From Burkholderiaceae bacterium (GTDB lineage: Bacteria; Pseudomonadota; Gammaproteobacteria; Burkholderiales; Burkholderiaceae_B), in assembly GCA_017983955.1 (NCBI GenBank), contig JAGOAJ010000013.1, positions 34,751-98,750 of the forward strand: DNA of 64,000 nucleotides, given 5' to 3'. A program made the position numbers and the translations under genes. Below, one piece after another: positions 1 to 64,000 of this stretch. Every line of letters starts with the position of its first letter. Position 1 is the stretch's first letter. The notes beneath the pieces were generated by a model. That model had not been told where the DNA came from, did not search any database, and saw nothing but the letters and a program-made list of their open reading frames with translations.

Positions 1-166
1 AAGCCCCCAGCATGTACAAGGCGCCATGAGCGAAGTTAATTACATTAAGCAAGCCGAAAATGACGGCGAGTCCCAGCGAAAGTACTGCATAAAACGAGCC
101 GTTCACCAGACCTAAGAGCAGTTGTCCCAACAGGGCCTGGATAGGGATACCAAATAATTCTGTCAT
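1..166 (-). CDS. livH: Branched-chain amino-acid-type ABC transporter permease LivH, N-terminal part (cut by window edge)
   Basis: Only the first 55 codons are in the window; the gene runs off the left edge. The reading frame starts at an ATG at 164-166 (minus strand) and reads MTELFGIPIQALLGQ, then a hydrophobic helix and the motif NFAHGALYMLGA, which is the conserved LivH signature (NFAHG). LivH is one of two integral-membrane subunits of HAAT transporters that import branched-chain amino acids, amides or related compounds. It follows the binding-protein gene by 97 bp and is probably the last-but-one gene of a livG-livF-binding protein-livH operon, with livM expected beyond the edge. The substrate cannot be told from the permease. 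Confidence 0.9.
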   Translation of the reverse strand, partial: MTELFGIPIQALLGQLLLGLVNGSFYAVLSLGLAVIFGLLNVINFAHGALYMLGA

Positions 167-213
167 GTTGTTGTGTCGTCCGTGACGGGGTCGGGCCGGA
201 TTACTGGAAATGG

Positions 214-247
214 CAAGGGCTTGCTGATCGTTCCAGGCAAGCCCTTG
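214..247. other. Intercistronic hairpin between binding-protein gene and livH
   Basis: CAAGGGCTTGC (214-224) is the exact reverse complement of GCAAGCCCTTG (237-247), with a 12-base loop. It lies just downstream of the binding-protein stop codon on the minus strand. No run of T follows in the direction of transcription, so it is not a standard intrinsic terminator. Stable hairpins in this position commonly protect the upstream message from 3' exonucleases, which would give more binding protein than permease; that role is inferred. Confidence 0.6.
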
Positions 248-263
248 TCGTATAAGGATTTAG

Positions 264-1475
264 TTATTTTTTAATGAACTTACATGTGGATTCTGCCAAT
301 GAAGCATAAACCTGGTCACCCGGCAATGTAGCAACGGTTTTGTAGTAATCCCATGGTTTTTTGGATTCAGCGGTCGACTTTACCTGCATTAAATACATGT
401 CGTGGATCATGCGGCCGTCTTCGCGGACATAGCCATTGTTTGTGAACATGTCATTGATTTTATTGGATTTCATCCATTTCATGACGGTGTCGGTGTCATC
501 TGAGCCGGTTTCTTTGATGGCTTTCAGATAGAAGGCTGCGCTGGAGTAGTCACCCGCTTGCAGAAACGAAGGCATGCGTTTGTGCGTGTCAAAAAAGCGC
601 TGTGCCCATTTTCTGGACTCGTCGCTTTGATCCCAGTACCAACCTGAAGTCAGGTACAGCCCGGCGGTGGCGTCCAGACCCAAAGCGTGGATGTCATTAA
701 TGAACACCAGCAGACCAGCTAGCTTCATGGTGTCAGTGACACCGAATTCCTTGGCGGTTTTAACCGAAGTGATAAAGTCGCCGCCTGCGTTGGCCAGCCC
801 CAGGATCTGAGCCTTGGAGGATTGGGCCTGCAGCATAAAGGAGGAGTAGTCGGTGGTTGCCAGGGGAACCCTGACCTCGCCTAGTACTTGACCGCCTTCT
901 TTTTTGACGACCTCGGCGGTGTCACGTTCCAGCGAGTGGCCGAAGGCGTAGTCAGCTGTCAGGAAAAACCAGGTTTTTCCGCCGTCCTTGACCACAGCTG
1001 AACCCGTGCCCCGCGCCAAAGCGATGGTGTCGTAGGCATAGTGGATGGTGTAGGGCGTGCACTGGGAGTTGGTCAGGTTGGATGAGCCTGCACCTACGGC
1101 AATAAAGGGGCGTTTCTTTTCTTCGGCGACTGCAGCCATGGCCAGCGATGTCGCTGAGTTGGTACCCCCGATCAGGACGTCCATTTTCTGTTCGTCAAAC
1201 CATTCGCGTGCACGCGCCGAGGCGATATCGGCTTTGTTCTGGTGATCGGCGACGAGGAGTTCGATTTTCTTACCGTTGATTTCCCCGCCGGCATCGGCAA
1301 TGGCCATGCGTATGGCATCGGCGCCAGCGTTACCATCAATGTCTGAGTAAACACTGGACATATCGGTGATGAAGCCGATACGTATCACATCGTCAGAAAT
1401 TCCAGCAGCCTGACCTGAGGTGGCTAGGCCTAGTCCTGCAGTGGCGAGAGCAATCGAAAGTATGCGTAGTTTCAT
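264..1475 (-). CDS. HAAT-family ABC transporter substrate-binding protein
   Basis: A 403-residue periplasmic type I binding protein (LivK-like, Peripla_BP_6 family). The first 24 residues form a classic Sec signal peptide ending ATSGQAA. The mature part opens with the family pattern IRIGFITDMSSVYSDIDG, then the G-A-D-A-I-R-M-A helix and KIELLVADHQNKAD. ADYAFGHS near residue 175 matches the family Y-x-x-G motif of the second lobe. It captures a ligand in the periplasm and hands it to LivH/LivM. An AGGAG-like ribosome site (cggagata) lies before the ATG. It lies between livF and livH in one minus-strand operon. Ligand uncertain: members of this subfamily take amino acids, urea-like amides or aromatic acids. 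Confidence 0.85.
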   Translation of the reverse strand: MKLRILSIALATAGLGLATSGQAAGISDDVIRIGFITDMSSVYSDIDGNAGADAIRMAIADAGGEINGKKIELLVADHQNKADIASARAREWFDEQKMDVLIGGTNSATSLAMAAVAEEKKRPFIAVGAGSSNLTNSQCTPYTIHYAYDTIALARGTGSAVVKDGGKTWFFLTADYAFGHSLERDTAEVVKKEGGQVLGEVRVPLATTDYSSFMLQAQSSKAQILGLANAGGDFITSVKTAKEFGVTDTMKLAGLLVFINDIHALGLDATAGLYLTSGWYWDQSDESRKWAQRFFDTHKRMPSFLQAGDYSSAAFYLKAIKETGSDDTDTVMKWMKSNKINDMFTNNGYVREDGRMIHDMYLMQVKSTAESKKPWDYYKTVATLPGDQVYASLAESTCKFIKK

Positions 1476-1520
1476 GGGACTATCTCCGGGTGGTGGGGTA
1501 CATCAATTGGCTGGGATCGT

Positions 1521-2237
1521 TTAAACACCAAGCAATGTAGTTAGCACTTCTTGTTTTGAGGCGAGTTCGCCAGCGTCAAAAGCTTCGACGATCTGACCAT
1601 GTTCCATCACGTAGAAGCGGTCTGCCAGTGGTGCGGCGAACCGGAAGTTCTGTTCAACCATGACGATGGTGTAACCCTTTTGTTTAAGGGCGGTAATCAT
1701 GCGCGCCAGAGCTTGAACGATGACTGGGGCCAGGCCTTCAGAAATTTCGTCCAGCAAGAGCAGATTGGCACCGGTACGCAAGATGCGCGCCACGGCCAGC
1801 ATTTGTTGTTCTCCACCTGACAGCCGGGTGCCAGGTGAGTGGCGGCGTTCGTGCAAGTTGGGGAACATATCGTAGATTTCAGCCAGTGACATGCCGCCGC
1901 CCAGCGTATCGCCTACCGTAGGAGGCAGCAACAGGTTTTCTTCGCAGGATAGTCCTGCAAAGATGCCGCGTTCTTCGGGGCAATAACCTATGCCCAGGTG
2001 GGCGATCTGGTAGGTAGGGGAGTGTATGGTTTCTGTGCCGCGTATCCGTATGGAGCCTTTGCGGCTGCCAGTCAGCCCCAAAATGGCGCGTAAGGTGCTG
2101 GTGCGCCCAGCGCCGTTGCGCCCTAGCAGGGTGACGACTTCGCCTTGCATGACGCTAAGCGAAACCCCATGTAGAACATGGGATTCGCCGTACCAGGCAT
2201 GTAGGTCGGTTATTTCAAGAGCAGGTGTCGTGGTCAT
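1521..2237 (-). CDS. livF: HAAT transporter ATPase LivF (Walker A lysine replaced by arginine)
   Basis: A 238-residue ABC ATPase of the LivF branch. Order of motifs: Walker A GRNGAGRTS (residues 39-47), ABC signature LSGGEQQ near 138, Walker B LLLLDEISEGL near 156-166, and VEQN in place of the switch histidine, which is usual for LivF. The odd point is Arg45 where Walker A normally has Lys; the codon is CGC and the surrounding frame is intact. The second LivF in this window (27170-27904) has the ordinary Lys. It overlaps livG by 4 bases (ATGA), so the two are probably translationally coupled. It hydrolyses ATP as one half of a LivG-LivF dimer on the inner face of the membrane. Confidence 0.88.
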   Translation of the reverse strand: MTTTPALEITDLHAWYGESHVLHGVSLSVMQGEVVTLLGRNGAGRTSTLRAILGLTGSRKGSIRIRGTETIHSPTYQIAHLGIGYCPEERGIFAGLSCEENLLLPPTVGDTLGGGMSLAEIYDMFPNLHERRHSPGTRLSGGEQQMLAVARILRTGANLLLLDEISEGLAPVIVQALARMITALKQKGYTIVMVEQNFRFAAPLADRFYVMEHGQIVEAFDAGELASKQEVLTTLLGV

Positions 2238-3007
2238 GCGTGAGCCCCTTCGAGTTCGCCGCTAGTGGTTCCCATATAGGCTTCCATGACAGCAGGGTGG
2301 CGGGACACGTGATCGTAATCGCCTTCGGCCAGTACAGCGCCGCGCGCCAATACCGTGATTTGGTCGGCGATAGACGAGATAACATTCATATTGTGTTCGA
2401 CCATGAGTATGCTGCGGCCCTGACTGACCTTTTTAATGAGTTGCGTGACGCGATCGACGTCTTCGTGGCCCATGCCCTGAGTGGGTTCATCCAGCAGCAT
2501 GAGTTGGGGGTCCATGGCCAGCGTTGTCGCGATTTCCAGGGCGCGCTTGCGGCCATAGGGAAGGTTGGCCGTGTATTCGTGGGCCAGCGCGGACAGATCG
2601 ACTTCTTCCAGCAATTCCATAGCCCTGTCGTTAAGACGATCAAGTATGCGGTTACTGCGCCAGAAATGGAAAGATTCCCCCGTGGCGCGCTGCAAGCCTA
2701 TGCGTACGTTTTCCAACAGAGTTAGTTGAGGGAAAACAGCGGAAATCTGGAATGACCGAATGATGCCCCGACGCGCGATTTGCGCGGGCTTTTCCCCGGT
2801 GATTTCATGATCGTTAAAATAAATATGCCCTGAAGTCGGGGTAAGGAATTTGGTCAGCAAATTAAAACAGGTGGTCTTACCAGCCCCATTGGGTCCGATC
2901 AGAGCGTGAATGCTGCCTTTTTTTACTTGCAGGTTGACATTGTCTACTGCGACAAAGCCCCTGAAATCCTTAGTAAGGTTTTTAGTTTGTAGGATGTATT
3001 CGCTCAT
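2234..3007 (-). CDS. livG: HAAT transporter ATPase LivG
   Basis: A 257-residue ABC ATPase of the LivG type. Walker A is GPNGAGKTT, the signature is degenerate (LPYGRKRALE, typical of LivG), Walker B is LMLLDEPTQGM and the switch region is MVEHNMNVI. An in-frame TTG lies three codons upstream, but ATG at 3005-3007 matches usual LivG N-termini and is preferred. It is the first gene of the minus-strand transporter operon; the 134 bp between it and the end of nth should hold the promoter, although all genes here point the same way. Partner of LivF with standard Walker A. Confidence 0.9.
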   Translation of the reverse strand: MSEYILQTKNLTKDFRGFVAVDNVNLQVKKGSIHALIGPNGAGKTTCFNLLTKFLTPTSGHIYFNDHEITGEKPAQIARRGIIRSFQISAVFPQLTLLENVRIGLQRATGESFHFWRSNRILDRLNDRAMELLEEVDLSALAHEYTANLPYGRKRALEIATTLAMDPQLMLLDEPTQGMGHEDVDRVTQLIKKVSQGRSILMVEHNMNVISSIADQITVLARGAVLAEGDYDHVSRHPAVMEAYMGTTSGELEGAHA

Positions 3008-3141
3008 GCGTGCCAACAGTGGTATTAAAGTCAGAATAGCTAAAACGTCAGTATAAGGTGAACGTTGCGGCTGGCACTATCGGGGTTTTCATCGCCCCCG
3101 TTGGGTCTTGTGCGACATGGCGTGGAGTGGTAAGGGGACTA

Positions 3142-3780
3142 CTATTTAAGTTGGGTTTTTTGCTTGTATTCACACAGATCGGCAATGCCGCATTGTGGGC
3201 ATTTTGGTGTGCGAGCTACGCATACGTAACGGCCATGCAATATCAGCCAATGATGAGCATCCTGCAGAAATTGCTTTGGAATCAAGCGCTCTAGCTTGCG
3301 TTCAACTTCCACTACGTTTTTTCCTGGTGCCAGGCCAGTACGGTTGGCGACGCGGAAAATGTGCGTGTCTACGGCGATAGTAGGGTGGCCAAAGGCGGTG
3401 TTAAGGACGACATTGGCTGTTTTGCGTCCGACGCCGGGCAGCGCTTCCAGTGCGTCCCTGTCGTTAGGTACCTCGCCGTGGTGCTGTGCGATCAGAATTT
3501 CACAGGTTCTAATGACATTTTTTGCCTTGGTCCTGTATAAACCTATGGTTTTTACAGCCTCGGTGACTTGGTCCAGGCCCATATCCAATAAGCCTTGCGG
3601 CGTGCCGTGCTCAGGAAAGAAGCGACGTGTGGCCAGATTGACTGCACGGTCTGTGGCTTGCGCCGACAGAAGCACGGCGATCAACAGCTGAAACGTGCTG
3701 TCGTATTCCAGTTCAGTGGTGGGGTGCGGGTTGGCGGCTTGAAAGCGACTGAAAATCTCTGTGCGTTTTTCTTTGTTCAT
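3142..3780 (-). CDS. nth: Endonuclease III
   Basis: A 212-residue bifunctional DNA glycosylase/AP lyase that removes oxidised pyrimidines in base excision repair. The helix-hairpin-helix is [13 protein letters not shown] (catalytic Lys of GRKTA), followed by [11 protein letters not shown], which carries the catalytic Asp. The C-terminus has the [4Fe-4S] cluster pattern C-x6-C-x2-C-x5-C ([17 protein letters not shown]). Length is normal for the family. It overlaps the upstream RnfB-like gene by 4 bases (ATGA); an rnf/rsx-nth linkage is also seen in enterobacteria. Confidence 0.96.
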
Positions 3781-4403
3781 GGTCGTTGTCGTCTGGCCCT
3801 GGCGCGCGCTAATGCGTCGGCAATCACTTGTTGCCTGGCGCTGGCGTCGTCACTGGCGGCGGCTGAAACTGTTGGTTTGTTGGCCAGGTTTCTGGCTACC
3901 GCCCCAGTGGGTTCGTTATATTGGGTATGTAGCCGCTGCTGGCGTTGCTGGTAATGCTGGCGCCCACGGTTAGCATCGTCAGGGGTCCATTCCCGCAGGG
4001 CTGGTTCCATGGTGATGCAGTCGGTGGGACAGGGGGCCACGCACAGGTCGCAACCTGTACACAGCTCGGGGATGACGGTGTGCATCTGCTTGTTGGCGCC
4101 CACAATGGCATCGACCGGGCAAGCTTGTATGCACAAGGTGCAGCCTATGCAGTGTTGTTCGTCAATGACGGCGACGGTCAGGGGCTGCTGCAGGCCGCAA
4201 CTGGCGTCAGGGGCTAGCGCTGGTCTATTCAATAAAGCGGCCAGCGCCTGTATCCCAGCTGTGCCTCCGGGGGGGCAGCGGTTAATGGCTTCGGCATCAT
4301 TTGTAATAGCGACCGCGTATGGGTGGCAGCCGTCGTATCCGCATTTGGTGCATTGCGTTTGCGGTAGCAAAGCGTCGATACGATCAATAAGGGAAATAGA
4401 CAT
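3777..4403 (-). CDS. RnfB/RsxB-like iron-sulfur protein
   Basis: A 208-residue ferredoxin-type protein. It has the Fe-S domain of RnfB ([13 protein letters not shown], then CPPGG) near the N-terminus, followed by two [4Fe-4S] ferredoxin motifs ([16 protein letters not shown] and [16 protein letters not shown]) and an Arg/Gln-rich tail with ARARARRQR. The start is the ATG at 4401-4403; an upstream in-frame TTG is less likely. Unlike enterobacterial RsxB there is no N-terminal membrane helix, and no other rnf genes are adjacent, so this is probably a stand-alone electron carrier. In enterobacteria Rsx reduces SoxR and lies beside nth, but the partner here is unknown. Translationally coupled to nth. 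Confidence 0.85.
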
Positions 4404-4454
4404 AAGGCAATCAGAGGCGCGTAGGCCTCTGATGTAGGGTTGCAAGCAAAGGCT

Positions 4455-5681
4455 TTAGGCTGCTTTGCGAATAAACGCTGCTATTTTAGGGCAGATGATG
4501 TTGCGCCAGCGACGGCCAGAAAAAATTCCATAGTGACCACAATCGGCCGCGGTGAATTGTTCCTTGTGGCTGGCATCTATGCCACTGCACAGGGTTTGTG
4601 CAGCATGGGTCTGGCCTTCGCCGGAAATGTCGTCCAGTTCGCCTTCGATGGTGAACAAGGCAACCGAGGTGATATCGGCGGGTTTGACCAGTTGACCATC
4701 GATTTCCCAGGTGCCCATGGGAAGATTTCTTTCCTGAAAGACCGTTTTAATGGTGTCCAGATAGAATTCTGCGGGCATGTCCAGGACGGCGTTGTACTCA
4801 TCGTAAAAACGACGGTGCGCTTCGGCGTCGTCGCCATCGCCTTGCAGCAGATGACAGTAGAAGTCGTAGTGCGACTTCATGTGGCGGTCTGGATTCATCG
4901 CCATAAAGCCAGCATGCTGCAAGAAGCCAGGATAAACCAAGCGTCCTGCACCGCTGAAACGGACAGGCACGCGATGAATCAGGTTGTTTTCAAACCACGA
5001 GAAGGGTTTGGTTTCGGCCAGACGATTCACCTGCGTCGGTGATTGCCTGGTGTCTATGGGGCCGCCCATCATGATCATGCTACGTGGCAGACAGGGGTCT
5101 TGAGCGGTGGCCATCAGTGAAATGGCGGCCAGCACCGGAACCGTAGGCTGGCACACTGAAATGACGTGGACATCAGGACCCAGGTGACGGATAAAGTCCT
5201 GCACGTAGCGCACGTAGTCATTCAGGTGAAAAGGCCCTTGGTTGACTGGCACCATGCGTGCATCTACCCAGTCTGTGACGTAGACATCGTGCGCCGGCAA
5301 TAAAGAGCGTACGGTATCGCGTAGCAAGGTGGCGTGGTGGCCAGACAGCGGCGCTACCAACAGTACACGCGGGTCAGCTGGACGGTCAGCCGGGGTGGCG
5401 CGCTCGAAATGCACCAGATTACAGAAAGGCTTGGCCAGTACAGTATGTTCACTGACAGCCACGGCTTGATCGTCGATCAGGGTAGTGTCCAGCCCCCAAG
5501 CGGGTTTTTCGTAGTCCTTGCCCAGCCTGTGTACCAATTCGTAGGTGGCGGCAATTTGCCGCGACATAGGGGTGTAAGCAAACGGACTATAGGGATGCGA
5601 AAAAAGCTGGGAGCCTTGGTCAGTAAACGTTGCCAGAGGGGTCAGGAAAGATCGTTGCAGCTCGTGCAGGTCGTAAAGCAT
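4455..5681 (-). CDS. phaZ: Intracellular poly(3-hydroxybutyrate) depolymerase
   Basis: A 408-residue protein that follows the Ralstonia intracellular PHB depolymerase PhaZ1 almost end to end: MLYDLHELQRS at the start, APLSGHHATLLRDTVR, HVISVCQPTVPVLAAISLMA with the nucleophilic Cys at residue 177, EGELDDISG with the acid, and HCGHYGIFSGRRWR with the catalytic His. It mobilises stored PHB granules in the cytoplasm. Length is normal. It stands alone, 52 bp upstream of the RnfB-like gene and with about 190 bp of non-coding sequence before it. It pairs functionally with the phasin at 58118. Confidence 0.95.
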   Translation of the reverse strand: MLYDLHELQRSFLTPLATFTDQGSQLFSHPYSPFAYTPMSRQIAATYELVHRLGKDYEKPAWGLDTTLIDDQAVAVSEHTVLAKPFCNLVHFERATPADRPADPRVLLVAPLSGHHATLLRDTVRSLLPAHDVYVTDWVDARMVPVNQGPFHLNDYVRYVQDFIRHLGPDVHVISVCQPTVPVLAAISLMATAQDPCLPRSMIMMGGPIDTRQSPTQVNRLAETKPFSWFENNLIHRVPVRFSGAGRLVYPGFLQHAGFMAMNPDRHMKSHYDFYCHLLQGDGDDAEAHRRFYDEYNAVLDMPAEFYLDTIKTVFQERNLPMGTWEIDGQLVKPADITSVALFTIEGELDDISGEGQTHAAQTLCSGIDASHKEQFTAADCGHYGIFSGRRWRNIICPKIAAFIRKAA

Positions 5682-5759
5682 ATAGCTAACTTAAGCCTCT
5701 AGGGTGATTGCTTTTATTAATGGGCTGTGTCGCAAAACGTACTGTCAGGCAGCAAAAAG

Positions 5760-5805
5760 GGTATATATAACAGCTATAAGCAAATAGCCATCGTACAAAT
5801 ATACC
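5760..5805. promoter_or_regulatory. Nested inverted repeats upstream of phaZ
   Basis: GGTATAT (5760-5766) pairs exactly with ATATACC (5799-5805), and inside it GCTAT (5773-5777) pairs with ATAGC (5784-5788). The AT-rich block lies 80-125 bp upstream of the phaZ start and downstream of fdxA. It could be a promoter/operator region for phaZ or a weak fdxA terminator; no TGC-N3-GCA PhaR-type site was found here. Confidence 0.35.
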
Positions 5806-5868
5806 TGAAATTTCTGCTTGCCTGTTGTAGTTAATTTCCCTAAGCGCCCGTGAGGCTTGCATTTTGTT

Positions 5869-6192
5869 TTATCGTTCCAGGTATTTGAGCTTGTCTTCGA
5901 CGCCATTCCAATCATCGGCGTCGGGCAAGGGTTTACGCGAGCGATTGATGGACCCAAATTCCGGGGTCAGCTCTACGTTCAGCTCAATAAACTGGACTTG
6001 GTCCTGAGGTACGTCTTCTTCGGCGAATATTGCGTTGGCAGGGCATTCAGGTACGCAAACGGCACAGTCTATGCATTCCTCGGGGTCTATGACCAGGAAA
6101 TTGGGACCTTCCCGGAAGCAGTCTACGGGGCATACATCGACGCAGTCGGTAAATTTACATTTAATACAGTTTTCAGTCACGACGTGTGTCAT
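5869..6192 (-). CDS. fdxA: Seven-iron ferredoxin FdxA
   Basis: A 107-residue 7Fe ferredoxin of the Azotobacter FdI type. [20 protein letters not shown] supplies the [3Fe-4S] ligands and part of the [4Fe-4S] cluster; [16 protein letters not shown] supplies the rest. The C-terminal extension ([10 protein letters not shown], ending DKLKYLER) is typical of this family in Proteobacteria. It carries electrons in the cytoplasm; the partner is not evident. It is divergent from pncB with 165 bp between starts. Confidence 0.95.
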
Positions 6193-6277
6193 GCGGGGAC
6201 TCCGGAAACAGGGGTTGCAATAAAGGATTTCGCGGCAGTGTCATACTAGCGTTTATACTGATTTTACCGAATAACCG

Positions 6278-6302
6278 GGCAGGGCTACTTATTGACCCTG
6301 CC
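6278..6302. promoter_or_regulatory. Inverted repeat in the fdxA-pncB divergent promoter region
   Basis: GGCAGGG (6278-6284) and CCCTGCC (6296-6302) are perfect inverted repeats separated by 11 bases. The site lies 56 bp before the pncB start and 86 bp before the fdxA start, so it could be an operator acting on either gene or a hairpin in the pncB leader. Function not shown. Confidence 0.4.
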
Positions 6303-6357
6303 AGCGATGTTGGTCCTGAGTATGCTAAGGTAGTTTCAACCCTTATTTCGTGCTGCA

Positions 6358-7533
6358 ATGATAATCACTTCACTACTAGATACTGACCTCTATAAATTCT
6401 CGATGATGCAGGTGGTACTGCACGAATTTCCTGCTGCTCAGGTCGAATATCGTTATAAATGCCGCACGCCTAATATCGTGCTCAGCACTTATCTTGATGA
6501 AATTCGAGCGGAAATTCATGCGCTGTGCCAGTTGCGCTTTACTGAAGATGAACTTCAATATTTGCGTAGCCTGCGCTTTATAAAAAGTGACTTTGTCGAT
6601 TTTCTGGGCCTATTTCATATGCCTGAAAAATGCATCACGGTCAGCGAGGGGGATTTGCCAGGCGAAATTGCCATCACGGTCAAGGGACCATGGCTGCACA
6701 CTATTTTATTTGAAATTCCAGTGCTGGCGATAGTCAATGAAGTGTATTTTCGTAACACCTGTGCTGAACCTGGCTGGGAAGAAGGTCGCAAGCGCTTGCA
6801 GTCGAAAATGCGTCTGGTCATTGATGACCCCGCGCTGGATGATTTTCGCGTGGCTGAATATGGCACCCGCCGCCGCTTTTCCAAGCAATGGCACGAAGAA
6901 GTCGTTATAACGATGAAAGCCCAGATGGGCCTGAACTTTGCAGGTACCAGCAACGTCTGGTTGGCAATGAAGCATCACGTCACGCCGTTGGGCACTATGG
7001 GTCATGAATATCTACAGGCCTGTCAGGCTCTGGGGCCGCGTCTGCGCGACTCGCAAGTGTTTGCCCTAGAGGTCTGGGCAAAGGAATATCGTGGTGACCT
7101 GGGTATCGCCTTGTCCGATGTCTATGGTATGGACGCCTTCCTGCGCGACTTCGACATGTATTTCTGCAAACTGTTTGACGGTGCTCGCCATGATTCTGGC
7201 GACCCCTTCATCTGGGGTGATCGCCTACTGGCACACTACGCTCAAAATCGCACCGACCCTAGGACCAAGACCTTAGTGTTTTCTGATGGCCTGACCATAC
7301 CCAAGGCCATAGAATTGGCGCGTCACTTTGCCGGGCGTTGCAAAGTTTCGTTTGGCATAGGTACCAACCTGACCAACGATTTAGGCCATCAGCCTTTGCA
7401 AATCGTTATGAAAATGGTGCGCTGTAATGGCCAGCCTGTAGCCAAGGTGTCCGATGCCCCAGAGAAAACCATGTGTGATGACCCAGCCTACTTGGCTTAT
7501 CTGCGCCAAGTCTTTCAGTTGCCACCTGCGTAG
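6358..7533 (+). CDS. pncB: Nicotinate phosphoribosyltransferase
   Basis: A 391-residue enzyme that makes nicotinate mononucleotide from nicotinate and PRPP with ATP, the Preiss-Handler salvage route to NAD. The N-terminus [16 protein letters not shown] is the family signature, [16 protein letters not shown] is conserved, and the PRPP region is [15 protein letters not shown] followed by [10 protein letters not shown] and [10 protein letters not shown]. Length is that of the gamma/betaproteobacterial PncB. Start is ATG 6358. A NadQ/NrtR-like NAD regulator is encoded at 21734 and could control it, but no shared operator was identified. Confidence 0.96.
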
Positions 7534-7544
7534 CTAATTCACTA

Positions 7545-8054
7545 CTACAGCAGCAGTGCTGCCAGCAGGCCGCCGGTTTCGGCGCAGTCTGCCTGGTTTT
7601 GTGCCGTCAGTGTTTTGGGTGCAAGTATGGCTGCTGGTGTCTGGGCGTCGGTATTGACGATAAGTATGGGCGACACGCGTTCCAGACGCCAGCCGGTGCA
7701 GATACGCTCAGCTTGGCGAGCGGCGCCACTGCCATCCGAACCAGCACTAATCATTAGGGCATAGGGGCGACCGTTTAATTGGTCCAGCACGGGGTAGTAG
7801 TTACGGTCAAAAAACTCTTTCATTTGACCGCTTAATGCAGCCAGGTTTTCTGGTGCGCAAAATACATAGCCATCAGCTTGCAACAGATCGTCTGCCTGAG
7901 TGGCCGCGGCGGCTTTCACTATAATTCGCAAATCACCGCTGTTGGTTAACTGGCTAGCAACGTCTTGGGCGCCACGGGCGGCAGCTTGTATCATTTGTTG
8001 CGCCGCGCCGGTACGTGAATGCCACACCATCAAAAGTGTTTTTATACGGTTCAT
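7545..8054 (-). CDS. Flavodoxin-like NAD(P)H-dependent reductase / FMN-binding protein
   Basis: A 169-residue flavodoxin-fold protein. LMVWHSRTGAAQQM near the N-terminus matches the phosphate-binding loop of flavodoxins (T/S-x-T-G-x-T), and GYVFCAPENLAALSGQMKEFFDR matches the flavin-contacting loop of WrbA/NADPH-FMN reductases. It is convergent with pncB, 11 bp apart, and divergent from relA. The exact substrate is not apparent; a quinone or FMN reductase role is the likeliest. Confidence 0.7.
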   Translation of the reverse strand: MNRIKTLLMVWHSRTGAAQQMIQAAARGAQDVASQLTNSGDLRIIVKAAAATQADDLLQADGYVFCAPENLAALSGQMKEFFDRNYYPVLDQLNGRPYALMISAGSDGSGAARQAERICTGWRLERVSPILIVNTDAQTPAAILAPKTLTAQNQADCAETGGLLAALLL

Positions 8055-8149
8055 AGGCCTGGATCAGAGTCCAATTGTGGAGTGATACACGTTAGTATAG
8101 GGCCGTGGTGTGCTATCGCTTGCAGCACCCAATTTTTTGTCAGAATGTT

Positions 8150-10441
8150 ATGTCAAAAATGACTCAGGATAATCTCCCGCCGCCGTTTGATGATGCATGG
8201 TCTCAGCGTGCTTGCGCTGAACTGGATGCTGATGGCCAGCAATTGCTGGCCAGGGCGGCACAGTGGGCGGCTGGCCCTTTACAGGGGATCAAAGCCAGCA
8301 CCGGTGAACTACTGGACGAGCACAGTGCGGCAGTGGTGCTGATACTGGCTGAACTGGGCACTGATGCTGCGACACGGGCCAGCGCGCTATTGACTGTGAT
8401 GCCGCAGACGCCCGCCCAGGTTGGCGCTGGCAATCCGGCCGATGCTATGCGCAAGGCCTTCGGCGGCGAAGTCATGTCACTGGTTCAGGGTACTCGCGCA
8501 TTGTTGCGCTTGGGCCATCTGGCGGGGCAGGCCAACACGCAAGCGTCTTCGGGCAATGACCAAAAGGAAAAACAGCGCAAAATGTTGCTGGCTATGGCGG
8601 CCGATTTGCGTATCGTCCTGATGCGTTTGGCCTCGCGCCTGCAGTCATTGCGCTGGCATGCCGCGTCTAAAACGCCTTGCTCGGTGGCATTTGCCCAGGA
8701 AACAATGACCTTGTATGCACCCCTGGCCAATCGACTGGGGATATGGCAGCTGAAGTGGGAAATCGAAGACCTGGCTTTCCGTTTTCTAGAGCCTGACACC
8801 TATAAAACTATTGCCAAGCAACTGGAAGAAAAACGGGTAGAACGCGAGGCCTTTATTGTGGAGGCGGTTGATGGCTTGAAACACGCCTTGCTGGACGCCC
8901 ACATCACGGCTGACATCACCGGACGTCCCAAGCATATTTACAGCATCTGGAACAAGATGCGTAATAAAAACCTAGAGTTTAATCAGCTGTTTGACTTGCG
9001 CGCCTTGCGCGTCATTGTCGCGGATGAACGGGAGTGCTATGCGGCGCTAGCCTTAGCCCATTCGCTGTGGACGCCGGTATCTGATGAGTTCGACGATTAC
9101 ATATCGCGACCCAAGCCTAACGGTTATCGGTCCTTGCACACCGTAGTCGCCGATGCCCAGGGGCGATGTTTCGAAATCCAGATCCGCACCCAGGAAATGC
9201 ACCAGTTTGCCGAGTACGGCATGGCGGCGCATTGGCGCTACAAGGAAGCGGGTCCTAAAGGTGGTCAGCAGGTGGCGGCCAGTGGCTATGACCAGAAAAT
9301 CGCCTGGATGCGTCAATTGCTGGCCTGGGACAAGGGTGGCTCGGCTGATGCGCAGGATGGCGATGGCGGACAGTCCGCCAGTAATGCCACCGACAAGGTC
9401 AAATCCGACAAAAGGCGGCGACGCGCTGACGACCAGCACCAGCCATCTGGTACCGACCGCATCTATGTCATGACGCCACAGGCTCGCGTGATCGAGCTGC
9501 CCGCCGGGGCGACACCCGTTGATTTTGCCTATTATTTGCATACCGACCTGGGCCATCGTTGTCGGGGCGCTCGCGTCGATGGTCAGATGGTGCCCTTGCT
9601 GACTCGGTTGAATACCGGGCAGACCGTGGAAATTATTGCAGCCAAGTCTGGCGGGCCGTCACGTGATTGGTTGAATCCGCAGCTGGGCTTTCTGGCCAGC
9701 CCGCGATCACGCGCTAAAGTGCGAGCCTGGTTCAATGCCGTTGAGTTGCAGCAGCGCATTGCCCAAGGCCAGGTCATGGTTGAAAAGGAATTGCAGCGCC
9801 TGGGCAAGACGGCCATCAACCTGGAACACTTGGCTCATCAGCTGGATTTCGCCTGCGCTGATGACTTGTACGTAGCAGCCGCTAAAGAAGAATTCAGCCT
9901 GCGCCATATTGACCATGTGCTCAAGGCGGCTGCACCGCAGACTGAACGCGAACCCGAGTCGCTGGCATTTGCCAGCCGTGCAGGCAAGGCGGACACTGCG
10001 GGTAAAAGTGGCGTCCTGGTGGTGGGCGTGGATTCCTTGATGACCCAGTTGGCGCGTTGTTGCCGACCTGCGCCTCCCGACGCCATTGCAGGTTTCGTGA
10101 CGCGTGGGCGTGGGGTGTCCATACATCGTGTCGATTGCCCATCCTATCTGGCACTAGTCGAGCGTCAACCCGAGCGTTTGATCGAGGTGGACTGGGGCGA
10201 TACCGGTCAGGCCTTGTATCCAATAGACATCACCATACACGCTCAAGAACGACCCAACCTGCTGCGGGACTTATCGGAAGTCTTTGCGCGCTTGCGTTTG
10301 AATGTCATCAGCGTCAATACGCATAGCCGACGCGCTTTGACGCATATGGTGTTTACTATCGAGGTGGTCAATGGCGAACAAATCGCTCGTGCGCTGACTG
10401 CGCTAAATGAGCTGACTGGCGTGACCGCAAATCGTCATTGA
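8150..10441 (+). CDS. relA: RelA-type (p)ppGpp synthetase
   Basis: A 763-residue RSH protein (from ATG 8150; ATG 8159 and GTG 8105 are alternatives with no clear ribosome site). Domains in order: a degenerate hydrolase domain in which the HD motif is absent (the region reads AAVVLILAELGTD, AALLTV without H-D), the synthetase domain (GRPKHIYSIWNKM, FDLRALRVI, SDEFDDYISRPKPNGYRSLHT, FEIQIRT), TGS (RIYVMTPQARVIELPAGATPVDFAYYLHT), Cys/zinc region (ARCCRPAPPDAI) and a C-terminal ACT domain. EFDD fits the acidic E-x-D-D synthetase signature of monofunctional RelA. It makes (p)ppGpp on starved ribosomes. A SpoT-type bifunctional enzyme should exist elsewhere. Confidence 0.93.
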   Translation: MSKMTQDNLPPPFDDAWSQRACAELDADGQQLLARAAQWAAGPLQGIKASTGELLDEHSAAVVLILAELGTDAATRASALLTVMPQTPAQVGAGNPADAMRKAFGGEVMSLVQGTRALLRLGHLAGQANTQASSGNDQKEKQRKMLLAMAADLRIVLMRLASRLQSLRWHAASKTPCSVAFAQETMTLYAPLANRLGIWQLKWEIEDLAFRFLEPDTYKTIAKQLEEKRVEREAFIVEAVDGLKHALLDAHITADITGRPKHIYSIWNKMRNKNLEFNQLFDLRALRVIVADERECYAALALAHSLWTPVSDEFDDYISRPKPNGYRSLHTVVADAQGRCFEIQIRTQEMHQFAEYGMAAHWRYKEAGPKGGQQVAASGYDQKIAWMRQLLAWDKGGSADAQDGDGGQSASNATDKVKSDKRRRRADDQHQPSGTDRIYVMTPQARVIELPAGATPVDFAYYLHTDLGHRCRGARVDGQMVPLLTRLNTGQTVEIIAAKSGGPSRDWLNPQLGFLASPRSRAKVRAWFNAVELQQRIAQGQVMVEKELQRLGKTAINLEHLAHQLDFACADDLYVAAAKEEFSLRHIDHVLKAAAPQTEREPESLAFASRAGKADTAGKSGVLVVGVDSLMTQLARCCRPAPPDAIAGFVTRGRGVSIHRVDCPSYLALVERQPERLIEVDWGDTGQALYPIDITIHAQERPNLLRDLSEVFARLRLNVISVNTHSRRALTHMVFTIEVVNGEQIARALTALNELTGVTANRH

Positions 10442-10486
10442 TGCCTTTCTGGCTCAGGCTGTTAAAATACTTGTTTACCCGTCATC

Positions 10487-10524
10487 CGGCCCCTGTGGGC
10501 CGCAACAAGGGTTTTGCTTAACCC
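10487..10524 (+). promoter_or_regulatory. Two hairpins in the trpB leader
   Basis: CGGCCC (10487-10492) pairs with GGGCCG (10497-10502) around a 4-base loop, and GGGTT (10509-10513) pairs with AACCC (10520-10524). Both precede the TTG start of trpB at 10537; the second ends next to the ribosome site CGAGG (10524-10528). TAAAAT-like bases upstream (about 10463-10468) could be a -10 element. No run of T and no Trp-rich leader peptide was seen, so classical attenuation is not supported. Confidence 0.4.
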
Positions 10525-10536
10525 GAGGTTAGCGCG

Positions 10537-11736
<1,200 letters not shown>

Positions 11737-11755
11737 AAACAAGGTATTTCTACCC

Positions 11756-12598
11756 ATGAAATCTTCCAACGCGCGGCTTGCTGCCGCGTTTGAAAAAACA
11801 CAGGGTGCTACTGCCCTGATCCCCTATATTGCGGCGGGCGACCCCTCTATGGCCGCCACCCCCGCCTTGATGCATGCGCTGGTCAAAGCGGGCGCCGATG
11901 TCATCGAACTGGGCGTGCCATTTTCAGACCCTATGGCCGACGGCCCCGTGATACAGCGCGCTGCGGAGCGCGCCATCAAGCGTGGCGTGGGGCTGCAGCA
12001 AGTATTTGATATGGTTGCGCAGTTTCGCCAGGATGACCAAACTACACCCGTTGTCTTGATGGGGTATGCCAATCCCATAGAGCGCATGGGCCAGGCAGCG
12101 TTCGCAAAGCGTGCCAGCCAGGCAGGCGTAGACGGTTTGCTGGTGGTGGATTACCCGCCTGAAGAAATGACCGATTTTGCAGCCATGTTGGACGAGGTGG
12201 GTATAGACCCCATTTTCTTGCTGGCGCCCACCTCAACTCCCGAACGCATGCAAAAGGTCGCCCAGGTGGCCCGTGGTTATGTGTATTATGTGTCCCTTAA
12301 AGGCGTCACTGGTTCTGCCGCCATAGATACCGCTGACGTGGCGAAGCGGCTGGACTTGATTCGGCAGTATGTAACCATACCCGTAGGGGTGGGTTTTGGC
12401 ATACGGGACGCTGAAAGCGCCAGTCGGCTGGCACAGTGCGCTGACGCTATCGTCATCGGCAGCAAGCTGATAGAAACCATGGAAAACGCTGTTGCACTAG
12501 CTACACAGGCAGGTGGTGACCAGCAGGCTGCTGATGCTCAGGCCATACAGGCGGCAGCCGATTGGCTGTCCAGCATACACGCGGCTCTACGCCAATAA
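11756..12598 (+). CDS. trpA: Tryptophan synthase alpha subunit
   Basis: A 280-residue TIM-barrel enzyme that releases indole from indole-glycerol phosphate and channels it to TrpB. Conserved pieces: [30 protein letters not shown] (catalytic Glu and Asp), YANPIERMG, and [11 protein letters not shown] near the end. ATG 11756 gives the usual N-terminus ([13 protein letters not shown]); an upstream in-frame ATG inside trpB would add 24 unlikely residues. Stop is followed by an intercistronic hairpin and accD. Confidence 0.96.
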
Positions 12599-12611
12599 CA
12601 TAAGAACAACA

Positions 12612-12632
12612 GGGCTGACCTAGCGTCAGCCC
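12612..12632 (+). other. Intercistronic hairpin between trpA and accD
   Basis: GGGCTGAC (12612-12619) and GTCAGCCC (12625-12632) form a perfect 8-bp stem with a 5-base loop. No T-run follows, so it is more likely a message-processing or stabilising hairpin than a terminator. It ends 6 bases before the accD ribosome site (AGGA). Confidence 0.55.
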
Positions 12633-12648
12633 GTCATCAGGAAATATT

Positions 12649-13533
12649 ATGAGCTGGATCGAAAAAATTCTGCCGCCACGCATTAACCGCAACCAGGATG
12701 CAAGCGCGCGTCGTGTTCCAGAAGGAATCTGGGTGAAGTGCCCATCCTGCGAAACGGTGCTGTACAAAGAAGACCTTAAGGCCACGTTAAACGTGTGCCC
12801 GCAGTGTGATCACCATATGCGTATAGGCGCACGTGCGCGTATAGATTCACTGCTGGACCGTGAAGGCCGCGTGGAAATTGGCCAGAATATACGACCAGTA
12901 GATCCATTGAAGTTTCGCGATAGTCGTAAATACACAGAGCGTGTCTCAGAAGCTACCAAGCTGACTGGCGAAAGCGAAGCCATGATCACCATGAGCGGCA
13001 GCATCTTGTCCATGCCCGTAGTGCTTTCATGCTTCGAGTTCGAGTTCATGGGTGGCTCTATGGGGTCGGTCGTGGGCGAACGTTTCGCACGCGGTGTACA
13101 GGAAGCCATCAAGAACCGCACGCCCTTTATTTGCGTAGCATCTTCTGGCGGCGCGCGTATGCAGGAAAGCTTATTTTCGCTACTGCAAATGGCCAAAACC
13201 AATGCGATGCTTACGCAGTTGTCCGAAGCCGGCCTGCCGTTTATCAGCATACTGACCGATCCCACCATGGGTGGCGTGTCGGCCAGCTTCGCTTTCATGG
13301 GTGATGTGGTGATTGCTGAACCTAAGGCGCTGATCGGCTTTGCCGGTCCACGGGTGATTGAGCAGACAGTACGCGAAAAACTGCCCGAGGGTTTTCAGCG
13401 CTCTGAATTTTTGATGACCAAGGGTGCTATAGACATGGTGATAGATCGTCGCGCCATGCGCGAGGAACTGGCCCACTTGATGGCCTTGCTGACGCGTCAG
13501 CCTGTGGATGTTATTGCCAAGGTGGCTTCGTAG
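12649..13533 (+). CDS. accD: Acetyl-CoA carboxylase carboxyltransferase beta subunit
   Basis: A 294-residue subunit that with AccA transfers carboxyl from biotin to acetyl-CoA, the first step of fatty acid synthesis. It has the N-terminal C4 zinc finger ([23 protein letters not shown] without the intervening loop shown in full), [34 protein letters not shown] and the oxyanion-hole region [13 protein letters not shown]. Length is normal. ATG 12649 is preceded by AGGAAAT. The trpBA-accD order is common in Proteobacteria. A dispersed repeat begins straight after the stop codon. Confidence 0.96.
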
Positions 13534-13539
13534 GTCTTG

Positions 13540-13905
13540 GCCTTGTAGGTACGTTCGCCTTTACATGTGACATCGTCGGTATATTAAGCACCACCGCCCT
13601 TACGTACCGAGCTCTTTACTCGGTGGCCCGCTACGCGAAGCCACTCCCGTAAAGACTCGCTACTCCGGGCTCGTTGCGCGTTCGGAATAACGCTTTTAGG
13701 GACTGTTGGATTAGCTTGTGGCGCTTCAGCTGTTATGTCTTTCAGCAGCCCATAAGGCAGGCAAGCGTTGGACTCACGGGAGAGCCTTACCCTCCGCGGG
13801 GGCTCAGAGTGAGTCTGACGGTTGACGGCCGATGCTACTGAAGAAACGAAACCACGCAACGGTTGACCACCGATGCTACATAAGAAATATAGTCGGCACG
13901 CAAGA
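13540..13905 (+). repeat. Dispersed structured repeat, copy 1
   Basis: Fills most of the accD to small-ORF gap. Between about 13550 and 13835 it differs from copy 2 (22700-23135, inverted) at only about 15 of 285 positions by eye; copy 3 (60266-60610) is more diverged. Near the left end ACCGAG (13606-13611) can pair with CTCGGT (13619-13624) or GTGGC (13623-13627) with GCCAC (13640-13644). At the right end GACTCAC (13771-13777) pairs with GTGAGTC (13809-13815) and GAGCC (13782-13786) with GGCTC (13801-13805). A 41-bp unit is tandemly repeated at the right edge (CGGTTGAC at 13819 and 13860). No transposase is present; a non-autonomous REPIN- or MITE-like element is the best guess. Confidence 0.85.
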
Positions 13906-13943
13906 AACCTCACCATCCCTTAACAACTATTCATACCGATTTT

Positions 13944-13972
13944 TTGTAGATACCGCCCGCGCGTGTTAGAAT
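13944..13972 (+). promoter_or_regulatory. Sigma-70-type promoter of the 42-residue protein gene
   Basis: TTGTAG (13944-13949) and TAGAAT (13967-13972) are separated by 17 bases, with the -10 box one base off consensus. Transcription would start near 13980, about 30 bases before the ATG at 14011. It lies just past the end of repeat copy 1. Confidence 0.6.
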
Positions 13973-14010
13973 CAGAGGTTAACTGAATACAGAGCCTACC
14001 GGAGATCGAC

Positions 14011-14139
14011 ATGGCAGAAATCAAACGCAACCGCCGCAACACCATTGAGCGTCGTTGCTTGGGCAAAGCGTTCAAGCGTCTTTTCGCTCGTTCGCCCAAA
14101 GGCGTTTTCAAGATGCTTGAGAAAGTAAAGCGCGCTTGA
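14011..14139 (+). CDS. Small cationic protein of 42 residues, unrecognised
   Basis: ATG 14011 is preceded by GGAG at 14001-14004, a good ribosome site at 6-base spacing, and by a convincing promoter. The product begins MAEIKRNRRNTIERR and ends MLEKVKRA; 15 of its 42 residues are Lys or Arg against 3 Glu, with one Cys at 16. FKRLFARSPKGVFKMLEKVKRA-type spacing suggests an amphipathic helical C-terminal half (hydrophobics alternate with basics). It is not ribosomal protein S21, which sits in similar spots and is about 70 residues. The 3' region is highly structured and ends in a strong terminator, so it looks like a monocistronic message. It could be a nucleic-acid or ribosome-binding small protein; this is a guess from charge. 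Confidence 0.75.
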   Translation: MAEIKRNRRNTIERRCLGKAFKRLFARSPKGVFKMLEKVKRA

Positions 14140-14147
14140 AGCAAAAA

Positions 14148-14250
14148 AGTTAGCCGCTACCGCCCATCATGGGCTGGTGCGTCGCTGGCTTAAGTCTTGT
14201 GTTACACAAGACTACAAACCGCAGAATCTATATGATCTGCGGTTTTTTTT
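14148..14250 (+). terminator. Structured 3' region and intrinsic terminator of the small-protein gene
   Basis: Three stems follow the stop codon. GCCCA-TGGGC (within 14162-14174) sits inside an outer AGCC/GGCT pairing; AGTCTTGT pairs with ACAAGACT (about 14193-14213); ACCGCAGA (14218-14225) pairs with TCTGCGGT (14236-14243) and is followed by a run of eight T. The last is a clear Rho-independent terminator. The amount of structure is unusual for so short a message and may itself be a stable small RNA. Confidence 0.85.
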
Positions 14251-14302
14251 ATCATATTATGGTCACATGCCTTTTAAACACTAAATAAATAGAAGAATCA
14301 GC

Positions 14303-15229
14303 ATGGCAACGTGGCCTTATCTCTTTACGGTGTTAACGCCCACCTATAACCGCGCTCATACGCTAGAGCGGGCGTATCAGTCTTTACGCGACCAGACATT
14401 TCAGGATTTTGAATGGGTGGTGGTGGACGATGGCTCAACTGACAATACGCGTGAGCTAATTGAGGCGTGGCAACAAGAAGCACGCTTTCCCATACGGTAC
14501 GTCTGGCAGGAAAATCAGCATAAGAAGACTGCCTTTAATCACGGCGTGCAATTGGCCAGGGGCGAGTGGATAGTTGCGCTGGACAGCGATGACAGTCTGG
14601 ATGTGAATGCCTTGCACAGCATGGCCGCCATTTGGCATGACATCCCGGTGGATGCGCGCCCCTCTTTTGTCGCCATCACTGGACTGTGCGCCAGACCTGA
14701 CGGCAAGGTGGTGGGGGATATGTACCCCAAGGATGTGTTCGATTCGAATGCGCTGGATATCACCTTTCGATACGATATTCGTGGCGAGAAATTTGGCTGT
14801 TTGTCTACCGAAATACTGCGTAACTTTCCCTTTCCAGAAGATGTGCCTGGTTTTGTGCCCGAGAGCTTGGTTTGGCGTGCGATGGCAAGGGCTGGTTATC
14901 AGATCCGCTTTGTTAATCAGGTGTTTCGGGTGTATTACGACAGCGCCGACTCTTTGTCGCGCCAGGGCAAGGAAAGCCAACAACATGCACTGGGTCTATG
15001 GTTGTTGGCGCAGGATATGGTGGTTGAGTGCTTGCCATGGTTCCGCTATCGGCCGCAGGCCTTTTTAATGGCGGCAGCGCGTTACACCCGGTTTAGCCTG
15101 CATTTGCGCCATGCCGGGCAGCCTTATCCCTTGGGGCGTGGCTTGAGAGGTTGGAAGTCGCGTCTGCTGGTGGCCTTGATGTGGCCTATGGGCGTGTTGC
15201 TGTATGTCAGGGACCGTATGCGGGCCTAA
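14303..15229 (+). CDS. Family 2 glycosyltransferase
   Basis: A 308-residue GT-A enzyme. FTVLTPTYNRAHTLERAYQSL opens the nucleotide-sugar binding fold, VVVDDGSTDNTRELIEAW carries the donor-binding Asp residues, and LDSDDSLDV is the D-x-D-type metal motif. The acceptor half ends with a basic, hydrophobic segment (LLVALMWPMGVLLYVRD) that may associate with the membrane. It stands alone, so the glycan it serves (LPS, capsule or glycoprotein) cannot be deduced. It starts at ATG 14303 after an AGAAGAA stretch and is bounded upstream by a terminator. Confidence 0.88.
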   Translation: MATWPYLFTVLTPTYNRAHTLERAYQSLRDQTFQDFEWVVVDDGSTDNTRELIEAWQQEARFPIRYVWQENQHKKTAFNHGVQLARGEWIVALDSDDSLDVNALHSMAAIWHDIPVDARPSFVAITGLCARPDGKVVGDMYPKDVFDSNALDITFRYDIRGEKFGCLSTEILRNFPFPEDVPGFVPESLVWRAMARAGYQIRFVNQVFRVYYDSADSLSRQGKESQQHALGLWLLAQDMVVECLPWFRYRPQAFLMAAARYTRFSLHLRHAGQPYPLGRGLRGWKSRLLVALMWPMGVLLYVRDRMRA

Positions 15230-15301
15230 TACTAGAAACTAGAAGCCCGCTAGCGTCGTGATAGATGCAGCGGGACTATAAACCCTGGAGTGGGTGGTTT
15301 T

Positions 15302-15808
15302 TTAGTGCAGCTGGTCAGATGGCGGCAAGTAGTTGGCGGGCAGGTCTGGAGCGTCTGCTTGCGGGTCATCCTGGTCGGTGTCGTTGTCATCGTCCAGGTC
15401 ATCAGAAATAGGTTCGTCGACCATGGCAAACGGCAGCAGGTCTTGTAGGCTGTCTGTCCAACCCACTTCATCGCCCTCCAGGTCTACTTTGATAAAGCGC
15501 GCGCCTTCCAGTTCGGAAAGTTGTATGGCCCACAGGTATTCGCAATCGAAGACTTCATTCTCGGCCATATCCAGGCCGCCTTTGTTACCCAGCAACCGTG
15601 CGCCATTGCCGCCGACTTCTACGGTGATGAAGTCGTCCAGTTTGTCCTGGGGCTGCAAGGGCACGGCAAAGACTACCCATTCAAAGCCTGTTTCAGTGGC
15701 GTCCATGACCTGCGCTAGCACGGGTTTGCCCATGTAGGCGCTTAGGGCATCGGCGGTGCGTCCCAGTAAATCGATTTCGTCGGTGGTAAAAACTAAATTG
15801 GCTGGCAT
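15302..15808 (-). CDS. Conserved-looking acidic hypothetical protein
   Basis: A 168-residue cytoplasmic protein without recognised domains. The first 120 residues look folded (MPANLVFTTDEIDLLGRTADAL, then FEWVVFAVPLQPQDKLDDF). The tail is strongly acidic, with SDDLDDDNDTDQDD followed by PQADAPDLPAN, and probably disordered. No signal peptide or membrane helix. It is convergent with the glycosyltransferase and divergent from ettA. Function unknown; the acidic tail could mimic nucleic acid or serve as a docking segment, but nothing supports either directly. Confidence 0.7.
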   Translation of the reverse strand: MPANLVFTTDEIDLLGRTADALSAYMGKPVLAQVMDATETGFEWVVFAVPLQPQDKLDDFITVEVGGNGARLLGNKGGLDMAENEVFDCEYLWAIQLSELEGARFIKVDLEGDEVGWTDSLQDLLPFAMVDEPISDDLDDDNDTDQDDPQADAPDLPANYLPPSDQLH

Positions 15809-15930
15809 GGTATGGGTCCGTAAACAAGCTAATCATTTTAAGCCATATACGCGCCTGGTAGTTAGTGGCCCCTTTATCTGGCGGTACAGCCTACAATCGT
15901 CATTTTACTTACCTTGCTGACTACGCTTAC

Positions 15931-17604
15931 ATGGCTCAATACGTATATACGATGAATCGGGTCGGCAAAATCGTGCCGCCAAAACGGCAGATTTTGCGCG
16001 ATATTTCCTTGTCTTTCTTTCCGGGCGCAAAAATCGGCGTGCTGGGATTGAATGGTTCGGGTAAATCAACGCTGCTGAAAATTATGGCAGGTGTTGATAA
16101 GGATATCGAGGGTGAAGCGATACCTATGCCAGGGCTGAATATTGGTTATCTGCCTCAGGAGCCTTTGCTGAATCCCGAGCACACCGTGCGGGAATCTGTC
16201 GAAGAAGGTCTGGGTGCTTTATTCAGCGCTCGCAAACGGTTGGATGAGGTCTATTCAGAATACGCAGAACCGGATGCTGATTTCGACGCTTTAGCGGCGG
16301 AGCAGGGCGAACTGGAAGCCATCATTTCTGCTGCGGCATCCAGTGGTTCTGACGATATCGAGCACCAAATGGAAATCGCTGCCGACGCCTTGCGTTTGGC
16401 GCCTTGGGATGCGATTGTTGGCAAGCTGTCTGGTGGCGAAAAACGTCGGATAGCTCTGTGCCGTTTGTTGCTGTCCAAGCCCGACATGCTACTGCTGGAT
16501 GAACCCACTAACCACCTGGATGCAGAAAGCGTCGAATGGCTAGAGCAGTTTTTACGCCAGTTCCCCGGGACTGTAGTTGGTGTTACCCATGATCGCTACT
16601 TCCTGGATAACGCCGCTGACTGGATACTAGAGCTAGACCGTGGCCACGGCATACCCTGGAAGGGTAATTACAGTTCCTGGCTAGAGCAAAAAGAAGCTCG
16701 CCTGGAGCAGGAAGAATCCACAGAATCGGCGCGTCAGCGCACCATCAAGAAAGAACTTGAGTGGGTCAGACAGAACCCCAAGGGACGACAGGCCAAAGCT
16801 AAAGCCCGTTTGGCGCGCTTCGAGGAACTGTCATCCCACGAATACCAGAAGCGTAACGAAACCCAGGAAATCTTCATTCCTGTGGCTGAACGCTTGGGTA
16901 ACGAAGTCATAGAGTTCAACAATGTCAGCAAGTCTTATGGCGAGCGTCTGCTAATTGATAATTTAAGCTTCAAGGTGCCACCTGGTGCGATTGTTGGCAT
17001 TATCGGGCCTAACGGGGCGGGTAAATCTACCTTGTTCCGCATGATCGCGGGTCAGGAACAGGCTGACTCCGGCGAATTGAAAGTAGGGCAGACAGTCAAG
17101 TTGGCGTTTGTTGATCAGTCACGTGAGTCTTTACCTGATGGGAAAACTGTCTTCGAGGCGATTTCTGATGGTGCTGACATACTGACGGTGGGGCGTTTCG
17201 AGATGTCGTCCCGAGCCTATCTGGGTCGATTCAATTTCCGTGGCGGCGATCAGAATAAGCAGGTCGGGAACTTGTCCGGTGGCGAGCGTGGTCGTCTGCA
17301 TTTGGCTAAAACCTTGATTGCTGGTGGCAACGTACTGCTGTTGGATGAACCATCCAACGACTTGGACGTGGAAACCTTGCGCGCGCTGGAAGACGCCTTA
17401 TTGGAATTTGCCGGTACGGTGATGGTGATCAGTCATGATCGGTGGTTTTTGGATCGTATCGCTACGCATATCCTGGCCTTTGAAGGTGATTCTCAAGCCA
17501 TATTCTTCGATGGTAACTACCAGGAATATGAAGCCGACAAAAAACTGCGTCTGGGCGAAGAGGGCGCCAAGCCTAAGCGCCTGCGTTATAAATCCCTGAA
17601 ATAA
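15931..17604 (+). CDS. ettA: Energy-dependent translational throttle protein EttA (ABC-F ATPase)
   Basis: A 557-residue protein with two ABC cassettes and no membrane part. Cassette 1: [38 protein letters not shown]. Cassette 2: [38 protein letters not shown]. The linker ([20 protein letters not shown]) is the P-site tRNA interaction motif of ABC-F proteins. The start [19 protein letters not shown] is the EttA N-terminus; a longer frame from 15865 is rejected. EttA binds the ribosome E site and gates the first elongation steps by the ATP/ADP ratio. The isochorismatase-like gene follows by 9 bp. Confidence 0.96.
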
Positions 17605-17613
17605 AGGAATGTT

Positions 17614-18156
17614 ATGGCCGTGTTAGCCGCTCATCAGTCTGTGTTGTTGGTTGTGGATATGCAGGTGTCTTTATTGCCTGCCATTCACGATAGCGCGGCC
17701 CTGATAGGGCGTGCTACCCGGTTGTCACAGGCCGCGCAGTTGCTAGGCGTTCCAGTGTTGGCTACCGAGCACTGGGTCGATAAAGTGGGGGCGACTACCC
17801 CGGAATTGTTGCCCGCCATAGATACTGTTCTACATAAAACGCATTTTGACGCCACACGTGAGTCGGATTTTTTATCGGCGTTGCCAGTGGGTAGAACCAA
17901 GGTGTTGTTAATTGGCACCGAGGCCCATGTGTGCGTGTTACAAACCGGTTTGGGTCTGGCAGCGCAGGGATATGCCCCTGTCTTGGTCACGGATTGCATA
18001 GGGTCTCGTCGGCCCTCAGACCACGCAGCAGCGTGCCAGCGCTGGAGCCATTACGGTCTAGAGCAGATTACGGCAGAAATGGCGATGTTTGAATGGCTGG
18101 AAACACCGGCCCACCCTCAATTTCGTCAGGTATTGCAGTTGATCAAGGCGGGTTAA
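17614..18156 (+). CDS. Isochorismatase-family (YcaC-like) hydrolase
   Basis: A 180-residue cysteine hydrolase. The three catalytic residues are visible: Asp in LLVVDMQVSLL, Lys in VLHKTHFDA and Cys in GTEAHVCVLQT. VLVTDCIGSRRPSDH is the family C-terminal motif. Size and motifs match the YcaC-like branch, whose substrates are mostly unknown; true isochorismatases carry additional sequence. It probably shares a transcript with ettA (9 bp gap, AAAGGAATG ribosome site). Confidence 0.85.
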   Translation: MAVLAAHQSVLLVVDMQVSLLPAIHDSAALIGRATRLSQAAQLLGVPVLATEHWVDKVGATTPELLPAIDTVLHKTHFDATRESDFLSALPVGRTKVLLIGTEAHVCVLQTGLGLAAQGYAPVLVTDCIGSRRPSDHAAACQRWSHYGLEQITAEMAMFEWLETPAHPQFRQVLQLIKAG

Positions 18157-18269
18157 TCTCCGGGCGCCGTGCATGCGTTTCAGCGGGTCTGTTTTTCAGG
18201 TGGAACTGTTACAGATGTAGCGTCGCATAACAACTCTTAGTATTTTATGGGGCTAAAATTTTCTCAATA

Positions 18270-18283
18270 GGCTAACGTTAGCC
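18270..18283. promoter_or_regulatory. Perfect 14-bp palindrome upstream of the glycine-zipper lipoprotein gene
   Basis: GGCTAACGTTAGCC reads the same on both strands and lies 43 bp upstream of the ATG at 18327, where a promoter is expected. A partial copy of the half-site (GGGGCTAAA) lies at about 18249-18257. It may bind a dimeric regulator; none is known for it here. Confidence 0.45.
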
Positions 18284-18326
18284 ATTGCTTGTGTGATAGC
18301 AGTAAATGTGTATTACGGAGATTATT

Positions 18327-18554
18327 ATGAAGTTCACACTATTCGGTAAAACGTTGGCAGTTGCGGTCTTGGCTGTAACCATGGTTGGCTGTTCTTCATG
18401 GGACAACATGAGCCATCGTCAAAGAAGTACGGTCACCGGCGCAGGCTTGGGTGGCGTAGCAGGCGCAGTCATTACTGGTGGCGGCGTACTGGGTACTGTG
18501 GGTGGTGCTGCCATAGGCGGCGTGATTGGCGATCAAGTCGGCAAAAACCGCTAA
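18327..18554 (+). CDS. OsmB-like glycine-zipper outer-membrane lipoprotein
   Basis: A 75-residue lipoprotein. The signal peptide MKFTLFGKTLAVAVLAVTMVGC ends with a lipobox-like M-V-G-C, so Cys22 would be lipidated. The mature part is a glycine zipper: TGAGLGGVAGAVITGGGV then GGAAIGGVIGDQVG. This is the architecture of OsmB, a small envelope lipoprotein induced by osmotic and stationary-phase stress in enterobacteria. ATG 18327 has ACGGAG 7 bases upstream. It has its own palindromic upstream region and a strong terminator behind, so it is monocistronic. Confidence 0.85.
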   Translation: MKFTLFGKTLAVAVLAVTMVGCSSWDNMSHRQRSTVTGAGLGGVAGAVITGGGVLGTVGGAAIGGVIGDQVGKNR

Positions 18555-18612
18555 GCGTCAGTTTGCGGCGTGGGCGTAGTGCCCATACGTTGCGAGCCGA
18601 GGCCCTACAAAG

Positions 18613-18652
18613 AAGGCCACTGTTTAATGCGCAAGTATTAAACAGTGGCCTT
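18613..18652. terminator. Bidirectional intrinsic terminator
   Basis: AAGGCCACTGTTTAAT (18613-18628) and ATTAAACAGTGGCCTT (18637-18652) form a 16-bp perfect stem with an 8-base loop, followed by TTTT on the plus strand and preceded by A-rich sequence. It sits between two convergent genes and can serve both. Confidence 0.92.
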
Positions 18653-18669
18653 TTCCATGGCACGCTTAT

Positions 18670-20649
18670 TTAACGCACCAGATGCAGATAGTGCAAGTGC
18701 CTTTCATACTGGTCCAAGATGTCGTTAATGATGTCTTGGCGCGTCCAGCCCATGACATCGTAGTCTTGGCCACCTTCTTTTAGATAGACTTCGGCACGGA
18801 AGTATTTGCGCGCTTCGTTAGGGTTGTCGTTGTCCTCACGGCTGACAAAAGCGGGTAATAGATGCGGACGGGGCTGTATCTCGTAGAGGAAATCAACTTC
18901 GGCATCGTGGCCCACTTCCAGGCGCACATGGGTTTCGTCCGAGGTGACCACCGCGTCGTTGCCTTCCTTGCGTAATGCGGCAGCCACCTCTTCAAAGGCA
19001 GGCGTTATTGGGTCCTGCATAAATCGGGTGACGTGTGATCGGCGTGGGTAGCTAAGCAGGTTACGTAGCCGCCAGCGCCAGTCTTCAGCGGCAGCGCCAG
19101 AATGGGGCGTCAGGTGCAAATGGGTACGGGTGTCGCGTTTGGTGACGTCTTCTTGAAGTGCTTTAAGCAGTCCCCAGATCGATAGCATTAGCACGATAGC
19201 AAAGGGCAGGGCACTGGCAATGGTAGCTGTTTGCAGGGCTTGTAAGCCGTCTGCCAATAACAGAACTATGGCCATCACCCCCATGCCTACAGACCAGAAC
19301 AGGCGCTGCCATGCTGGGGTGTTTTCCTGACCACCAGAGGCCAGCATGTCCACGACCAGCGCCCCCGAGTCGGCCGAGGTGACGAAAAACACTAACACCA
19401 TCACTATGGCCAGCACAGATAATACCGATGAGAAGGGAAATTGCTCAAGGAAGGCAAACAAGGCCAGTGAGCTGTCACGCTGGGTGACATCGGCCAGACT
19501 GGTCAGCCCTTTGTTGACGACCATGTCGATGGCGGTTTCACCAAATACCGTCATCCACAGAAAGGTAAAGCCTGCAGGTACCAGGGTGACGCCTACGATG
19601 AACTCCCGTATGCTGCGTCCGCGCGATACCCGGGCGATGAACATGCCGACGAAGGGCGACCATGACAGCCACCATCCCCAATAAAACAGTGTCCACCCGC
19701 CTAGCCAGTCAGTGGGTCGGTAAGCATAAAGATTAAATGTTTTACTGACAATCTCCGACAGATAAGATCCAATGTTTTGCACAAACACCTGGATTAGAAA
19801 CATGGTGGGGCCCAGCACCAGAACGAAGCCCAGCAGAAATACAGCCAGCACCATGTTCAGTTCGGACAGGCGGCGTATGCCTTTGTCCAACCCCACCATG
19901 ACCGATGTGGTCGCCAGTGCCGTGGCCACTATGATTAATATGATTTGCGAGGGTATGCCGACAGGAATGCCAAACAGATGGTTAAGGCCGCTGTTAATTT
20001 GCAGTACGCCAAAGCCCAGCGATGTTGCCACCCCTAATACCGTACTGACCACCGCGAAAGTGTCGACGGCGTGACCTATGGGGCCATAAATGCGGTCGCC
20101 TATCAGGGGGTATAAGGCAGATCGCAAGGTCAAAGGTAAACCATGCCGGAAGGCAAAGTAGGCCAGACTTAACGCCACGATGGCGTAAATGGCCCAGGCG
20201 TGCAGACCCCAGTGAAAAAACGTGATCTTGATGGCTTCACGGGCGGCAAACACCGAGCCGGGCTCACCGACCGGTGGCGCTATGGTGTGCATCAGGGGTT
20301 CGGCTACGCCGAAGAACATCAGTCCTATACCCATGCCTGCGCAAAACAGCATAGAGAACCAGGTCGCCCCGCTATAGTCTGGCGTGCTGTGATCTGGCCC
20401 AAGCTTGATGTCGCCAAATCGGCTGACCATACAGTACACAACGGTCAGCAGGATAAGCGCGACCGACAATATGTAGAACCAGCCTGCGTACAGAATGATC
20501 CATGCCTGTACTGCAGCAAAAGCGGCTTGCGCCTGATCATGGAAAACGGTTACCAGTACTGCCAGTAAAAGCAGCAGTCCCGTTGAACTAAAAAACACCG
20601 GTGGGTTGATACTGCTGCGTTTAGGTGCGTCAGGTTCTGGTATGGCCAT
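18670..20649 (-). CDS. BCCT-family choline/betaine transporter (BetT-like)
   Basis: A 659-residue transporter with about twelve membrane helices and a long cytoplasmic C-terminal domain (from about residue 510), the shape of BetT. Family signatures: FGDIKLGPDHSTPDYSGATWFSMLFCAGMGIGLMFFGVAEP is present in segments, with the glycine-rich GMGIGLMF core, FFHWGLHAWAIY and the aromatic stretch GWTLFYWGWWLSWSPFVGMFIARVSRG. It imports a quaternary ammonium compound driven by an ion gradient; choline is likeliest given the long C-domain that senses osmolarity in BetT. No bet genes adjoin it. Confidence 0.85.
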   Translation of the reverse strand: MAIPEPDAPKRSSINPPVFFSSTGLLLLLAVLVTVFHDQAQAAFAAVQAWIILYAGWFYILSVALILLTVVYCMVSRFGDIKLGPDHSTPDYSGATWFSMLFCAGMGIGLMFFGVAEPLMHTIAPPVGEPGSVFAAREAIKITFFHWGLHAWAIYAIVALSLAYFAFRHGLPLTLRSALYPLIGDRIYGPIGHAVDTFAVVSTVLGVATSLGFGVLQINSGLNHLFGIPVGIPSQIILIIVATALATTSVMVGLDKGIRRLSELNMVLAVFLLGFVLVLGPTMFLIQVFVQNIGSYLSEIVSKTFNLYAYRPTDWLGGWTLFYWGWWLSWSPFVGMFIARVSRGRSIREFIVGVTLVPAGFTFLWMTVFGETAIDMVVNKGLTSLADVTQRDSSLALFAFLEQFPFSSVLSVLAIVMVLVFFVTSADSGALVVDMLASGGQENTPAWQRLFWSVGMGVMAIVLLLADGLQALQTATIASALPFAIVLMLSIWGLLKALQEDVTKRDTRTHLHLTPHSGAAAEDWRWRLRNLLSYPRRSHVTRFMQDPITPAFEEVAAALRKEGNDAVVTSDETHVRLEVGHDAEVDFLYEIQPRPHLLPAFVSREDNDNPNEARKYFRAEVYLKEGGQDYDVMGWTRQDIINDILDQYERHLHYLHLVR

Positions 20650-20748
20650 GGTGATTTCCTGTCAGGCTGGGATAGGCGATACAAACAGTATAGTGAGCCA
20701 CGTGCTGGTTGCCGCTATTTTATTGCCAGCTGACATGCATTATTCGCC

Positions 20749-21489
20749 TTAGAGCAACAATATCGTCCCTTGGACCAGGTAGACAGAACCTACGGTCAGC
20801 ACCAGCCAGCGCGTCCAGCGCCGGAACTGGTGGTCTGTTAGGCGATCCAGGGCCAGCTTGCTTAGGCTAGTGCCCAGTATGGCCATAATGACGCCTATGG
20901 CCAGGGTAAGGCTATCTATATCGGCTGGGCTGGTGCCCATGATATTCATGAAGTAAATCAGTTTGGCCAAATGGGATATGGTTTGGCAGGCGGCTTTGGT
21001 GGCCACGACCATGCGTCTGTCCATCTGGCTGCGAACAAAGAATACGTCCAGCATAGGGCCGGATACACCAGCGGTGAACTGTAGGCTGGCATTCAGAAAG
21101 CCGCACAGCTGCGCTCCATACGGTGTGTTGGCTTGCGGCACCAAAGAGGCTGGTATCAATAACACCAGAAAGGGCACAGCGCCCAAGGTAAGAAGTACGG
21201 CAGCGCGGTCAGGCACAAAACCAATAAAGACAAATACACAGGCTGACAGTGCCAGCCCGATAAGATAGCGACCAAATATCCCCAAATCTATATTGCGTCG
21301 CCACATCACAGCGCGCCAGCCGTTGGCGGTCATCTGGGTGGCACCGTGCAATACCATGGCTGTCGAAACCGGCAGCATGGCTACCAGGACACCCATGAGT
21401 ATCATGCCGCCCGCCATACCAAAGATACCGGAGATGATGGATGTGGCGATTACGACCAGGGCAAACAGTGATAATAAGCCTGCACCCAT
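20749..21489 (-). CDS. TauE/SafE-family membrane permease
   Basis: A 246-residue integral membrane protein with about seven or eight hydrophobic helices. The N-terminus VVIATSIISGIFGMAGGMILMGVL carries the family's G-x-x-G-x-G-G-G-like loop, and the middle contains GFLNASLQFTAGVSGPMLDVFFV. Such permeases export or import sulfite, sulfonates or other organic anions; the substrate here is unknown. It is divergent from the NadQ-like gene across 244 bp. Confidence 0.75.
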   Translation of the reverse strand: MGAGLLSLFALVVIATSIISGIFGMAGGMILMGVLVAMLPVSTAMVLHGATQMTANGWRAVMWRRNIDLGIFGRYLIGLALSACVFVFIGFVPDRAAVLLTLGAVPFLVLLIPASLVPQANTPYGAQLCGFLNASLQFTAGVSGPMLDVFFVRSQMDRRMVVATKAACQTISHLAKLIYFMNIMGTSPADIDSLTLAIGVIMAILGTSLSKLALDRLTDHQFRRWTRWLVLTVGSVYLVQGTILLL

Positions 21490-21733
21490 TAATATAGGGC
21501 CGGGCGGGCGATAAGATGTGGCGTTAGCTTAGGCGCGTTGGTGGTCGTCATGGGCGGTGATGGATGTAGGTAATTTATCGGACGCTACGGCCAGTTGATA
21601 GGTATCGCGCTTTATCTGAGCCTGCACTGTACACGCCACAGGTAGGCTTGACCAGAGCGCCATTATTGCCTTCGCTGCCGTTGTATATCTGTATGGGATT
21701 CAGTGTTTGATAATAGATAGGTAAAATCGCTGT

Positions 21734-22687
21734 ATGTCTTTAGCGTTAGAACATCCTGTATCGGCCGAATTGGTCGCTGTATTGGCGGCGGTCACCGATG
21801 GCGTCCCGCGTGTCTTGACCACGGAGTGCGCCACGGCTTTGCCTGCTGGGCCGTTTCAGTTATTGCACCGATCTTTGCAAAGCGGCTTGCGTAGCTGGGT
21901 AGAGGCGCAAACCCATCACCCCTTGGGATATGTAGAGCAGTTGTATACCTTTGCGGATCGCGATCGTCGTGATCAGTCCGATGGTGGTCGTAATATTATT
22001 TCCGTCAGCTATCTGGGGTTGACCCGGGAAGCGGGGTATACAGGGGTTGAGCAAGTAGGTTGGCAGGACTGGTACCGCTATTTCCCCTGGGAAGAGCGCC
22101 GCGAGGGGCCACCCGCCCTGATCGACGAGCACATAGTGCCAGCCTTAACTGCCTGGGCCAGCAATGCGGGTGATGATGCGATCTTGGCCAGACAGCGCCG
22201 CCAGCGAGTGGCCGTCACCTTCGGGCTGGATGGTCACGAATGGAATGAAGAACTGGTGCTACAGCGTTATGAACTACTGTTCGAGGCAGGGCTGGTGGCC
22301 GAGGCGCATCGCAAGGACGGTGTACATGGCGGTAGTCCTGCACTGTTGATACCGGGCGAGTCTATGCAGTATGACCATCGGCGTATATTAGCCACTGGCA
22401 TTGCCCGCTTACGGGCCAAAATCAAATACCGTCCCGTGGTGTTCGAGCTGATGCCGCCTGAGTTTACGCTGTTGCAACTGCAGCACGCGGTCGAGGCATT
22501 GGCTGGGCGGCGCCTACATAAACAGAATTTTCGTCGTCAAATCGAACAGCAGGCATTGGTGGAGGAAACCGGCGGCGTGATAACCGGTACGCCAGGAAGG
22601 CCGGCCAAACTGTTCAGATTCAGGGGCGACGTTTTACTGGAACGTGCAATTTCTGGCAGCAAACTGCCTTTGTCTCGAGAGATGTAA
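21734..22687 (+). CDS. NadQ/NrtR-like transcriptional regulator of NAD metabolism
   Basis: A 317-residue protein with two parts. The N-terminal half contains a NUDIX-related segment (NIISVSYLGLTREAG, then YRYFPWEERREGPPALI) but no complete NUDIX catalytic box, so it probably senses rather than hydrolyses. The C-terminal half has the NrtR-type winged helix: KYRPVVFELMPPEFTLLQLQ, ALAGRRLHKQNFRRQI, and GRPAKLFRFR. Members of this group repress NAD synthesis or salvage genes and respond to ADP-ribose-like ligands or NAD precursors. No NAD gene is adjacent; pncB at 6358 is a candidate target. TTG/ATG choice is clear (ATG 21734). Confidence 0.75.
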   Translation: MSLALEHPVSAELVAVLAAVTDGVPRVLTTECATALPAGPFQLLHRSLQSGLRSWVEAQTHHPLGYVEQLYTFADRDRRDQSDGGRNIISVSYLGLTREAGYTGVEQVGWQDWYRYFPWEERREGPPALIDEHIVPALTAWASNAGDDAILARQRRQRVAVTFGLDGHEWNEELVLQRYELLFEAGLVAEAHRKDGVHGGSPALLIPGESMQYDHRRILATGIARLRAKIKYRPVVFELMPPEFTLLQLQHAVEALAGRRLHKQNFRRQIEQQALVEETGGVITGTPGRPAKLFRFRGDVLLERAISGSKLPLSREM

Positions 22688-22699
22688 GCTGCGTGGCTT

Positions 22700-23135
22700 T
22701 GTTTCTTTAGTGGCGTTGGTGGTGAATTGTTGTGTGGTTCGGTTTCTTCTGTGTCATCGGTAGTTAAGCGTTACATGGCTTCGTTTCTTCCGTATCATCG
22801 GCCGTCAACCGTCAGACTCACTCTGAGCCCCCGCTGCGCGAAAGGCTCTGCCGTGAGTCCAATGTTTGCCTGCCTGATGGACTGCTGAAAGACATAACAG
22901 CTGAAGCACCACAAGCTAATCCAACCGTCCCTAAAAGCGCTATTCCGAACGCGCAACGAGCCCGGAGTAGCGAGTCTTTACGGGAGTGGCTTCGCGTAGC
23001 GGGCCACCGAGTAAAGAGCTCGGTACGTAAGGGCGGTGGTGCTTAATGTACCGACGATGTCACACGTAAAGGCGAACGTACCTACAAGACCAACAAGCTA
23101 ACGACGTAAAGACGAACATACCTAAAAGACCAGCA
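22700..23135 (-). repeat. Dispersed structured repeat, copy 2 (inverted relative to copies 1 and 3)
   Basis: Occupies most of the 628-bp gap between the NadQ-like gene and the second HAAT operon. The core (about 22800-23085) is nearly identical to the reverse complement of copy 1. GACTCAC (22815-22821) pairs with GTGAGTC (22853-22859) in one end hairpin. On the NadQ side a 41-bp unit is present three times in tandem (GTTTCTT at 22701, 22742 and 22783, exactly 41 bp apart). On the other side a 40-bp unit is present twice (CGTAAA at 23065 and 23105). It contains no transposase frame. Confidence 0.85.
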
Positions 23136-23171
23136 ACCCGACCCCCAAGAACAACATCCACAAATTATGCC

Positions 23172-23201
23172 TTGACAACCGTTTATGCTCACCAGTAGCA
23201 T
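23172..23201 (+). promoter_or_regulatory. Candidate promoter of the second HAAT operon
   Basis: A perfect TTGACA (23172-23177) is followed 18 bases later by TAGCAT (23196-23201), a weaker -10. It would give a leader of about 105 bases before the binding-protein gene. It lies just outside repeat copy 2. Confidence 0.45.
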
Positions 23202-23205
23202 AAGA

Positions 23206-23259
23206 CTGTCGACAGCAAGTCGCCTTTTTTGTCAGTTTGTAATGCTCAGTTTGAGTATT
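23206..23259. promoter_or_regulatory. Candidate operator palindromes upstream of the second HAAT operon
   Basis: CTGTCGACAG (23206-23215) is a perfect 10-bp palindrome just past the candidate -10 box. A second, longer inverted repeat AATGCTCAGTTTGAGTATT (23241-23259) has arms of 8 bases with one mismatch around a 3-base centre. Both lie between promoter and start codon, positions suited to regulator binding. No regulator gene adjoins. Confidence 0.45.
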
Positions 23260-23315
23260 AGTAAATAATGCAAGATGATATTTCCGCAAGTCATGCCAAC
23301 TAAAAGGATCAAGTC

Positions 23316-24524
23316 ATGAACATCAAGCAGGGCCTAGCCACTCTGGGGACTATGTTGCTAGCCGCTACTACGATAGCGGCCCACGCGGCTGACACCATTA
23401 AAATAGGTGAGGTCAATAGTTATAAAACCCAGCCGGCTTTTCTGGGGCCTTACAAAAACGGCATGTTGATGGCGGTGGATCAGATCAATGCGGCTGGCGG
23501 CGTCAATGGCAAACAGCTGGAATTAATCATACGGGACGATAACTCCAATCCCGGCGATGCGGTCAGGGCGGCGGAAGAACTGTTGTCGCGCGACAAAGTG
23601 GATGTACTCACGGGTACATTTTTATCGCATGTGGGCATGGCCGTCAGCGATTTCGCCAAACATAAAAAAGTCTTTTTCCTAGCCAGCGAACCATTGACCG
23701 ATAAAATCGTCTGGTCCGATGGCAACCGCTACACCTATCGACTGCGCAACTCCACCTATATGCAGGTGGCCATGTTGATACCTGCCGCCGTCAAGATGCA
23801 GAAGCAGCGCTGGGCGATAGTCTATCCCAACTACGAGTATGGCCAGTCAGCCGTCGCCACCTTTAAAACCCTGCTGAAGCAGGCGCAGCCCAATGTCGAG
23901 TTCGTGGCCGAACAGGCTACTCCGCTGGGCAAAGTGGATGCCGGTAACGTGGTACAGGCGCTGGCAGATGCCAAGCCCGAGGCCTTGTTTAACGTCCTGT
24001 TTGCAGCCGATTTGTCCAAGTTTGTCAGAGCTGGCACACAGCGTAATTTCTTCAAGGACTTGTCGGTGGTTAGCATGCTAACTGGCGAACCGGAATATCT
24101 GGATCCTTTGGGGGCCGAGACCCCGGTGGGCTGGGTAGTGACTGGCTACCCGTGGTACGCCATAGATACGCCCGAACACCAGGCATTCCTGAAAGCTTAT
24201 CAAGAACGCTATAACGACCATCCACGCTTGGGTACGGTGGTGGGATATAACGCCATATTGTCATTAGCCGCAGGCATGCGCAAGGCTGGCTCTACCGATA
24301 CCGAAGCCCTGATACAGGCGTTTAAAAACCTGGAGTTGATGACGCCGTTTGGCCCGATTACCTACCGTGCACAGGATCATCAGTCCACGATGGGCGCTTA
24401 CGTGGGTAAGCTGGCAATTAAGGACGGCCAGGGCGTAATGGTGGACTTCCATTACGCAGATGGCGCAACAGTACAACCCTCCGATGAATTGGTTAAACAA
24501 TGGCGGCCCGCGTCGGCTGATTAG
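23316..24524 (+). CDS. HAAT-family ABC transporter substrate-binding protein (second system)
   Basis: A 402-residue periplasmic binding protein with a Sec signal peptide ending TTIAAHA (cut before ADTIKIGEV). The mature chain shows IKIGEVNSYKTQPAFLGPYKNG, GGVNGKQLELIIRDDNSNPGDAV, and YPNYEYGQSAV in the second lobe. It differs clearly from the binding protein at 264-1475, so ligands probably differ. ATG 23316 follows AAAGGATCA. First gene of a four-gene operon (binding protein, fused permease, livG, livF). Ligand not deducible; amino acids or amides are usual for the family. Confidence 0.88.
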   Translation: MNIKQGLATLGTMLLAATTIAAHAADTIKIGEVNSYKTQPAFLGPYKNGMLMAVDQINAAGGVNGKQLELIIRDDNSNPGDAVRAAEELLSRDKVDVLTGTFLSHVGMAVSDFAKHKKVFFLASEPLTDKIVWSDGNRYTYRLRNSTYMQVAMLIPAAVKMQKQRWAIVYPNYEYGQSAVATFKTLLKQAQPNVEFVAEQATPLGKVDAGNVVQALADAKPEALFNVLFAADLSKFVRAGTQRNFFKDLSVVSMLTGEPEYLDPLGAETPVGWVVTGYPWYAIDTPEHQAFLKAYQERYNDHPRLGTVVGYNAILSLAAGMRKAGSTDTEALIQAFKNLELMTPFGPITYRAQDHQSTMGAYVGKLAIKDGQGVMVDFHYADGATVQPSDELVKQWRPASAD

Positions 24525-24535
24525 ATAAAGTGGTC

Positions 24536-26425
24536 ATGGACTTCTCGGCTGTCATGGTCCAGTTCCTTAATGGACTGGCGGAAGCCTCATCGTTGTTTCT
24601 GGTGGCAGTTGGTTTATCGCTGATTTTTGGCGTTAGCCGTATAGTCAACTTCGCCCATGGTTCTCTGTATATGCTAGGTATTTATCTTGGCTATACATTG
24701 GTGCAGGCTATGGGCTACACCCCTTGGGGCTACTGGCTGGCGGTGCTGATTACCGCCACGCTGGTAGGCCTACTTGGTGGCTTGCTGGAAATGGGTCTGT
24801 TGCGCCGTATCTACCCAGCACCTGAGTTATTCCAGCTACTGGCCACCTTTGCTTTGGTGCTGGTGATCAATGACGCCGTGCTGTGGCTTTGGGGACCCGA
24901 GGACCTATTAGGACCGCTGGCGCCAGGCCTGACCGGTGCCATCCAGATAGCAGGACGCTATTTCCCCGTCTATGACCTGGTGCTGGTCGTACTGGGGCCA
25001 GTGGTGCTGGCCTTGCTGTGGCTGTTGTTGACACGCACGCGCTGGGGCACGCTGATACGTGCCGCGACCCAGGACAGGCAAATGCTGGGGGCCTTGGGGG
25101 TGAATCAGGCATGGTTGTTTACCAGTGTATTTGCGCTGGGGGCTTTTTTAGCGGGTTTGGGTGGGGCCGTTCAGGTGCCGCGTCAAGCTGCTAACTTGGC
25201 GCTGGATCTAAGCGTTATTGGCGACGCTTTTGTGGTGGTCGTAGTGGGTGGCATGGGTTCCATCCCTGGTGCTTATGTGGCTGCTTTGTTGATCGCACAG
25301 ATCAAGGCGCTGTGCATTGCGCTGGGTACTGTCACCATTTTCGGCATGGATTTTGCCTTCCCTAAACTGACCTTGGTAGTGGAGTTCATTTTCATGGCCG
25401 TGGTGCTGGTAGTTAGACCCTGGGGCTTATTTGGCAAATCCCAGGCCGTGAGCCGTAACTCTGCGCCTATCGAAGCCCCTTTGCGTCCTTCTGCCACGCC
25501 TTTGCGGGTGTTGTCTGTCGTCCTGTTTGCGATGTTGCTTGTGCTGCCTTTGCTATCCCATTGGCTGCCTTATGCGCCCGTGCTGGTGCTGGACATAGCG
25601 ATTGCCGCTTTGTTTGCGCTAAGCCTGCACTTCATGATGGGGCCTGGGGGGATGTATTCGTTTGGGCATGCTGCGTATTTTGGTTTGGGCGTGTATGGCG
25701 CTGCACTGCTGCTGAAGACGGCGGCCTTGTCCATGGGCTGGTCGATTGCCCTGGCCCCCTTGATCGCGGGCTTGGGGGCGGTGGTATTTGGTTGGTTTTG
25801 CGTCCGGTTGTCGGGCGTGTATCTGGCCATGTTGACCTTGGCATTTGCGCAAATTGTCTGGTCGGTGGTGTATCAGTGGGACGACTTTACCGGTGGTTCC
25901 AACGGCATTATCGGTGTCTGGCCTAGCGACTGGTTGTCAGGCAACAATTATTATTATCTGGCGTTGGTTTTGTTGGCTGTGTCAGCCTTGTTGTTGCGAC
26001 GCATATTGTTTGCGCCTTTTGGCTACGCGATGCGGGCCAGCCGGGATTCACCTTTGCGCGCTGAAGCGCTGGGCATACACGTCAAACACGTGCAGTGGCT
26101 GGCCTTTGTTTTATCGGGCATGTTTGCTGGCTTGGCAGGCGCTTTGTTTGTGTTCTCCAAGGGCAGCGCTTCGCCAGAAGTCATGTCCATCAATAAGTCG
26201 GTTGATGGCTTGGTGATGGTATTGCTGGGCGGTGTGCAGACGCTGGTGGGGCCTATTGTGGGCGCGGCATCCTTTCAACTGCTTAACGACTACTTTCGCG
26301 GCCTGACCGAATACTGGCATGCCTTGTTGGGTGCGGTAATTCTGTTGCTGGTGTTGGCGTTTCCACAGGGTATCGCCGGTTACTTTGGGCGTTTTGGCAT
26401 AGCCGGGCGCAAGGGGCAGCTATGA
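24536..26425 (+). CDS. Fused LivH-LivM permease of the second HAAT transporter
   Basis: A 629-residue protein (from ATG 24536; GTG 24530 is two codons upstream). Residues 1-290 are a full LivH: FGVSRIVNFAHGSLYMLG at the start and VVVVGGMGSIPGAYVAALLIAQIKAL near its end. After a short linker (SAPIEAPLRPSATPLRV) residues 310-625 are a LivM: MMGPGGMYSFGHAAYFGLG, YLAMLTLAFAQIVWSVV, NGIIGVWP, and GYAMRASRDSPLRAEALGI. The usual separate permeases are thus one polypeptide that would span the membrane about 16-18 times. The frame is continuous with no sign of sequencing error. It starts 11 bp after the binding protein and overlaps livG by 4 bases. Confidence 0.92.
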   Translation: MDFSAVMVQFLNGLAEASSLFLVAVGLSLIFGVSRIVNFAHGSLYMLGIYLGYTLVQAMGYTPWGYWLAVLITATLVGLLGGLLEMGLLRRIYPAPELFQLLATFALVLVINDAVLWLWGPEDLLGPLAPGLTGAIQIAGRYFPVYDLVLVVLGPVVLALLWLLLTRTRWGTLIRAATQDRQMLGALGVNQAWLFTSVFALGAFLAGLGGAVQVPRQAANLALDLSVIGDAFVVVVVGGMGSIPGAYVAALLIAQIKALCIALGTVTIFGMDFAFPKLTLVVEFIFMAVVLVVRPWGLFGKSQAVSRNSAPIEAPLRPSATPLRVLSVVLFAMLLVLPLLSHWLPYAPVLVLDIAIAALFALSLHFMMGPGGMYSFGHAAYFGLGVYGAALLLKTAALSMGWSIALAPLIAGLGAVVFGWFCVRLSGVYLAMLTLAFAQIVWSVVYQWDDFTGGSNGIIGVWPSDWLSGNNYYYLALVLLAVSALLLRRILFAPFGYAMRASRDSPLRAEALGIHVKHVQWLAFVLSGMFAGLAGALFVFSKGSASPEVMSINKSVDGLVMVLLGGVQTLVGPIVGAASFQLLNDYFRGLTEYWHALLGAVILLLVLAFPQGIAGYFGRFGIAGRKGQL

Positions 26426-27177
26426 GCCTGCTTTCAGTGAAAAACTTGCGCAAGTCGTTTGGCGGCAATCTGGCGGTGGATAGGGCCAGTTTTGACGTAA
26501 AACCGGGTGAGTTATTGGCCTTGATAGGTCCCAATGGGGCAGGCAAAACCACTATCTTTAATATGGTGGGTGGGCAGTTGCCGGCAACGCGCGGCTCGGT
26601 CAAATTGGATGGGACCGAGCTGCTGGGCTTGGCGCCGCGACAGATAGCGCGTCTGGGTGTGGGTCGTACCTTTCAGATCGCTGCAGCGTTTGGTTCGTTG
26701 ACGGTACTGGAAAACATACAGATGGCCTTTTTGGCCCACCATCGTCGTATTTTTTCATTCTGGACTCCGGCTGCCAAGCAATACGCCGAACGCGCGCGGC
26801 GTCTGCTGGATCAGGTGGGCATGGCTGACCAGGCGCAGCGTGCCTGCAGCGAACTGGCTTATGGTGACATTAAACGCATAGAGCTGGCGATGGCGTTGGC
26901 CATAGACCCTATGCTGTTGTTGATGGACGAACCCACCGCTGGGATGGCTCCGGGCGAGCGCCATGAACTGATGGCGTTGACACGGCAACTGGTGCAGGAA
27001 CGCAATATGGCTGTGTTGTTCACCGAGCACAGTATGGATGTTGTGTTTGCCTATGCAGACCGTATCATCGTGCTGGCGCGTGGCCAATTGGTGGCTGAAG
27101 GCAGCGCCGACTACATACGTCAGCACCCCAAGGTGCAGGAAGTCTATTTTGGGACAGGGAAGGCATTCGGTGGATAA
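26422..27177 (+). CDS. livG: HAAT transporter ATPase LivG (second system)
   Basis: A 251-residue ABC ATPase: Walker A GPNGAGKTTIFN, signature region CSELAYGDIKRIELAMALA (LivG-type, not LSGGQ), Walker B LLLMDEPTAGMAPGE and switch FTEHSMDVVF. The start ATG overlaps the fused permease stop (ATGA), and its end overlaps the livF GTG start by 8 bases. Energises the second HAAT system as a heterodimer with the LivF that follows. Confidence 0.93.
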   Translation: MSLLSVKNLRKSFGGNLAVDRASFDVKPGELLALIGPNGAGKTTIFNMVGGQLPATRGSVKLDGTELLGLAPRQIARLGVGRTFQIAAAFGSLTVLENIQMAFLAHHRRIFSFWTPAAKQYAERARRLLDQVGMADQAQRACSELAYGDIKRIELAMALAIDPMLLLMDEPTAGMAPGERHELMALTRQLVQERNMAVLFTEHSMDVVFAYADRIIVLARGQLVAEGSADYIRQHPKVQEVYFGTGKAFGG

Positions 27178-27904
27178 GACAGCCGCGTTACTTGAAGTGC
27201 AGGGACTGGATGCTTGGTATGGCTCGGCCCATATCCTTTTTGACATTGCCTTGCAGGTGGGGCGTGGTGAGGTGGTGGCCTTGATGGGGCGTAATGGTGC
27301 TGGTAAATCAACCACCTTGAAATCCATTATGGGTCTAATGGCCAGTAAACGGGGCAAGCTGTCCTTTATGGAGCAGGACATCAGTAGCCATCAACCCTAC
27401 CAGATTGCACGTTTGGGGCTGGGCTATGTGCCAGAAGACAGACGAGTTTTTGCTGACTTGACTGTGGCTGAGAATCTGGAAACTGGGCGACAACCCCAAC
27501 GGTTTTGGCCGGATGGCAGCCCTGTGCCTACCTGGACACCGCAGGCTTTATATACCTTGTTTCCTAACCTGGGCGCCATGCAAAACAGGTTAGGTGGGCA
27601 AATGAGCGGCGGTGAGCAGCAAATGCTATCCGTAGCCCGTAGCCTGATGGGTAACCCTAGTCTGGTGTTGCTGGACGAACCCTCTGAAGGGGTGGCGCCT
27701 ATTATTGTCGAGCAAATGGGGCATATGATCTTGGCCCTTAAAAATCAAGGCGTCAGTATTTTATTGTCCGAGCAAAATATACACTTTGCCGCTTGGGTCT
27801 CCGACCGTGCCTATGTGCTAGAAAAAGGTCAGATTCGGTATAGCGGCAGCATGGACGACTTGCTGGCGAATCAGGAAATACGTCGAGATTACCTGGCCTT
27901 GTAA
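27170..27904 (+). CDS. livF: HAAT transporter ATPase LivF (second system)
   Basis: A 244-residue ABC ATPase with ordinary Walker A (GRNGAGKSTTLKSIMGL), signature MSGGEQQMLSVARSL, Walker B LVLLDEPSEGVAP and SEQNIHFA at the switch. The start is GTG 27170, eight bases inside livG, with GGGACAGGGAAGG just upstream as ribosome site; the longer frame from 27038 lies inside livG and is rejected. It gives a useful contrast to the LivF at 1521-2237, whose Walker A lysine is an arginine. Confidence 0.92.
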   Translation: MDKTAALLEVQGLDAWYGSAHILFDIALQVGRGEVVALMGRNGAGKSTTLKSIMGLMASKRGKLSFMEQDISSHQPYQIARLGLGYVPEDRRVFADLTVAENLETGRQPQRFWPDGSPVPTWTPQALYTLFPNLGAMQNRLGGQMSGGEQQMLSVARSLMGNPSLVLLDEPSEGVAPIIVEQMGHMILALKNQGVSILLSEQNIHFAAWVSDRAYVLEKGQIRYSGSMDDLLANQEIRRDYLAL

Positions 27905-27974
27905 GTTCCTAGGTGGATGGGCATGCAACTTGCTGCAATTCAACTTGTATGTCCACACTCACCAAGGAACTGTC

Positions 27975-28400
27975 ATGATTAAAAAAGGATATGCTGTCTG
28001 GCAAGGCGGCATCAAGGATGGTGGCGGTACTATCTCTACCGGTACGGGCGTGTTGAATCAGGCCCCCTATGGCTACAAAGCGCGCTTTGAAGACGGGCCG
28101 GGTACGAATCCCGAAGAGTTGATTGCTGCGGCGCATGCTGCCTGCTTTTCTATGGCCTTGTCCTTGATGCTGGGCGAAGAGGGCTTTACCCCACAGAAAA
28201 TTGCGACTGAAGCGGCGGTGACGCTGTTAAAAGACGACACGGGCTTTACCATCACAGCCAGCCATCTAAGCGTGGTAGCCAACATCGCCGGCCTGGACCA
28301 GGCAAAATTTGATGCTATTGCCGGCAAGGCCAAGGAAGGCTGCCCAGTATCAAAGCTGCTTAATGCGAAAATCACCATGGATGCTACCTTGCACGCTTAG
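27975..28400 (+). CDS. OsmC-family peroxide reductase
   Basis: A 141-residue thiol peroxidase. The two redox cysteines are visible: AAHAACFSMALSLML (peroxidatic) and KEGCPVSKLL (resolving). The N-terminus KKGYAVWQGGIKDGGGTIST and the GPGTNPEELIAAAHA motif match the OsmC subgroup. It reduces organic hydroperoxides in the cytoplasm using a dithiol donor. ATG 27975 follows CAAGGAACTGTC; frames extending upstream to 27930 are rejected. Followed by an intrinsic terminator. Confidence 0.92.
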   Translation: MIKKGYAVWQGGIKDGGGTISTGTGVLNQAPYGYKARFEDGPGTNPEELIAAAHAACFSMALSLMLGEEGFTPQKIATEAAVTLLKDDTGFTITASHLSVVANIAGLDQAKFDAIAGKAKEGCPVSKLLNAKITMDATLHA

Positions 28401-28438
28401 CCAAGTCAGCGTTTGGCTGGGATTGCTTGTTGATAACA

Positions 28439-28463
28439 AACGGGACATTGTGGTCCCGTTTTT
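28439..28463 (+). terminator. Intrinsic terminator after osmC
   Basis: AACGGGAC (28439-28446) pairs with GTCCCGTT (28453-28460) and is followed by TTTTT. It ends the osmC message and also shows that helicase start codons inside it (28427) are not used. Confidence 0.85.
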
Positions 28464-28522
28464 ACGTAGTAATGCTGACGCGTGTCCGGCATAAGCCAAG
28501 TAGTCTGTATGGTCCTGATGCA

Positions 28523-30601
28523 ATGGACACCAGTATGGCTATCCCGAGACCGCTACCGAAACAAGAACCAACGACGTGCAGTAAGGAAGACAAGGCTGAT
28601 CGGATACAGCGTGAAATTACACGTCACCAGCATTACTTTGCCACGGTAGAAAAATCCCCCCTGACTGCCGAGCAATGCGTGGCCACGGTTGCCATGCCAG
28701 ACCGTATGTTATTGGTGGCGGCGGCTGGTTCGGGCAAGACGTCGGTGATGGTCGCGAAAGTAGGGTACGCATTATTGACCAGGCAGCAGCAGGCTGATCA
28801 CATACTGGTGCTAGCTTTTAATAGCAAGGCCGCCCAGGAATTGCAGGACCGTATACAGACTCGTTTGCGTCACCTGATCCCAGTCGGGCAGCAGGTTAAA
28901 ACCAAAACCTTTCATGCCTTGGGGCTGGAAATCATCAGTTCCGTTCAGGGGGCTAGACCGACTGTGGCTAGCAGCACGGCAATGTCGGCGTTGGCAGAAA
29001 AGGTATCGTTAAATGACTTGATCAAGCGTTCCCTGAACCAGGACTCTGTATTTGCAGAGCAGTGGCTATTATTTCGCCTTTTTTACTGCCGCGAGTTACG
29101 TAACCCAGTCAGTTTCAAGACACGCAGGCAGTGGCTAGCTTTTGTGCGAGCAAACGGTAGCGGTCAAGGACGTCGCCTGGGTTTCTTGAGCTTGAACGGC
29201 GAAATGCTTAAGTCGCAATGCGAATTGGCGGTTGCCAATTGGCTGTATATGCAGGGTGTGGCTTATAAATACACCCGTGTGCCAGAGGAGCAGGGCTTAA
29301 GGTTCTGGCGTCAGCGCAGGCAGTTTGGTTTTTTGTTGAGCCATAGTCAGTGTTGGGTGCTGGTATTGGACCACGCTAGCCAGGCTGATGGCGCATTGCC
29401 TGTCACGCTGGCGGGCAAGGTATTACACCTCTCATTTGACGATATGGTGTCGGGGCGTTTGTTCAGCGTGTTGCGTACCGCCTTGTCAGCCTGGGATCAG
29501 CCTTTGCAGCCGCGCACAGGGGATCACATGATGCAGCGCCTGGGCGGCGACATGAGTACCGACGAATTGGCGTTATTAAACGCCTTCATTCATCATGCAC
29601 GCTCTAACGCCTTAGGCGTGGATGACTTGCGCGTGCAGGCAGCCAGGCATGTGCAGGCTGACAGGGCTGGCGTGTTGACTGGCTTTCTAGCGGCTGTGCT
29701 GAAGGCACATGCTTGCCAATTGGCGCAAAGTAATCAGTTGGACTTCCAGGAAATGATTAGTCGCGCTAGCCGCTATGTAGCTGAGGGGCGCTATATCCAT
29801 CCCTATAGTTTGATACTGGTGGACGAGTTTCAGGATACATCCCAGGCTAGCGCTGTTCTGATCAAGGCCATGCTGCAGCAAAGCACCAGATGCAAGCTAT
29901 TCGCGGTGGGCGATGACTGGCAGTCCATCTACCGCTTCGCGGGCGCGGACACCCGGCTGTTTACCCACTTTGAAGATTATTTTGGACGGGCTGATACCCA
30001 CTTTCTGAGCGCCAGCTTTCGTTTTAATCAAGGGATTGCTGATGTGGCCACTAAATTTATACAGCATAATCCTGGCCAGATAAAAAAACAGGTCAGGGCC
30101 AGGGAGACCGACAGGGCGGACAGCGTTGTCATACTACGCTATGACAATCACGCGGAAATGATGTCGGCGTGTGTCCACTGCTTGCATGACATACAGCAAG
30201 AAGTCAGCGGTTTAACACGTGCGACGGTGTACATCCTGGGACGATATCGTCATCAGCGGCCGACAGAATTGGAGCAGTGGCAAATGCGTTATCCGGGGCT
30301 AGACCTGACATTCAAAACCATGCATGCCGCCAAGGGTCTGGAGGCGGATTATGTGTTGGTTCTGGGGCTGCATGGCGGGCGCTATGCCTTTCCGTCACAG
30401 ATAGACGGCGACCCTTTATTGCAACTAGTAATGCCTAAGGCGGAAGCCTGGCCGGACGCCGAAGAACGTCGCTTGTTTTATGTCGCCATGACGCGAGCCC
30501 GACACAAGCTATATCTGATTGCCAGCGCGCAAGCGCCATCCAGATTTGTGACCGAGCTCGCGAGTTATCCTGGCGTGCTGGATGCAGGCAGTATTACCTA
30601 G
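28523..30601 (+). CDS. HelD-like UvrD/Rep-superfamily DNA helicase with degenerate insert
   Basis: About 692 residues from ATG 28523 (ATG 28472 is possible). SF1A motifs: Q-motif region [13 protein letters not shown], Walker [20 protein letters not shown], Ia [87 protein letters not shown] and [19 protein letters not shown]. These follow E. coli HelD (helicase IV) closely, but HelD's N-terminal about 190 residues are mostly missing. Between motifs Ia and II there is an insert ([19 protein letters not shown]) that resembles the nuclease-like insert of related helicases with its acidic residues lost. Its stop overlaps the minE stop on the other strand by 4 bases. Confidence 0.82.
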
Positions 30602-30861
30602 CTTCCGGCAGCCTGGGGCATCTCGATTTTGACCTCTAGAATTTCCAGAGAGTCTTGTCTGTCCAGATTGACTTTGATGTCTTCAGGATTGATTTTGACG
30701 TATCTGGAAATAACTTCGACCAGTTCTTTTTGCAGCTGCGGCAGGTAATCCGGTGCTATACCTGTGCCACGTTCGTTGATCAATATCAGTTGCAAGCGGT
30801 CTTTAGCAACGCTAGCCGAGGTTTTTTTACTCCCTCGTAGAAAAGATAGGAAGGACATCAT
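30598..30861 (-). CDS. minE: Cell division topological specificity factor MinE
   Basis: An 87-residue protein: N-terminal membrane/MinD-contact segment [23 protein letters not shown], the anti-MinCD helix [10 protein letters not shown], and the C-terminal dimerisation domain [21 protein letters not shown]. It drives MinD off the membrane at midcell so that the division septum forms only there. Its start abuts the minD stop (1-base overlap region at 30861). Either of two consecutive ATGs may be used. Confidence 0.96.
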
Positions 30862-31676
30862 TATTTCCCCCCGAACATGCGCTTGAATAGGCCAGGCTTG
30901 GCATAATCAACAAAGCGCAGGGTTTTTTCTTCACCCAGATAGCGGGCGACCACGTCCTGATAGGCTTGCGATACGTCGGTTTCACGCATATGGATAGCGG
31001 CTATCCCCTGGTTAGAAGCCTGTAATACGGTTTCTGATTCGGGGGTGACGCCAATAAGCTTGATGCGCAGTATGTCTTCGATATCCTTGAGTGACAACAT
31101 CTCACCTTCGGCCACCCGTTTGGGGCAGTAGCGTGTCAACAGCAAAAATTCTTTGATGGGTTCGTCGCCACGTTCGGCGCGGCGTGATTTCGCCGACAAG
31201 ATACCCAGTATGCGGTCCGAGTCGCGTACCGACGAGACTTCCGGGTTGGTAACTACCAGGGCGTCATCTGCAAAGTAGGCAGCCATCAAGGCACCAGTTT
31301 CTATACCAGCAGGCGAGTCGCAGACAATGTAGTCAAAGCCCATGTCAGCTAATTCGACCAAGATTTTTTCTACGCCTTCGCGAGTCAGGGCATCTTTGTC
31401 GCGCGTTTGCGAGGCGGGCAAAATGAACAGGTTTTCTAGTTGTTTGTCGCGTATCAAGGCCTGGTTCAGGCTGGCTTCGCCCTGTATGACGTTGACAAAG
31501 TCATAGACGACGCGACGCTCGCATCCCATGACCAGATCCAGGTTGCGCAAACCAACGTCAAAATCGATAACTACGGTTTTATGGCCACGCATGGCCAGTC
31601 CGGATGAAAAGCTGGCGCTGGTAGTCGTTTTACCCACCCCGCCTTTTCCGGAGGTCACTACAACAATTCGTGCCAT
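30861..31676 (-). CDS. minD: Septum site-determining ATPase MinD
   Basis: A 271-residue deviant-Walker ATPase. [15 protein letters not shown] is the P-loop, [21 protein letters not shown] and [11 protein letters not shown] are the MinD switch regions, and the C-terminal amphipathic helix ([12 protein letters not shown]) anchors it to the membrane. It recruits MinC and oscillates with MinE. Lies between minC (108 bp upstream) and minE. The gap to minC is larger than usual and could hold a secondary promoter. Confidence 0.97.
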
Positions 31677-31784
31677 GACGATGAAATTCCTTTAGTGTGT
31701 TTTAGGGCCACGTAATCGTAATGCATAAAGCAGTGTGATAGAGGTGACAGAAGGTTTCAGAAAAGTGCTTATGCATCAAGGAGC

Positions 31785-32582
31785 TTACTTACCTAGCTCC
31801 GTCAGTTTCAGGCTATCGCCCTCTAGGTGCACAATAACAGGCTGGTTATGCAGGTTGTCCGTTAGCTTGGCTTCAATGACGCGGTACACGCCAGCAATCG
31901 CTAACAGTTCAGGGTCTAGCTGGGTAGTAAAGATACGTGCGCTGGCATCGCCGCGTGCGCCAGCCATGGCTTTGCCACGCAAAGGGCCGTAGACATGAAT
32001 ATTGCCGTCGGCGATAACTTCGGCGCCTTGGCTGACCATGCCGATAACGATCAGGTCGGTGTCGCGTGCGTAAATACGCTGTCCCGAACGTAGGGGACGG
32101 TTGATGATCATGGCAGCAGGTGCGACGGCTGGGGGTTGCGCTGGACCAGGTTTTGCAGCTGTGCTGGCTGGTGCCTTGGTTTTGGCGCTACCACTTTTGG
32201 GCGGCGCAACCACGGGGACTTCCTGGTCGGGGGCAGGGGTACTGACTGGCCGGGGTGCAGGATTCGCCAGATCGACCTCTGGTAAGCCCTGTGCCTTGGC
32301 GGCCAGAAGGTTCTGACCGCTGGCTACCACACCGACCGGATGCAACTTATGGGCTTGCAGGCTGGCGATCAGAGCTGCCCAGTCTATGGGCTGCTCTATG
32401 GCGCTGGCATCGATGACCACCGTTTCATTTTCAAAGAAAGCACTGGCCTCGCGCATGCGCTGATCCAGGGCACTGGTCAGTTGCTGTAAATCAGGGCTGT
32501 GTAGCACCACGCGTACGGTGTAAAGAGTTGCGCTTTTGAAGTCTAGCGCTAAGGATTTTTTAGAGGTGGTGGTATCTTTCAC
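31785..32582 (-). CDS. minC: Septum site-determining protein MinC
   Basis: A 265-residue FtsZ antagonist. The N-terminal domain ([20 protein letters not shown]) is followed by a Pro/Ala-rich linker ([21 protein letters not shown] and [19 protein letters not shown]), and then the C-terminal beta-helix domain with [37 protein letters not shown] and [17 protein letters not shown]. The linker is long for the family. Its ATG overlaps the glnS stop codon by 4 bases, so it may be translated from a glnS-minC message. Confidence 0.95.
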
Positions 32583-34372
32583 TGCCAGGTGTCCCTAAGC
32601 GTAATAGCACGGTTGATAACGGGTTTTTCGGGGGTGGAGTCTTCGCGGTCAGCCACGAAGTAACCCAGGCGTTCGAACTGCCAACAGGCTTCTGGCGTGG
32701 CCTGCGTGCCGGGTTCCAGCCAGCCTTGTACAGTTTGGAAGGAGTTCGGGTTGATGGCTTGCAGGAAATCCTTGTCGCCGGCATCCGGGTGGGCATCGCT
32801 GAATAGGCGGTCGTAGAGGCGAATTTCAGCCGACACGGCATGAGCCGCGCTGACCCAGGTGATATTACCCTTGACCTTGACCGAGTCGGCGCCAGGCGTG
32901 CCGCTTTTGGTGTCGGGTAGGTATTCGGCATGGACTTCGATCACGTTGCCCTCGTCATCCTTGACGCAACCGGTGCAACGTACGATATAGCCGTATTTAA
33001 GGCGTACGGTGTTGCCTGGAAACAGACGGAAGTATTTTTTGGGCGGATCTTCGCGGAAATCGTCCCGTTCTATAAGCAATTCACTCGACAGCGGAAATTC
33101 GCGCTGTCCTGCATCCGGGTCGTGGGGATTGCGCGGAGCATGACATAGTTCGGTCTGGTCTTGCGGATAGTTGGTCAATACCAGGCGTATGGGATCCAAT
33201 ATAGCCACGGCGCGATCGGCCTTGGGGTCCAGATCGTCGCGTAAAGCCTGTTCCAGCGTGCTGTAGTCTATGTTTTGATTGGCTTTGGAAACGCCCAGAC
33301 GCTCACAAAACCGGCGTATGGACGATGGCGTATAGCCACGGCGACGTAAACCAGCCAATGTAGGCAAGCGTGGATCGTCCCAGCCATTGACATGGCCATC
33401 TTGCACCAGTTGTAGCAGCTTGCGCTTACTGGTGACCACATAGCTAAGATTCATGCGCGAGAATTCGTACTGCTGGGGCAGGGGTTCAGCCAGCTGACCC
33501 AGCTCTACCAGGCGATGAAGTATCCAGTCGTAATAGGGGCGTTGGTCTTCAAATTCCAGGGTGCATAGGCTATGGGTAATGCCTTCCAGCGCGTCTTCGA
33601 CGGGATGGGCCCAGGAGTACATGGGGTAGATGCACCAGTCAGTGCCTGTACGGTGATGTTCGACATGGCGTATGCGGTACATGACAGGATCACGCATATT
33701 GATATTGGGCGAGCCCATATCGATTTTGGCGCGCAAGGCCATGCTGCCGTCAGGGTGCTTGCCATCACGCATTTCGTGCAGCAGGCGCAGGGACTCTTCC
33801 ACAGGGCGGTCGCGCCAGGGGGAGTTGCTGCCTTTTTCAGTCAGCGTGCCACGGGTGGCCCGCATTTCGTCGGCCGATTGCTGGTCTACATAGGCATGGC
33901 CCGCGGCAACCAGGGCCAGCGCGAAGTCAAACATATAGCCAAAGTAGTCACTAGCGAAGTAGCAATTGTCTTCGCCCTGGTATTGCCATTCAAACCCCAG
34001 CCACTTAACCATTTCAATAATGGCTTTGACGTATTCGTCTTCTTCTTTTTCGGGGTTGGTGTCGTCAAAACGCAAATGGCAGGCACCAAGATAGTCGTGG
34101 GCCAGGCCAAAGTTCAGGCATATGCTTTTGGCATGGCCCAAGTGCAAATACCCATTGGGTTCTGGCGGGAAGCGTGTACGTATCCGCGCCGGATCGGCCT
34201 GGCCTTGCGATTGGACGGAAGCAGGCCCGGGTTTGCCTGCCCAACGCTTGTCGGCATAACGGCCAGCAGCCAGGTCATTGTCGATAATAGTGCGCAGAAA
34301 ATTGGACACCGCAGGAGGATTAGGCACAGAAGTCATATGGAAATCAGGGAAGTCATCAGTTGAAGTATGCAT
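32579..34372 (-). CDS. glnS: Glutaminyl-tRNA synthetase
   Basis: A 597-residue class I synthetase. [20 protein letters not shown] holds the HIGH motif (HLGH), [10 protein letters not shown] follows, and the KMSKS equivalent is [10 protein letters not shown]. The C-terminal anticodon-binding beta-barrels include [19 protein letters not shown]. It charges tRNA-Gln in the cytoplasm. ATG 34372 is used here, ATG 34336 (MTSVPNPPA) is an alternative. It is divergent from the CydA-like gene over 74 bp and overlaps minC by 4 bases, an unexpected coupling of translation and division genes. Confidence 0.96.
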
Positions 34373-34446
34373 TTTGCCACGTTCGGGGTGAATTGCCTGC
34401 GTATTCCAGGCAGAAACATCGAACTGGCTCTAAACTACTGCCTATT

Positions 34447-35787
34447 ATGACGTACTCGACATTATGGCTGGCCCAAACTCAGTTTTTCACTAGCCTGGGA
34501 TTCATGTTGTTGTTCCTGGCACTAGAGCTGGGCTTGGCCTGGGTGCTGCTGTATTTTAAGCTGCGCGCCCTAGGCCGGAATCCGAGTGTGTGGACCGCAG
34601 CCTACCGTTTTTGGGTAAGGGTGTTTGCCCTGGCCTTTGTCTTAAGCTTTGCAGCCAGTCTGCCAGTGCTGATACAACTGGGTACGTTATGGCCTGGCCT
34701 GATCAGCAAAATTGGCGATATTGCCGGGCCGTTGCTGGCGTCCGCGATGTTGTCCGCCTTTGTGTTCAAGTCCTGCTTTCTGGGGGCCATGTTGTTTGGG
34801 CAGCGCCGCTTGTCGTCGGCGGCTCATGTCGTGGTGGTAGCCTTGGTGGCAGTAGGGGTGGCCATCAGTACCTTTTTCTTGCTGGTCTTGCTGTCTTGGA
34901 TGCATACGCCGGACGGCGCCACCCTTATCAACAATCAGTATGTGATCAGCGATGGCTGGCGGGTCGTGTTCAATTCTGCCTTGCCTTGGTATGCCGCGTT
35001 GTTCGTACTGGTCAGCTTTCTAACGGTCGGTTTTCTGATGATGGGGGTGGTGGCCGTGCAGTCGCAACGCCACCCTATAGATATCAGCGATCGTTTGGTG
35101 GTGAAAACAGGCTTATACCTGGTCGCCGCTGCGTTAGTGTTACAGGTGTTCGCAGTCGCCGGCACAGGCTATGTGACGGCCAGTCACCAGCCTGCCAGGG
35201 CGGCGGCCACGGCAGGTTATTGGCACAGTGGTGGGACGCCTGATCTGGTGCTGTTTGGCTTGCCTGATACCCAGCAGGGTGTGAACCACAAGGCCTGGAG
35301 CTGGCCTGGCGCCAGCGCGCCGTGGTTAGGTCACAATCCCCAGGGGCAATGGCGTGGGCTGGATCAGTTTGCAGGTATGCAGCCTCCGGTGGCCCTGACC
35401 TTCTGGTCATTTCGGATCGCTGTGCTGACCGGCATAGCGATGATGCTGGCCACACTGCTGGGACTATGGAAGCTGCGGCGCGTTGATTATGATCCTGGCG
35501 TGTTGACCCAGTCTTTTCGGCGGGTGCTGGGCGGCATGGCATTTTCCGGCTGGGTGATGCTGTTGTCTGGCTTAGCGTGGTTACTGTTTGGCGCTTTACC
35601 CTATGCCGTGACTGGCACCATCACCTTAAGCGAAGTCGCGGTCAGCAGTTCATTTGAAGCGTTGCTGGCGGGGTATATGGGGTATTTGGCTGTCTACGGC
35701 GTTTTGCTAATTGGCTTCTTCCAATTGCTGGGACACATTGTCAGGTATGGGGTCGTGCCAATTGCCAGGCGCAGGGGGCGTGCATGA
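34447..35787 (+). CDS. CydA-like membrane protein lacking canonical haem ligands
   Basis: A 446-residue protein with about nine helices that can be aligned by eye with cytochrome bd subunit I over its length: AQTQFFTSLGFMLLF, the GDIAGPLL region, FGLPDTQQGVNHK, TFWSFRIAVLTG and the last helices. Yet the key positions differ. Against E. coli numbering, His19 is Met20, Glu99 is Ala100, Glu107 is Lys108, His186 is Asn176, Met393 (FRIMV) is Ala (FRIAV), Glu445 is Leu and GRQPW is GALPY. The Q-loop is short. It is therefore unlikely to bind haems as a normal bd oxidase does. ATG 34447 gives the family N-terminus. It overlaps cydB-like by 4 bases. Confidence 0.82.
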   Translation: MTYSTLWLAQTQFFTSLGFMLLFLALELGLAWVLLYFKLRALGRNPSVWTAAYRFWVRVFALAFVLSFAASLPVLIQLGTLWPGLISKIGDIAGPLLASAMLSAFVFKSCFLGAMLFGQRRLSSAAHVVVVALVAVGVAISTFFLLVLLSWMHTPDGATLINNQYVISDGWRVVFNSALPWYAALFVLVSFLTVGFLMMGVVAVQSQRHPIDISDRLVVKTGLYLVAAALVLQVFAVAGTGYVTASHQPARAAATAGYWHSGGTPDLVLFGLPDTQQGVNHKAWSWPGASAPWLGHNPQGQWRGLDQFAGMQPPVALTFWSFRIAVLTGIAMMLATLLGLWKLRRVDYDPGVLTQSFRRVLGGMAFSGWVMLLSGLAWLLFGALPYAVTGTITLSEVAVSSSFEALLAGYMGYLAVYGVLLIGFFQLLGHIVRYGVVPIARRRGRA

Positions 35788-36833
35788 TAGATTCATTGGC
35801 GATAGCCTTGGGGCTGGGTTCTCAGGATCCGGCGTTCTGGATGCCTTTGGTATTCATGGCCTTGTTTTTTGCGATCATCGTGGCTGGCACCGTGCTGGAT
35901 GGCTTCGATATCGGCGTGGGTTGCCTGGCCTTGTTTGCGCCGGTTGAATTGCGCCCGCGCATGTTGTCCTTGCTTAGCCCTTGGCGAGACGCCAATGAGT
36001 TTTGGTTGTTTTTGGGTTTAGGGCTGTTTATTGCTGCCTTCCCGCTAGCCTGGGGGCCGGTGATGCAAGCCATGCATTTACCCATGAGCCTGTTGGCTAT
36101 GGGCGTGCTGCTGCGTTCTGCTTGTTTTGAGCTGCGTCTGCGTGCGCCGGTCGAACAGCAGTCGCGTTGGCTGATAGGTTTTGCTCTGGGGTCCTGGCTG
36201 ACCGCCATGGCGCATGGGTTTTTGCTGGCCCAAGTGGTAGTTAACTACCAATATGATGGTGGCAATTTGTGGTTCAGTATTTTTCTGGGCTTTTGCGCTA
36301 TAGCCGCCTACTGTTTGCTGGGAGCTACCTGGCTGATTATGCGTGTGTCTGGTGAACTCAGGGTACGTGCCGTCATGTGGGGACGTCGGGCTGTGCGCTG
36401 GGCGGCCGCCGGGGCGGTAGGGGTGTCTGTAGTTTTGGCCTTTGCTAACTCTGGCATATTCCTTAAATGGAGCGATGGCCCGCAATGGCCCTATGTGATG
36501 GCTTTATGGACCTTGCTGTTGGCCTGTTTCATTACCGTAGAAATGAGCTTGCAACGCATGATCAATAGCAGCTACAGAAATACCGCACTGCCATTTTTCA
36601 TGACCTTGATGGTGTTTTTGATCGTGCTGGGTGGCCTGGGCTACAGCTTTTTTCCGTATTTGATGCTGGACGACATCACTATCTGGGATGCTGCGGCATC
36701 GGTGGACTCCCTGCGACTGATACTGACCGCCACCGTGCTGGCCCTACCAGTGGCGCTGGTGTTTAATTTATGGGTGTATTGGCGCATGTTTGGCTTGTCC
36801 ATAGCGCCTACTCCGCCGCGTTTTGATGGCTAG
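35784..36833 (+). CDS. CydB-like membrane protein
   Basis: A 349-residue protein that aligns with cytochrome bd subunit II. VLDGFDIGVGCLALFAP is the family N-terminal motif and SPWRDANEFWLFLGLGLFIAAFPLAW matches the conserved second loop and helix, with the quinol-oxidase Asp retained. The end (FNLWVYWRMFGLSI) also matches. CydB carries no haem ligands itself, so its conservation says only that it packs against a CydA-like partner, here the divergent protein just upstream (4-base overlap). The ClcB-like gene starts 8 bases before its end. Confidence 0.85.
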   Translation: MIDSLAIALGLGSQDPAFWMPLVFMALFFAIIVAGTVLDGFDIGVGCLALFAPVELRPRMLSLLSPWRDANEFWLFLGLGLFIAAFPLAWGPVMQAMHLPMSLLAMGVLLRSACFELRLRAPVEQQSRWLIGFALGSWLTAMAHGFLLAQVVVNYQYDGGNLWFSIFLGFCAIAAYCLLGATWLIMRVSGELRVRAVMWGRRAVRWAAAGAVGVSVVLAFANSGIFLKWSDGPQWPYVMALWTLLLACFITVEMSLQRMINSSYRNTALPFFMTLMVFLIVLGGLGYSFFPYLMLDDITIWDAAASVDSLRLILTATVLALPVALVFNLWVYWRMFGLSIAPTPPRFDG

Positions 36834-38634
36834 CCGGTTTTTCGGCTACCGTGTCGTGCGGGCTTTTCAGTCCTTTAGGTCGCGTCTGGGTGGTTGGCTA
36901 TGGCTGTCCGATTTGCCCGCCATGCTGTGCTGGGCGGTGCTGGCGGGCGTGCTGGGCGCTGGGGCTACGATAGCCTTTCACGAAGGCATGGGGCTGGTAC
37001 AGCGGCTGGTCACGGGTAACAGTGGTTCCATAATTTCGGTCACCCAAGGCTTGCCCTGGTACGGACGTTTACTGTTTCCCGCCTTGGGCGCGCTGGCGGC
37101 TGGCTGTTTGTTATGGTTGGCTGCCAAGGTCCAGGGGGGTGATCATTCCGATTACATGGAGTCCGTGGCGATAGGCGATGGGCGCCTGTCGATACGGCGC
37201 GGCTTGTTGCGGTCCTTGTCATCCTTGCTGTCGGTGGCCTCGGGTGGTTCCATAGGACGCGAAGGGGCGATGGTGCATCTGGGTGCCTTGGGTGCATCCG
37301 CCATAGGTCGATTCACCTCATTTGGCACAGCGCGCTTACGCTTGTTGGTGGCTTGTGGCGCGGCAGCTGGGGTGGCAGCGGCTTATGGGGCACCCTTGGC
37401 GGCAGCGGTGTTTGTGGCTGAAATTGTGTTGGGCGTCATGACCATGCAAAGCTTTGGCCCCCTGCTGGTGGCAGCGGCCTCTGCCAATATCGTGATGCGC
37501 TTCAGCGGCCATTATCAGACCACGTACGCCATGACAGCTATGCCCCAGTTGTCCGGTCCTGAGATCTTGCCATTTATTCTATTGGGTGTGGTGGCTGGGT
37601 TGGCCGCACCTATGTTTCTTAAGTTTATGGGCCTGTGTCGTCAGCAGTTTCAGCGCACGGGTTTGCCACTGCCTTTGCGCCTGGCATTAGGGGGGCTGCT
37701 GTTGGGCTTGATCCTGATTGTGATGCCGGAAGTTGCAGGTAATGGCTACAGCGTGGTGCATTCTTTGCTACATACGTCCTGGGCCTGGTATGCCGTAGTG
37801 CTGATACTGGCACTGAAAGTGCTGGCAACGGGGCTGACGGTAGGTTCGGGCGCGGTCGGCGGTGTTTTTACACCTGCGCTGTTTGTCGGGGCTGCATTGG
37901 GCACCTTGTTTGGTCAGTTGTTCGCTTTGGTATGGCCAGACATAACAGCGCCAGTGTATTTTTTCACCTTGGTCGGCATGGGCAGTTTTCTGGGGGCGGC
38001 GACCAGTGCGCCCTTTATGGCGATCTTGATGATATTCGAGATGACGCTCAGTTATCAGGTCGTCTTACCCTTGATACTGGCGGTGGTGGTGGCGTACTTT
38101 GTGGCTAGGGCGATGGCTGAGGTCGCTATGTACGATATTACGGCGACTCGCGAACGTGATGCCCGTATGCGCAGGCAGCTGCGCCATACCTTGCTGGAGC
38201 AGTTGATTAAGCCCGCTACCACTGTGGTTCTGGCGAACGCGCCGGTGAGTGAGGTCGTACAGATGTTTATGGACTATCCGGTCAAGTATTTGTATGTGGT
38301 TGACCAAGATAATACGTATCAGGGGGTGATTGCCCAGCACAGCCTAAGTCGTTTATTGTGGGATCAGGCCGATGCCAGCAGCAAGACTGCCGCCGATGTC
38401 CTGCAACTGGATGCGATCAAGACCCTGCATCCTGACATGACCCTGGATCAAGCCCAGGACTATTTTGTGCAGTTTCGTGGCGAGCGTCTGCCGGTGGTGA
38501 CGCGTGATGGGCCGCCGCGTTTGCTAGGTGTGGTGTACAAGTCCTCCTTGTTGGAAACGTACAGTGCCCTGAAAAAGGCCATGGACGCCAGCGACGCAGT
38601 TATCTTTGATTTTCCACCAGGACGGCGTAGTTAA
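36826..38634 (+). CDS. ClcB-like CLC chloride transporter with C-terminal CBS domains
   Basis: A 602-residue CLC protein. The N-terminal 430 residues follow E. coli ClcB: DHSDYMESVAIGDGRL, SGGSIGREGAMVHLGALGAS with the gating Glu, AYGAPLAAAVFVAEIVLG with the internal proton Glu, and SGAVGGVFTPALFVGAALGTLFGQ. The residues from about 450 on form a CBS pair (ATTVVLANAPVSEVVQMFMDYP, then KTLHPDMTLDQAQDYF). The retained glutamates suggest a proton/chloride antiporter. The CBS pair, absent from E. coli ClcB, may sense adenine nucleotides. It overlaps the CydB-like gene by 8 bases and is probably cotranscribed. Confidence 0.9.
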   Translation: MASRFFGYRVVRAFQSFRSRLGGWLWLSDLPAMLCWAVLAGVLGAGATIAFHEGMGLVQRLVTGNSGSIISVTQGLPWYGRLLFPALGALAAGCLLWLAAKVQGGDHSDYMESVAIGDGRLSIRRGLLRSLSSLLSVASGGSIGREGAMVHLGALGASAIGRFTSFGTARLRLLVACGAAAGVAAAYGAPLAAAVFVAEIVLGVMTMQSFGPLLVAAASANIVMRFSGHYQTTYAMTAMPQLSGPEILPFILLGVVAGLAAPMFLKFMGLCRQQFQRTGLPLPLRLALGGLLLGLILIVMPEVAGNGYSVVHSLLHTSWAWYAVVLILALKVLATGLTVGSGAVGGVFTPALFVGAALGTLFGQLFALVWPDITAPVYFFTLVGMGSFLGAATSAPFMAILMIFEMTLSYQVVLPLILAVVVAYFVARAMAEVAMYDITATRERDARMRRQLRHTLLEQLIKPATTVVLANAPVSEVVQMFMDYPVKYLYVVDQDNTYQGVIAQHSLSRLLWDQADASSKTAADVLQLDAIKTLHPDMTLDQAQDYFVQFRGERLPVVTRDGPPRLLGVVYKSSLLETYSALKKAMDASDAVIFDFPPGRRS

Positions 38635-38657
38635 GGCCGACAGTAAGGGGTTTGCTT

Positions 38658-39773
38658 TTGAATACCGTTGGGCGCTTTCTTGTTGTTTTACTGGGTGGCG
38701 TGTGTAGCGCCCTGGCGTTTGCCAACGGCCCGGATATACGCGATTTGGCGCCTTTTCGGCTCTACCCTGTGTCTGAGCCATCAGTCGGGCCTGCCGTGCC
38801 TCTACCGGAGCCTGATAGCCTGACAGAGGGGTTTTATGGCCTGGGGTCTGATCAGGATATAGACACCATGGATGACTACGATGTTTTTTGGCGTCAGGAA
38901 GATTTTCAGAAGTGGCGTTGGGACCGTTTAGGCGCGTCGGCGACGCAGGCTACTGAAGCGCAGTGGAAACGTGGTCCACGCACACGTGCGGCGTGGTTGC
39001 CACGGGCATCTACCGATCCCTGGACACTGGGTGTCAGCAATTGGCGCTATGCAGGCGAGCGAGGTCTGGATGTGACGCTGGGCAGTCACCAGCTTATGGT
39101 GCCATCCTGGAGCAGCGCTACCCGCATGGGCGGTGTCAGTGTCACGCAGTCAGACCGGTCGGCTATGGGTAACTGGGATTATGCCCTGTCACTAGGTGCG
39201 CTGGACTATGCTCCGGCACAGCAACAGGGTGATCTGGTGTATGGCCCGACAGCCAGTAATGCGGTGCTGCGCTATGGGCTCAGTTCACGGTTTATTCTGG
39301 AAAGTCAGTTGGAAACAGCGCCTGGATTGGTGACTGCGGGCCTGGGCGCGCAGTATCAAACGCCAGGCTGGGGTTCCTTGCATGCAGGCGTTAGCCAGGC
39401 CAGCACGAATCAGCCATCTGGCTGGAAGTATCAAGCGGCTTATCAGGTGGATGTCACAGACACCCTGAATTTATCATGGCTGGGCGCGGCCTATACCCAG
39501 GGCTATGCCGATCTGGGCCATTACCAGCAGGGCGCGGCGAGTTTGGCGGGGGCTCGTCAGCAAGTGGCCGCTAGGCTGTCCTTGGGACGCTGGGGCGATG
39601 TGGGTGGGGTTTACGAAAATACGCGCAATTCCCTAGGCGAGCTCAAGCGCAGTTTTGGCCTGACTCAGCAGCTTTGGTATAGCTCCAATTTGCTGATTGG
39701 GCTCAAGGCCGAGCGCGAAGTACACAGCGGCGACTATGATATAGGCCTTCATCTGTCGGTACCTATACATTAA
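38658..39773 (+). CDS. Usher-like outer-membrane half-barrel protein
   Basis: A 371-residue exported protein. TTG 38658 is preferred because AAGGGG lies 7 bases before it; TTG 38652 is an alternative. A signal peptide ends [10 protein letters not shown]. After a 90-residue linker with Asp- and Trp-rich sequence ([20 protein letters not shown]) come alternating beta-strands resembling the barrel of fimbrial ushers: [61 protein letters not shown], and [15 protein letters not shown]. The plug, N- and C-terminal domains of a FimD/PapC usher are missing, and no chaperone or pilin genes adjoin. It sits 23 bp after clcB-like and 2 bp before recQ. It could be a usher remnant or a small barrel with a new job. 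Confidence 0.6.
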
Positions 39774-39775
39774 GC

Positions 39776-41590
39776 ATGTCACCTGATTCCCTGGAAACTC
39801 TGCAAACTGTCTTCGGCTACGATTCGTTTCGTGGCGACCAGCACGCCATCATAGAGCACGTAGTGCACGGTGGTGACGCCCTGGTGCTTATGCCTACGGG
39901 GGGCGGAAAATCATTGTGCTATCAGATTCCCGCCTTGATGCGTCCCGGTACGGGTGTGGTGATTTCACCACTGATTGCCCTGATGCAGGATCAGGTTGAC
40001 GCCCTGACCGAGCTGGGCGTACGCGCCGCTTATTTGAATTCCTCCCAGGACTGGCGTACAGCCCGCGAGGTCGAGCAGCTATTTTTGGCAGGGCAACTGG
40101 ATTTGCTGTATGTGGCCCCGGAACGCCTGCTGACCGAGCGCTGCCTGGATCTAATGACCCGTGGCAAAGTGTCTTTGTTTGCTATAGACGAAGCGCACTG
40201 TGTTTCACAATGGGGACACGATTTCCGACCGGAATACCTGGGCCTGTCGATTTTGCACGAGCGCTGGCCAGAAGTTCCCAGGCTGGCCTTAACCGCCACC
40301 GCCACGGCGGTGACCCAGCAGGAAATTGCCCAACGCCTGCAGTTGCAGCATGCGCCTGATTTTGTCGCAAGTTTTGATCGTCCCAATATCCGTTATCGCA
40401 TCATTGAGAAAAACGAAGTCCGACGTCAGTTGCTGGCGTTTATCCAGGCAGAGCACGAAGGCGATTGCGGCATAGTCTATTGTTTGTCGCGTGCCAGGGT
40501 CGAGGAAACGGCGGCCTTTTTGTGTGACAACGGCATTCCGGCCTTGCCTTACCATGCCGGCTTGGGTCAGGACATCAGGGCGCAGAATCAATCGCGTTTT
40601 TTGCGCGAAGAGGGCATAGTCATGGTGGCCACCATCGCCTTTGGCATGGGTGTCAATAAGCCGAACGTACGCTTTGTTGCCCATATTGATTTACCCAAAT
40701 CGGTAGAGGGTTATTACCAAGAAACCGGCCGTGCAGGGCGTGATGGCCTGCCTGCTACTGCCTGGCTGGCGTATGGTTTACAGGATGTGGTGCAGCAGCG
40801 CCGCATGATTAATGAATCTGCAGGTGATGATGCATTTAGACGCCGCCTGGGTTCGCAGCTGGACGCCATGCTGGGCTTGTGTGAAACCGTGTCTTGCCGA
40901 CGTCAGCGCTTGCTGGCTTATTTTGACCAGGAAATAGAGCCTTGCGGCAATTGTGATACCTGTCTGGAGCCGCCGCAGGCCTGGGATGGCACGGTAGCTG
41001 CACAAAAAATATTGTCGGCGGTCTATAGGCTATGGCGCGAGCGTGGTCAGCGCTTTGGCGCGGGTCATTTAATTGATATTTTGCGTGGCAAAGCCACCGA
41101 GCGCGTCAAGCAATATGAACATGAGTCTTTAACCGTATTTGGTGTCGGTGCTGATTTATCTGACCAGGCATGGCGCGGGGTGTTGCGTCAGTTATTGGCG
41201 CAAAGCTTGCTGATGGTGGACCAGGAAGGCTATGGCACCTTGGCCTTGACCGAAAGCAGCCGAGCGGTGCTAAAGGGTGAGATCACCCTGATGCTGCGCC
41301 GCGAACCCGAGAAAAAGACTCGAGGCACACGGGATGCAACGGCGCGCAGCAAGGCCGCTGATATTGTGCTGCCACCCGAGGCGCAGCAGCGTTTTGAACT
41401 ATTGCGCACATGGCGTTCGGAAGTGGCTAAAAACCATGGCGTGCCTGCCTACGTTATTTTCCATGATGCCACTTTGCGTGATGTCGCCTTGAAATGCCCG
41501 CAGTCACTCGAGGACCTGGGGCAGATCAGCGGCGTAGGCGCGCGCAAGCTGGATGCTTACGGCGTAGACTTGCTACGCTGCGTAAGCTAA
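39776..41590 (+). CDS. recQ: ATP-dependent DNA helicase RecQ
   Basis: A 604-residue SF2 helicase. [37 protein letters not shown] gives motifs 0 and I (kept in pieces), [20 protein letters not shown] gives the DEAH box and aromatic-rich loop, then [25 protein letters not shown], and [12 protein letters not shown] (motif VI). The zinc site ([19 protein letters not shown]) and a C-terminal HRDC domain ([15 protein letters not shown]) are complete. It unwinds DNA in RecF-pathway recombination. Convergent with ruvB, 7 bp apart. Confidence 0.96.
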
Positions 41591-41597
41591 GCCTGGA

Positions 41598-42668
41598 TCA
41601 GAATAACCCTGAGTTACCCGTTGGGTTGGGCGGCGTCAGCCCCAGATGCCGCCAGGTAGTTTGCGTGGCCATGCGACCGCGTGGGGTGCGCTGCAGATAC
41701 CCGTGCTGTATCAGGTAGGGCTCAATCACATCTTCTATGGTGTCGCGTTCTTCGCCTATGGCGGCGGCCAGGCTGTCTACACCCACAGGACCGCCATCAA
41801 ACTTATGGATGATGGCTTCCAGCAATTTGCGGTCCATCAGGTCCAGGCCTTGGGGGTCGACTTCCAGCATGGCCAGGGCCGCGGCGGCGACTTCTGTACT
41901 GATATCGCCATCGGCTTTTACCTCGGCGTAGTCGCGTACCCTGCGCAGCAAGCGGTTGGCGATGCGCGGTGTGCCGCGTGCCCGTTTAGCGATTTCTGCG
42001 GCCCCTTCGGGGGTGGTGTGGGCATTGAGCAGCTTGGCGCTGCGCGCTACGATATGGGTCAGGTCTTCGGTGTTATAGAATTCCAGCCGCGACACTATGC
42101 CAAAGCGGTCACGCAAGGGGTTGGTCAGCATGCCGGCACGGGTGGTCGCACCGACCAGGGTAAAGGGCTGCAGGTCGATTTTGACGCTGCGTGCGGCAGG
42201 ACCTTCGCCGATCAGGATGTCGATCTGGAAGTCTTCCAGGGCCGGATACAGGATTTCTTCGACTACGGGCGACAATCTGTGGATCTCGTCAATAAACAAG
42301 ACATCATTTTTTTCCAGATTAGTCAGCAGCGCCGCCAGATCGCCCGGGCGTTCCAGCACCGGTCCTGACGTTTGGCGTAGTTGTACGCCCATTTCATGGG
42401 CCACGATGTGAGCCAGGGTTGTCTTACCCAGCCCAGGTGGACCAAACAGCAAAACGTGGTCCAGCGCCTCGCCGCGATTACGCGCCGCTGCGATAAAAAT
42501 TTCCAGTTGTTCGCGCACGCGATGCTGGCCGGTATATTCGGCCAGGGTACGAGGACGCAAAGCCCGTTCTACGGAGTCTTCGTTGGGTGACGCGCTGTGT
42601 GGCGTCACCAGGCGTTCTGGCGCGGCCAGACTGGATAGGGAATCTGAGTGTATTGCCATGGGTTTCAT
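41598..42668 (-). CDS. ruvB: Holliday junction branch-migration ATPase RuvB
   Basis: A 356-residue AAA+ motor. [18 protein letters not shown], Walker [14 protein letters not shown], Walker [12 protein letters not shown], sensor [16 protein letters not shown] and the C-terminal winged helix ([19 protein letters not shown]) are all present. It drives branch migration with RuvA. Start ATG 42668; MAIHSDSL (three codons in) is an alternative. Separated by 46 bp from ruvA. Confidence 0.97.
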
Positions 42669-42714
42669 GCTGGTTATATTTCCAGCTATCGTACACTAGT
42701 CAGGGCAGCCCATG

Positions 42715-43290
42715 TCAGCCGCGCGCCAACGATTTCAGCGCCAGCCGTATTCCTTCGGCCACATCAATATCTGCAGGTAGCGCTTTCAGGGCGGTGCTGC
42801 ATTCGTTATTGGAATATCCCAGCGACAGCAAGGCGTTAAGAATGTCGTCGCGCCCGGCCGCTGGCGTGCCTGCGGCTGGACCCAGATCAGCGCCCAGCTT
42901 GCCACGCAGTTCCAGCAACAGGCGTTCGGCGGTTTTTTTGCCTATGCCGGGGACGCGGATCAGGCGTCCAGTTTCCTGCAAGGTGATGGCACTGGCCAGT
43001 TCGGCCACCGTCATGCCAGACAGCACGGCCAGCGCGGTACGCGCGCCTATGCCGGTGACTTTGATCAGGGCGCGAAAGGTGGCGCGTTCCTGGGCGCTAA
43101 TAAAACCGTACAGGGTGTGGGCGTCTTCGCGTACTGCCAGGTGGGTGTACAGACTAACCTTGCCGCCAGTATCGGGCAGGTCGTACAAGGTGCTGACGGG
43201 GACATCGATTTCGTAGCCCACGCCGCCTACGTCTATGCATACCTGAGGGGGTGTTTTTTCCAGCACTGTGCCGGTAATGCGTCCTATCAT
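42715..43290 (-). CDS. ruvA: Holliday junction-binding protein RuvA
   Basis: A 191-residue tetrameric junction-binding protein: N-terminal OB fold [23 protein letters not shown], helix-hairpin-helix pairs [18 protein letters not shown] and [19 protein letters not shown], then a linker and the RuvB-contacting domain III ([15 protein letters not shown]). Length is standard. Follows ruvC by 16 bp. Confidence 0.97.
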
Positions 43291-43306
43291 GACAGGGTTT
43301 CCAAGT

Positions 43307-43852
43307 TCAGCCTACCAGGCGACCACCGCGCAGGCGGTTGCCTGGGCTGGCTTTAAGCTGGCCGGTAGCGTTCAGGCGCTCGACCAGCGGGTTGAAGTGG
43401 GCATGGCAAATGGCGCAAGCCAAGGCGTCAGCAGAATCCGAGGCGGGCAGGCCATTGAGTTTAAGCAGGTGCTGCACCATGACCTGTACTTGTTCCTTGG
43501 CGGCGTGACCATTGCCCACCACTGATTTTTTCACCTGTAAAGCGGTGTACTCGTGGACATCCAGCATGGCATCAGCCAGCGCGCACATGGCGGCGCCTCG
43601 TGCCTGGCCCAGCAACAGGGTAGAGGCAGGATTGGTGTTCACAAAGACTTTTTCCACCACCGAGACTGTAGGCTGTGTGGACTGTATGACTTCGCGTATA
43701 TGGTCGAAAATAACCTTAAGGCGCTGCGCCAGCGGCAGGTCGGAGGGCACCACGATGGTGCCGCTGCCGACATACTGCAAGCGCATGCCCTGGACGTCTA
43801 TAACCCCGAAGCCGGTGCGGCGCAGGCCGGGGTCTATGCCCAGAATACGCAT
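43307..43852 (-). CDS. ruvC: Holliday junction resolvase RuvC
   Basis: A 181-residue RNase H-fold endonuclease. The acidic catalytic residues are seen in [19 protein letters not shown] (Asp7), [10 protein letters not shown] (Glu) and near the end [12 protein letters not shown] (two Asp). It cuts junctions processed by RuvAB. Its ATG shares one base with the purH stop codon (TGATG), so the two are translationally coupled. Confidence 0.97.
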
Positions 43853-45444
43853 CAGTGGCGGAAGTGCCTGATGCCGGTTAGCACCATGGCGATGCCGCGT
43901 TCGTTAGCGGCTGCAATGACCTCATCGTCGCGCATGCTGCCGCCTGGCTGTATCACGCAGGTAGCGCCAGCGTCGGCGACTACGTCCAGGCCGTCACGGA
44001 AAGGAAAGAAGGCATCCGAAGCGACGGCGGAGCCTGCTAGAGTCAAGCCAGCATTTTCTGCTTTGATGGAGGCGATACGGGCCGAGTCAATACGGCTCAT
44101 TTGGCCGGCGCCTACACCCAGTGTCATGCCGCCGCCGCAGAATACGATGGCGTTGGACTTGACGTATTTCGCGACCTTCCAGGCAAATATCAGGTCTTGC
44201 ATTTGCTGCGCTGTTGGCGCCAGCGTAGTGGCAACTTTGAATGCGTTGGCAGGCACCTGGTAGTCATCAGGGGTTTGCACCAGCCAGCCGCCGCCTACGC
44301 GTTTGACATCAAAGGCGTTGCATCCGGCGCCTTCGGGCACCTGCAATACCCTGACGTTTTTCTTGGCGGCAAACAAGGCCAAAGCTTCGGGGGTGTAAGA
44401 CGGCGCTAGCAGGACCTCAACAAACTGTCCGCTGATGGCTTGTGCCGTGGCGACATCGACTGGGCGGTTAAATGCGATGATGCCGCCAAAGGCCGAGGTC
44501 GGGTCGGTTTTAAACGCTTGCTGGTAGGCCTGCAACGGTGTATCGCCCAGCGCGACGCCACAAGGATTGGCGTGCTTGACGATAACGCAGGCGCTGCTGT
44601 CAAAGCTGCGCACGCATTCCCAGGCGGCATCGGCATCGGCAATGTTGTTGTAGGACAATTCCTTGCCCTGCAATTGCTGATAACTGCCCAGTAAGCCAGG
44701 CTGCAGCGATGCATCGGTATAGAAGGCCGCGCTTTGGTGTGGGTTTTCGCCGTAGCGCAAGACTTGTTGCTGTGTCATTTGCACAGTCAGGCTACGTGGC
44801 CAGAGCTGGCGTTCTGGTATTTGGTCCTGAACCGGCTCTGCTGCGGTCAGGCTGCTTAGGTAGTTGGCAATGGCGCCATCGTAGGCCGCCGTGTGGGCAT
44901 AGACCTTAGCGGCCAGCTCCAGGCGCAAACCATATGCAGGTAAGCCCTGGGGGCCATCCATGTCGGCCAGCACGCGCGAGTAATCGGCCGGATCAATAAT
45001 TACCGTAACACCGCCTTCTGGCGTGCCGTGGTTTTTGGCGGCGGCGCGCAGCATGGCAGGGCCGCCTATATCGATGTTTTCTACTGCATCGGCAAAGCTG
45101 CAATCAGGGTTGGCGATGGTTTCGCGAAACGGGTACAGGTTGACCACCAGCAGGTCTATAGGCGCAATTTGATGCGCTACCAAGGTGTCCATGTGTTCGA
45201 TGCTGTCGCGTCGCGCCAGCAGGCCACCATGGATTTTTGGATGCAAGGTTTTGACGCGGCCATCTAGGATTTCCGGCGAGCCGGTATGGGTGGCGACTTC
45301 GGTGACAGGCAGGCCAGCCTGGGCCAGCAGTTTGGCGGTGCCGCCCGTGGACAGCAGGCTTATGTCACGCTGGTGCAGTGCCTGGGCAAACTCAACAATG
45401 CCGGTTTTGTCGGAAACCGAAAGTAGGGCAGTCTGGATTTTCAT
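43852..45444 (-). CDS. purH: Bifunctional AICAR transformylase / IMP cyclohydrolase
   Basis: A 530-residue enzyme for the last two steps of IMP synthesis. The cyclohydrolase (MGS-like) domain comes first: [52 protein letters not shown]. The transformylase follows: [43 protein letters not shown], and [19 protein letters not shown]. Length normal. Fis gene lies 26 bp upstream; ruvC overlaps its stop. Confidence 0.97.
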
Positions 45445-45470
45445 AGGTAAGCAGATAGTAAAGTCAGAAA

Positions 45471-45710
45471 TTAGGGTTGTAGTTTGTAGGCTGTGAGTTT
45501 TTTGCGTAGTGTGCTGCGCGTAATGCCCAGAATTTCAGCAGCTTTAGACTGGTTGCCAGCGGTTTTTTCCATGGCGATTTCCAGTACATTGCGCTCGACG
45601 CAGTCTATGACCATGGCAAGCATATCGCGCGGCTCGGAGTCGCCCAAATCGGCGAAGTAGCGGTCTAAGCGTGCACGTACGGCGTGTTCCAGGGGGTTAG
45701 TAGTACTCAT
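45471..45710 (-). CDS. fis: Fis-family DNA-binding protein
   Basis: A 79-residue nucleoid protein. The C-terminal helix-turn-helix is [23 protein letters not shown], essentially the Fis recognition region; the N-terminal part ([26 protein letters not shown]) forms the dimer helices. It lacks the longer N-terminal beta-hairpin arm region of E. coli Fis (98 residues). It bends DNA and regulates growth-rate-dependent genes. dusB-fis adjacency is widespread in Proteobacteria. Confidence 0.92.
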
Positions 45711-45761
45711 GATCCTAGGTGTATATCGGGTGGTGGCTGACGGGGTTCAGTCCGTAGCCAG

Positions 45762-46757
45762 CTAAGCCATAAAAGGCTCGTTAGGTGGATAGCAGTCAAA
45801 CCATTGTTCTATAACGCGGGTTTGCTCGCGTGTACTGACTGTTTGTTGTATGCCAGGCAACCAGTGCGCGGCATCGTGCAAATGGCCCAGATACCAGCCT
45901 ATGTGCTTACGGGCTGTTCTGACGCCAGTGTATTCACCGTAAAATTGGTAGTGATCTTCCAGATGGTCCAACAGGCAACTACGCAACTCGCCAAAGCTGG
46001 GTGGCGCTAAATGCGTGCCAGTATCCAGGTAGTGGGCGATTTCACGGAATATCCAGGGGCGGCCCTGTGCAGCTCGTCCGACCATAATAGCGTCGGCTTG
46101 GGTGTACTGTAATACATGCAGCGCTTTTTCGGGACTATCGATATCCCCATTGGCAATTACCGGAATATCCAGAGCCTGTTTTACGTCGCGTATCGTATCG
46201 TATTCGGCCGCGCCTTGGTAAAGGTCACAGCGTGTACGTCCATGCAGTGTCAAGGCGCTAATGCCAATGTCCTGGGCCAGCAGCGCCACGCGCAAGACGT
46301 TTTTGGACTGGTGGTCCCAGCCTGTGCGGGTTTTCAGGGTGACCGGTACACCTAGCGGCTTACAGGCCTGGACTACGCTGGTAAGTATGCGCACGATTTG
46401 ATTTTCATCGCGCAGCAGCGCCGAACCAGACGCAACATTACAGACTTTTTTGACTGGGCAGCCCATATTGATGTCGATAATACGCGCGCCCTTGTGGACA
46501 TTGAATACGGCGGCTTCGGCCATCATGTCAGGGTCTGATCCGGCTATCTGTACCGCGATGGGGTCGATTTCCCCGTCGTGATTCAAGCGCCGTGATGTTT
46601 TCACGCTATCCCATAGCTGGGGATTGCTGGCGGCCATTTCGGACACGGCATACCCCGCGCCCAGCCTTTTGCAAAGCTTGCGGTAGGGACGATCGGTGAC
46701 GCCCGCCATGGGCGCCACGAAAACACGATTGGGAAAGGACCAGGAACCTATGTACAT
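45762..46757 (-). CDS. dusB: tRNA-dihydrouridine synthase B
   Basis: A 331-residue FMN enzyme that reduces uridines in the tRNA D-loop. VFVAPMAGVTDRPYRKLCKRLGAG is the Dus N-terminus; DINMGCPVKKVCNVASGSALL holds the catalytic Cys; LTLHGRTRCDLYQGAAEYD, VIANGDIDSP and MVGRAAQGRPWIF are the FMN-phosphate and family motifs. Length fits DusB. It precedes fis by 51 bp. Confidence 0.96.
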   Translation of the reverse strand: MYIGSWSFPNRVFVAPMAGVTDRPYRKLCKRLGAGYAVSEMAASNPQLWDSVKTSRRLNHDGEIDPIAVQIAGSDPDMMAEAAVFNVHKGARIIDINMGCPVKKVCNVASGSALLRDENQIVRILTSVVQACKPLGVPVTLKTRTGWDHQSKNVLRVALLAQDIGISALTLHGRTRCDLYQGAAEYDTIRDVKQALDIPVIANGDIDSPEKALHVLQYTQADAIMVGRAAQGRPWIFREIAHYLDTGTHLAPPSFGELRSCLLDHLEDHYQFYGEYTGVRTARKHIGWYLGHLHDAAHWLPGIQQTVSTREQTRVIEQWFDCYPPNEPFMA

Positions 46758-46813
46758 AAAAAGATTTTAACCCCCCAGCGAAGTTATCGGCGATTCAGGC
46801 CGTAAGCCGGGTC

Positions 46814-47986
46814 TCAGGTTCGTAAACCTTGTAATAATTGTTGGGCCAGCGATTTACGCAGGGGCGGCAGCATATCCATGCCCAGCAGGGCCAAGCCAGC
46901 GGAATGTTCCACCAGCGTGTTACCCGTGGCAAAAATACGTGGCAAAAAGTCGGTAATGGCGGCTGTCAGCCAGCGGTCAGTGCGCCGATAACCGGCAAAA
47001 CGAGCTAGATAAGGTTGAGGGTCGCTGTCAGGGTGCAACAGCCAGGGCGTCAAAGCCTGGGTTAGCTGCGCCGTATCACGCAAGCCCAAATTCAAGCCTT
47101 GTCCGGCCACGGGGTGCAAGGTTTGGGCCGCGTTGCCTACCGTGACACAGCGGTTGTTGATTAATGAAGGCCCGGCATGCAAGGACAAGGGAAACATGTG
47201 CCTAGGGGCCACGCAGCTAAAGTGACCCAAGCGTGTACCGAAAGTGGTCTCCAGTGCCAGGGCGAAGTCGTGGTCGTTCATGGCCAGGAATTCTGCGGCG
47301 GCCTGGGGTTGGCAACACCAGACAACGGCATATAAATCGTCGCCTTCAGGGTGGGGTAACAGCGCTAGCGGACCTTGACGGGTGAAGCGTTCGTAGGCCC
47401 AGCCATGGGCGGCGCGGCTGGCCCGCACTGTGGCTAGTACGGCGTGTTGCTGGTAGTCGCGGCGCAGGCCTTGGGGCTGGGTGCCATCTGACTGTACTGC
47501 AATTCGGCTGCGCAAAGACTGGTCGCCCAGTTCCAGGACAGCCTGGTTATTAATCAGCCTGACCGGCCCTGGGCGTGCGTTGATCAGGGTGACACCGCTG
47601 GCGGCTAGCGCACTGTGCAAAGAGGTCAGTAGTGCGTCGTAGCTGACGACACTGCCCAGGCAGGGTACGCCCAATTCGGCGTGGTCGATGATGGTGCGGC
47701 CCAGCCTGCCGCGTTGCGACACATGCACCTGCAATATATTGGCGGTCACCTTGGGCCAGGCCTGGAGTTGCCTCAGGAACACTTGGCTGCCGTAGTTCAG
47801 TGCCAAGGCGCGCGGGTCTAGCGCATTGGTGCTGGATTGCGCTGGCGTAGTGTCGGGGGCAGCGAACTGCGGGCCCAGCAAGGCAATACGCTCTGGTCTG
47901 GGCGATTTGCTGGCCAGGGCCAACGCCAGGGCGCTGCCCGCCGGTCCGGCGCCGTTGATGGCAATGTCGTAGAGTGGGGCGTTCAT
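46814..47986 (-). CDS. UbiH/UbiF-family FAD-dependent monooxygenase
   Basis: A 390-residue flavoprotein hydroxylase. GAGPAGSALALALAS is the FAD Rossmann loop, LDPRALALNYGSQVFL matches the family, and TVGNAAQTLHPVAGQGLNLGLRD is the C-terminal FAD motif with the GD replaced by GN. It probably hydroxylates the ring of a ubiquinone precursor. Which position (UbiH, UbiI or UbiF/COQ7-like) cannot be told. Conserved DG around residue 160 is weak (SDGTQPQGLRR). Divergent from the TM2-domain gene. Confidence 0.85.
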   Translation of the reverse strand: MNAPLYDIAINGAGPAGSALALALASKSPRPERIALLGPQFAAPDTTPAQSSTNALDPRALALNYGSQVFLRQLQAWPKVTANILQVHVSQRGRLGRTIIDHAELGVPCLGSVVSYDALLTSLHSALAASGVTLINARPGPVRLINNQAVLELGDQSLRSRIAVQSDGTQPQGLRRDYQQHAVLATVRASRAAHGWAYERFTRQGPLALLPHPEGDDLYAVVWCCQPQAAAEFLAMNDHDFALALETTFGTRLGHFSCVAPRHMFPLSLHAGPSLINNRCVTVGNAAQTLHPVAGQGLNLGLRDTAQLTQALTPWLLHPDSDPQPYLARFAGYRRTDRWLTAAITDFLPRIFATGNTLVEHSAGLALLGMDMLPPLRKSLAQQLLQGLRT

Positions 47987-48053
47987 GAGATTTCCAGGCT
48001 TTACTACAATACGGTATCAGGCATTTTACGACCTGTAGGAAAAAGGGGTCTTT

Positions 48054-48488
48054 ATGACACAAGTAGTTGCTGCGCGTCATCGCAGTAAAGTAACCGCAGC
48101 CTGGCTGGCCAGCTTGTTGGGGGTGTTGGGCATACACTGGTGGTACATGGGCAGGCGTCACGCCTGGATGGTGACGGCGTTCTCGCTATGCATGCTGGCA
48201 TTAACTCCGCTCTTTCCTGTGTGGTGGAACAATCCGGCCTTTTTCCTGTTGATGATTCCGATTACCGATGGTGTTATCGAGTCATTGGTATTTGCCTTGA
48301 TGGCAGACGAAAAGTTTGACGCACGCTACAACCCGAATTCTGGACGGACGACCAAGACCGGTTGGAATGCCGTCATTGCTGCGATTGTCAGTACCTTCCT
48401 GGGTGGCACAGTGCTTGTCTTCGGCCTAGCCGTTATTGTTATCTACGTTTACATCAGCCTGGGTTGGCTGGATGACTACGTGATATAA
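48054..48488 (+). CDS. TM2-domain small membrane protein
   Basis: A 144-residue protein with an N-terminal TM2-like pair (VTAAWLASLLGVLGIHWWYMGRRHAWM, the G-x-x-G-x-H-x-x-Y-x-G pattern) followed by a second hydrophobic region and a C-terminal helix (GTVLVFGLAVIVIYVYISL). Between them lies a soluble loop ADEKFDARYNPNSGRT. TM2 proteins are widespread in bacteria and of unknown molecular role. It starts 67 bp from the divergent monooxygenase and is followed by the CtaG-like gene 33 bp later. Confidence 0.75.
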   Translation: MTQVVAARHRSKVTAAWLASLLGVLGIHWWYMGRRHAWMVTAFSLCMLALTPLFPVWWNNPAFFLLMIPITDGVIESLVFALMADEKFDARYNPNSGRTTKTGWNAVIAAIVSTFLGGTVLVFGLAVIVIYVYISLGWLDDYVI

Positions 48489-48521
48489 ACTGATAGGCAT
48501 TGTGCCTACTGATTTGATCTC

Positions 48522-49385
48522 ATGACTTTGCTTGCGTGGCTTACTCCCTGGGAACTGTCCCCAACTTTTTTACTGCTTTTTTTTGCAGCGTGCGGATTAT
48601 TTCTGCGCGGCAGACGCGTGCACAGGGTCACTGCGGCGCGCCAGTGGTTTTTCTGGATAGGCATGGTCATGTTGTATTTGTCCTTGCATACCCGCATAGA
48701 CTACTACGCAGAACGGCTGTTCTTTGCTCATAGGCTGCAGCACCTGGTGCTGCACCATCTAGGGCCTTTGTTGATCATGGGTGCTTATCCGGGCCAGGTA
48801 TTGCGTGCAGGCTTGCCGCTGGCCTGGCGCGTGCGCCTGCGTCGCTTCCTGGACACAGGTCCAGGCCGTGCCATCGTGGCGGTGTTGACCAACAAGGTGT
48901 TGGTACCCGTGCTGTTTGTGGTGTTGGTCATCGGTTTTCTGCTACCTGTGGTCCAGTTTTACTCCATGTTGGACTGGCGCTTGTACCGCTTGATGAACTG
49001 GTCGGTGGTGGTCAGCGGCATCATGTACTGGAATTTAATCCTGGACCGTCGGCCTAGCCCGCCTGCTGCAATGTCGCCCGGCGGCCGTATCATTTCGCCC
49101 ATAATTACCATGGTGCCCCAGATGATAGTGGGGGCCATTATTACCTTTACTGAATACGATCTGTACCCCATTTTTGATCTATGTGGCCGCGCTATTCCTG
49201 GCCTGACAGCCGTTACTGACCAGGCCATAGGTGGGCTTACCATGTGGGTGCTTGCCGGTTTAGTCGAGGTCTTTGGATTGATGTTTGCTTTGGCAACGTT
49301 TATGCGCTTGTCAGCCAAGGGCCGTCTGCCCAACAAACGCGATATTGATAGTGCTAGGCGGCCCGAAGTCGCCTCGGTGTCCTGA
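48522..49385 (+). CDS. Caa3-type cytochrome oxidase assembly protein CtaG-like
   Basis: A 287-residue polytopic membrane protein of the Bacillus CtaG/caa3_CtaG family. The characteristic helix RLFFAHRLQHLVLHHLGPLLIMGAYP is present, along with RPSPPAAMSPGGRIISPIITMVPQMIVGAIIT and a final helix pair. It is thought to assist copper/haem-copper oxidase assembly. It overlaps the protease gene by one base (TGATG). Confidence 0.85.
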   Translation: MTLLAWLTPWELSPTFLLLFFAACGLFLRGRRVHRVTAARQWFFWIGMVMLYLSLHTRIDYYAERLFFAHRLQHLVLHHLGPLLIMGAYPGQVLRAGLPLAWRVRLRRFLDTGPGRAIVAVLTNKVLVPVLFVVLVIGFLLPVVQFYSMLDWRLYRLMNWSVVVSGIMYWNLILDRRPSPPAAMSPGGRIISPIITMVPQMIVGAIITFTEYDLYPIFDLCGRAIPGLTAVTDQAIGGLTMWVLAGLVEVFGLMFALATFMRLSAKGRLPNKRDIDSARRPEVASVS

Positions 49386-50893
49386 TGGCAAGCCCGCGTA
49401 CAGTCAGCCTTCCCGGCGCTGGTGCGCGATTGCTTAGCCTGGTCCTGGCTGCGGCATTGTCTATGCCTTGGTCAGTACAAGCCCAGCCTATGGGGCTGCC
49501 CAGCATGGGTTCGGCGTCGGCCGTAGAGCTGTCGCCAGCCTTGGAGCGCACCTTGGGAGACGCCATCATGGAGCAGGGGCGACGCGATCCTACGTATATT
49601 GCCGACCCTGATGTCAGCCAATACCTGACCGACATGGGCAGGCGTTTGGCGGCCAATGCTGCCCAAAGCGATCAACGCATTACGGTGTTTGCTTTGCGCG
49701 ATTCCAGCATTAACGCGTTTGCACTACCCGGTGGCTATATAGGCATTAATAGTGGTTTAGTGGTTGCCGCTGAAACAGAGTCCGAACTGGCCTCGGTGAT
49801 TGCCCATGAAATTGGTCATGTGGTGCAGCGTCATATCGCTAGGGGTATGACCCAAAGCTCACAAACCAGCACCTTGATGATGGCTGCATTGGCGGCGGCC
49901 TTGCTGGCGGCCTTGTCGGGCAGTGGCGATCTGGCGATGGGCGTAGCGGCTTTTGGCCAAGCGGCGGCGGTCGACAGACAGCTGGGTTTTTCTCGCCAGG
50001 CTGAACAAGAGGCTGACAGGGCAGGCTTTGAAATGATGCGCAAAGCGGGCTTTGATCCTCGCGGTATGTTGCGTATGTTTGCTCAGCTAATGAATGCCTC
50101 GCGCTTGAACGAAGGCATGGGTGGTAGTGCTTACACCAGCACCCATCCCCTGTCGTTGCAGCGTATGTCAGACATGGAAAACCGCGTCGATGACAGGCAG
50201 GCAGCGCCTAAACCGGACAGTGATGCCTTCTGGTACATCCGAGCCAAGCTGCGCCTGGTTCAGGCGCGCGATACTCAGGCCGTGCGCAACGCCGTGGCGG
50301 CGTTGGAACGCGATACCCAGCAAGCCAGTGGTACGGCGCAATCCGCTGCCTGGTACGGCCTGGCATATGCTGCCTTGGAGAAAAAGGATTACGTCGGGGC
50401 TCAGCAAGCGCTAGATCAGGCTATGGCGGGTGGGCGCAGTTCACCCGAAATGGCCGGGTTGGCGATAGCCCTGGCCCTGGCTCAGGGTAATGATCAAAGT
50501 GCCTTGGACCAGGCTAGCGCTGCCGCCAAACGTTGGCCAGCCAGCCAGGGTGTGGCACTGGCTCAGGTGCAAGCCATGCAGAAAACGGGGCGTGATACTG
50601 AGGCCGCAGCGGCCTTGAGGCAGCGCATTACGCAGTGGCAGGACGTGCCGCGTCTGTACCAGTTGTTGGCGCAAAGCCAAGAGCGTCTGGGCCAGCGCCT
50701 GGAGGCCCGCCGCAGCATGGCCAATTATTATGAGTTGACTGGAGCCTTGCCCGCTGCCGTCGAACAGCTGCAGCAGGCTCGTAGCATGACTAGCGATTTT
50801 TATCTGCAATCGCAGTTGGATGTGCAGATACGCACCATGAAAGAACGCCTGAAAGATGACCGAGCGCTACTTGAGCGCTTCAGGAAATCTTAG
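49385..50893 (+). CDS. bepA: BepA-like periplasmic M48 metalloprotease with TPR repeats
   Basis: A 502-residue exported protease. The signal peptide is LLSLVLAAALSMPWSVQAQP-like with a hydrophobic core near residues 17-33. The zinc site is VIAHEIGHVVQRH, with the third ligand in EQEADRAGFEMM. After about residue 290 the sequence becomes helical repeats (AWYGLAYAALEKKDYVGAQQ and following), TPR-type. BepA (YfgC) cleaves or chaperones stalled LptD and other outer-membrane proteins. It overlaps the CtaG-like gene by one base and converges on the YheT-like gene with 4 bases of overlap. Confidence 0.88.
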   Translation: MASPRTVSLPGAGARLLSLVLAAALSMPWSVQAQPMGLPSMGSASAVELSPALERTLGDAIMEQGRRDPTYIADPDVSQYLTDMGRRLAANAAQSDQRITVFALRDSSINAFALPGGYIGINSGLVVAAETESELASVIAHEIGHVVQRHIARGMTQSSQTSTLMMAALAAALLAALSGSGDLAMGVAAFGQAAAVDRQLGFSRQAEQEADRAGFEMMRKAGFDPRGMLRMFAQLMNASRLNEGMGGSAYTSTHPLSLQRMSDMENRVDDRQAAPKPDSDAFWYIRAKLRLVQARDTQAVRNAVAALERDTQQASGTAQSAAWYGLAYAALEKKDYVGAQQALDQAMAGGRSSPEMAGLAIALALAQGNDQSALDQASAAAKRWPASQGVALAQVQAMQKTGRDTEAAAALRQRITQWQDVPRLYQLLAQSQERLGQRLEARRSMANYYELTGALPAAVEQLQQARSMTSDFYLQSQLDVQIRTMKERLKDDRALLERFRKS

Positions 50894-51981
50894 GCTCCTG
50901 TTTCAAAAAATCTGGCCAATCGGCGGGGCAACCACCCCAGGTCACCGGGAAAGGCACCTGTCACAAAGCCTACATGGCCGCCTTGAGCGGGTTGGTGCAG
51001 CATGACGCTACTGGAACATTCGTACGAGCCCGGCAACGAGGGTTCGGGTACAAATGGGTCGTTACGTGCGTTCAACACCAGGGTAGGCACCGTGATTTCG
51101 CCTAACAAGGGCTTGCTGGATGCCCGAGTCCAGTAGTCCAGTGCATTTTTGTAGCCGTGCATGGGCGCGGTGTACATATCATCAAAATCCCGCAGACTGC
51201 CGATATGGTTTAAGCGCATCACATCTATCATGCCGGGAAAGCGCTGGGCTTTGGCCAATAGCTTGGTTCTCATGGTCTTCAAGAAATGGCGGGTGTATAG
51301 ATGCCTGCCAGTCCAGGTTTCAGACAAGCGCATGCCGCAGGCGACCAGATCCAGCGGTACGGAAACCGCTGCTGCGGCGCGCAGCCAGGGAAGTGTCGAT
51401 CCTTGCTCCGCGATGTATTTCAACATGGCATTGCCACCCAACGATATGCCAGCTGCATGCCATAGCGCCGCTGGTACACGCTGGCGCACAGTCGAGAAAA
51501 TAAAATCAATATCGTCGGAGTCACCCGAGAAATAGGCGCGCGCCATACGGTTTGGAAAGCCCGAGCAGCTGCGGAAATGAGCGATTACCACGACCCAGCC
51601 ACGTGCCCTGAAGTGTTGGGCGATGGCTTGGGCGTAGTGGCTGTTGCTGCTGCCTTCCAAGCCATGAAACAACACCAAGGCTGGTGTGCCAGGCGTGCTG
51701 GACAGCGTAGCCCAGTCGCTGACCTGCATCCAGCGTCGTGCGGCAGTGTGGGCCAGCCCCTGATCCGCTTCCACGCCAGCGCCCGAGGCTAACCTGTCAG
51801 GGAACATGCCGGGGGCAGTCCAATCAAAATCAATAAAATCGCCATCAGGGGTATTGACACGCTCCCGGATGAAGGCGATCTGGTGGTGGCGCGCCATTAA
51901 AGCGCTATATATCGTTTGCGTGTGACTACCCGGCAACCATTTGGGCGACGGGCAGGGCGTTGAATCTATCTGAGCGGTCAC
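50890..51981 (-). CDS. YheT-like alpha/beta hydrolase
   Basis: A 363-residue alpha/beta hydrolase. PSPKWLPGSHTQTIYSAL at the N-terminus, LVLFHGLEGSSNSHYAQAIA, and the nucleophile elbow GISLGGNAMLKY (Ser in G-x-S-x-G) mark the YheT family (COG0429). The acid lies in LNARNDPFVPE and the His in PAQGGHVGFV. Related proteins hydrolyse medium-chain esters; the physiological substrate is not known. Confidence 0.9.
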   Translation of the reverse strand: MTAQIDSTPCPSPKWLPGSHTQTIYSALMARHHQIAFIRERVNTPDGDFIDFDWTAPGMFPDRLASGAGVEADQGLAHTAARRWMQVSDWATLSSTPGTPALVLFHGLEGSSNSHYAQAIAQHFRARGWVVVIAHFRSCSGFPNRMARAYFSGDSDDIDFIFSTVRQRVPAALWHAAGISLGGNAMLKYIAEQGSTLPWLRAAAAVSVPLDLVACGMRLSETWTGRHLYTRHFLKTMRTKLLAKAQRFPGMIDVMRLNHIGSLRDFDDMYTAPMHGYKNALDYWTRASSKPLLGEITVPTLVLNARNDPFVPEPSLPGSYECSSSVMLHQPAQGGHVGFVTGAFPGDLGWLPRRLARFFETGA

Positions 51982-52038
51982 AAACTGCCTTTGTTACATT
52001 AAGTGTGGCGAGGCGATGGCCCCTATGGCCGGGGAAGA

Positions 52039-52251
52039 TCAGTGGTCGTGGACTTTTTCGCCATCTTTAAGCTGGTAGCTGGTGCCGCAATATGGGCATA
52101 TGGCTTTGCCGGTCTTGACCACTTCGATATAGACGCGGGGATGCATGCTCCAGACTGGGGCATTAGGCCCGGGGCAATACACGGGTAAGTCGCGGGCTTC
52201 GACAAAAACAGTGTCGTTGGCGGGTTTGGCCGAGATAGGTGCGTTACTCAT
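52039..52251 (-). CDS. CHCC-type zinc-finger protein
   Basis: A 70-residue protein with the zf-CHCC pattern: YCPGPN, then MHPRVYIEV, then AICPYCGTSYQL, giving Cys, His, Cys, Cys ligands in that order. This is the domain of the mitochondrial complex I subunit NDUFS6, and small bacterial members are common in Alpha- and Betaproteobacteria. It ends with a basic/His-rich tail (KDGEKVHDH). Upstream of it lies the divergent azlC. Exact role unknown. Confidence 0.85.
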   Translation of the reverse strand: MSNAPISAKPANDTVFVEARDLPVYCPGPNAPVWSMHPRVYIEVVKTGKAICPYCGTSYQLKDGEKVHDH

Positions 52252-52374
52252 GGCGAGTCCTGATAATTTAAAAGAATTTAGTGCATATTGACTGGTTTTT
52301 CGTCTGCCCAGATTGTAGCAAGGCCCACCGTCTTACAATGTGTCTTTTTTCCGTAGTGTAAAGGTAGTGTACCC

Positions 52375-53112
52375 ATGGTGCGCAGCAAGCTTTTAGCGTG
52401 GTGGCCAGAACCGTCCCACCGGCAAAGTTTTAAACAGGGCTTTATCGATCTACTGACTACGTTGGTAGCGACAGGCACCTGGGGGTTTGTGACGGGGATT
52501 GCATTGGTCAAGACTGGTCTAAGCGACAATATGGCCACCTTGATGACAATGACGGTATATGCCGGCTCGGCGCAGTTAACGTCCTTGCCCTTGATCGAAT
52601 CATTAGCGCCGATTTTGCTGATTTTTGCTGCAGGCTGCGTGGTCAACATACGTTTCATTATTTTCAGCGCGGCGCTACAGCCTTTTTTCCGTCATTTAAG
52701 CTGGTTCCGGCGCCTGGCCTTGGGCTACCTGACCACCGATATGGCCTTTGTGTTGTTCATGGGTCGCTATGGCGAAAGCACAGAAAGAGGCAGCACTCAT
52801 CATGTCTGGTATTTGTTGGGCATCATCATTCCTGGTTGGATGACCTGGGTGCTTTCATCGTTGATGGGGATATATCTAGGTGGTCTGATACCAGCCAGTT
52901 GGTCGCTGGAATTTGCCGCGATACTTGCCTTGATGGCAATTATTATTCCGTTGGTTAAAACCAAGCCTATGGCCATGTGTTTGTTGGTGGCGGGGTTGAT
53001 TGCCTGGGTGGGTCAGCCGTTGCCGCTACGTTTGGGCCTGGCGCTGGCTGTAGTCGGCGGCGTGGTGGCTGGTGTCGTCAGTGAGCATATTTATCACAGG
53101 AAGTCGGCATGA
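52375..53112 (+). CDS. azlC: AzlC-family branched-chain amino acid export permease
   Basis: A 245-residue membrane protein of the AzlC/YgaZ family. GFIDLLTTLVATGTWGFVTGIALVKTGLS and MTMTVYAGSAQLTSLPLIESLAP match the family; a conserved NIRFIIFSAALQP region follows. With the small subunit AzlD it exports branched-chain amino acids or related compounds such as 4-azaleucine. It overlaps azlD by 4 bases. Confidence 0.92.
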   Translation: MVRSKLLAWWPEPSHRQSFKQGFIDLLTTLVATGTWGFVTGIALVKTGLSDNMATLMTMTVYAGSAQLTSLPLIESLAPILLIFAAGCVVNIRFIIFSAALQPFFRHLSWFRRLALGYLTTDMAFVLFMGRYGESTERGSTHHVWYLLGIIIPGWMTWVLSSLMGIYLGGLIPASWSLEFAAILALMAIIIPLVKTKPMAMCLLVAGLIAWVGQPLPLRLGLALAVVGGVVAGVVSEHIYHRKSA

Positions 53113-53450
53113 TGACGTTTTCAGAGCAAGACTGGTACATATTGGGCGTTATAGGGGCTCTGACCCTATGTAGTTTCTTGACGCGCTCGGGCTATTTTCT
53201 GGTGGGCGATTATCTGCCGTTACGCGAAGGGGTAAGACGGGCCTTGCGTTATGCGCCTACGGCGGCATTGATAGGTATTGTTGTGCCGGAGCTGCTGCCT
53301 TGGCGGCCTGATGTGGGCGTGGTCCTGGATGTGAAGGCGCTGGCGGCGTTGATCGCCATTGCCGTGTACTGGCGCACTGGCAGCACATTATTGGTGATCG
53401 TCGGCGGGATGGTGGCGTTTTGGGGCTTGCGTTTTTTGATGCAGCTGTGA
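53109..53450 (+). CDS. azlD: AzlD-family small subunit of branched-chain amino acid exporter
   Basis: A 113-residue protein with about four helices. ALTLCSFLTRSGYFLVGDYLPLREGVRRALRYAPTAAL matches AzlD/YgaH, including the R-A-L-R-Y-x-P pattern, with LLVIVGGMVAFWGLRFL at the end. Forms the exporter with AzlC, to which it is coupled through a 4-base overlap. Confidence 0.92.
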   Translation: MMTFSEQDWYILGVIGALTLCSFLTRSGYFLVGDYLPLREGVRRALRYAPTAALIGIVVPELLPWRPDVGVVLDVKALAALIAIAVYWRTGSTLLVIVGGMVAFWGLRFLMQL

Positions 53451-53606
53451 ATGTGGTGTCCGTAGGTCTGCAAAACGTCGGGTTTTAACGACACTATGTC
53501 AGTAGATACGTCACTATTTAGGGTGCGCGGGCTGTGCTGCGTTAAAATGACGGGGTTATAAGAGCTGAGCGCGGGGTTTTCCCGCAGCGGGCGCCAACCA
53601 TTTTCA

Positions 53607-55028
53607 ATGACAGATATCATACAAACCGATACACCAACTGCCAATTTTTCCGACTTCGGCCTGCACCCCAGTATTCTTGCTGCGGTCGCCGCAACCGGGT
53701 ATACCACTCCCACCCCGATACAGGCTCAGGCCATTCCCATAGTCATGGATGGTCGTGATGTCATGGGGGCGGCGCAAACAGGTACGGGCAAGACAGCTGC
53801 ATTTACCTTGCCCATATTGCATCGATTGATGCAATTCGCCAATACCAGCGCATCGCCTGCGCGTCATCCTGTGCGGGCGCTTATCCTGACCCCCACACGT
53901 GAATTGGCTGACCAGGTTTCTGATAGCGTCATCAAGTACAGCAAGGCTACGCCTTTGCGTTCGGCGGTGGTGTTTGGTGGCGTGGATATCGGCCCGCAGC
54001 GCGATGCCTTGCGGCGTGGTTGCGAAGTCTTGATTGCAACTCCTGGTCGTTTGCTGGATCACGTAGAGCAGAAAAATGTCAATTTAAGTCAGGTAGGCAT
54101 TTTGGTGCTGGACGAAGCCGATCGCATGTTGGATATGGGGTTTTTGCCCGATCTGGATAGGATTATTCGTCTACTACCCGCCAATCGTCAGGGGCTATTG
54201 TTCTCCGCCACGTTCAGCAACGAAATTCGCAAGCTGGGCCGTAGCTACCTGAAAACCCCTGCGGAAATTGAAGTCGCAGCACGCAACGCTACCGCAGATA
54301 CCGTTACCCAAATAGCCTATCCCTTGGCCAGTGATCAGAAACGCGCCGCTGTGGTGCATCTGGTCAAGTCCCGTGGGTTTAACCAGGTCATCGTGTTTTC
54401 CAACACCAAAATCGGCACAGGCCGTTTGGCGCGTGAGTTGGTGCGGGATGGCGTCAAGGCCGAATCCATACACGGCGATAAAAGCCAGCTGGATCGCATG
54501 AAAGCGTTGGTCGCTTTCAAGGCGGGCGAACTTGAAGTCTTGGTGGCAACAGATGTGGCTGCACGGGGCCTGGATGTGGCTGGTGTTCCTTGCGTCATCA
54601 ACTACGACTTGCCTTACAACGCCGAAGATTACGTGCACCGTATAGGGCGTACGGGTCGGGCTGGTGCCTCGGGCGAGGCCATCGCCTTGTTCACGCCGGA
54701 CGAAGAGCGCTACTTGCTGGATATTGAAAAGCTCATTAAATTCCAAATACCCCGTGGTGAACTGAATCTGCCCAGAAGTGCTGGCGGTCGATCCTCCGGA
54801 GCCACTCGCTCCTCGGATCGCGTCGAACGTTCAGAACGCCCAGAGCGTACCGAGCGGCGACCTTACAGTCATGGGGCAACGCCTAAGCTGCCCACTGACG
54901 AATTGTTCTACAAGCCTTATGTGCCATCGTCGTCGGCGTCAGTCTCAACCACGGTCCCCGTTGCGCCTGTTTCTGCAGCAAGCACCAAGCGCAGATCCTT
55001 GGGTGTGTTGTTAGGTGGTGGCCGCTAA
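53607..55028 (+). CDS. rhlE: DEAD-box RNA helicase RhlE
   Basis: A 473-residue helicase with all DEAD-box motifs: PIQAQAIPIVMDGRD, AQTGTGKTAAFTLP, PTRELADQV, VLDEADRMLDMGF, FSATF, and YVHRIGRTGRAG. The C-terminal tail is basic and disordered (GRSSGATRSSDRVERSERPERTERR in part). It remodels ribosome and RNA-decay complexes. The ATG at 53607 has no obvious Shine-Dalgarno; a GCGGG/CCCGC hairpin (53571-53585) lies in the leader, so initiation may be regulated or leaderless-like. Its 3' end overlaps the opposite-strand thioredoxin gene by 18 bases. Confidence 0.93.
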   Translation: MTDIIQTDTPTANFSDFGLHPSILAAVAATGYTTPTPIQAQAIPIVMDGRDVMGAAQTGTGKTAAFTLPILHRLMQFANTSASPARHPVRALILTPTRELADQVSDSVIKYSKATPLRSAVVFGGVDIGPQRDALRRGCEVLIATPGRLLDHVEQKNVNLSQVGILVLDEADRMLDMGFLPDLDRIIRLLPANRQGLLFSATFSNEIRKLGRSYLKTPAEIEVAARNATADTVTQIAYPLASDQKRAAVVHLVKSRGFNQVIVFSNTKIGTGRLARELVRDGVKAESIHGDKSQLDRMKALVAFKAGELEVLVATDVAARGLDVAGVPCVINYDLPYNAEDYVHRIGRTGRAGASGEAIALFTPDEERYLLDIEKLIKFQIPRGELNLPRSAGGRSSGATRSSDRVERSERPERTERRPYSHGATPKLPTDELFYKPYVPSSSASVSTTVPVAPVSAASTKRRSLGVLLGGGR

Positions 55029-55394
55029 GGTCAGAAACGACGGCGGTCCGCCCTGCACGGGCGGTGACTGCAAGCTCAGGCTGCCTAGCAGTCTGGCCAG
55101 ATGACTGATATTGGGCTGCAAGGGGCCAAAAAAGAGATTCCCTTGCGGTCCCTGTATCAGTAGCGTGGGGAAGTTTTCTACATCTTCGTCACCCAGCCAT
55201 TCTGGGTTTTCTTCGATATCTATCCACACAAAGACATGCTGTGCATGCTGGTCGGCCAGTATATTAAAATCCGGCTGGTATTTTTTGCAACTGTCGCACC
55301 AAGCGGCGCAATAGCAGGCGACAATTAGACCGTTCAGCCCTTGCAGGGCACGTTGTAGTTCGGAGGCGTGGTGTTGCGGATTAAATACTGACAT
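55011..55394 (-). CDS. Thioredoxin-fold protein
   Basis: A 127-residue thioredoxin-like protein. The active site is CAAWCDSCKKYQPDF (W-C-D-S-C), with NFPTLLIQGPQGN carrying the cis-Pro loop (P-T-L). Cytoplasmic, with no signal peptide. ATG 55394 (MSVFNPQHH) is chosen over GTG 55409. Convergent with rhlE. CDSC differs from CGPC, so its redox potential and partners are probably not those of main thioredoxin. Confidence 0.85.
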   Translation of the reverse strand: MSVFNPQHHASELQRALQGLNGLIVACYCAAWCDSCKKYQPDFNILADQHAQHVFVWIDIEENPEWLGDEDVENFPTLLIQGPQGNLFFGPLQPNISHLARLLGSLSLQSPPVQGGPPSFLTLAATT

Positions 55395-55460
55395 AAAGAC
55401 AAATAACACTCAGTTTGACTATGATGGCAAGGATCATGTCACATGACACGGGATGCTTAG

Positions 55461-56261
55461 ATGAATGATACTACCCCGGCTGTTCAGCCGTCATTGCCCA
55501 CCCCTGTTCCTACAGCGTCCGACCTTAACGGTGTGAGTCTGGTGGGGCTGGCTTTCAAGCGGGCACTAATCTCACAGTTGCATCCCAAAATGCTGGCGGC
55601 GCTGTTCCTGCCTTTTTTGGTGGCTGCTTTGGGCGCGGTGTTGTTGATGTGGTTCTTATGGACACCGCTAACTGATTTCATGAATGCTCACGCCTCTGAG
55701 TGGGGCATGGTCAACACGGTGGATCAGTGGCTAGTCGGCATAGGCTTGTTCTCCCTGAAAGTGTATTTAACGCCCTTACTGGCGGCCGGCTTGCTATTGC
55801 CTTTGGCAGGCTTGCTAGGCATAGTGATTGCGGCGGTTTTTGTGATGCCGGTGGTGTTGGGACATATCCAGAAGCGTGACTACCCAGACGTAGAACGATT
55901 AGGACAGCATGCCACTGCCATTGGCGCATGGAATGCGGTACTGGTTGGTGTTGTTTTCGTGGTGGGCTGGTTAATTACCATGCCTTTGTGGCTGATCCCG
56001 CCGCTGGCGATATTGTTACCGTTATTTTGGTGGGCTTATGCGTTTAATCGCATGCTGCGGGTTGATGCATTGGTAGAGCACGCCACTGGCCCTGAACGGC
56101 GCTTGCTATGGCGACGTCACAACGGAAAGTATTGGTTAATCGGTCTGTTAATGGCCATACTGAACTTTTTTCCGCCCGCTTGGTTGATCCTGCCGGTATA
56201 TTCCGCATTGGTGTTTGGGCATTTCAGTCTTGAGGCCTTGCGTCAATTACGCAAGGCATAA
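55461..56261 (+). CDS. EI24/CysZ-like membrane protein
   Basis: A 266-residue protein with about six hydrophobic helices after a 40-residue Pro/Thr-rich N-terminal tail. VVLGHIQKRDYPDVERLGQ and FWWAYAFNRMLRVDALVEHAT fit the EI24 domain (relative of CysZ sulfate transporters). The N-terminal tail (MNDTTPAVQPSLPTPVPTAS) is not part of the domain. Transport of sulfate is uncertain. The CinA-like gene follows by 9 bp. Confidence 0.7.
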   Translation: MNDTTPAVQPSLPTPVPTASDLNGVSLVGLAFKRALISQLHPKMLAALFLPFLVAALGAVLLMWFLWTPLTDFMNAHASEWGMVNTVDQWLVGIGLFSLKVYLTPLLAAGLLLPLAGLLGIVIAAVFVMPVVLGHIQKRDYPDVERLGQHATAIGAWNAVLVGVVFVVGWLITMPLWLIPPLAILLPLFWWAYAFNRMLRVDALVEHATGPERRLLWRRHNGKYWLIGLLMAILNFFPPAWLILPVYSALVFGHFSLEALRQLRKA

Positions 56262-56270
56262 GGAATACCT

Positions 56271-57077
56271 ATGGATCTTGCCAGTGAACCTAAAGTGCGC
56301 CTTATTATTATTGGCGATGAAATACTCTCCGGCCGTCGCCAGGACAAGCATCTTGCCAAAATAATAGAGCTGCTGGGACAGCGTGGCATGCAGCTATCCG
56401 GCGCAGAAATAGTTTCGGATGACCAAGCAGATATCGTCGCGGTCCTGAAGCGTAGCTTTGCCACCAAGGACGTGGTGTTCTGTTGTGGCGGCATAGGTGC
56501 CACCCCGGACGACAGGACGCGTCAGTCTGTGGCTCTGGCCTTGGGCTTAGAGCTGGCGCTACACCCCGAGGCGCGACGCCTGATCTCAGAGCGCTGTGCC
56601 GATATGGCCAACCGTGGTCAGGGCAGCGCCGATATGAGTTTGCCTGAAAATCAGCAACGCCTGCAAATGGGTGTGTTTCCAGTAGGGGCTGAAATTGTGC
56701 CCAATCCCTACAATAAAATTCCTGGGTTTTTTATCAGCAACCACACTTTTATGCCTGGCTTCCCCGTCATGGCAGCTCCCATGATGGAGTGGACGCTGGA
56801 TACCCGTTATGGGCAATATCACCATAAGGTCAGTCGAGTCGAACATTCGTTTCTAGTGTTCGGCATCCCAGAGTCACGCATTACGCCTGCCCTAGAGACC
56901 CTGGAAGAAAGATGGCCTGGTATTAAAGCCTTCAGCTTGCCTAGCGTTGGTGATATGGGCCAGCCCCATATCGAGCTGGGCGTTAAAGGTGAACCTGTCG
57001 CAGCCACCGAAGCACTGGCTTACTTGCGCGAGCAGGCCATTAACCTTGGCGCCCAATTGAACCCTCCGGCAAAATAA
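56271..57077 (+). CDS. CinA-like N-terminal (MoCF-biosynthesis-type) domain protein
   Basis: A 268-residue protein with only the molybdopterin-binding-like domain of CinA: LIIIGDEILSGRRQDKHLAKI and FCCGGIGATPDDRTRQSVALAL. The C-terminal nicotinamide-nucleotide amidase (PncC) domain of full CinA is missing; instead residues 170-265 are the second half of the COG1058 fold. COG1058 proteins hydrolyse ADP-ribose or damaged NAD derivatives. An stand-alone PncC should be sought elsewhere in the genome. Confidence 0.88.
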   Translation: MDLASEPKVRLIIIGDEILSGRRQDKHLAKIIELLGQRGMQLSGAEIVSDDQADIVAVLKRSFATKDVVFCCGGIGATPDDRTRQSVALALGLELALHPEARRLISERCADMANRGQGSADMSLPENQQRLQMGVFPVGAEIVPNPYNKIPGFFISNHTFMPGFPVMAAPMMEWTLDTRYGQYHHKVSRVEHSFLVFGIPESRITPALETLEERWPGIKAFSLPSVGDMGQPHIELGVKGEPVAATEALAYLREQAINLGAQLNPPAK

Positions 57078-57143
57078 CAAATGCTTGCCTAGCCCCATGG
57101 TTTTTCATACTATGGGATTGTTGCGTTGCATCAAAAAAGTCCT

Positions 57144-57959
57144 ATGTCACGATCCCCATTGCTGCCCACGACATTAAATATGTCTTCGTCATTGAATGAC
57201 TCCCAAATGGCCATACAGGTCCTGGACAGAGCCATGCGCTTACTGGATGCGCTAGCTCGACAGACTGACCCCGTGCCGCTTAAAGACCTGGCCGCTACAA
57301 CAGGGCTGCATACCTCGACGACTCACCGCATACTGAATGACCTAGTGGTGGGGCGCTATGTCGAAAGGGTGGACAGTGGCCTTTATCGCTTGGGGATGCG
57401 CTTGTTGGAACTGGGGTCTTTGGTCAAGGGTCGGCTGGATGTGCGCGAAGCAGCTATAGAACCTATGCGCGAACTGCATAAGATCACCGGCCAGACTATC
57501 AACCTGTCCTTGCAGCAAGGCGACGAAATTATTTATATAGAGCGTGCTTGGAGCGAAAGATCGGGCATGCAAGTCGTCAGGGCCATAGGGGGTAGGGCGC
57601 CCTTACACCTGACATCTACGGGTAAATTATTTTTATCGGTTAGCGATCCCCGCCAAGTACGAGCCTACGTCATGCGTACTGGCTTGGCGGGCAGTACCCG
57701 CAATAGCATTACTCAGGCCGACCAACTTGAGCGCGATCTGGCCCTAGTGCGTCGTTTGGGCTATTCACGCGACAACGAAGAGCTTGAGCTGGGGGTGCGC
57801 TGCATCGCTGCCGGCGTTTACGATGACACGGGCATGTTACAGGCGGGTTTATCCATTTCCGCACCGGCAGAACGGCTGCGGGATGAATGGATTCCTGTGC
57901 TCCTACAGATCGCCCATAAGATTTCAGCAGCCCTGGGGTACGAGCAAACGCCCCGTTGA
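57144..57959 (+). CDS. IclR-family transcriptional regulator
   Basis: A 271-residue regulator from ATG 57144; ATG 57180 (MSSSLNDSQ) is also possible. The N-terminal winged helix is LKDLAATTGLHTSTTHRILNDLV, and the C-terminal effector domain has MRELHKITGQTINLSLQQGDEIIYIER and RCIAAGVYDDTG. It lies 159 bp upstream of the phasin gene in the same direction, but the target is unknown. The palindromes at 57978-58051 fit PhaR rather than the IclR type, which has no fixed consensus, so control of phasin by this protein remains open. Confidence 0.9.
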   Translation: MSRSPLLPTTLNMSSSLNDSQMAIQVLDRAMRLLDALARQTDPVPLKDLAATTGLHTSTTHRILNDLVVGRYVERVDSGLYRLGMRLLELGSLVKGRLDVREAAIEPMRELHKITGQTINLSLQQGDEIIYIERAWSERSGMQVVRAIGGRAPLHLTSTGKLFLSVSDPRQVRAYVMRTGLAGSTRNSITQADQLERDLALVRRLGYSRDNEELELGVRCIAAGVYDDTGMLQAGLSISAPAERLRDEWIPVLLQIAHKISAALGYEQTPR

Positions 57960-57977
57960 AGTGATGCTGCATATGTT

Positions 57978-57994
57978 TTGTTGCGGCGCAACAA
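57978..57994. promoter_or_regulatory. Candidate PhaR operator, upstream copy
   Basis: TTGTTGCGGCGCAACAA is a perfect inverted repeat of 7-base arms with a 3-base centre and contains TGC-GGC-GCA. Published work on PhaR from Paracoccus denitrificans describes TGC-N3-GCA sites near phasin genes. It lies just upstream of the -35 element of the phasin promoter. Confidence 0.6.
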
Positions 57995-58001
57995 ATAGCG
58001 C

Positions 58002-58029
58002 TTGACATGAGGTTTAGAAACGGTAGAAT
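58002..58029 (+). promoter_or_regulatory. Sigma-70 promoter of the phasin gene
   Basis: A perfect TTGACA (58002-58007) and TAGAAT (58024-58029) are spaced by 16 bases. The start of transcription would fall near 58036, inside the second TGC-N3-GCA site. The leader is about 80 bases. Confidence 0.75.
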
Positions 58030-58034
58030 AGATA

Positions 58035-58051
58035 TTGTTGCGGTGCAGCAT
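58035..58051. promoter_or_regulatory. Candidate PhaR operator, downstream copy
   Basis: TTGTTGCGGTGCAGCAT contains TGC-GGT-GCA and matches the upstream site at 14 of the first 16 positions. It overlaps the expected transcription start, so a bound repressor would block the promoter. Centre-to-centre distance to the upstream site is 57 bp. Confidence 0.6.
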
Positions 58052-58117
58052 AGAAGGTTTTCACAGAATATGGTGATTTGCTTAGCCTTCTTTATTCTCA
58101 CATATAAAGGAAATCTC

Positions 58118-58696
58118 ATGAGCGCCATCCCACAAAATGTTCTAGCTAACCAAAAAGCGTCGCTGGACAGTTTTCTTGCCATACAAAATACATTCTTCAG
58201 CGGCTTCGAAAAGCTGGTTGATTTGAACTTGAAAGTCATTAAGGCTTCAATGGACGAAGTCGCCCAGAAATCGCAGCAAGCTGTTGAAGTCAAAGATCCT
58301 CAGGAAGCTTTGTCGTTCACCAGCGGTCTGGTTCAGCCTAACGCTGAAAAAGCCCTGGCCTACAGCAAGCACGTTTACGACATCGTATCCGGTGTCCAAG
58401 CTGACCTGTCCAAGCTGACCGAAGACCAGTTGTCGCAAGGTCAGCAGCAAATCAGCGAAGCCATTGACCAGTTGGCCAAGAACGCTCCTACAGGTTCCGA
58501 AGGTGCTGTTGCTTTGTTGAAGTCCTCGTTGGCTACTGCCAACAGTGCTTACGATTCCGTTGCTAAAGCCGCCCGTCAGGCTGCCGACGCTGCTGAATCC
58601 AATATTGCTGCCGCTACCAACGCGACCATGAAAGCAGCTGCTGACGCTGCCGAAGCCAGCAAAGGTGCGCCTCGCGCACGCCGTGCCACGGCCTAA
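58118..58696 (+). CDS. Phasin (PHB granule-associated protein)
   Basis: A 192-residue phasin. The core NQKASLDSFLAIQNTFFSGFEKLVDLNLKVIKASMDE is the Phasin_2 type helix region (given here in summary), followed by long Ala/Gln-rich helices, and a C-terminal AARQAADAAESNIAAATNATMKAAADA repeat with a basic tail (APRARRATA), reminiscent of PhaP with the Lys/Ala-rich tail. It coats PHB granules and controls their number and size. ATG 58118 with TAAAGGAAATCTC as ribosome site; frames starting at 58007 overlap the promoter and are rejected. Strong terminator follows. Confidence 0.93.
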   Translation: MSAIPQNVLANQKASLDSFLAIQNTFFSGFEKLVDLNLKVIKASMDEVAQKSQQAVEVKDPQEALSFTSGLVQPNAEKALAYSKHVYDIVSGVQADLSKLTEDQLSQGQQQISEAIDQLAKNAPTGSEGAVALLKSSLATANSAYDSVAKAARQAADAAESNIAAATNATMKAAADAAEASKGAPRARRATA

Positions 58697-58719
58697 ATAT
58701 TTGGTTTAGTACAGATATT

Positions 58720-58749
58720 AAAGGGCGTCCCTTAGGGACGCCCTTTTTG
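58720..58749 (+). terminator. Intrinsic terminator after phasin
   Basis: AAAGGGCGTCCC (58720-58731) pairs with GGGACGCCCTTT (58735-58746) around a TTA loop, with T-run following. A 12-bp stem gives a strong Rho-independent stop, fitting an abundant message. Confidence 0.93.
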
Positions 58750-58791
58750 CGTTTCCACAACCCCCCGGCGTAATCAGCTCAACGTGGAAGG

Positions 58792-59289
58792 CTAAGCTTT
58801 TTTATCCAAGGCCGCGTGTACCGGTATGACTTGCAGCATGTCGCCCAACACGTTAGAAGCAAGACCGATCATATAGCCGCGCCGACCACCATTCAGATAG
58901 ACAGTCGGGTGCTCCAGTAAGCTGGCCTCGATATACACAGGCATCTTTTTACGGGTGGCAAAAGGCGAGGTCCCGCCGACCAGGTAGCCCGAATGACGCT
59001 GGGCGGTATCAGGCTGGCAAGGCTGTATTTTTTTGACACCTATCTGGCGTGCCAGATTTTTCGTGGATACTTCGCAATCGCCATGCATTAGCACTAGTAG
59101 CGGTTTGGCGGCCTCATCTTCCATTACCAAGGTCTTGGCAATGGCATGCAAATCTACGCCCAGCTGGCGTGCTGCTTCGGCGGCGCCGCCGTGGTCAACG
59201 TAGTCATAGCTATATTCGTTAAATGCCACCTTGTGCTGCTTAAGCCATAGCGTGGCCGGGGTTTCCGAGACGTGTTTCTGTTTTGCCAT
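58792..59289 (-). CDS. ybaK: Cys-tRNA(Pro)/Cys-tRNA(Cys) deacylase YbaK
   Basis: A 165-residue trans-editing protein. The start at ATG 59289 (MAKQKHVSETPATLWL) matches the family; the longer frame from 59340 overlaps xerD. Conserved pieces: EYSYDYVDHGGAAEAARQLGV, KTLVMEDEAAKPLLVLMHGDCEVS, and GYLVGGTSPFATRKKMPVYIE. It removes Cys mischarged on tRNA-Pro. It lies 25 bp downstream of xerD on the minus strand. Confidence 0.94.
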   Translation of the reverse strand: MAKQKHVSETPATLWLKQHKVAFNEYSYDYVDHGGAAEAARQLGVDLHAIAKTLVMEDEAAKPLLVLMHGDCEVSTKNLARQIGVKKIQPCQPDTAQRHSGYLVGGTSPFATRKKMPVYIEASLLEHPTVYLNGGRRGYMIGLASNVLGDMLQVIPVHAALDKKA

Positions 59290-59314
59290 ATGGTTTTTAG
59301 TGTAGATATGTATT

Positions 59315-60226
59315 TCAGGCTCTGGGATGATGTTTCGCATGCAAGGCTTTCAGCCGCTCGCGTGCTACATAAGTATAAATCTGCGTGGTGGAAATGTCGG
59401 CATGCCCCAGCAACATTTGTACTACCCGCAAATCAGCCCCGTGATTGAGCAAGTGGGTGGCAAACGCATGGCGCACCACGTGCGGCGACAGCGGTGTATG
59501 AATGTCCGCCTGCAAGGCGTGTTTTTTAACAATCAACCAAAACGACTGACGTGTCATCGCGGCCGCTCGCGCCGTCACAAACAAGGCGTCTGCGCGGCGC
59601 GCACCTAGCAATTCGGGGCGGGACTCCTGCATATAGCGCTCTATCCAGTGCATGGCCTCCAGCCCCAGCGGCACCAGTCTGTCTTTGCCCCCTTTACCGC
59701 CAGTCACCCTGACGACCCCTTCGGTCAGGCTGACATCCAGGACGCCCAGGCTGATCAGTTCGCTAACCCGCAAGCCAGTGGCATACAGGGTTTCCAGCAT
59801 GGCGCGGTCACGCAAGCCCAAGGCCTGCTTAACATCAGGAGCCTGCAGCAGGGCGTCCACCTGATCCTCGGACAGTGTCTTGGGAAAGCGTGCCGCCTGT
59901 TTGGCAGCCTTAAGCGTCAGGCAGGGGTCTTGGCTAACGCTGCCATGTCGCAAGGCCCACAGGTAGTAGCGACGCAACACGGCCAGCCTACGATTGGCGG
60001 TAGTGGCTTTGCTGGTGGCATGAAGCGCGGCAAACCAGTCCTGAATATCAGTAGCGCCGACTTGCTCTAGTGTCTTTTTGGGTTTGCTGTGTAGCCATAG
60101 GGCAAATGCAGTCAGGTCGCGTCTGTAGGCAGCCAGTGTGTTGGCGGCCAGTCCGTCTTCCAGCCAGATGGAATCCAGAAAAGAGTCTATGGAGGGCGGG
60201 GGGGAGAAGCGAGTGGAGGGATGCAT
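59315..60226 (-). CDS. xerD: Tyrosine recombinase XerD
   Basis: A 303-residue tyrosine recombinase. N-terminal SAM-like domain FLDSIWLEDGLAANTLAAYRRDLTAF; catalytic residues are visible as Arg in YATGLRVSELISL, Lys in GGKGGKDRLVPL, His-x-x-Arg in PHVVRHAFATHLL, His in LLGHADISTTQIY and the Tyr in YTYVARERL. With XerC it resolves chromosome dimers at dif. Length and motifs are of XerD type. The dispersed repeat copy 3 lies 40 bp upstream of its start. Confidence 0.94.
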   Translation of the reverse strand: MHPSTRFSPPPSIDSFLDSIWLEDGLAANTLAAYRRDLTAFALWLHSKPKKTLEQVGATDIQDWFAALHATSKATTANRRLAVLRRYYLWALRHGSVSQDPCLTLKAAKQAARFPKTLSEDQVDALLQAPDVKQALGLRDRAMLETLYATGLRVSELISLGVLDVSLTEGVVRVTGGKGGKDRLVPLGLEAMHWIERYMQESRPELLGARRADALFVTARAAAMTRQSFWLIVKKHALQADIHTPLSPHVVRHAFATHLLNHGADLRVVQMLLGHADISTTQIYTYVARERLKALHAKHHPRA

Positions 60227-60265
60227 GTTTTTATTATGCCACTGCGGGTAAATTGCGGTATTGCT

Positions 60266-60610
60266 GGTCTTTTAGATACGTTCGTTCTTTCGTGTCAGGT
60301 TGCTGGTCTTTTAGGCACGTTCGCCCTTACGTGGCAGGCTCCTTACTCTGTGCCCCCGCTTGCGCGAAAGGCACTCCCGTAAGGACCTACCACTACGGGC
60401 TAGGCGCAAGTTAAAAATAGAGCTTTTAGGGGCGGCTTGGGCTAATCGTGAGGTCAAAGCGAGGCACTAGCACCCGTTGGATTAATGATGAGGCGTCGCT
60501 AGTGAAGTCTTCCTACAGCCCCTAAGGCGGGCAAACGTTGGACTCACGACAGAGCCTTACCCTCCGCGGGGGCTCAGAGTGAGTCTTACGGTTGACGGCC
60601 GGTAATGCCT
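60266..60610 (+). repeat. Dispersed structured repeat, copy 3 (diverged)
   Basis: Between xerD and modA. It shares with copies 1 and 2 the left hairpin region, the CTCCCGTAA motif (60374-60382), a changed middle, and the right hairpin GACTCAC (60541-60547) with GTGAGTC (60579-60585). The left hairpin arms are GTGCC (60350-60354) and GGCAC (60370-60374), where copies 1 and 2 have GTGGC and GCCAC, so pairing is kept by a double change. A 39-bp unit (GGTCT at 60266 and 60305) is tandemly repeated at the left. About 40 bases present in copies 1 and 2 are missing and the centre is longer. Confidence 0.8.
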
Positions 60611-60645
60611 AAGAAACCTAAACCCTTAAACGCATCGATTTGACC

Positions 60646-60673
60646 ATCGCTATATACCTATATATATTACGGT
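60646..60673. promoter_or_regulatory. ModE operator upstream of modA
   Basis: CGCTATATA (60648-60656), six bases, and TATATTACG (60663-60671) match the known ModE binding pattern of Escherichia coli, CG-N-TATATA-N6-TATATAACG-like, with two mismatches between arms. It lies about 80 bp upstream of modA. With modE encoded at the far end of the same locus, molybdate-dependent repression of modABC is very likely. Confidence 0.85.
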
Positions 60674-60707
60674 CATAGAAACACACTTACACATCAATGC
60701 TACCTCT

Positions 60708-60721
60708 CTGTATTTATACAG
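60708..60721. promoter_or_regulatory. Perfect 14-bp palindrome before modA
   Basis: CTGTATTTATACAG is a perfect palindrome that lies 31 bp before the modA start and 34 bp after the ModE box. It includes TATTTATAC, which might also serve as a -10 region. Could be a second operator or a leader hairpin; function not shown. Confidence 0.4.
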
Positions 60722-60752
60722 ATAAGTCACTTCGAACAGCTAAGGAAACACT

Positions 60753-61508
60753 ATGAAATTACGCCGCATAATCGCCACAGCCGTCATTGCAACAGCAGGT
60801 TGGCATATGCCAGCCATGGCGGGTGATGTTGTTGTATCTGCCGCTGCCAGCCTGACCAATGCGTTTAAAGAACTGGCATCTAACTATGAAAAAGATCATG
60901 CAGATACCAAAATATTGACTAGCTTTGCGGCATCTGATGTGTTGTTGCAGCAAATTATCCACGGGGCGCCTGCGGATATCTTTGCGTCGGCAGATCAGAA
61001 AGCCATGGACAAAGCCGTGGAGGCCGGCGTGGTTGAGTCTGATAGCCGGACAGATTTTGTGCGTAACGAAGTCGTTATGATCGTTCCGGTTGACGACAAA
61101 CACGGAATTAAATCGGTGGCCGATCTGAAAAACAATGCTGTTACACGAGTGGCCTTTGGTAATCCTGCCACTGTGCCGGTAGGGCGTTACACTCAGGCAT
61201 CCTTGGAAAAAATGGGCGATTGGGAAGTGGTGAAAAGTAAAGAAGTTACTGGCCAGAATGTACGCCAGGTCTTGGATTATGTGGCACGTGGCGAAGTAGA
61301 CGCGGGTTTTGTTTTTGCTACCGATGCGGCCATCATGACAGACAAGGTCAAGGTCGTACAACGTTTGGAGTCAGCCACTCCGGTGCTATATCCAATTGCT
61401 TTGGTTAACCGCGACGGTCGTAATCCACAGGCAAAAGATTTCCTAAGCTACGTGTTGTCAGCTCAAGGCCAGGCCGTGTTGGCCAAGTATGGTTTTGCAC
61501 GGCCCTAA
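60753..61508 (+). CDS. modA: Molybdate-binding periplasmic protein ModA
   Basis: A 251-residue periplasmic binding protein with a Sec signal peptide ending HMPAMA. VSAAASLTNAFKELASNYEKDH and HGAPADIFASADQKAMDKAVEAGV are the ModA/WtpA-type ligand loops (Ser and Asp binding the oxyanion); EVDAGFVFATDAAI and VLPY-like ending DFLSYVLSAQGQAVLAKYGFA follow. Captures molybdate (or tungstate). ATG 60753 has AAGGAAACACT. First of modABC, under a ModE site. Confidence 0.94.
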   Translation: MKLRRIIATAVIATAGWHMPAMAGDVVVSAAASLTNAFKELASNYEKDHADTKILTSFAASDVLLQQIIHGAPADIFASADQKAMDKAVEAGVVESDSRTDFVRNEVVMIVPVDDKHGIKSVADLKNNAVTRVAFGNPATVPVGRYTQASLEKMGDWEVVKSKEVTGQNVRQVLDYVARGEVDAGFVFATDAAIMTDKVKVVQRLESATPVLYPIALVNRDGRNPQAKDFLSYVLSAQGQAVLAKYGFARP

Positions 61509-61511
61509 AAA

Positions 61512-62210
61512 ATGAGTTTTTCTGAAATTGGTGTCCCTTTATTGCTTTCTCTCAAGGTGGCAGGTTGGGCGACGTTTTTCGCGACGGTAATAGGTATTGC
61601 CGTCGCTTTTGGGTTGGCCAGATGGCGTTCATCCTGGTGCGACGTGCTGGATTCCATACTGACCTTGCCCATGGTGCTGCCGCCTACCGTTATCGGCTAC
61701 TACCTGCTGGTTGTGCTGGGGCGGCGCGGCTGGTTGGGGCAGTTCTTGGCGCGCTGGGATATAGAGCTGGTGTTTACCTGGCAAGGGGCTGTAATTGCGG
61801 CGACCGTGGTTGCGTTTCCACTGGTGCTGAAATCGGCGCGCGCCGCTTTCCAAGATGTTAGTTATCAATTGGAAAACTCAGGTAGATTACTGGGTGTCAG
61901 TGAAACGGCCATTTTCTTTCGTATTACTTTACCGCTGGCTGCACGCGGTATTTTGGCGGGCGTTCTATTGGCCTTCGCCAGAGCGCTGGGTGAGTTTGGC
62001 GCTACGCTGATGTTGGCAGGCAGCATACCTGGTCGTACGCAAACCCTATCTATTGCGATCTACGAGGCTGTGCAGGGTGGTAATGACGACTTGGCGAATT
62101 TGTTGGTGCTGATTACTTCTGCCGTGTGCATTATTGTGTTGTTGGTGGCCAGTCGCTTGTCACCCACCCAAAGACGTGGTTCGGGCTTGGGTCCCAGGGG
62201 TGTGTTGTGA
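61512..62210 (+). CDS. modB: Molybdate ABC transporter permease ModB
   Basis: A 232-residue permease with about five helices. PLLLSLKVAGWATFFATVIGIAVAF and the EAA-like cytoplasmic loop LLGVSETAIFFRITLPLAARGIL and ALGEFGATLMLAGSIPGRTQTL are the ModB signatures. Starts 3 bp after modA. Its last four bases overlap the modC GTG start (GTGA). Confidence 0.95.
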   Translation: MSFSEIGVPLLLSLKVAGWATFFATVIGIAVAFGLARWRSSWCDVLDSILTLPMVLPPTVIGYYLLVVLGRRGWLGQFLARWDIELVFTWQGAVIAATVVAFPLVLKSARAAFQDVSYQLENSGRLLGVSETAIFFRITLPLAARGILAGVLLAFARALGEFGATLMLAGSIPGRTQTLSIAIYEAVQGGNDDLANLLVLITSAVCIIVLLVASRLSPTQRRGSGLGPRGVL

Positions 62211-62893
62211 TCATAGATGTGAATATTCAGCGTACGCTTTTGTCTGGCCAACGCGAATTTTTTTTAGATGTAGTCTTGCAATCCGATGTCGCGCGTATTG
62301 CCTTGCTAGGCCCATCGGGGTCGGGTAAAACACTAACCGTGCAGGCCATCGCAGGCTTGCTGCGTCCTGATACCGGGCATATACGTGTCAAAGGCATCAC
62401 TTTTTTTGATGCCAAGCAGCCCCTGTTTCTGTCGGCCCAGCAGCGTCAGTTGGCTTATTTGCTGCAGGATTATGGGCTGTTTCCACATTTGACGGTGGCC
62501 CAGAATATTGGTTTTGGGTTGACGAAAGGGTGGTTGAACTGGCGTCGCAAGGCCTGTTTGCCCGATGTTGCCATGCGCTGGGTGGATGCCTTTGAGTTGG
62601 GCGCGATACTTCAGAGCTATCCAGATCAAATTTCAGGGGGGCAGAAGCAGCGTGTGGCCTTGGCGCGGGCCTTGTCCACCAATCCCAGCATACTGTTGCT
62701 GGATGAGCCGCTAGCGGCTTTGGACATCAGTTTGCGCCAGAAGATGCGTGATGAATTGGCCGTCTTGCAGCAGCAGCTGGATATTCCCACCATATTGATT
62801 ACCCATGATTTGGATGACGCAGTCACGCTGGCTGATCATATTTATCAGATAGATAACGGAAAAATCGTGGGGCAAAGGCCATCCCGTGGTTAG
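62207..62893 (+). CDS. modC: Molybdate ABC transporter ATPase ModC without TOBE domain
   Basis: A 228-residue ATPase from GTG 62207 overlapping the modB stop; the longer frame from 62126 lies in modB. Walker A GPSGSGKTLTVQAIAGLL, signature ISGGQKQRVALARAL, Walker B ILLLDEPLAALD, switch THDLDDAVTLADHI. It ends right after the ATPase core (DNGKIVGQRPSRG). E. coli ModC has a further about 120-residue TOBE (Mop) regulatory domain that binds molybdate; that is absent here. Confidence 0.93.
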   Translation: MIIDVNIQRTLLSGQREFFLDVVLQSDVARIALLGPSGSGKTLTVQAIAGLLRPDTGHIRVKGITFFDAKQPLFLSAQQRQLAYLLQDYGLFPHLTVAQNIGFGLTKGWLNWRRKACLPDVAMRWVDAFELGAILQSYPDQISGGQKQRVALARALSTNPSILLLDEPLAALDISLRQKMRDELAVLQQQLDIPTILITHDLDDAVTLADHIYQIDNGKIVGQRPSRG

Positions 62894-62923
62894 GGTTGGC
62901 CGTGGTCGCGCTGGCAGATAGCC

Positions 62924-63754
62924 TTAGTCTAAGGTCCCCAGCATAACGCTGGATGCTTTGAAAATAGCGTAGGCAACTTGGTTTTCGTGTAACTGCATGG
63001 TTTGCAGGCTGCTGGAGGTAATGGTGGCCGCAATCACTTGGCCGCCATCCAGTGTGATGCTGACTTCGGCGTTGACCGGGCCAGTAATAATGCGGCTAAT
63101 GTGCCCGCGCAACTGGTTGCGCGCCGATAGTATCTGGTGCTGGTCGGGTAAGCCCACCATCACGGACGAGGCCTTGATAAACGCCAATAGACGTTTGCCA
63201 GGCTGCAGATCCAGGCTAGTTACGCTTTCGTGGGTGATGGATGACACGATGTGCAGGCCTGCACCAGCTTCCAGGATGACTTCGTCGTTGACTGCGCCGT
63301 GGGTGATGTTGCTAACAACACCCGCCAGCTTATTGCGAGCTGATGTCTGTACCATCATGTGCTGTATCAACTCCAGATTACGGGGCGATAGCGTATTGGC
63401 GCGTGCTAGCTGCGCCATGAAGCGTTCATGCTCCTGGCTCAGCGCTTGGTATAGGGTTATTAATTCTTGGGCGCGTGGGGTCAGCACAGCGCCGCCACCG
63501 CGTTGGCCGCCGGTGCTGCGCAGCACCAGTGGTTCGCCAGCCAGGTTGTTCATGGTGTCGACGGCGTCCCAGGCGGCTTTATAGCTAAGATTGATTTTCT
63601 TGGCTGCTGCCGTGATTGAGCCTTCCTGACCTATGGCGGCTAATAGCGCCATGCGGCGCGGATTGCCCCATTGTTGCTGGCCGGAACGGAAGCCAATAGA
63701 GCCACTGATTTCAACGGGGGGCAGGGCGCAGGCAGGTGGATTTCTTGTCGACAT
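62924..63754 (-). CDS. modE: Molybdate-responsive regulator ModE
   Basis: A 276-residue regulator. The N-terminal winged helix reads LAAIGQEGSITAAAKKINLSYKAAWDAVDTMNNLAGEPLV, the ModE LysR-like fold, and GGQRGGGAVLTPRAQELITLYQ. Two Mop/TOBE domains follow (SARNKLAGVVSNITHGAVNDEVILEA and SARNQLRGHISRIITGPVNAEVSITL). When molybdate is bound, it represses modABC through the site at 60646. It is convergent with modC, 30 bp apart. Confidence 0.94.
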   Translation of the reverse strand: MSTRNPPACALPPVEISGSIGFRSGQQQWGNPRRMALLAAIGQEGSITAAAKKINLSYKAAWDAVDTMNNLAGEPLVLRSTGGQRGGGAVLTPRAQELITLYQALSQEHERFMAQLARANTLSPRNLELIQHMMVQTSARNKLAGVVSNITHGAVNDEVILEAGAGLHIVSSITHESVTSLDLQPGKRLLAFIKASSVMVGLPDQHQILSARNQLRGHISRIITGPVNAEVSITLDGGQVIAATITSSSLQTMQLHENQVAYAIFKASSVMLGTLD

Positions 63755-63810
63755 GGCAAAGAGTGTACGCGTCTAAAGCTAGACCTGCCAACTCCTGTTA
63801 AACTAGCGGA

Positions 63811-63905
63811 GGCGGGCCCCTTCGCATGGTTCGGCGGTGAAACTGGTCAGGTCGGGAACGAAGCAGCCATAGTCGCTTAGAATCAGTGCCGAAGTCAGGC
63901 TCGCC
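63811..63905 (+). ncRNA. ffs: 4.5S signal recognition particle RNA
   Basis: The conserved SRP domain IV core GGTCAGGTCGGGAACGAAGCAGCC runs from 63844 to about 63868 (quoted in part only as GGTCAGGTC, GGAA and GAAGCAGCC). The ends pair: GGCGGGCC (63811-63818) with GGCTCGCC (63898-63905), with one G-U pair. Inner stems flank the GGAA tetraloop-like apex. Length is about 95 nt, as in other proteobacterial small SRP RNAs. It forms the particle with Ffh that targets membrane proteins. It is transcribed away from modE. Confidence 0.93.
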
Positions 63906-64000
63906 ATCTTGTTGTTTATCCCCTTACTTCCCCCAAGCCGCAGCGAATCCGGTACACTTTTCGTTTACTATTCGATAACTTCCGGCGATCAGCTCCCGCA

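What the first reader, a model, noticed from the sequence alone, without database searches (positions are those of the whole stretch)
34447..35787. CydA homologue with all canonical haem and proton-path residues replaced
By-eye alignment with E. coli CydA puts Met at His19, Ala at Glu99, Lys at Glu107, Asn at His186, Ala at Met393, Leu at Glu445 and GALPY at GRQPW, while the helices, FWSFRI and other framework stay alignable. CydB-like partner stays well conserved. This pair is unlikely to be a normal quinol oxidase and could be a haem-free transporter, sensor or electron-transfer unit. Divergent bd-type families are known in literature, so it may belong to one already catalogued.
Basis: partly seen in the sequence, partly recalled or inferred. 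Interest (0 to 1): 0.8.

Follow-up and report, generated by a model that had tools for sequence, protein, structure and literature searches.

The report
Oxidase-like protein pair without haem sites
A two-protein membrane complex that looks like a bacterial oxygen-using respiratory enzyme, but has lost the residues known to hold its haem groups, has been kept by natural selection across a family of bacteria, so it most likely does a different, still unknown job.

Summary
The window gene (34447-35787) is a full-length CydA homologue lacking all canonical haem ligands, the E99/E107 acidic pair and E257. Its predicted fold is still that of CydA.

It is not a lone oddity. Thirty-nine such sequences form one fully supported clade on a long stem among canonical, short-Q-loop (CIO-type) bd oxidases. 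They sit beside glnS in 40 of 41 loci; none of 39 canonical loci does in the flanks held. By score, the form occurs in 150 of 268 family genomes (30 of 43 genera). Selection is purifying, and CydB' is the more constrained subunit, the reverse of the closest canonical oxidases. Four genomes listed at 99% completeness have this pair as their only CydA and CydB homologues, so it is no obligate helper of a true bd oxidase.

Probably a haem-depleted, non-oxidase complex. A charged entrance at the subunit interface survives, with E107 changed to Lys and CydB W57 to Arg; transport or ligand sensing there is my inference. A haem or metal at new residues of CydB' is not excluded. Bordetella cydAB3, listed in print as a predicted high-affinity oxidase, is very probably the orthologue.

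The parts
34447..35787 (+). cydA': haem-depleted CydA homologue, 446 aa; M20 (E. coli H19), A100 (E99), K108 (E107), L185 (H186), A325 (M393), L380 (E445), A383 (R448)
   Evidence: fold
35784..36833 (+). cydB': CydB-like partner, 349 aa, start overlaps the cydA' stop by 4 bases; R68 replaces canonical Trp57; clade-specific H144, C171, E253
   Evidence: fold
34429..34437 (+). TCTAAACTA, likely -10 region of a promoter 18 bases before the ATG, so the mRNA would have almost no leader
   Evidence: motif within 160 bases upstream in 28 of 35 derived loci (23 of them at exactly -18), 0 of 32 canonical ones; position
34768..34770 (+). codon of K108, the clade's charge reversal at the proton-donor position E107
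   Evidence: K in 37 of 39 derived, E in 32 of 32 canonical; codon
35985..35987 (+). codon of CydB' R68, at E. coli CydB Trp57
   Evidence: R in 39 of 39 derived, W in 31 of 31 canonical; codon
32579..34372 (-). glnS (named from its sequence, no family search), divergent neighbour; marks the locus, not thought to be part of the system
   Evidence: beside cydA'B' in 40 of 41 loci; beside none of 39 distinct canonical loci in the flanks held
36823..38634 (+). ClcA-like channel gene (named from its sequence) overlapping the end of cydB' by 11 bases
   Evidence: found in the fetched stretch of 16 of 41 loci, directly after cydB' in 6

Best explanation
cydA'B' is a two-subunit membrane complex that arose once, in an ancestor of this Alcaligenaceae-type family, from a CIO-type cytochrome bd quinol oxidase, and has stopped being an oxidase. 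SHOWN by sequence: the canonical haem ligands, Glu257 of the Q-loop and the E99/E107 pair are lost in the window and, but for a few residues, in the core group; predicted fold, pairing and genomic place are kept; selection is purifying and stronger on CydB'. INFERRED: the core group carries none of the three bd haems; the emptied CydA' is mainly a scaffold, and the work is done by CydB' and its interface with CydA', in the cytoplasmic entrance that served as the proton channel. That entrance is kept and made more positive (CydA' R54, R58, K108; CydB' R68, D69, R111, E116, R118, R120). There it most likely binds or passes a small, perhaps anionic, solute or an ion. My split: not a quinol oxidase 0.93; no haem in the core group 0.78; transport or channel function 0.35; ligand sensing or other non-redox role 0.28.
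For: Ligand columns: H19, E99, E107, N148, H186, E257, M393, E445 and R448 are invariant in 32 of 32 canonical CydA and gone in the window; in the 29 core rows E107 is K in 28 and R in 1, and none keeps E99, H186 or E257. One clade of 39 rows, support 100/100, stem 1.22, among canonical rows. AlphaFold2 model of CydA' pLDDT 90.1; Foldseek's first hits are solved bd oxidases (7ose_A E 3.8e-20; 7nkz_A TM 0.88). CydB' model pLDDT 85.6, CydB hits first. Constraint reversed: among 29 core genomes CydB' is more alike than CydA' in 403 of 406 comparisons; among 14 sister canonical genomes CydB is more alike in 6 of 91. dN/dS low. glnS linkage 40 of 41. Sole PF01654 protein in four genomes listed at 99% completeness and sole PF02322 protein in the same four. 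Proton-channel residues per PMC13189123 (passages): Lys53, Lys57, Glu107, Glu74 of CydA, Asp105, Asp58 of CydB. In the clade: R54 37 of 39, R58 39 of 39, K108 37 of 39, CydB' E116 39 of 39, R68 39 of 39, D69 35 of 39.
Against: No substrate, ligand or phenotype is known. Three rows outside the core (L025, L077, L078) keep both H19 and E445, so haems b595 and d are not excluded there. K108 or C110 in CydA', or H144, C171 and E253 in CydB', could ligate a haem or metal in principle. Of four shortened members three lack D69 and one has Q at K108, so the interface is not absolute. Much of the arginine conservation may only reflect membrane topology. Deleting cyd3 in Bordetella bronchiseptica gave no growth defect in air and no persistence defect in mice, and some B. 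pertussis strains carry a broken cydB3 (PMC11257404, passages).
Confidence: 0.58

Rival explanations
1. It still binds a haem or a metal through new or remaining residues (Lys108 or Cys110 of CydA'; His144, Cys171, Glu253 of CydB'; H19/E445 in some branches) and works as a redox or gas sensor or electron-transfer unit.
For: K108 lies where E107 sits, 7.8 A from the haem d iron in E. coli bd-I (PMC13189123, passages); Lys can ligate haem (recalled). CydB' has gained H144 (29 of 39 derived, 0 of 31 canonical), C171 (36 and 2) and E253 (34 and 0), all within predicted helices. Three rows keep H19 and E445.
Against: H144 is missing in 10 of 39. In CydA' the conserved M115 and H127 are also conserved in canonical rows, and other His of the window lie in loops or within five residues of a helix end. 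No CxxCH. G66, G70, N80 and N148, invariant in 17 canonical rows, are replaced in most core rows (that they lie near the haems is recalled).
Confidence: 0.15
2. It is an accessory or assembly partner of a true bd oxidase, for example by subunit swapping.
For: The window's own genome has a canonical CydA. Of the 150 genomes with a high-scoring match all but five show further matches (most of these were not read).
Against: Four genomes listed at 99% completeness have this pair as their only CydA and CydB homologues.
Confidence: 0.1
3. It is a decaying duplicate with no function.
For: CydA' evolves fast; shortened copies with reading frames of 378-402 aa in a few genera and one copy with an in-frame stop. 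13 of 43 genera lack a match at the score threshold, though at least five of these (g15, g28, g32, g33, g61) hold lower-scoring ligand-less forms. Broken cydB3 in some B. pertussis strains (PMC11257404, passages).
Against: dN/dS 0.02-0.23, many invariant residues in CydB', a promoter motif at a fixed place in most loci and glnS linkage in 40 of 41 loci.
Confidence: 0.08
4. It is a working quinol oxidase with unusual chemistry, as annotated.
For: Fold and subunit pairing; cydAB3 is listed as a predicted high-affinity oxidase (PMC11257404, passages).
Against: All canonical haem ligands and E257 absent in the window. B. bronchiseptica with cyd3 as the only oxidase could not be made, though low transcription and the same failure for four other loci make this weak.
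Confidence: 0.03

Closest known systems
CIO-type cytochrome bd quinol oxidases (CioAB; short Q-loop)
   Same: Predicted fold, gene pair, short Q-loop; the clade branches among such canonical rows. That CIO types lack the Q-loop extension is from PMC5322542 (passages)
   Different: No canonical haem ligands, no E99/E107, no E257; CydB' constrained more than CydA'; glnS locus
Bordetella bronchiseptica CydAB3 (BB4012-BB4011)
   Same: Very probably the orthologue: third bd locus beside one cydX-bearing cydAB and one cioAB; the published 2373-bp deletion compares with 2372 bases computed in relative G141
   Different: Listed as a predicted high-affinity oxidase; no mention of lost haem ligands in the passages I saw
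OR-N type bd-like proteins (Nitrospira, Nitrospinota)
   Same: Divergent bd-superfamily members not expected to oxidise quinol (passages)
   Different: Described there as putative oxygen reductases taking electrons from cytochrome c
Canonical CydB
   Same: A haem-free subunit of related fold; the CydA' model also matches CydB structures (TM by query length 0.45-0.59)
   Different: Here both halves of the complex appear to lack the bd haem sites

Membership tests
CIO-type bd quinol oxidase | haem ligands H19, H186, M393, E445 | tested here: not met
   window M20, L185, A325, L380
CIO-type bd quinol oxidase | acidic pair E99 and E107 at the oxygen site | tested here: not met
   A100, K108; 0 of 29 core rows keep either
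CIO-type bd quinol oxidase | Q-loop K252 and E257 | tested here: not met
   K252 is K or R in 29 of 29 core rows, E257 kept in 0 of 29
CIO-type bd quinol oxidase | CydA fold and CydB partner | tested here: met
   (predicted models, each subunit alone)
CIO-type bd quinol oxidase | phylogenetic descent | tested here: met
   clade of 39 nested among canonical rows, 100/100
CIO-type bd quinol oxidase | haem b/d content and oxygen reduction | not testable with these tools
   needs purified protein
OR-C type | CxxCH haem c motif (recalled from Murali 2021, not held) | tested here: not met
   no CxxCH in either protein
OR-N type | oxygen-site haem ligands kept, quinol site lost (recalled; other papers seen in passages only) | tested here: not met
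   oxygen-site ligands lost in the window; the published OR-N profiles were not at hand
obligate partner of canonical bd oxidase | always found together with canonical CydAB | tested here: not met
   G001, G007, G236, G167

The most novel reading that the evidence does not exclude
A respiratory oxidase has been turned, once, into a haem-free membrane transporter or ion/ligand-gated unit: the emptied CydA serves as scaffold, CydB becomes the working subunit, and the former proton entrance, reversed in charge by E107-to-Lys and W57-to-Arg, becomes an anion- or solute-binding path.
Probability: 0.25. Interest if true: 0.88.

Novelty: new variant of a known kind. Interest (0 to 1): 0.7.

Why it matters
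If right, much of a bacterial family (named members here include Castellaniella and Paenalcaligenes, and very probably Bordetella) carries a bd 'oxidase' that cannot be an ordinary one, so oxidase counts in respiratory maps of these bacteria need correction. It also offers a natural series of partly dismantled forms (E99, E107 and H186 gone throughout, H19 and E445 still present in some) for studying how a respiratory enzyme is reused, and asks what CydB can do without bd haems.

Tried and rejected
Obligate helper of a canonical oxidase: rejected. Patchy or repeated origin: rejected, one clade at one locus. Oxygen-regulated promoter: I scanned 160 bases upstream of 35 derived loci for an FNR-type box (consensus recalled); none was within 1 mismatch, two were at 2. 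Of 10 canonical CIO loci three were at 1, two of them near-identical; of 14 sister canonical loci none was at 1. Presence outside the family: in 399 genomes of the order and 369 of the class (both samples include some family members) no match outside f1 exceeded 420 bits. Twelve hits outside f1 whose residues I read (L030-L032, L040, L041, L045, L050, L113, L114, L155-L157) were all canonical. Independent haem loss elsewhere would not show in this test. A conserved operon partner: the ClcA-like gene (16 of 41 loci) and a kinase/regulator-like pair lie downstream in many loci but not all, so no function is read from them.

Row handling: L047 gave a 5-residue CydB by my start-finding rule; it was in the 105-pair count and left out (91 pairs, A 55.3, B 54.4, CydB higher in 40). 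L037 has a frame change near its start; its 'H' at position 19 is an artefact, and it is a gap, as is L021 (start set too late). L053 and L054 are two contig-end pieces of one gene, kept apart and left out of the tree. L049 and L097 are one canonical gene with a cut N-terminus (K read at 19). One search ended with a script error before its CydB part; one search replaced it. On checking, one search showed new conserved residues in CydB' (H144, C171, E253), so I lowered 'no haem' from 0.85 to 0.78, the sensing/non-redox share from 0.30 to 0.28 and the overall confidence from 0.60 to 0.58, and raised the haem/metal rival from 0.12 to 0.15.

Full report
WHAT IS THERE. The window holds a gene pair at 34447-35787 and 35784-36833 on the + strand, coding for 446 and 349 aa. 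The first matches Pfam Cyt_bd_oxida_I at 290.8 bits over nearly the whole model, the second Cyt_bd_oxida_II at 182 bits. NCBIfam equivalog cut-offs are missed by far. The window's own genome also has an ordinary CydA (558.6 bits). Solved bd oxidases align over most of their length.

LIGANDS. On alignments with E. coli CydA and other canonical sequences, every canonical haem ligand of the window protein is replaced: H19 by M20, H186 by L185, M393 by A325, E445 by L380; so are E99 (A100), E107 (K108), R448 (A383), N148 (L149), D239 (A238) and E257 (A256). In one search all 32 canonical rows keep all of these. In the larger set, 38 of 41 canonical-like rows keep all eight sites checked; the others are one gene read twice with a cut N-terminus, and one fragment.

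A FAMILY, NOT AN ODDITY. Searching 61 genomes (own plus 60 relatives) gave matches of either kind in 44. A profile of 28 such sequences (A1) searched in 268 genomes of the family gave 150 genomes in 30 of 43 genera with a match of at least 449 bits, my count of the listed rows. These are assigned by score; residues were read in the 39 tree rows and about 20 further loci. No sequence that I read as canonical scored above 419.9 bits. Lower-scoring ligand-less forms occur in further genera. In 399 genomes of the order and 369 of the class, no match outside the family exceeded 420 bits.

ORIGIN. In a maximum-likelihood tree of 68 rows, 39 ligand-less rows form one clade with 100/100 support on a stem of 1.22 changes per column, among canonical rows of CIO type. 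The base of the clade is unresolved, and four long-branched rows (L042, L141, L143, L144) are of unsure place. The locus is the same throughout: cydA'B' lies beside a divergent glnS in 40 of 41 loci including the window, the exception being L144. None of 39 distinct canonical loci shows glnS in its 1.5-3 kb flanks. So it most likely arose once and was passed on in place.

ORDER OF LOSS. All 39 rows lack E99 and H186, and E107 is K in 37, R in 1 and Q in 1. Of 6 rows outside the core, H19 survives in 4, E445 in 4, R448 in 4, and H19 with E445 in 3 (L025, L077, L078); M393 survives in L025 and a few core-type rows. So E99, E107 and H186 probably went on the stem, the others later and perhaps more than once; this is inference, as the base is unresolved. 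The three rows might still hold haems.

SELECTION. Nei-Gojobori dN/dS for 13 close pairs is 0.07-0.23 for CydA' and 0.02-0.14 for CydB' (a 14th pair was identical). Several dS values exceed 1, so these are rough. The highest values (0.23) are in L107/L108 and L110/L150. In 406 pairs of the 29 core genomes CydA' averages 49.6% and CydB' 63.3% identity, CydB' higher in 403. In 91 pairs of the 14 sister canonical genomes the figures are 61.1% and 54.0%, CydB higher in 6. In 91 pairs of another CIO group they are 55.3% and 54.4%, CydB higher in 40. Constraint has moved from the catalytic to the second subunit.

INDEPENDENCE. Four genomes listed at 99% completeness (G001, same genus; G007; G236; G167) have this protein as their only PF01654 match and its partner as their only PF02322 match. 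The pair does not need a true bd oxidase.

FOLD. AlphaFold2 on A1 gives pLDDT 90.1 and pTM 0.89. Foldseek finds bd oxidase CydA chains first (7ose_A, 7nkz_A). CydB' gives pLDDT 85.6 and CydB chains first.

WHAT IS CONSERVED. PMC13189123 (passages) puts the E. coli proton channel at the CydA-CydB interface with Lys53, Lys57, Glu107, Glu74 of CydA and Asp105, Asp58 of CydB. In the clade these are R54 (37 of 39), R58 (39 of 39), K108 (37 of 39), a hydrophobic residue for Glu74 (39 of 39; 29 of 32 canonical rows lack Glu there too), E116 (39 of 39) and D69 (35 of 39). CydB Trp57 is Arg in 39 of 39, against Trp in 31 of 31 canonical rows. So the entrance is kept while its inner end is reversed in charge. 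I infer a polar, net positive cavity at the interface as the functional site; salt bridges that merely hold the subunits together are a duller reading of the same facts. CydB' has also gained residues in predicted helices: E253 (34 of 39; canonical 0 of 31), C171 (36; 2), H144 (29; 0). They may belong to the new function, or bind a haem or metal; I cannot tell.

EXPRESSION. The sequence TCTA[AC]ACTA stands within 160 bases upstream in 28 of 35 derived loci, in 23 of them exactly 18 bases before the start used, and in 0 of 32 canonical loci. This fits a -10 element giving an almost leaderless mRNA and supports the ATG at 34447 over the TTG at 34360 listed mechanically. No FNR-type box was evident.

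LITERATURE. PMC11257404 (abstract and passages) lists eight oxidase loci in B. bronchiseptica, among them cydAB1 with cydX, cioAB, and cydAB3 (BB4012-4011), the last predicted to be high-affinity. Its cydAB3 deletion spans 2373 bp from 41 nt before cydA3 to nt 994 of cydB3. The same span in G141 (4.1 Mb, with a degraded third CydA homologue) is 2372 bases by my counting. By elimination and length, cydAB3 is very probably this family. There, deletion did not change growth in air or persistence in mice, transcripts were low, and no strain with cyd3 alone could be made; four other loci failed likewise, so that is weak. PMC1891110 (passages) lists BB4011/BP3224 among genes with a length-variable homopolymer tract. 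PMC13367067 (passages) repeats cydAB3 as bd-type and notes that these oxidases have not been characterised biochemically. I found no paper describing loss of haem ligands in this group. Murali 2021, the classification of the superfamily, was not held, so a mention there cannot be excluded.

VERDICT. A real, selected, haem-depleted descendant of a CIO-type bd oxidase; almost certainly not a quinol oxidase; function inferred only in outline.

Noticed in passing
window 34429-34446, and 27 other derived loci: A promoter-like motif, mostly at a fixed distance from the start codon, suggests nearly leaderless transcripts conserved across the family.
   Followed up: partly
window 36213-36542, codons 144 to 253 of cydB': CydB' has clade-specific H144, C171 and E253 in predicted helices, absent or rare in canonical CydB: candidates for a new site.
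   Followed up: partly
L116, L117, L132, L134, L144 and others, downstream of cydB': A histidine-kinase-like and response-regulator-like pair (judged from the sequences, no family search) lies next to cydB' in many of the 19 loci listed, usually on the opposite strand; it is not beside the window's pair.
   Followed up: no
L140, L141, L143, L144: Shortened CydA' proteins (reading frames 378-402 aa) in which much of the Q-loop region is missing while CydB' is 340-352 aa in three of the four.
   Followed up: partly
L025, L077, L078: Members that keep H19, E445 and R448 but not E99, E107 or H186: possible natural intermediates.
   Followed up: partly
window 38652-39773: An open reading frame of 373 aa of unknown function between the ClcA-like gene and recQ, with similar frames near the locus in many relatives.
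   Followed up: no
L094: A cydA' copy with one in-frame stop codon in a 91%-complete genome.
   Followed up: no
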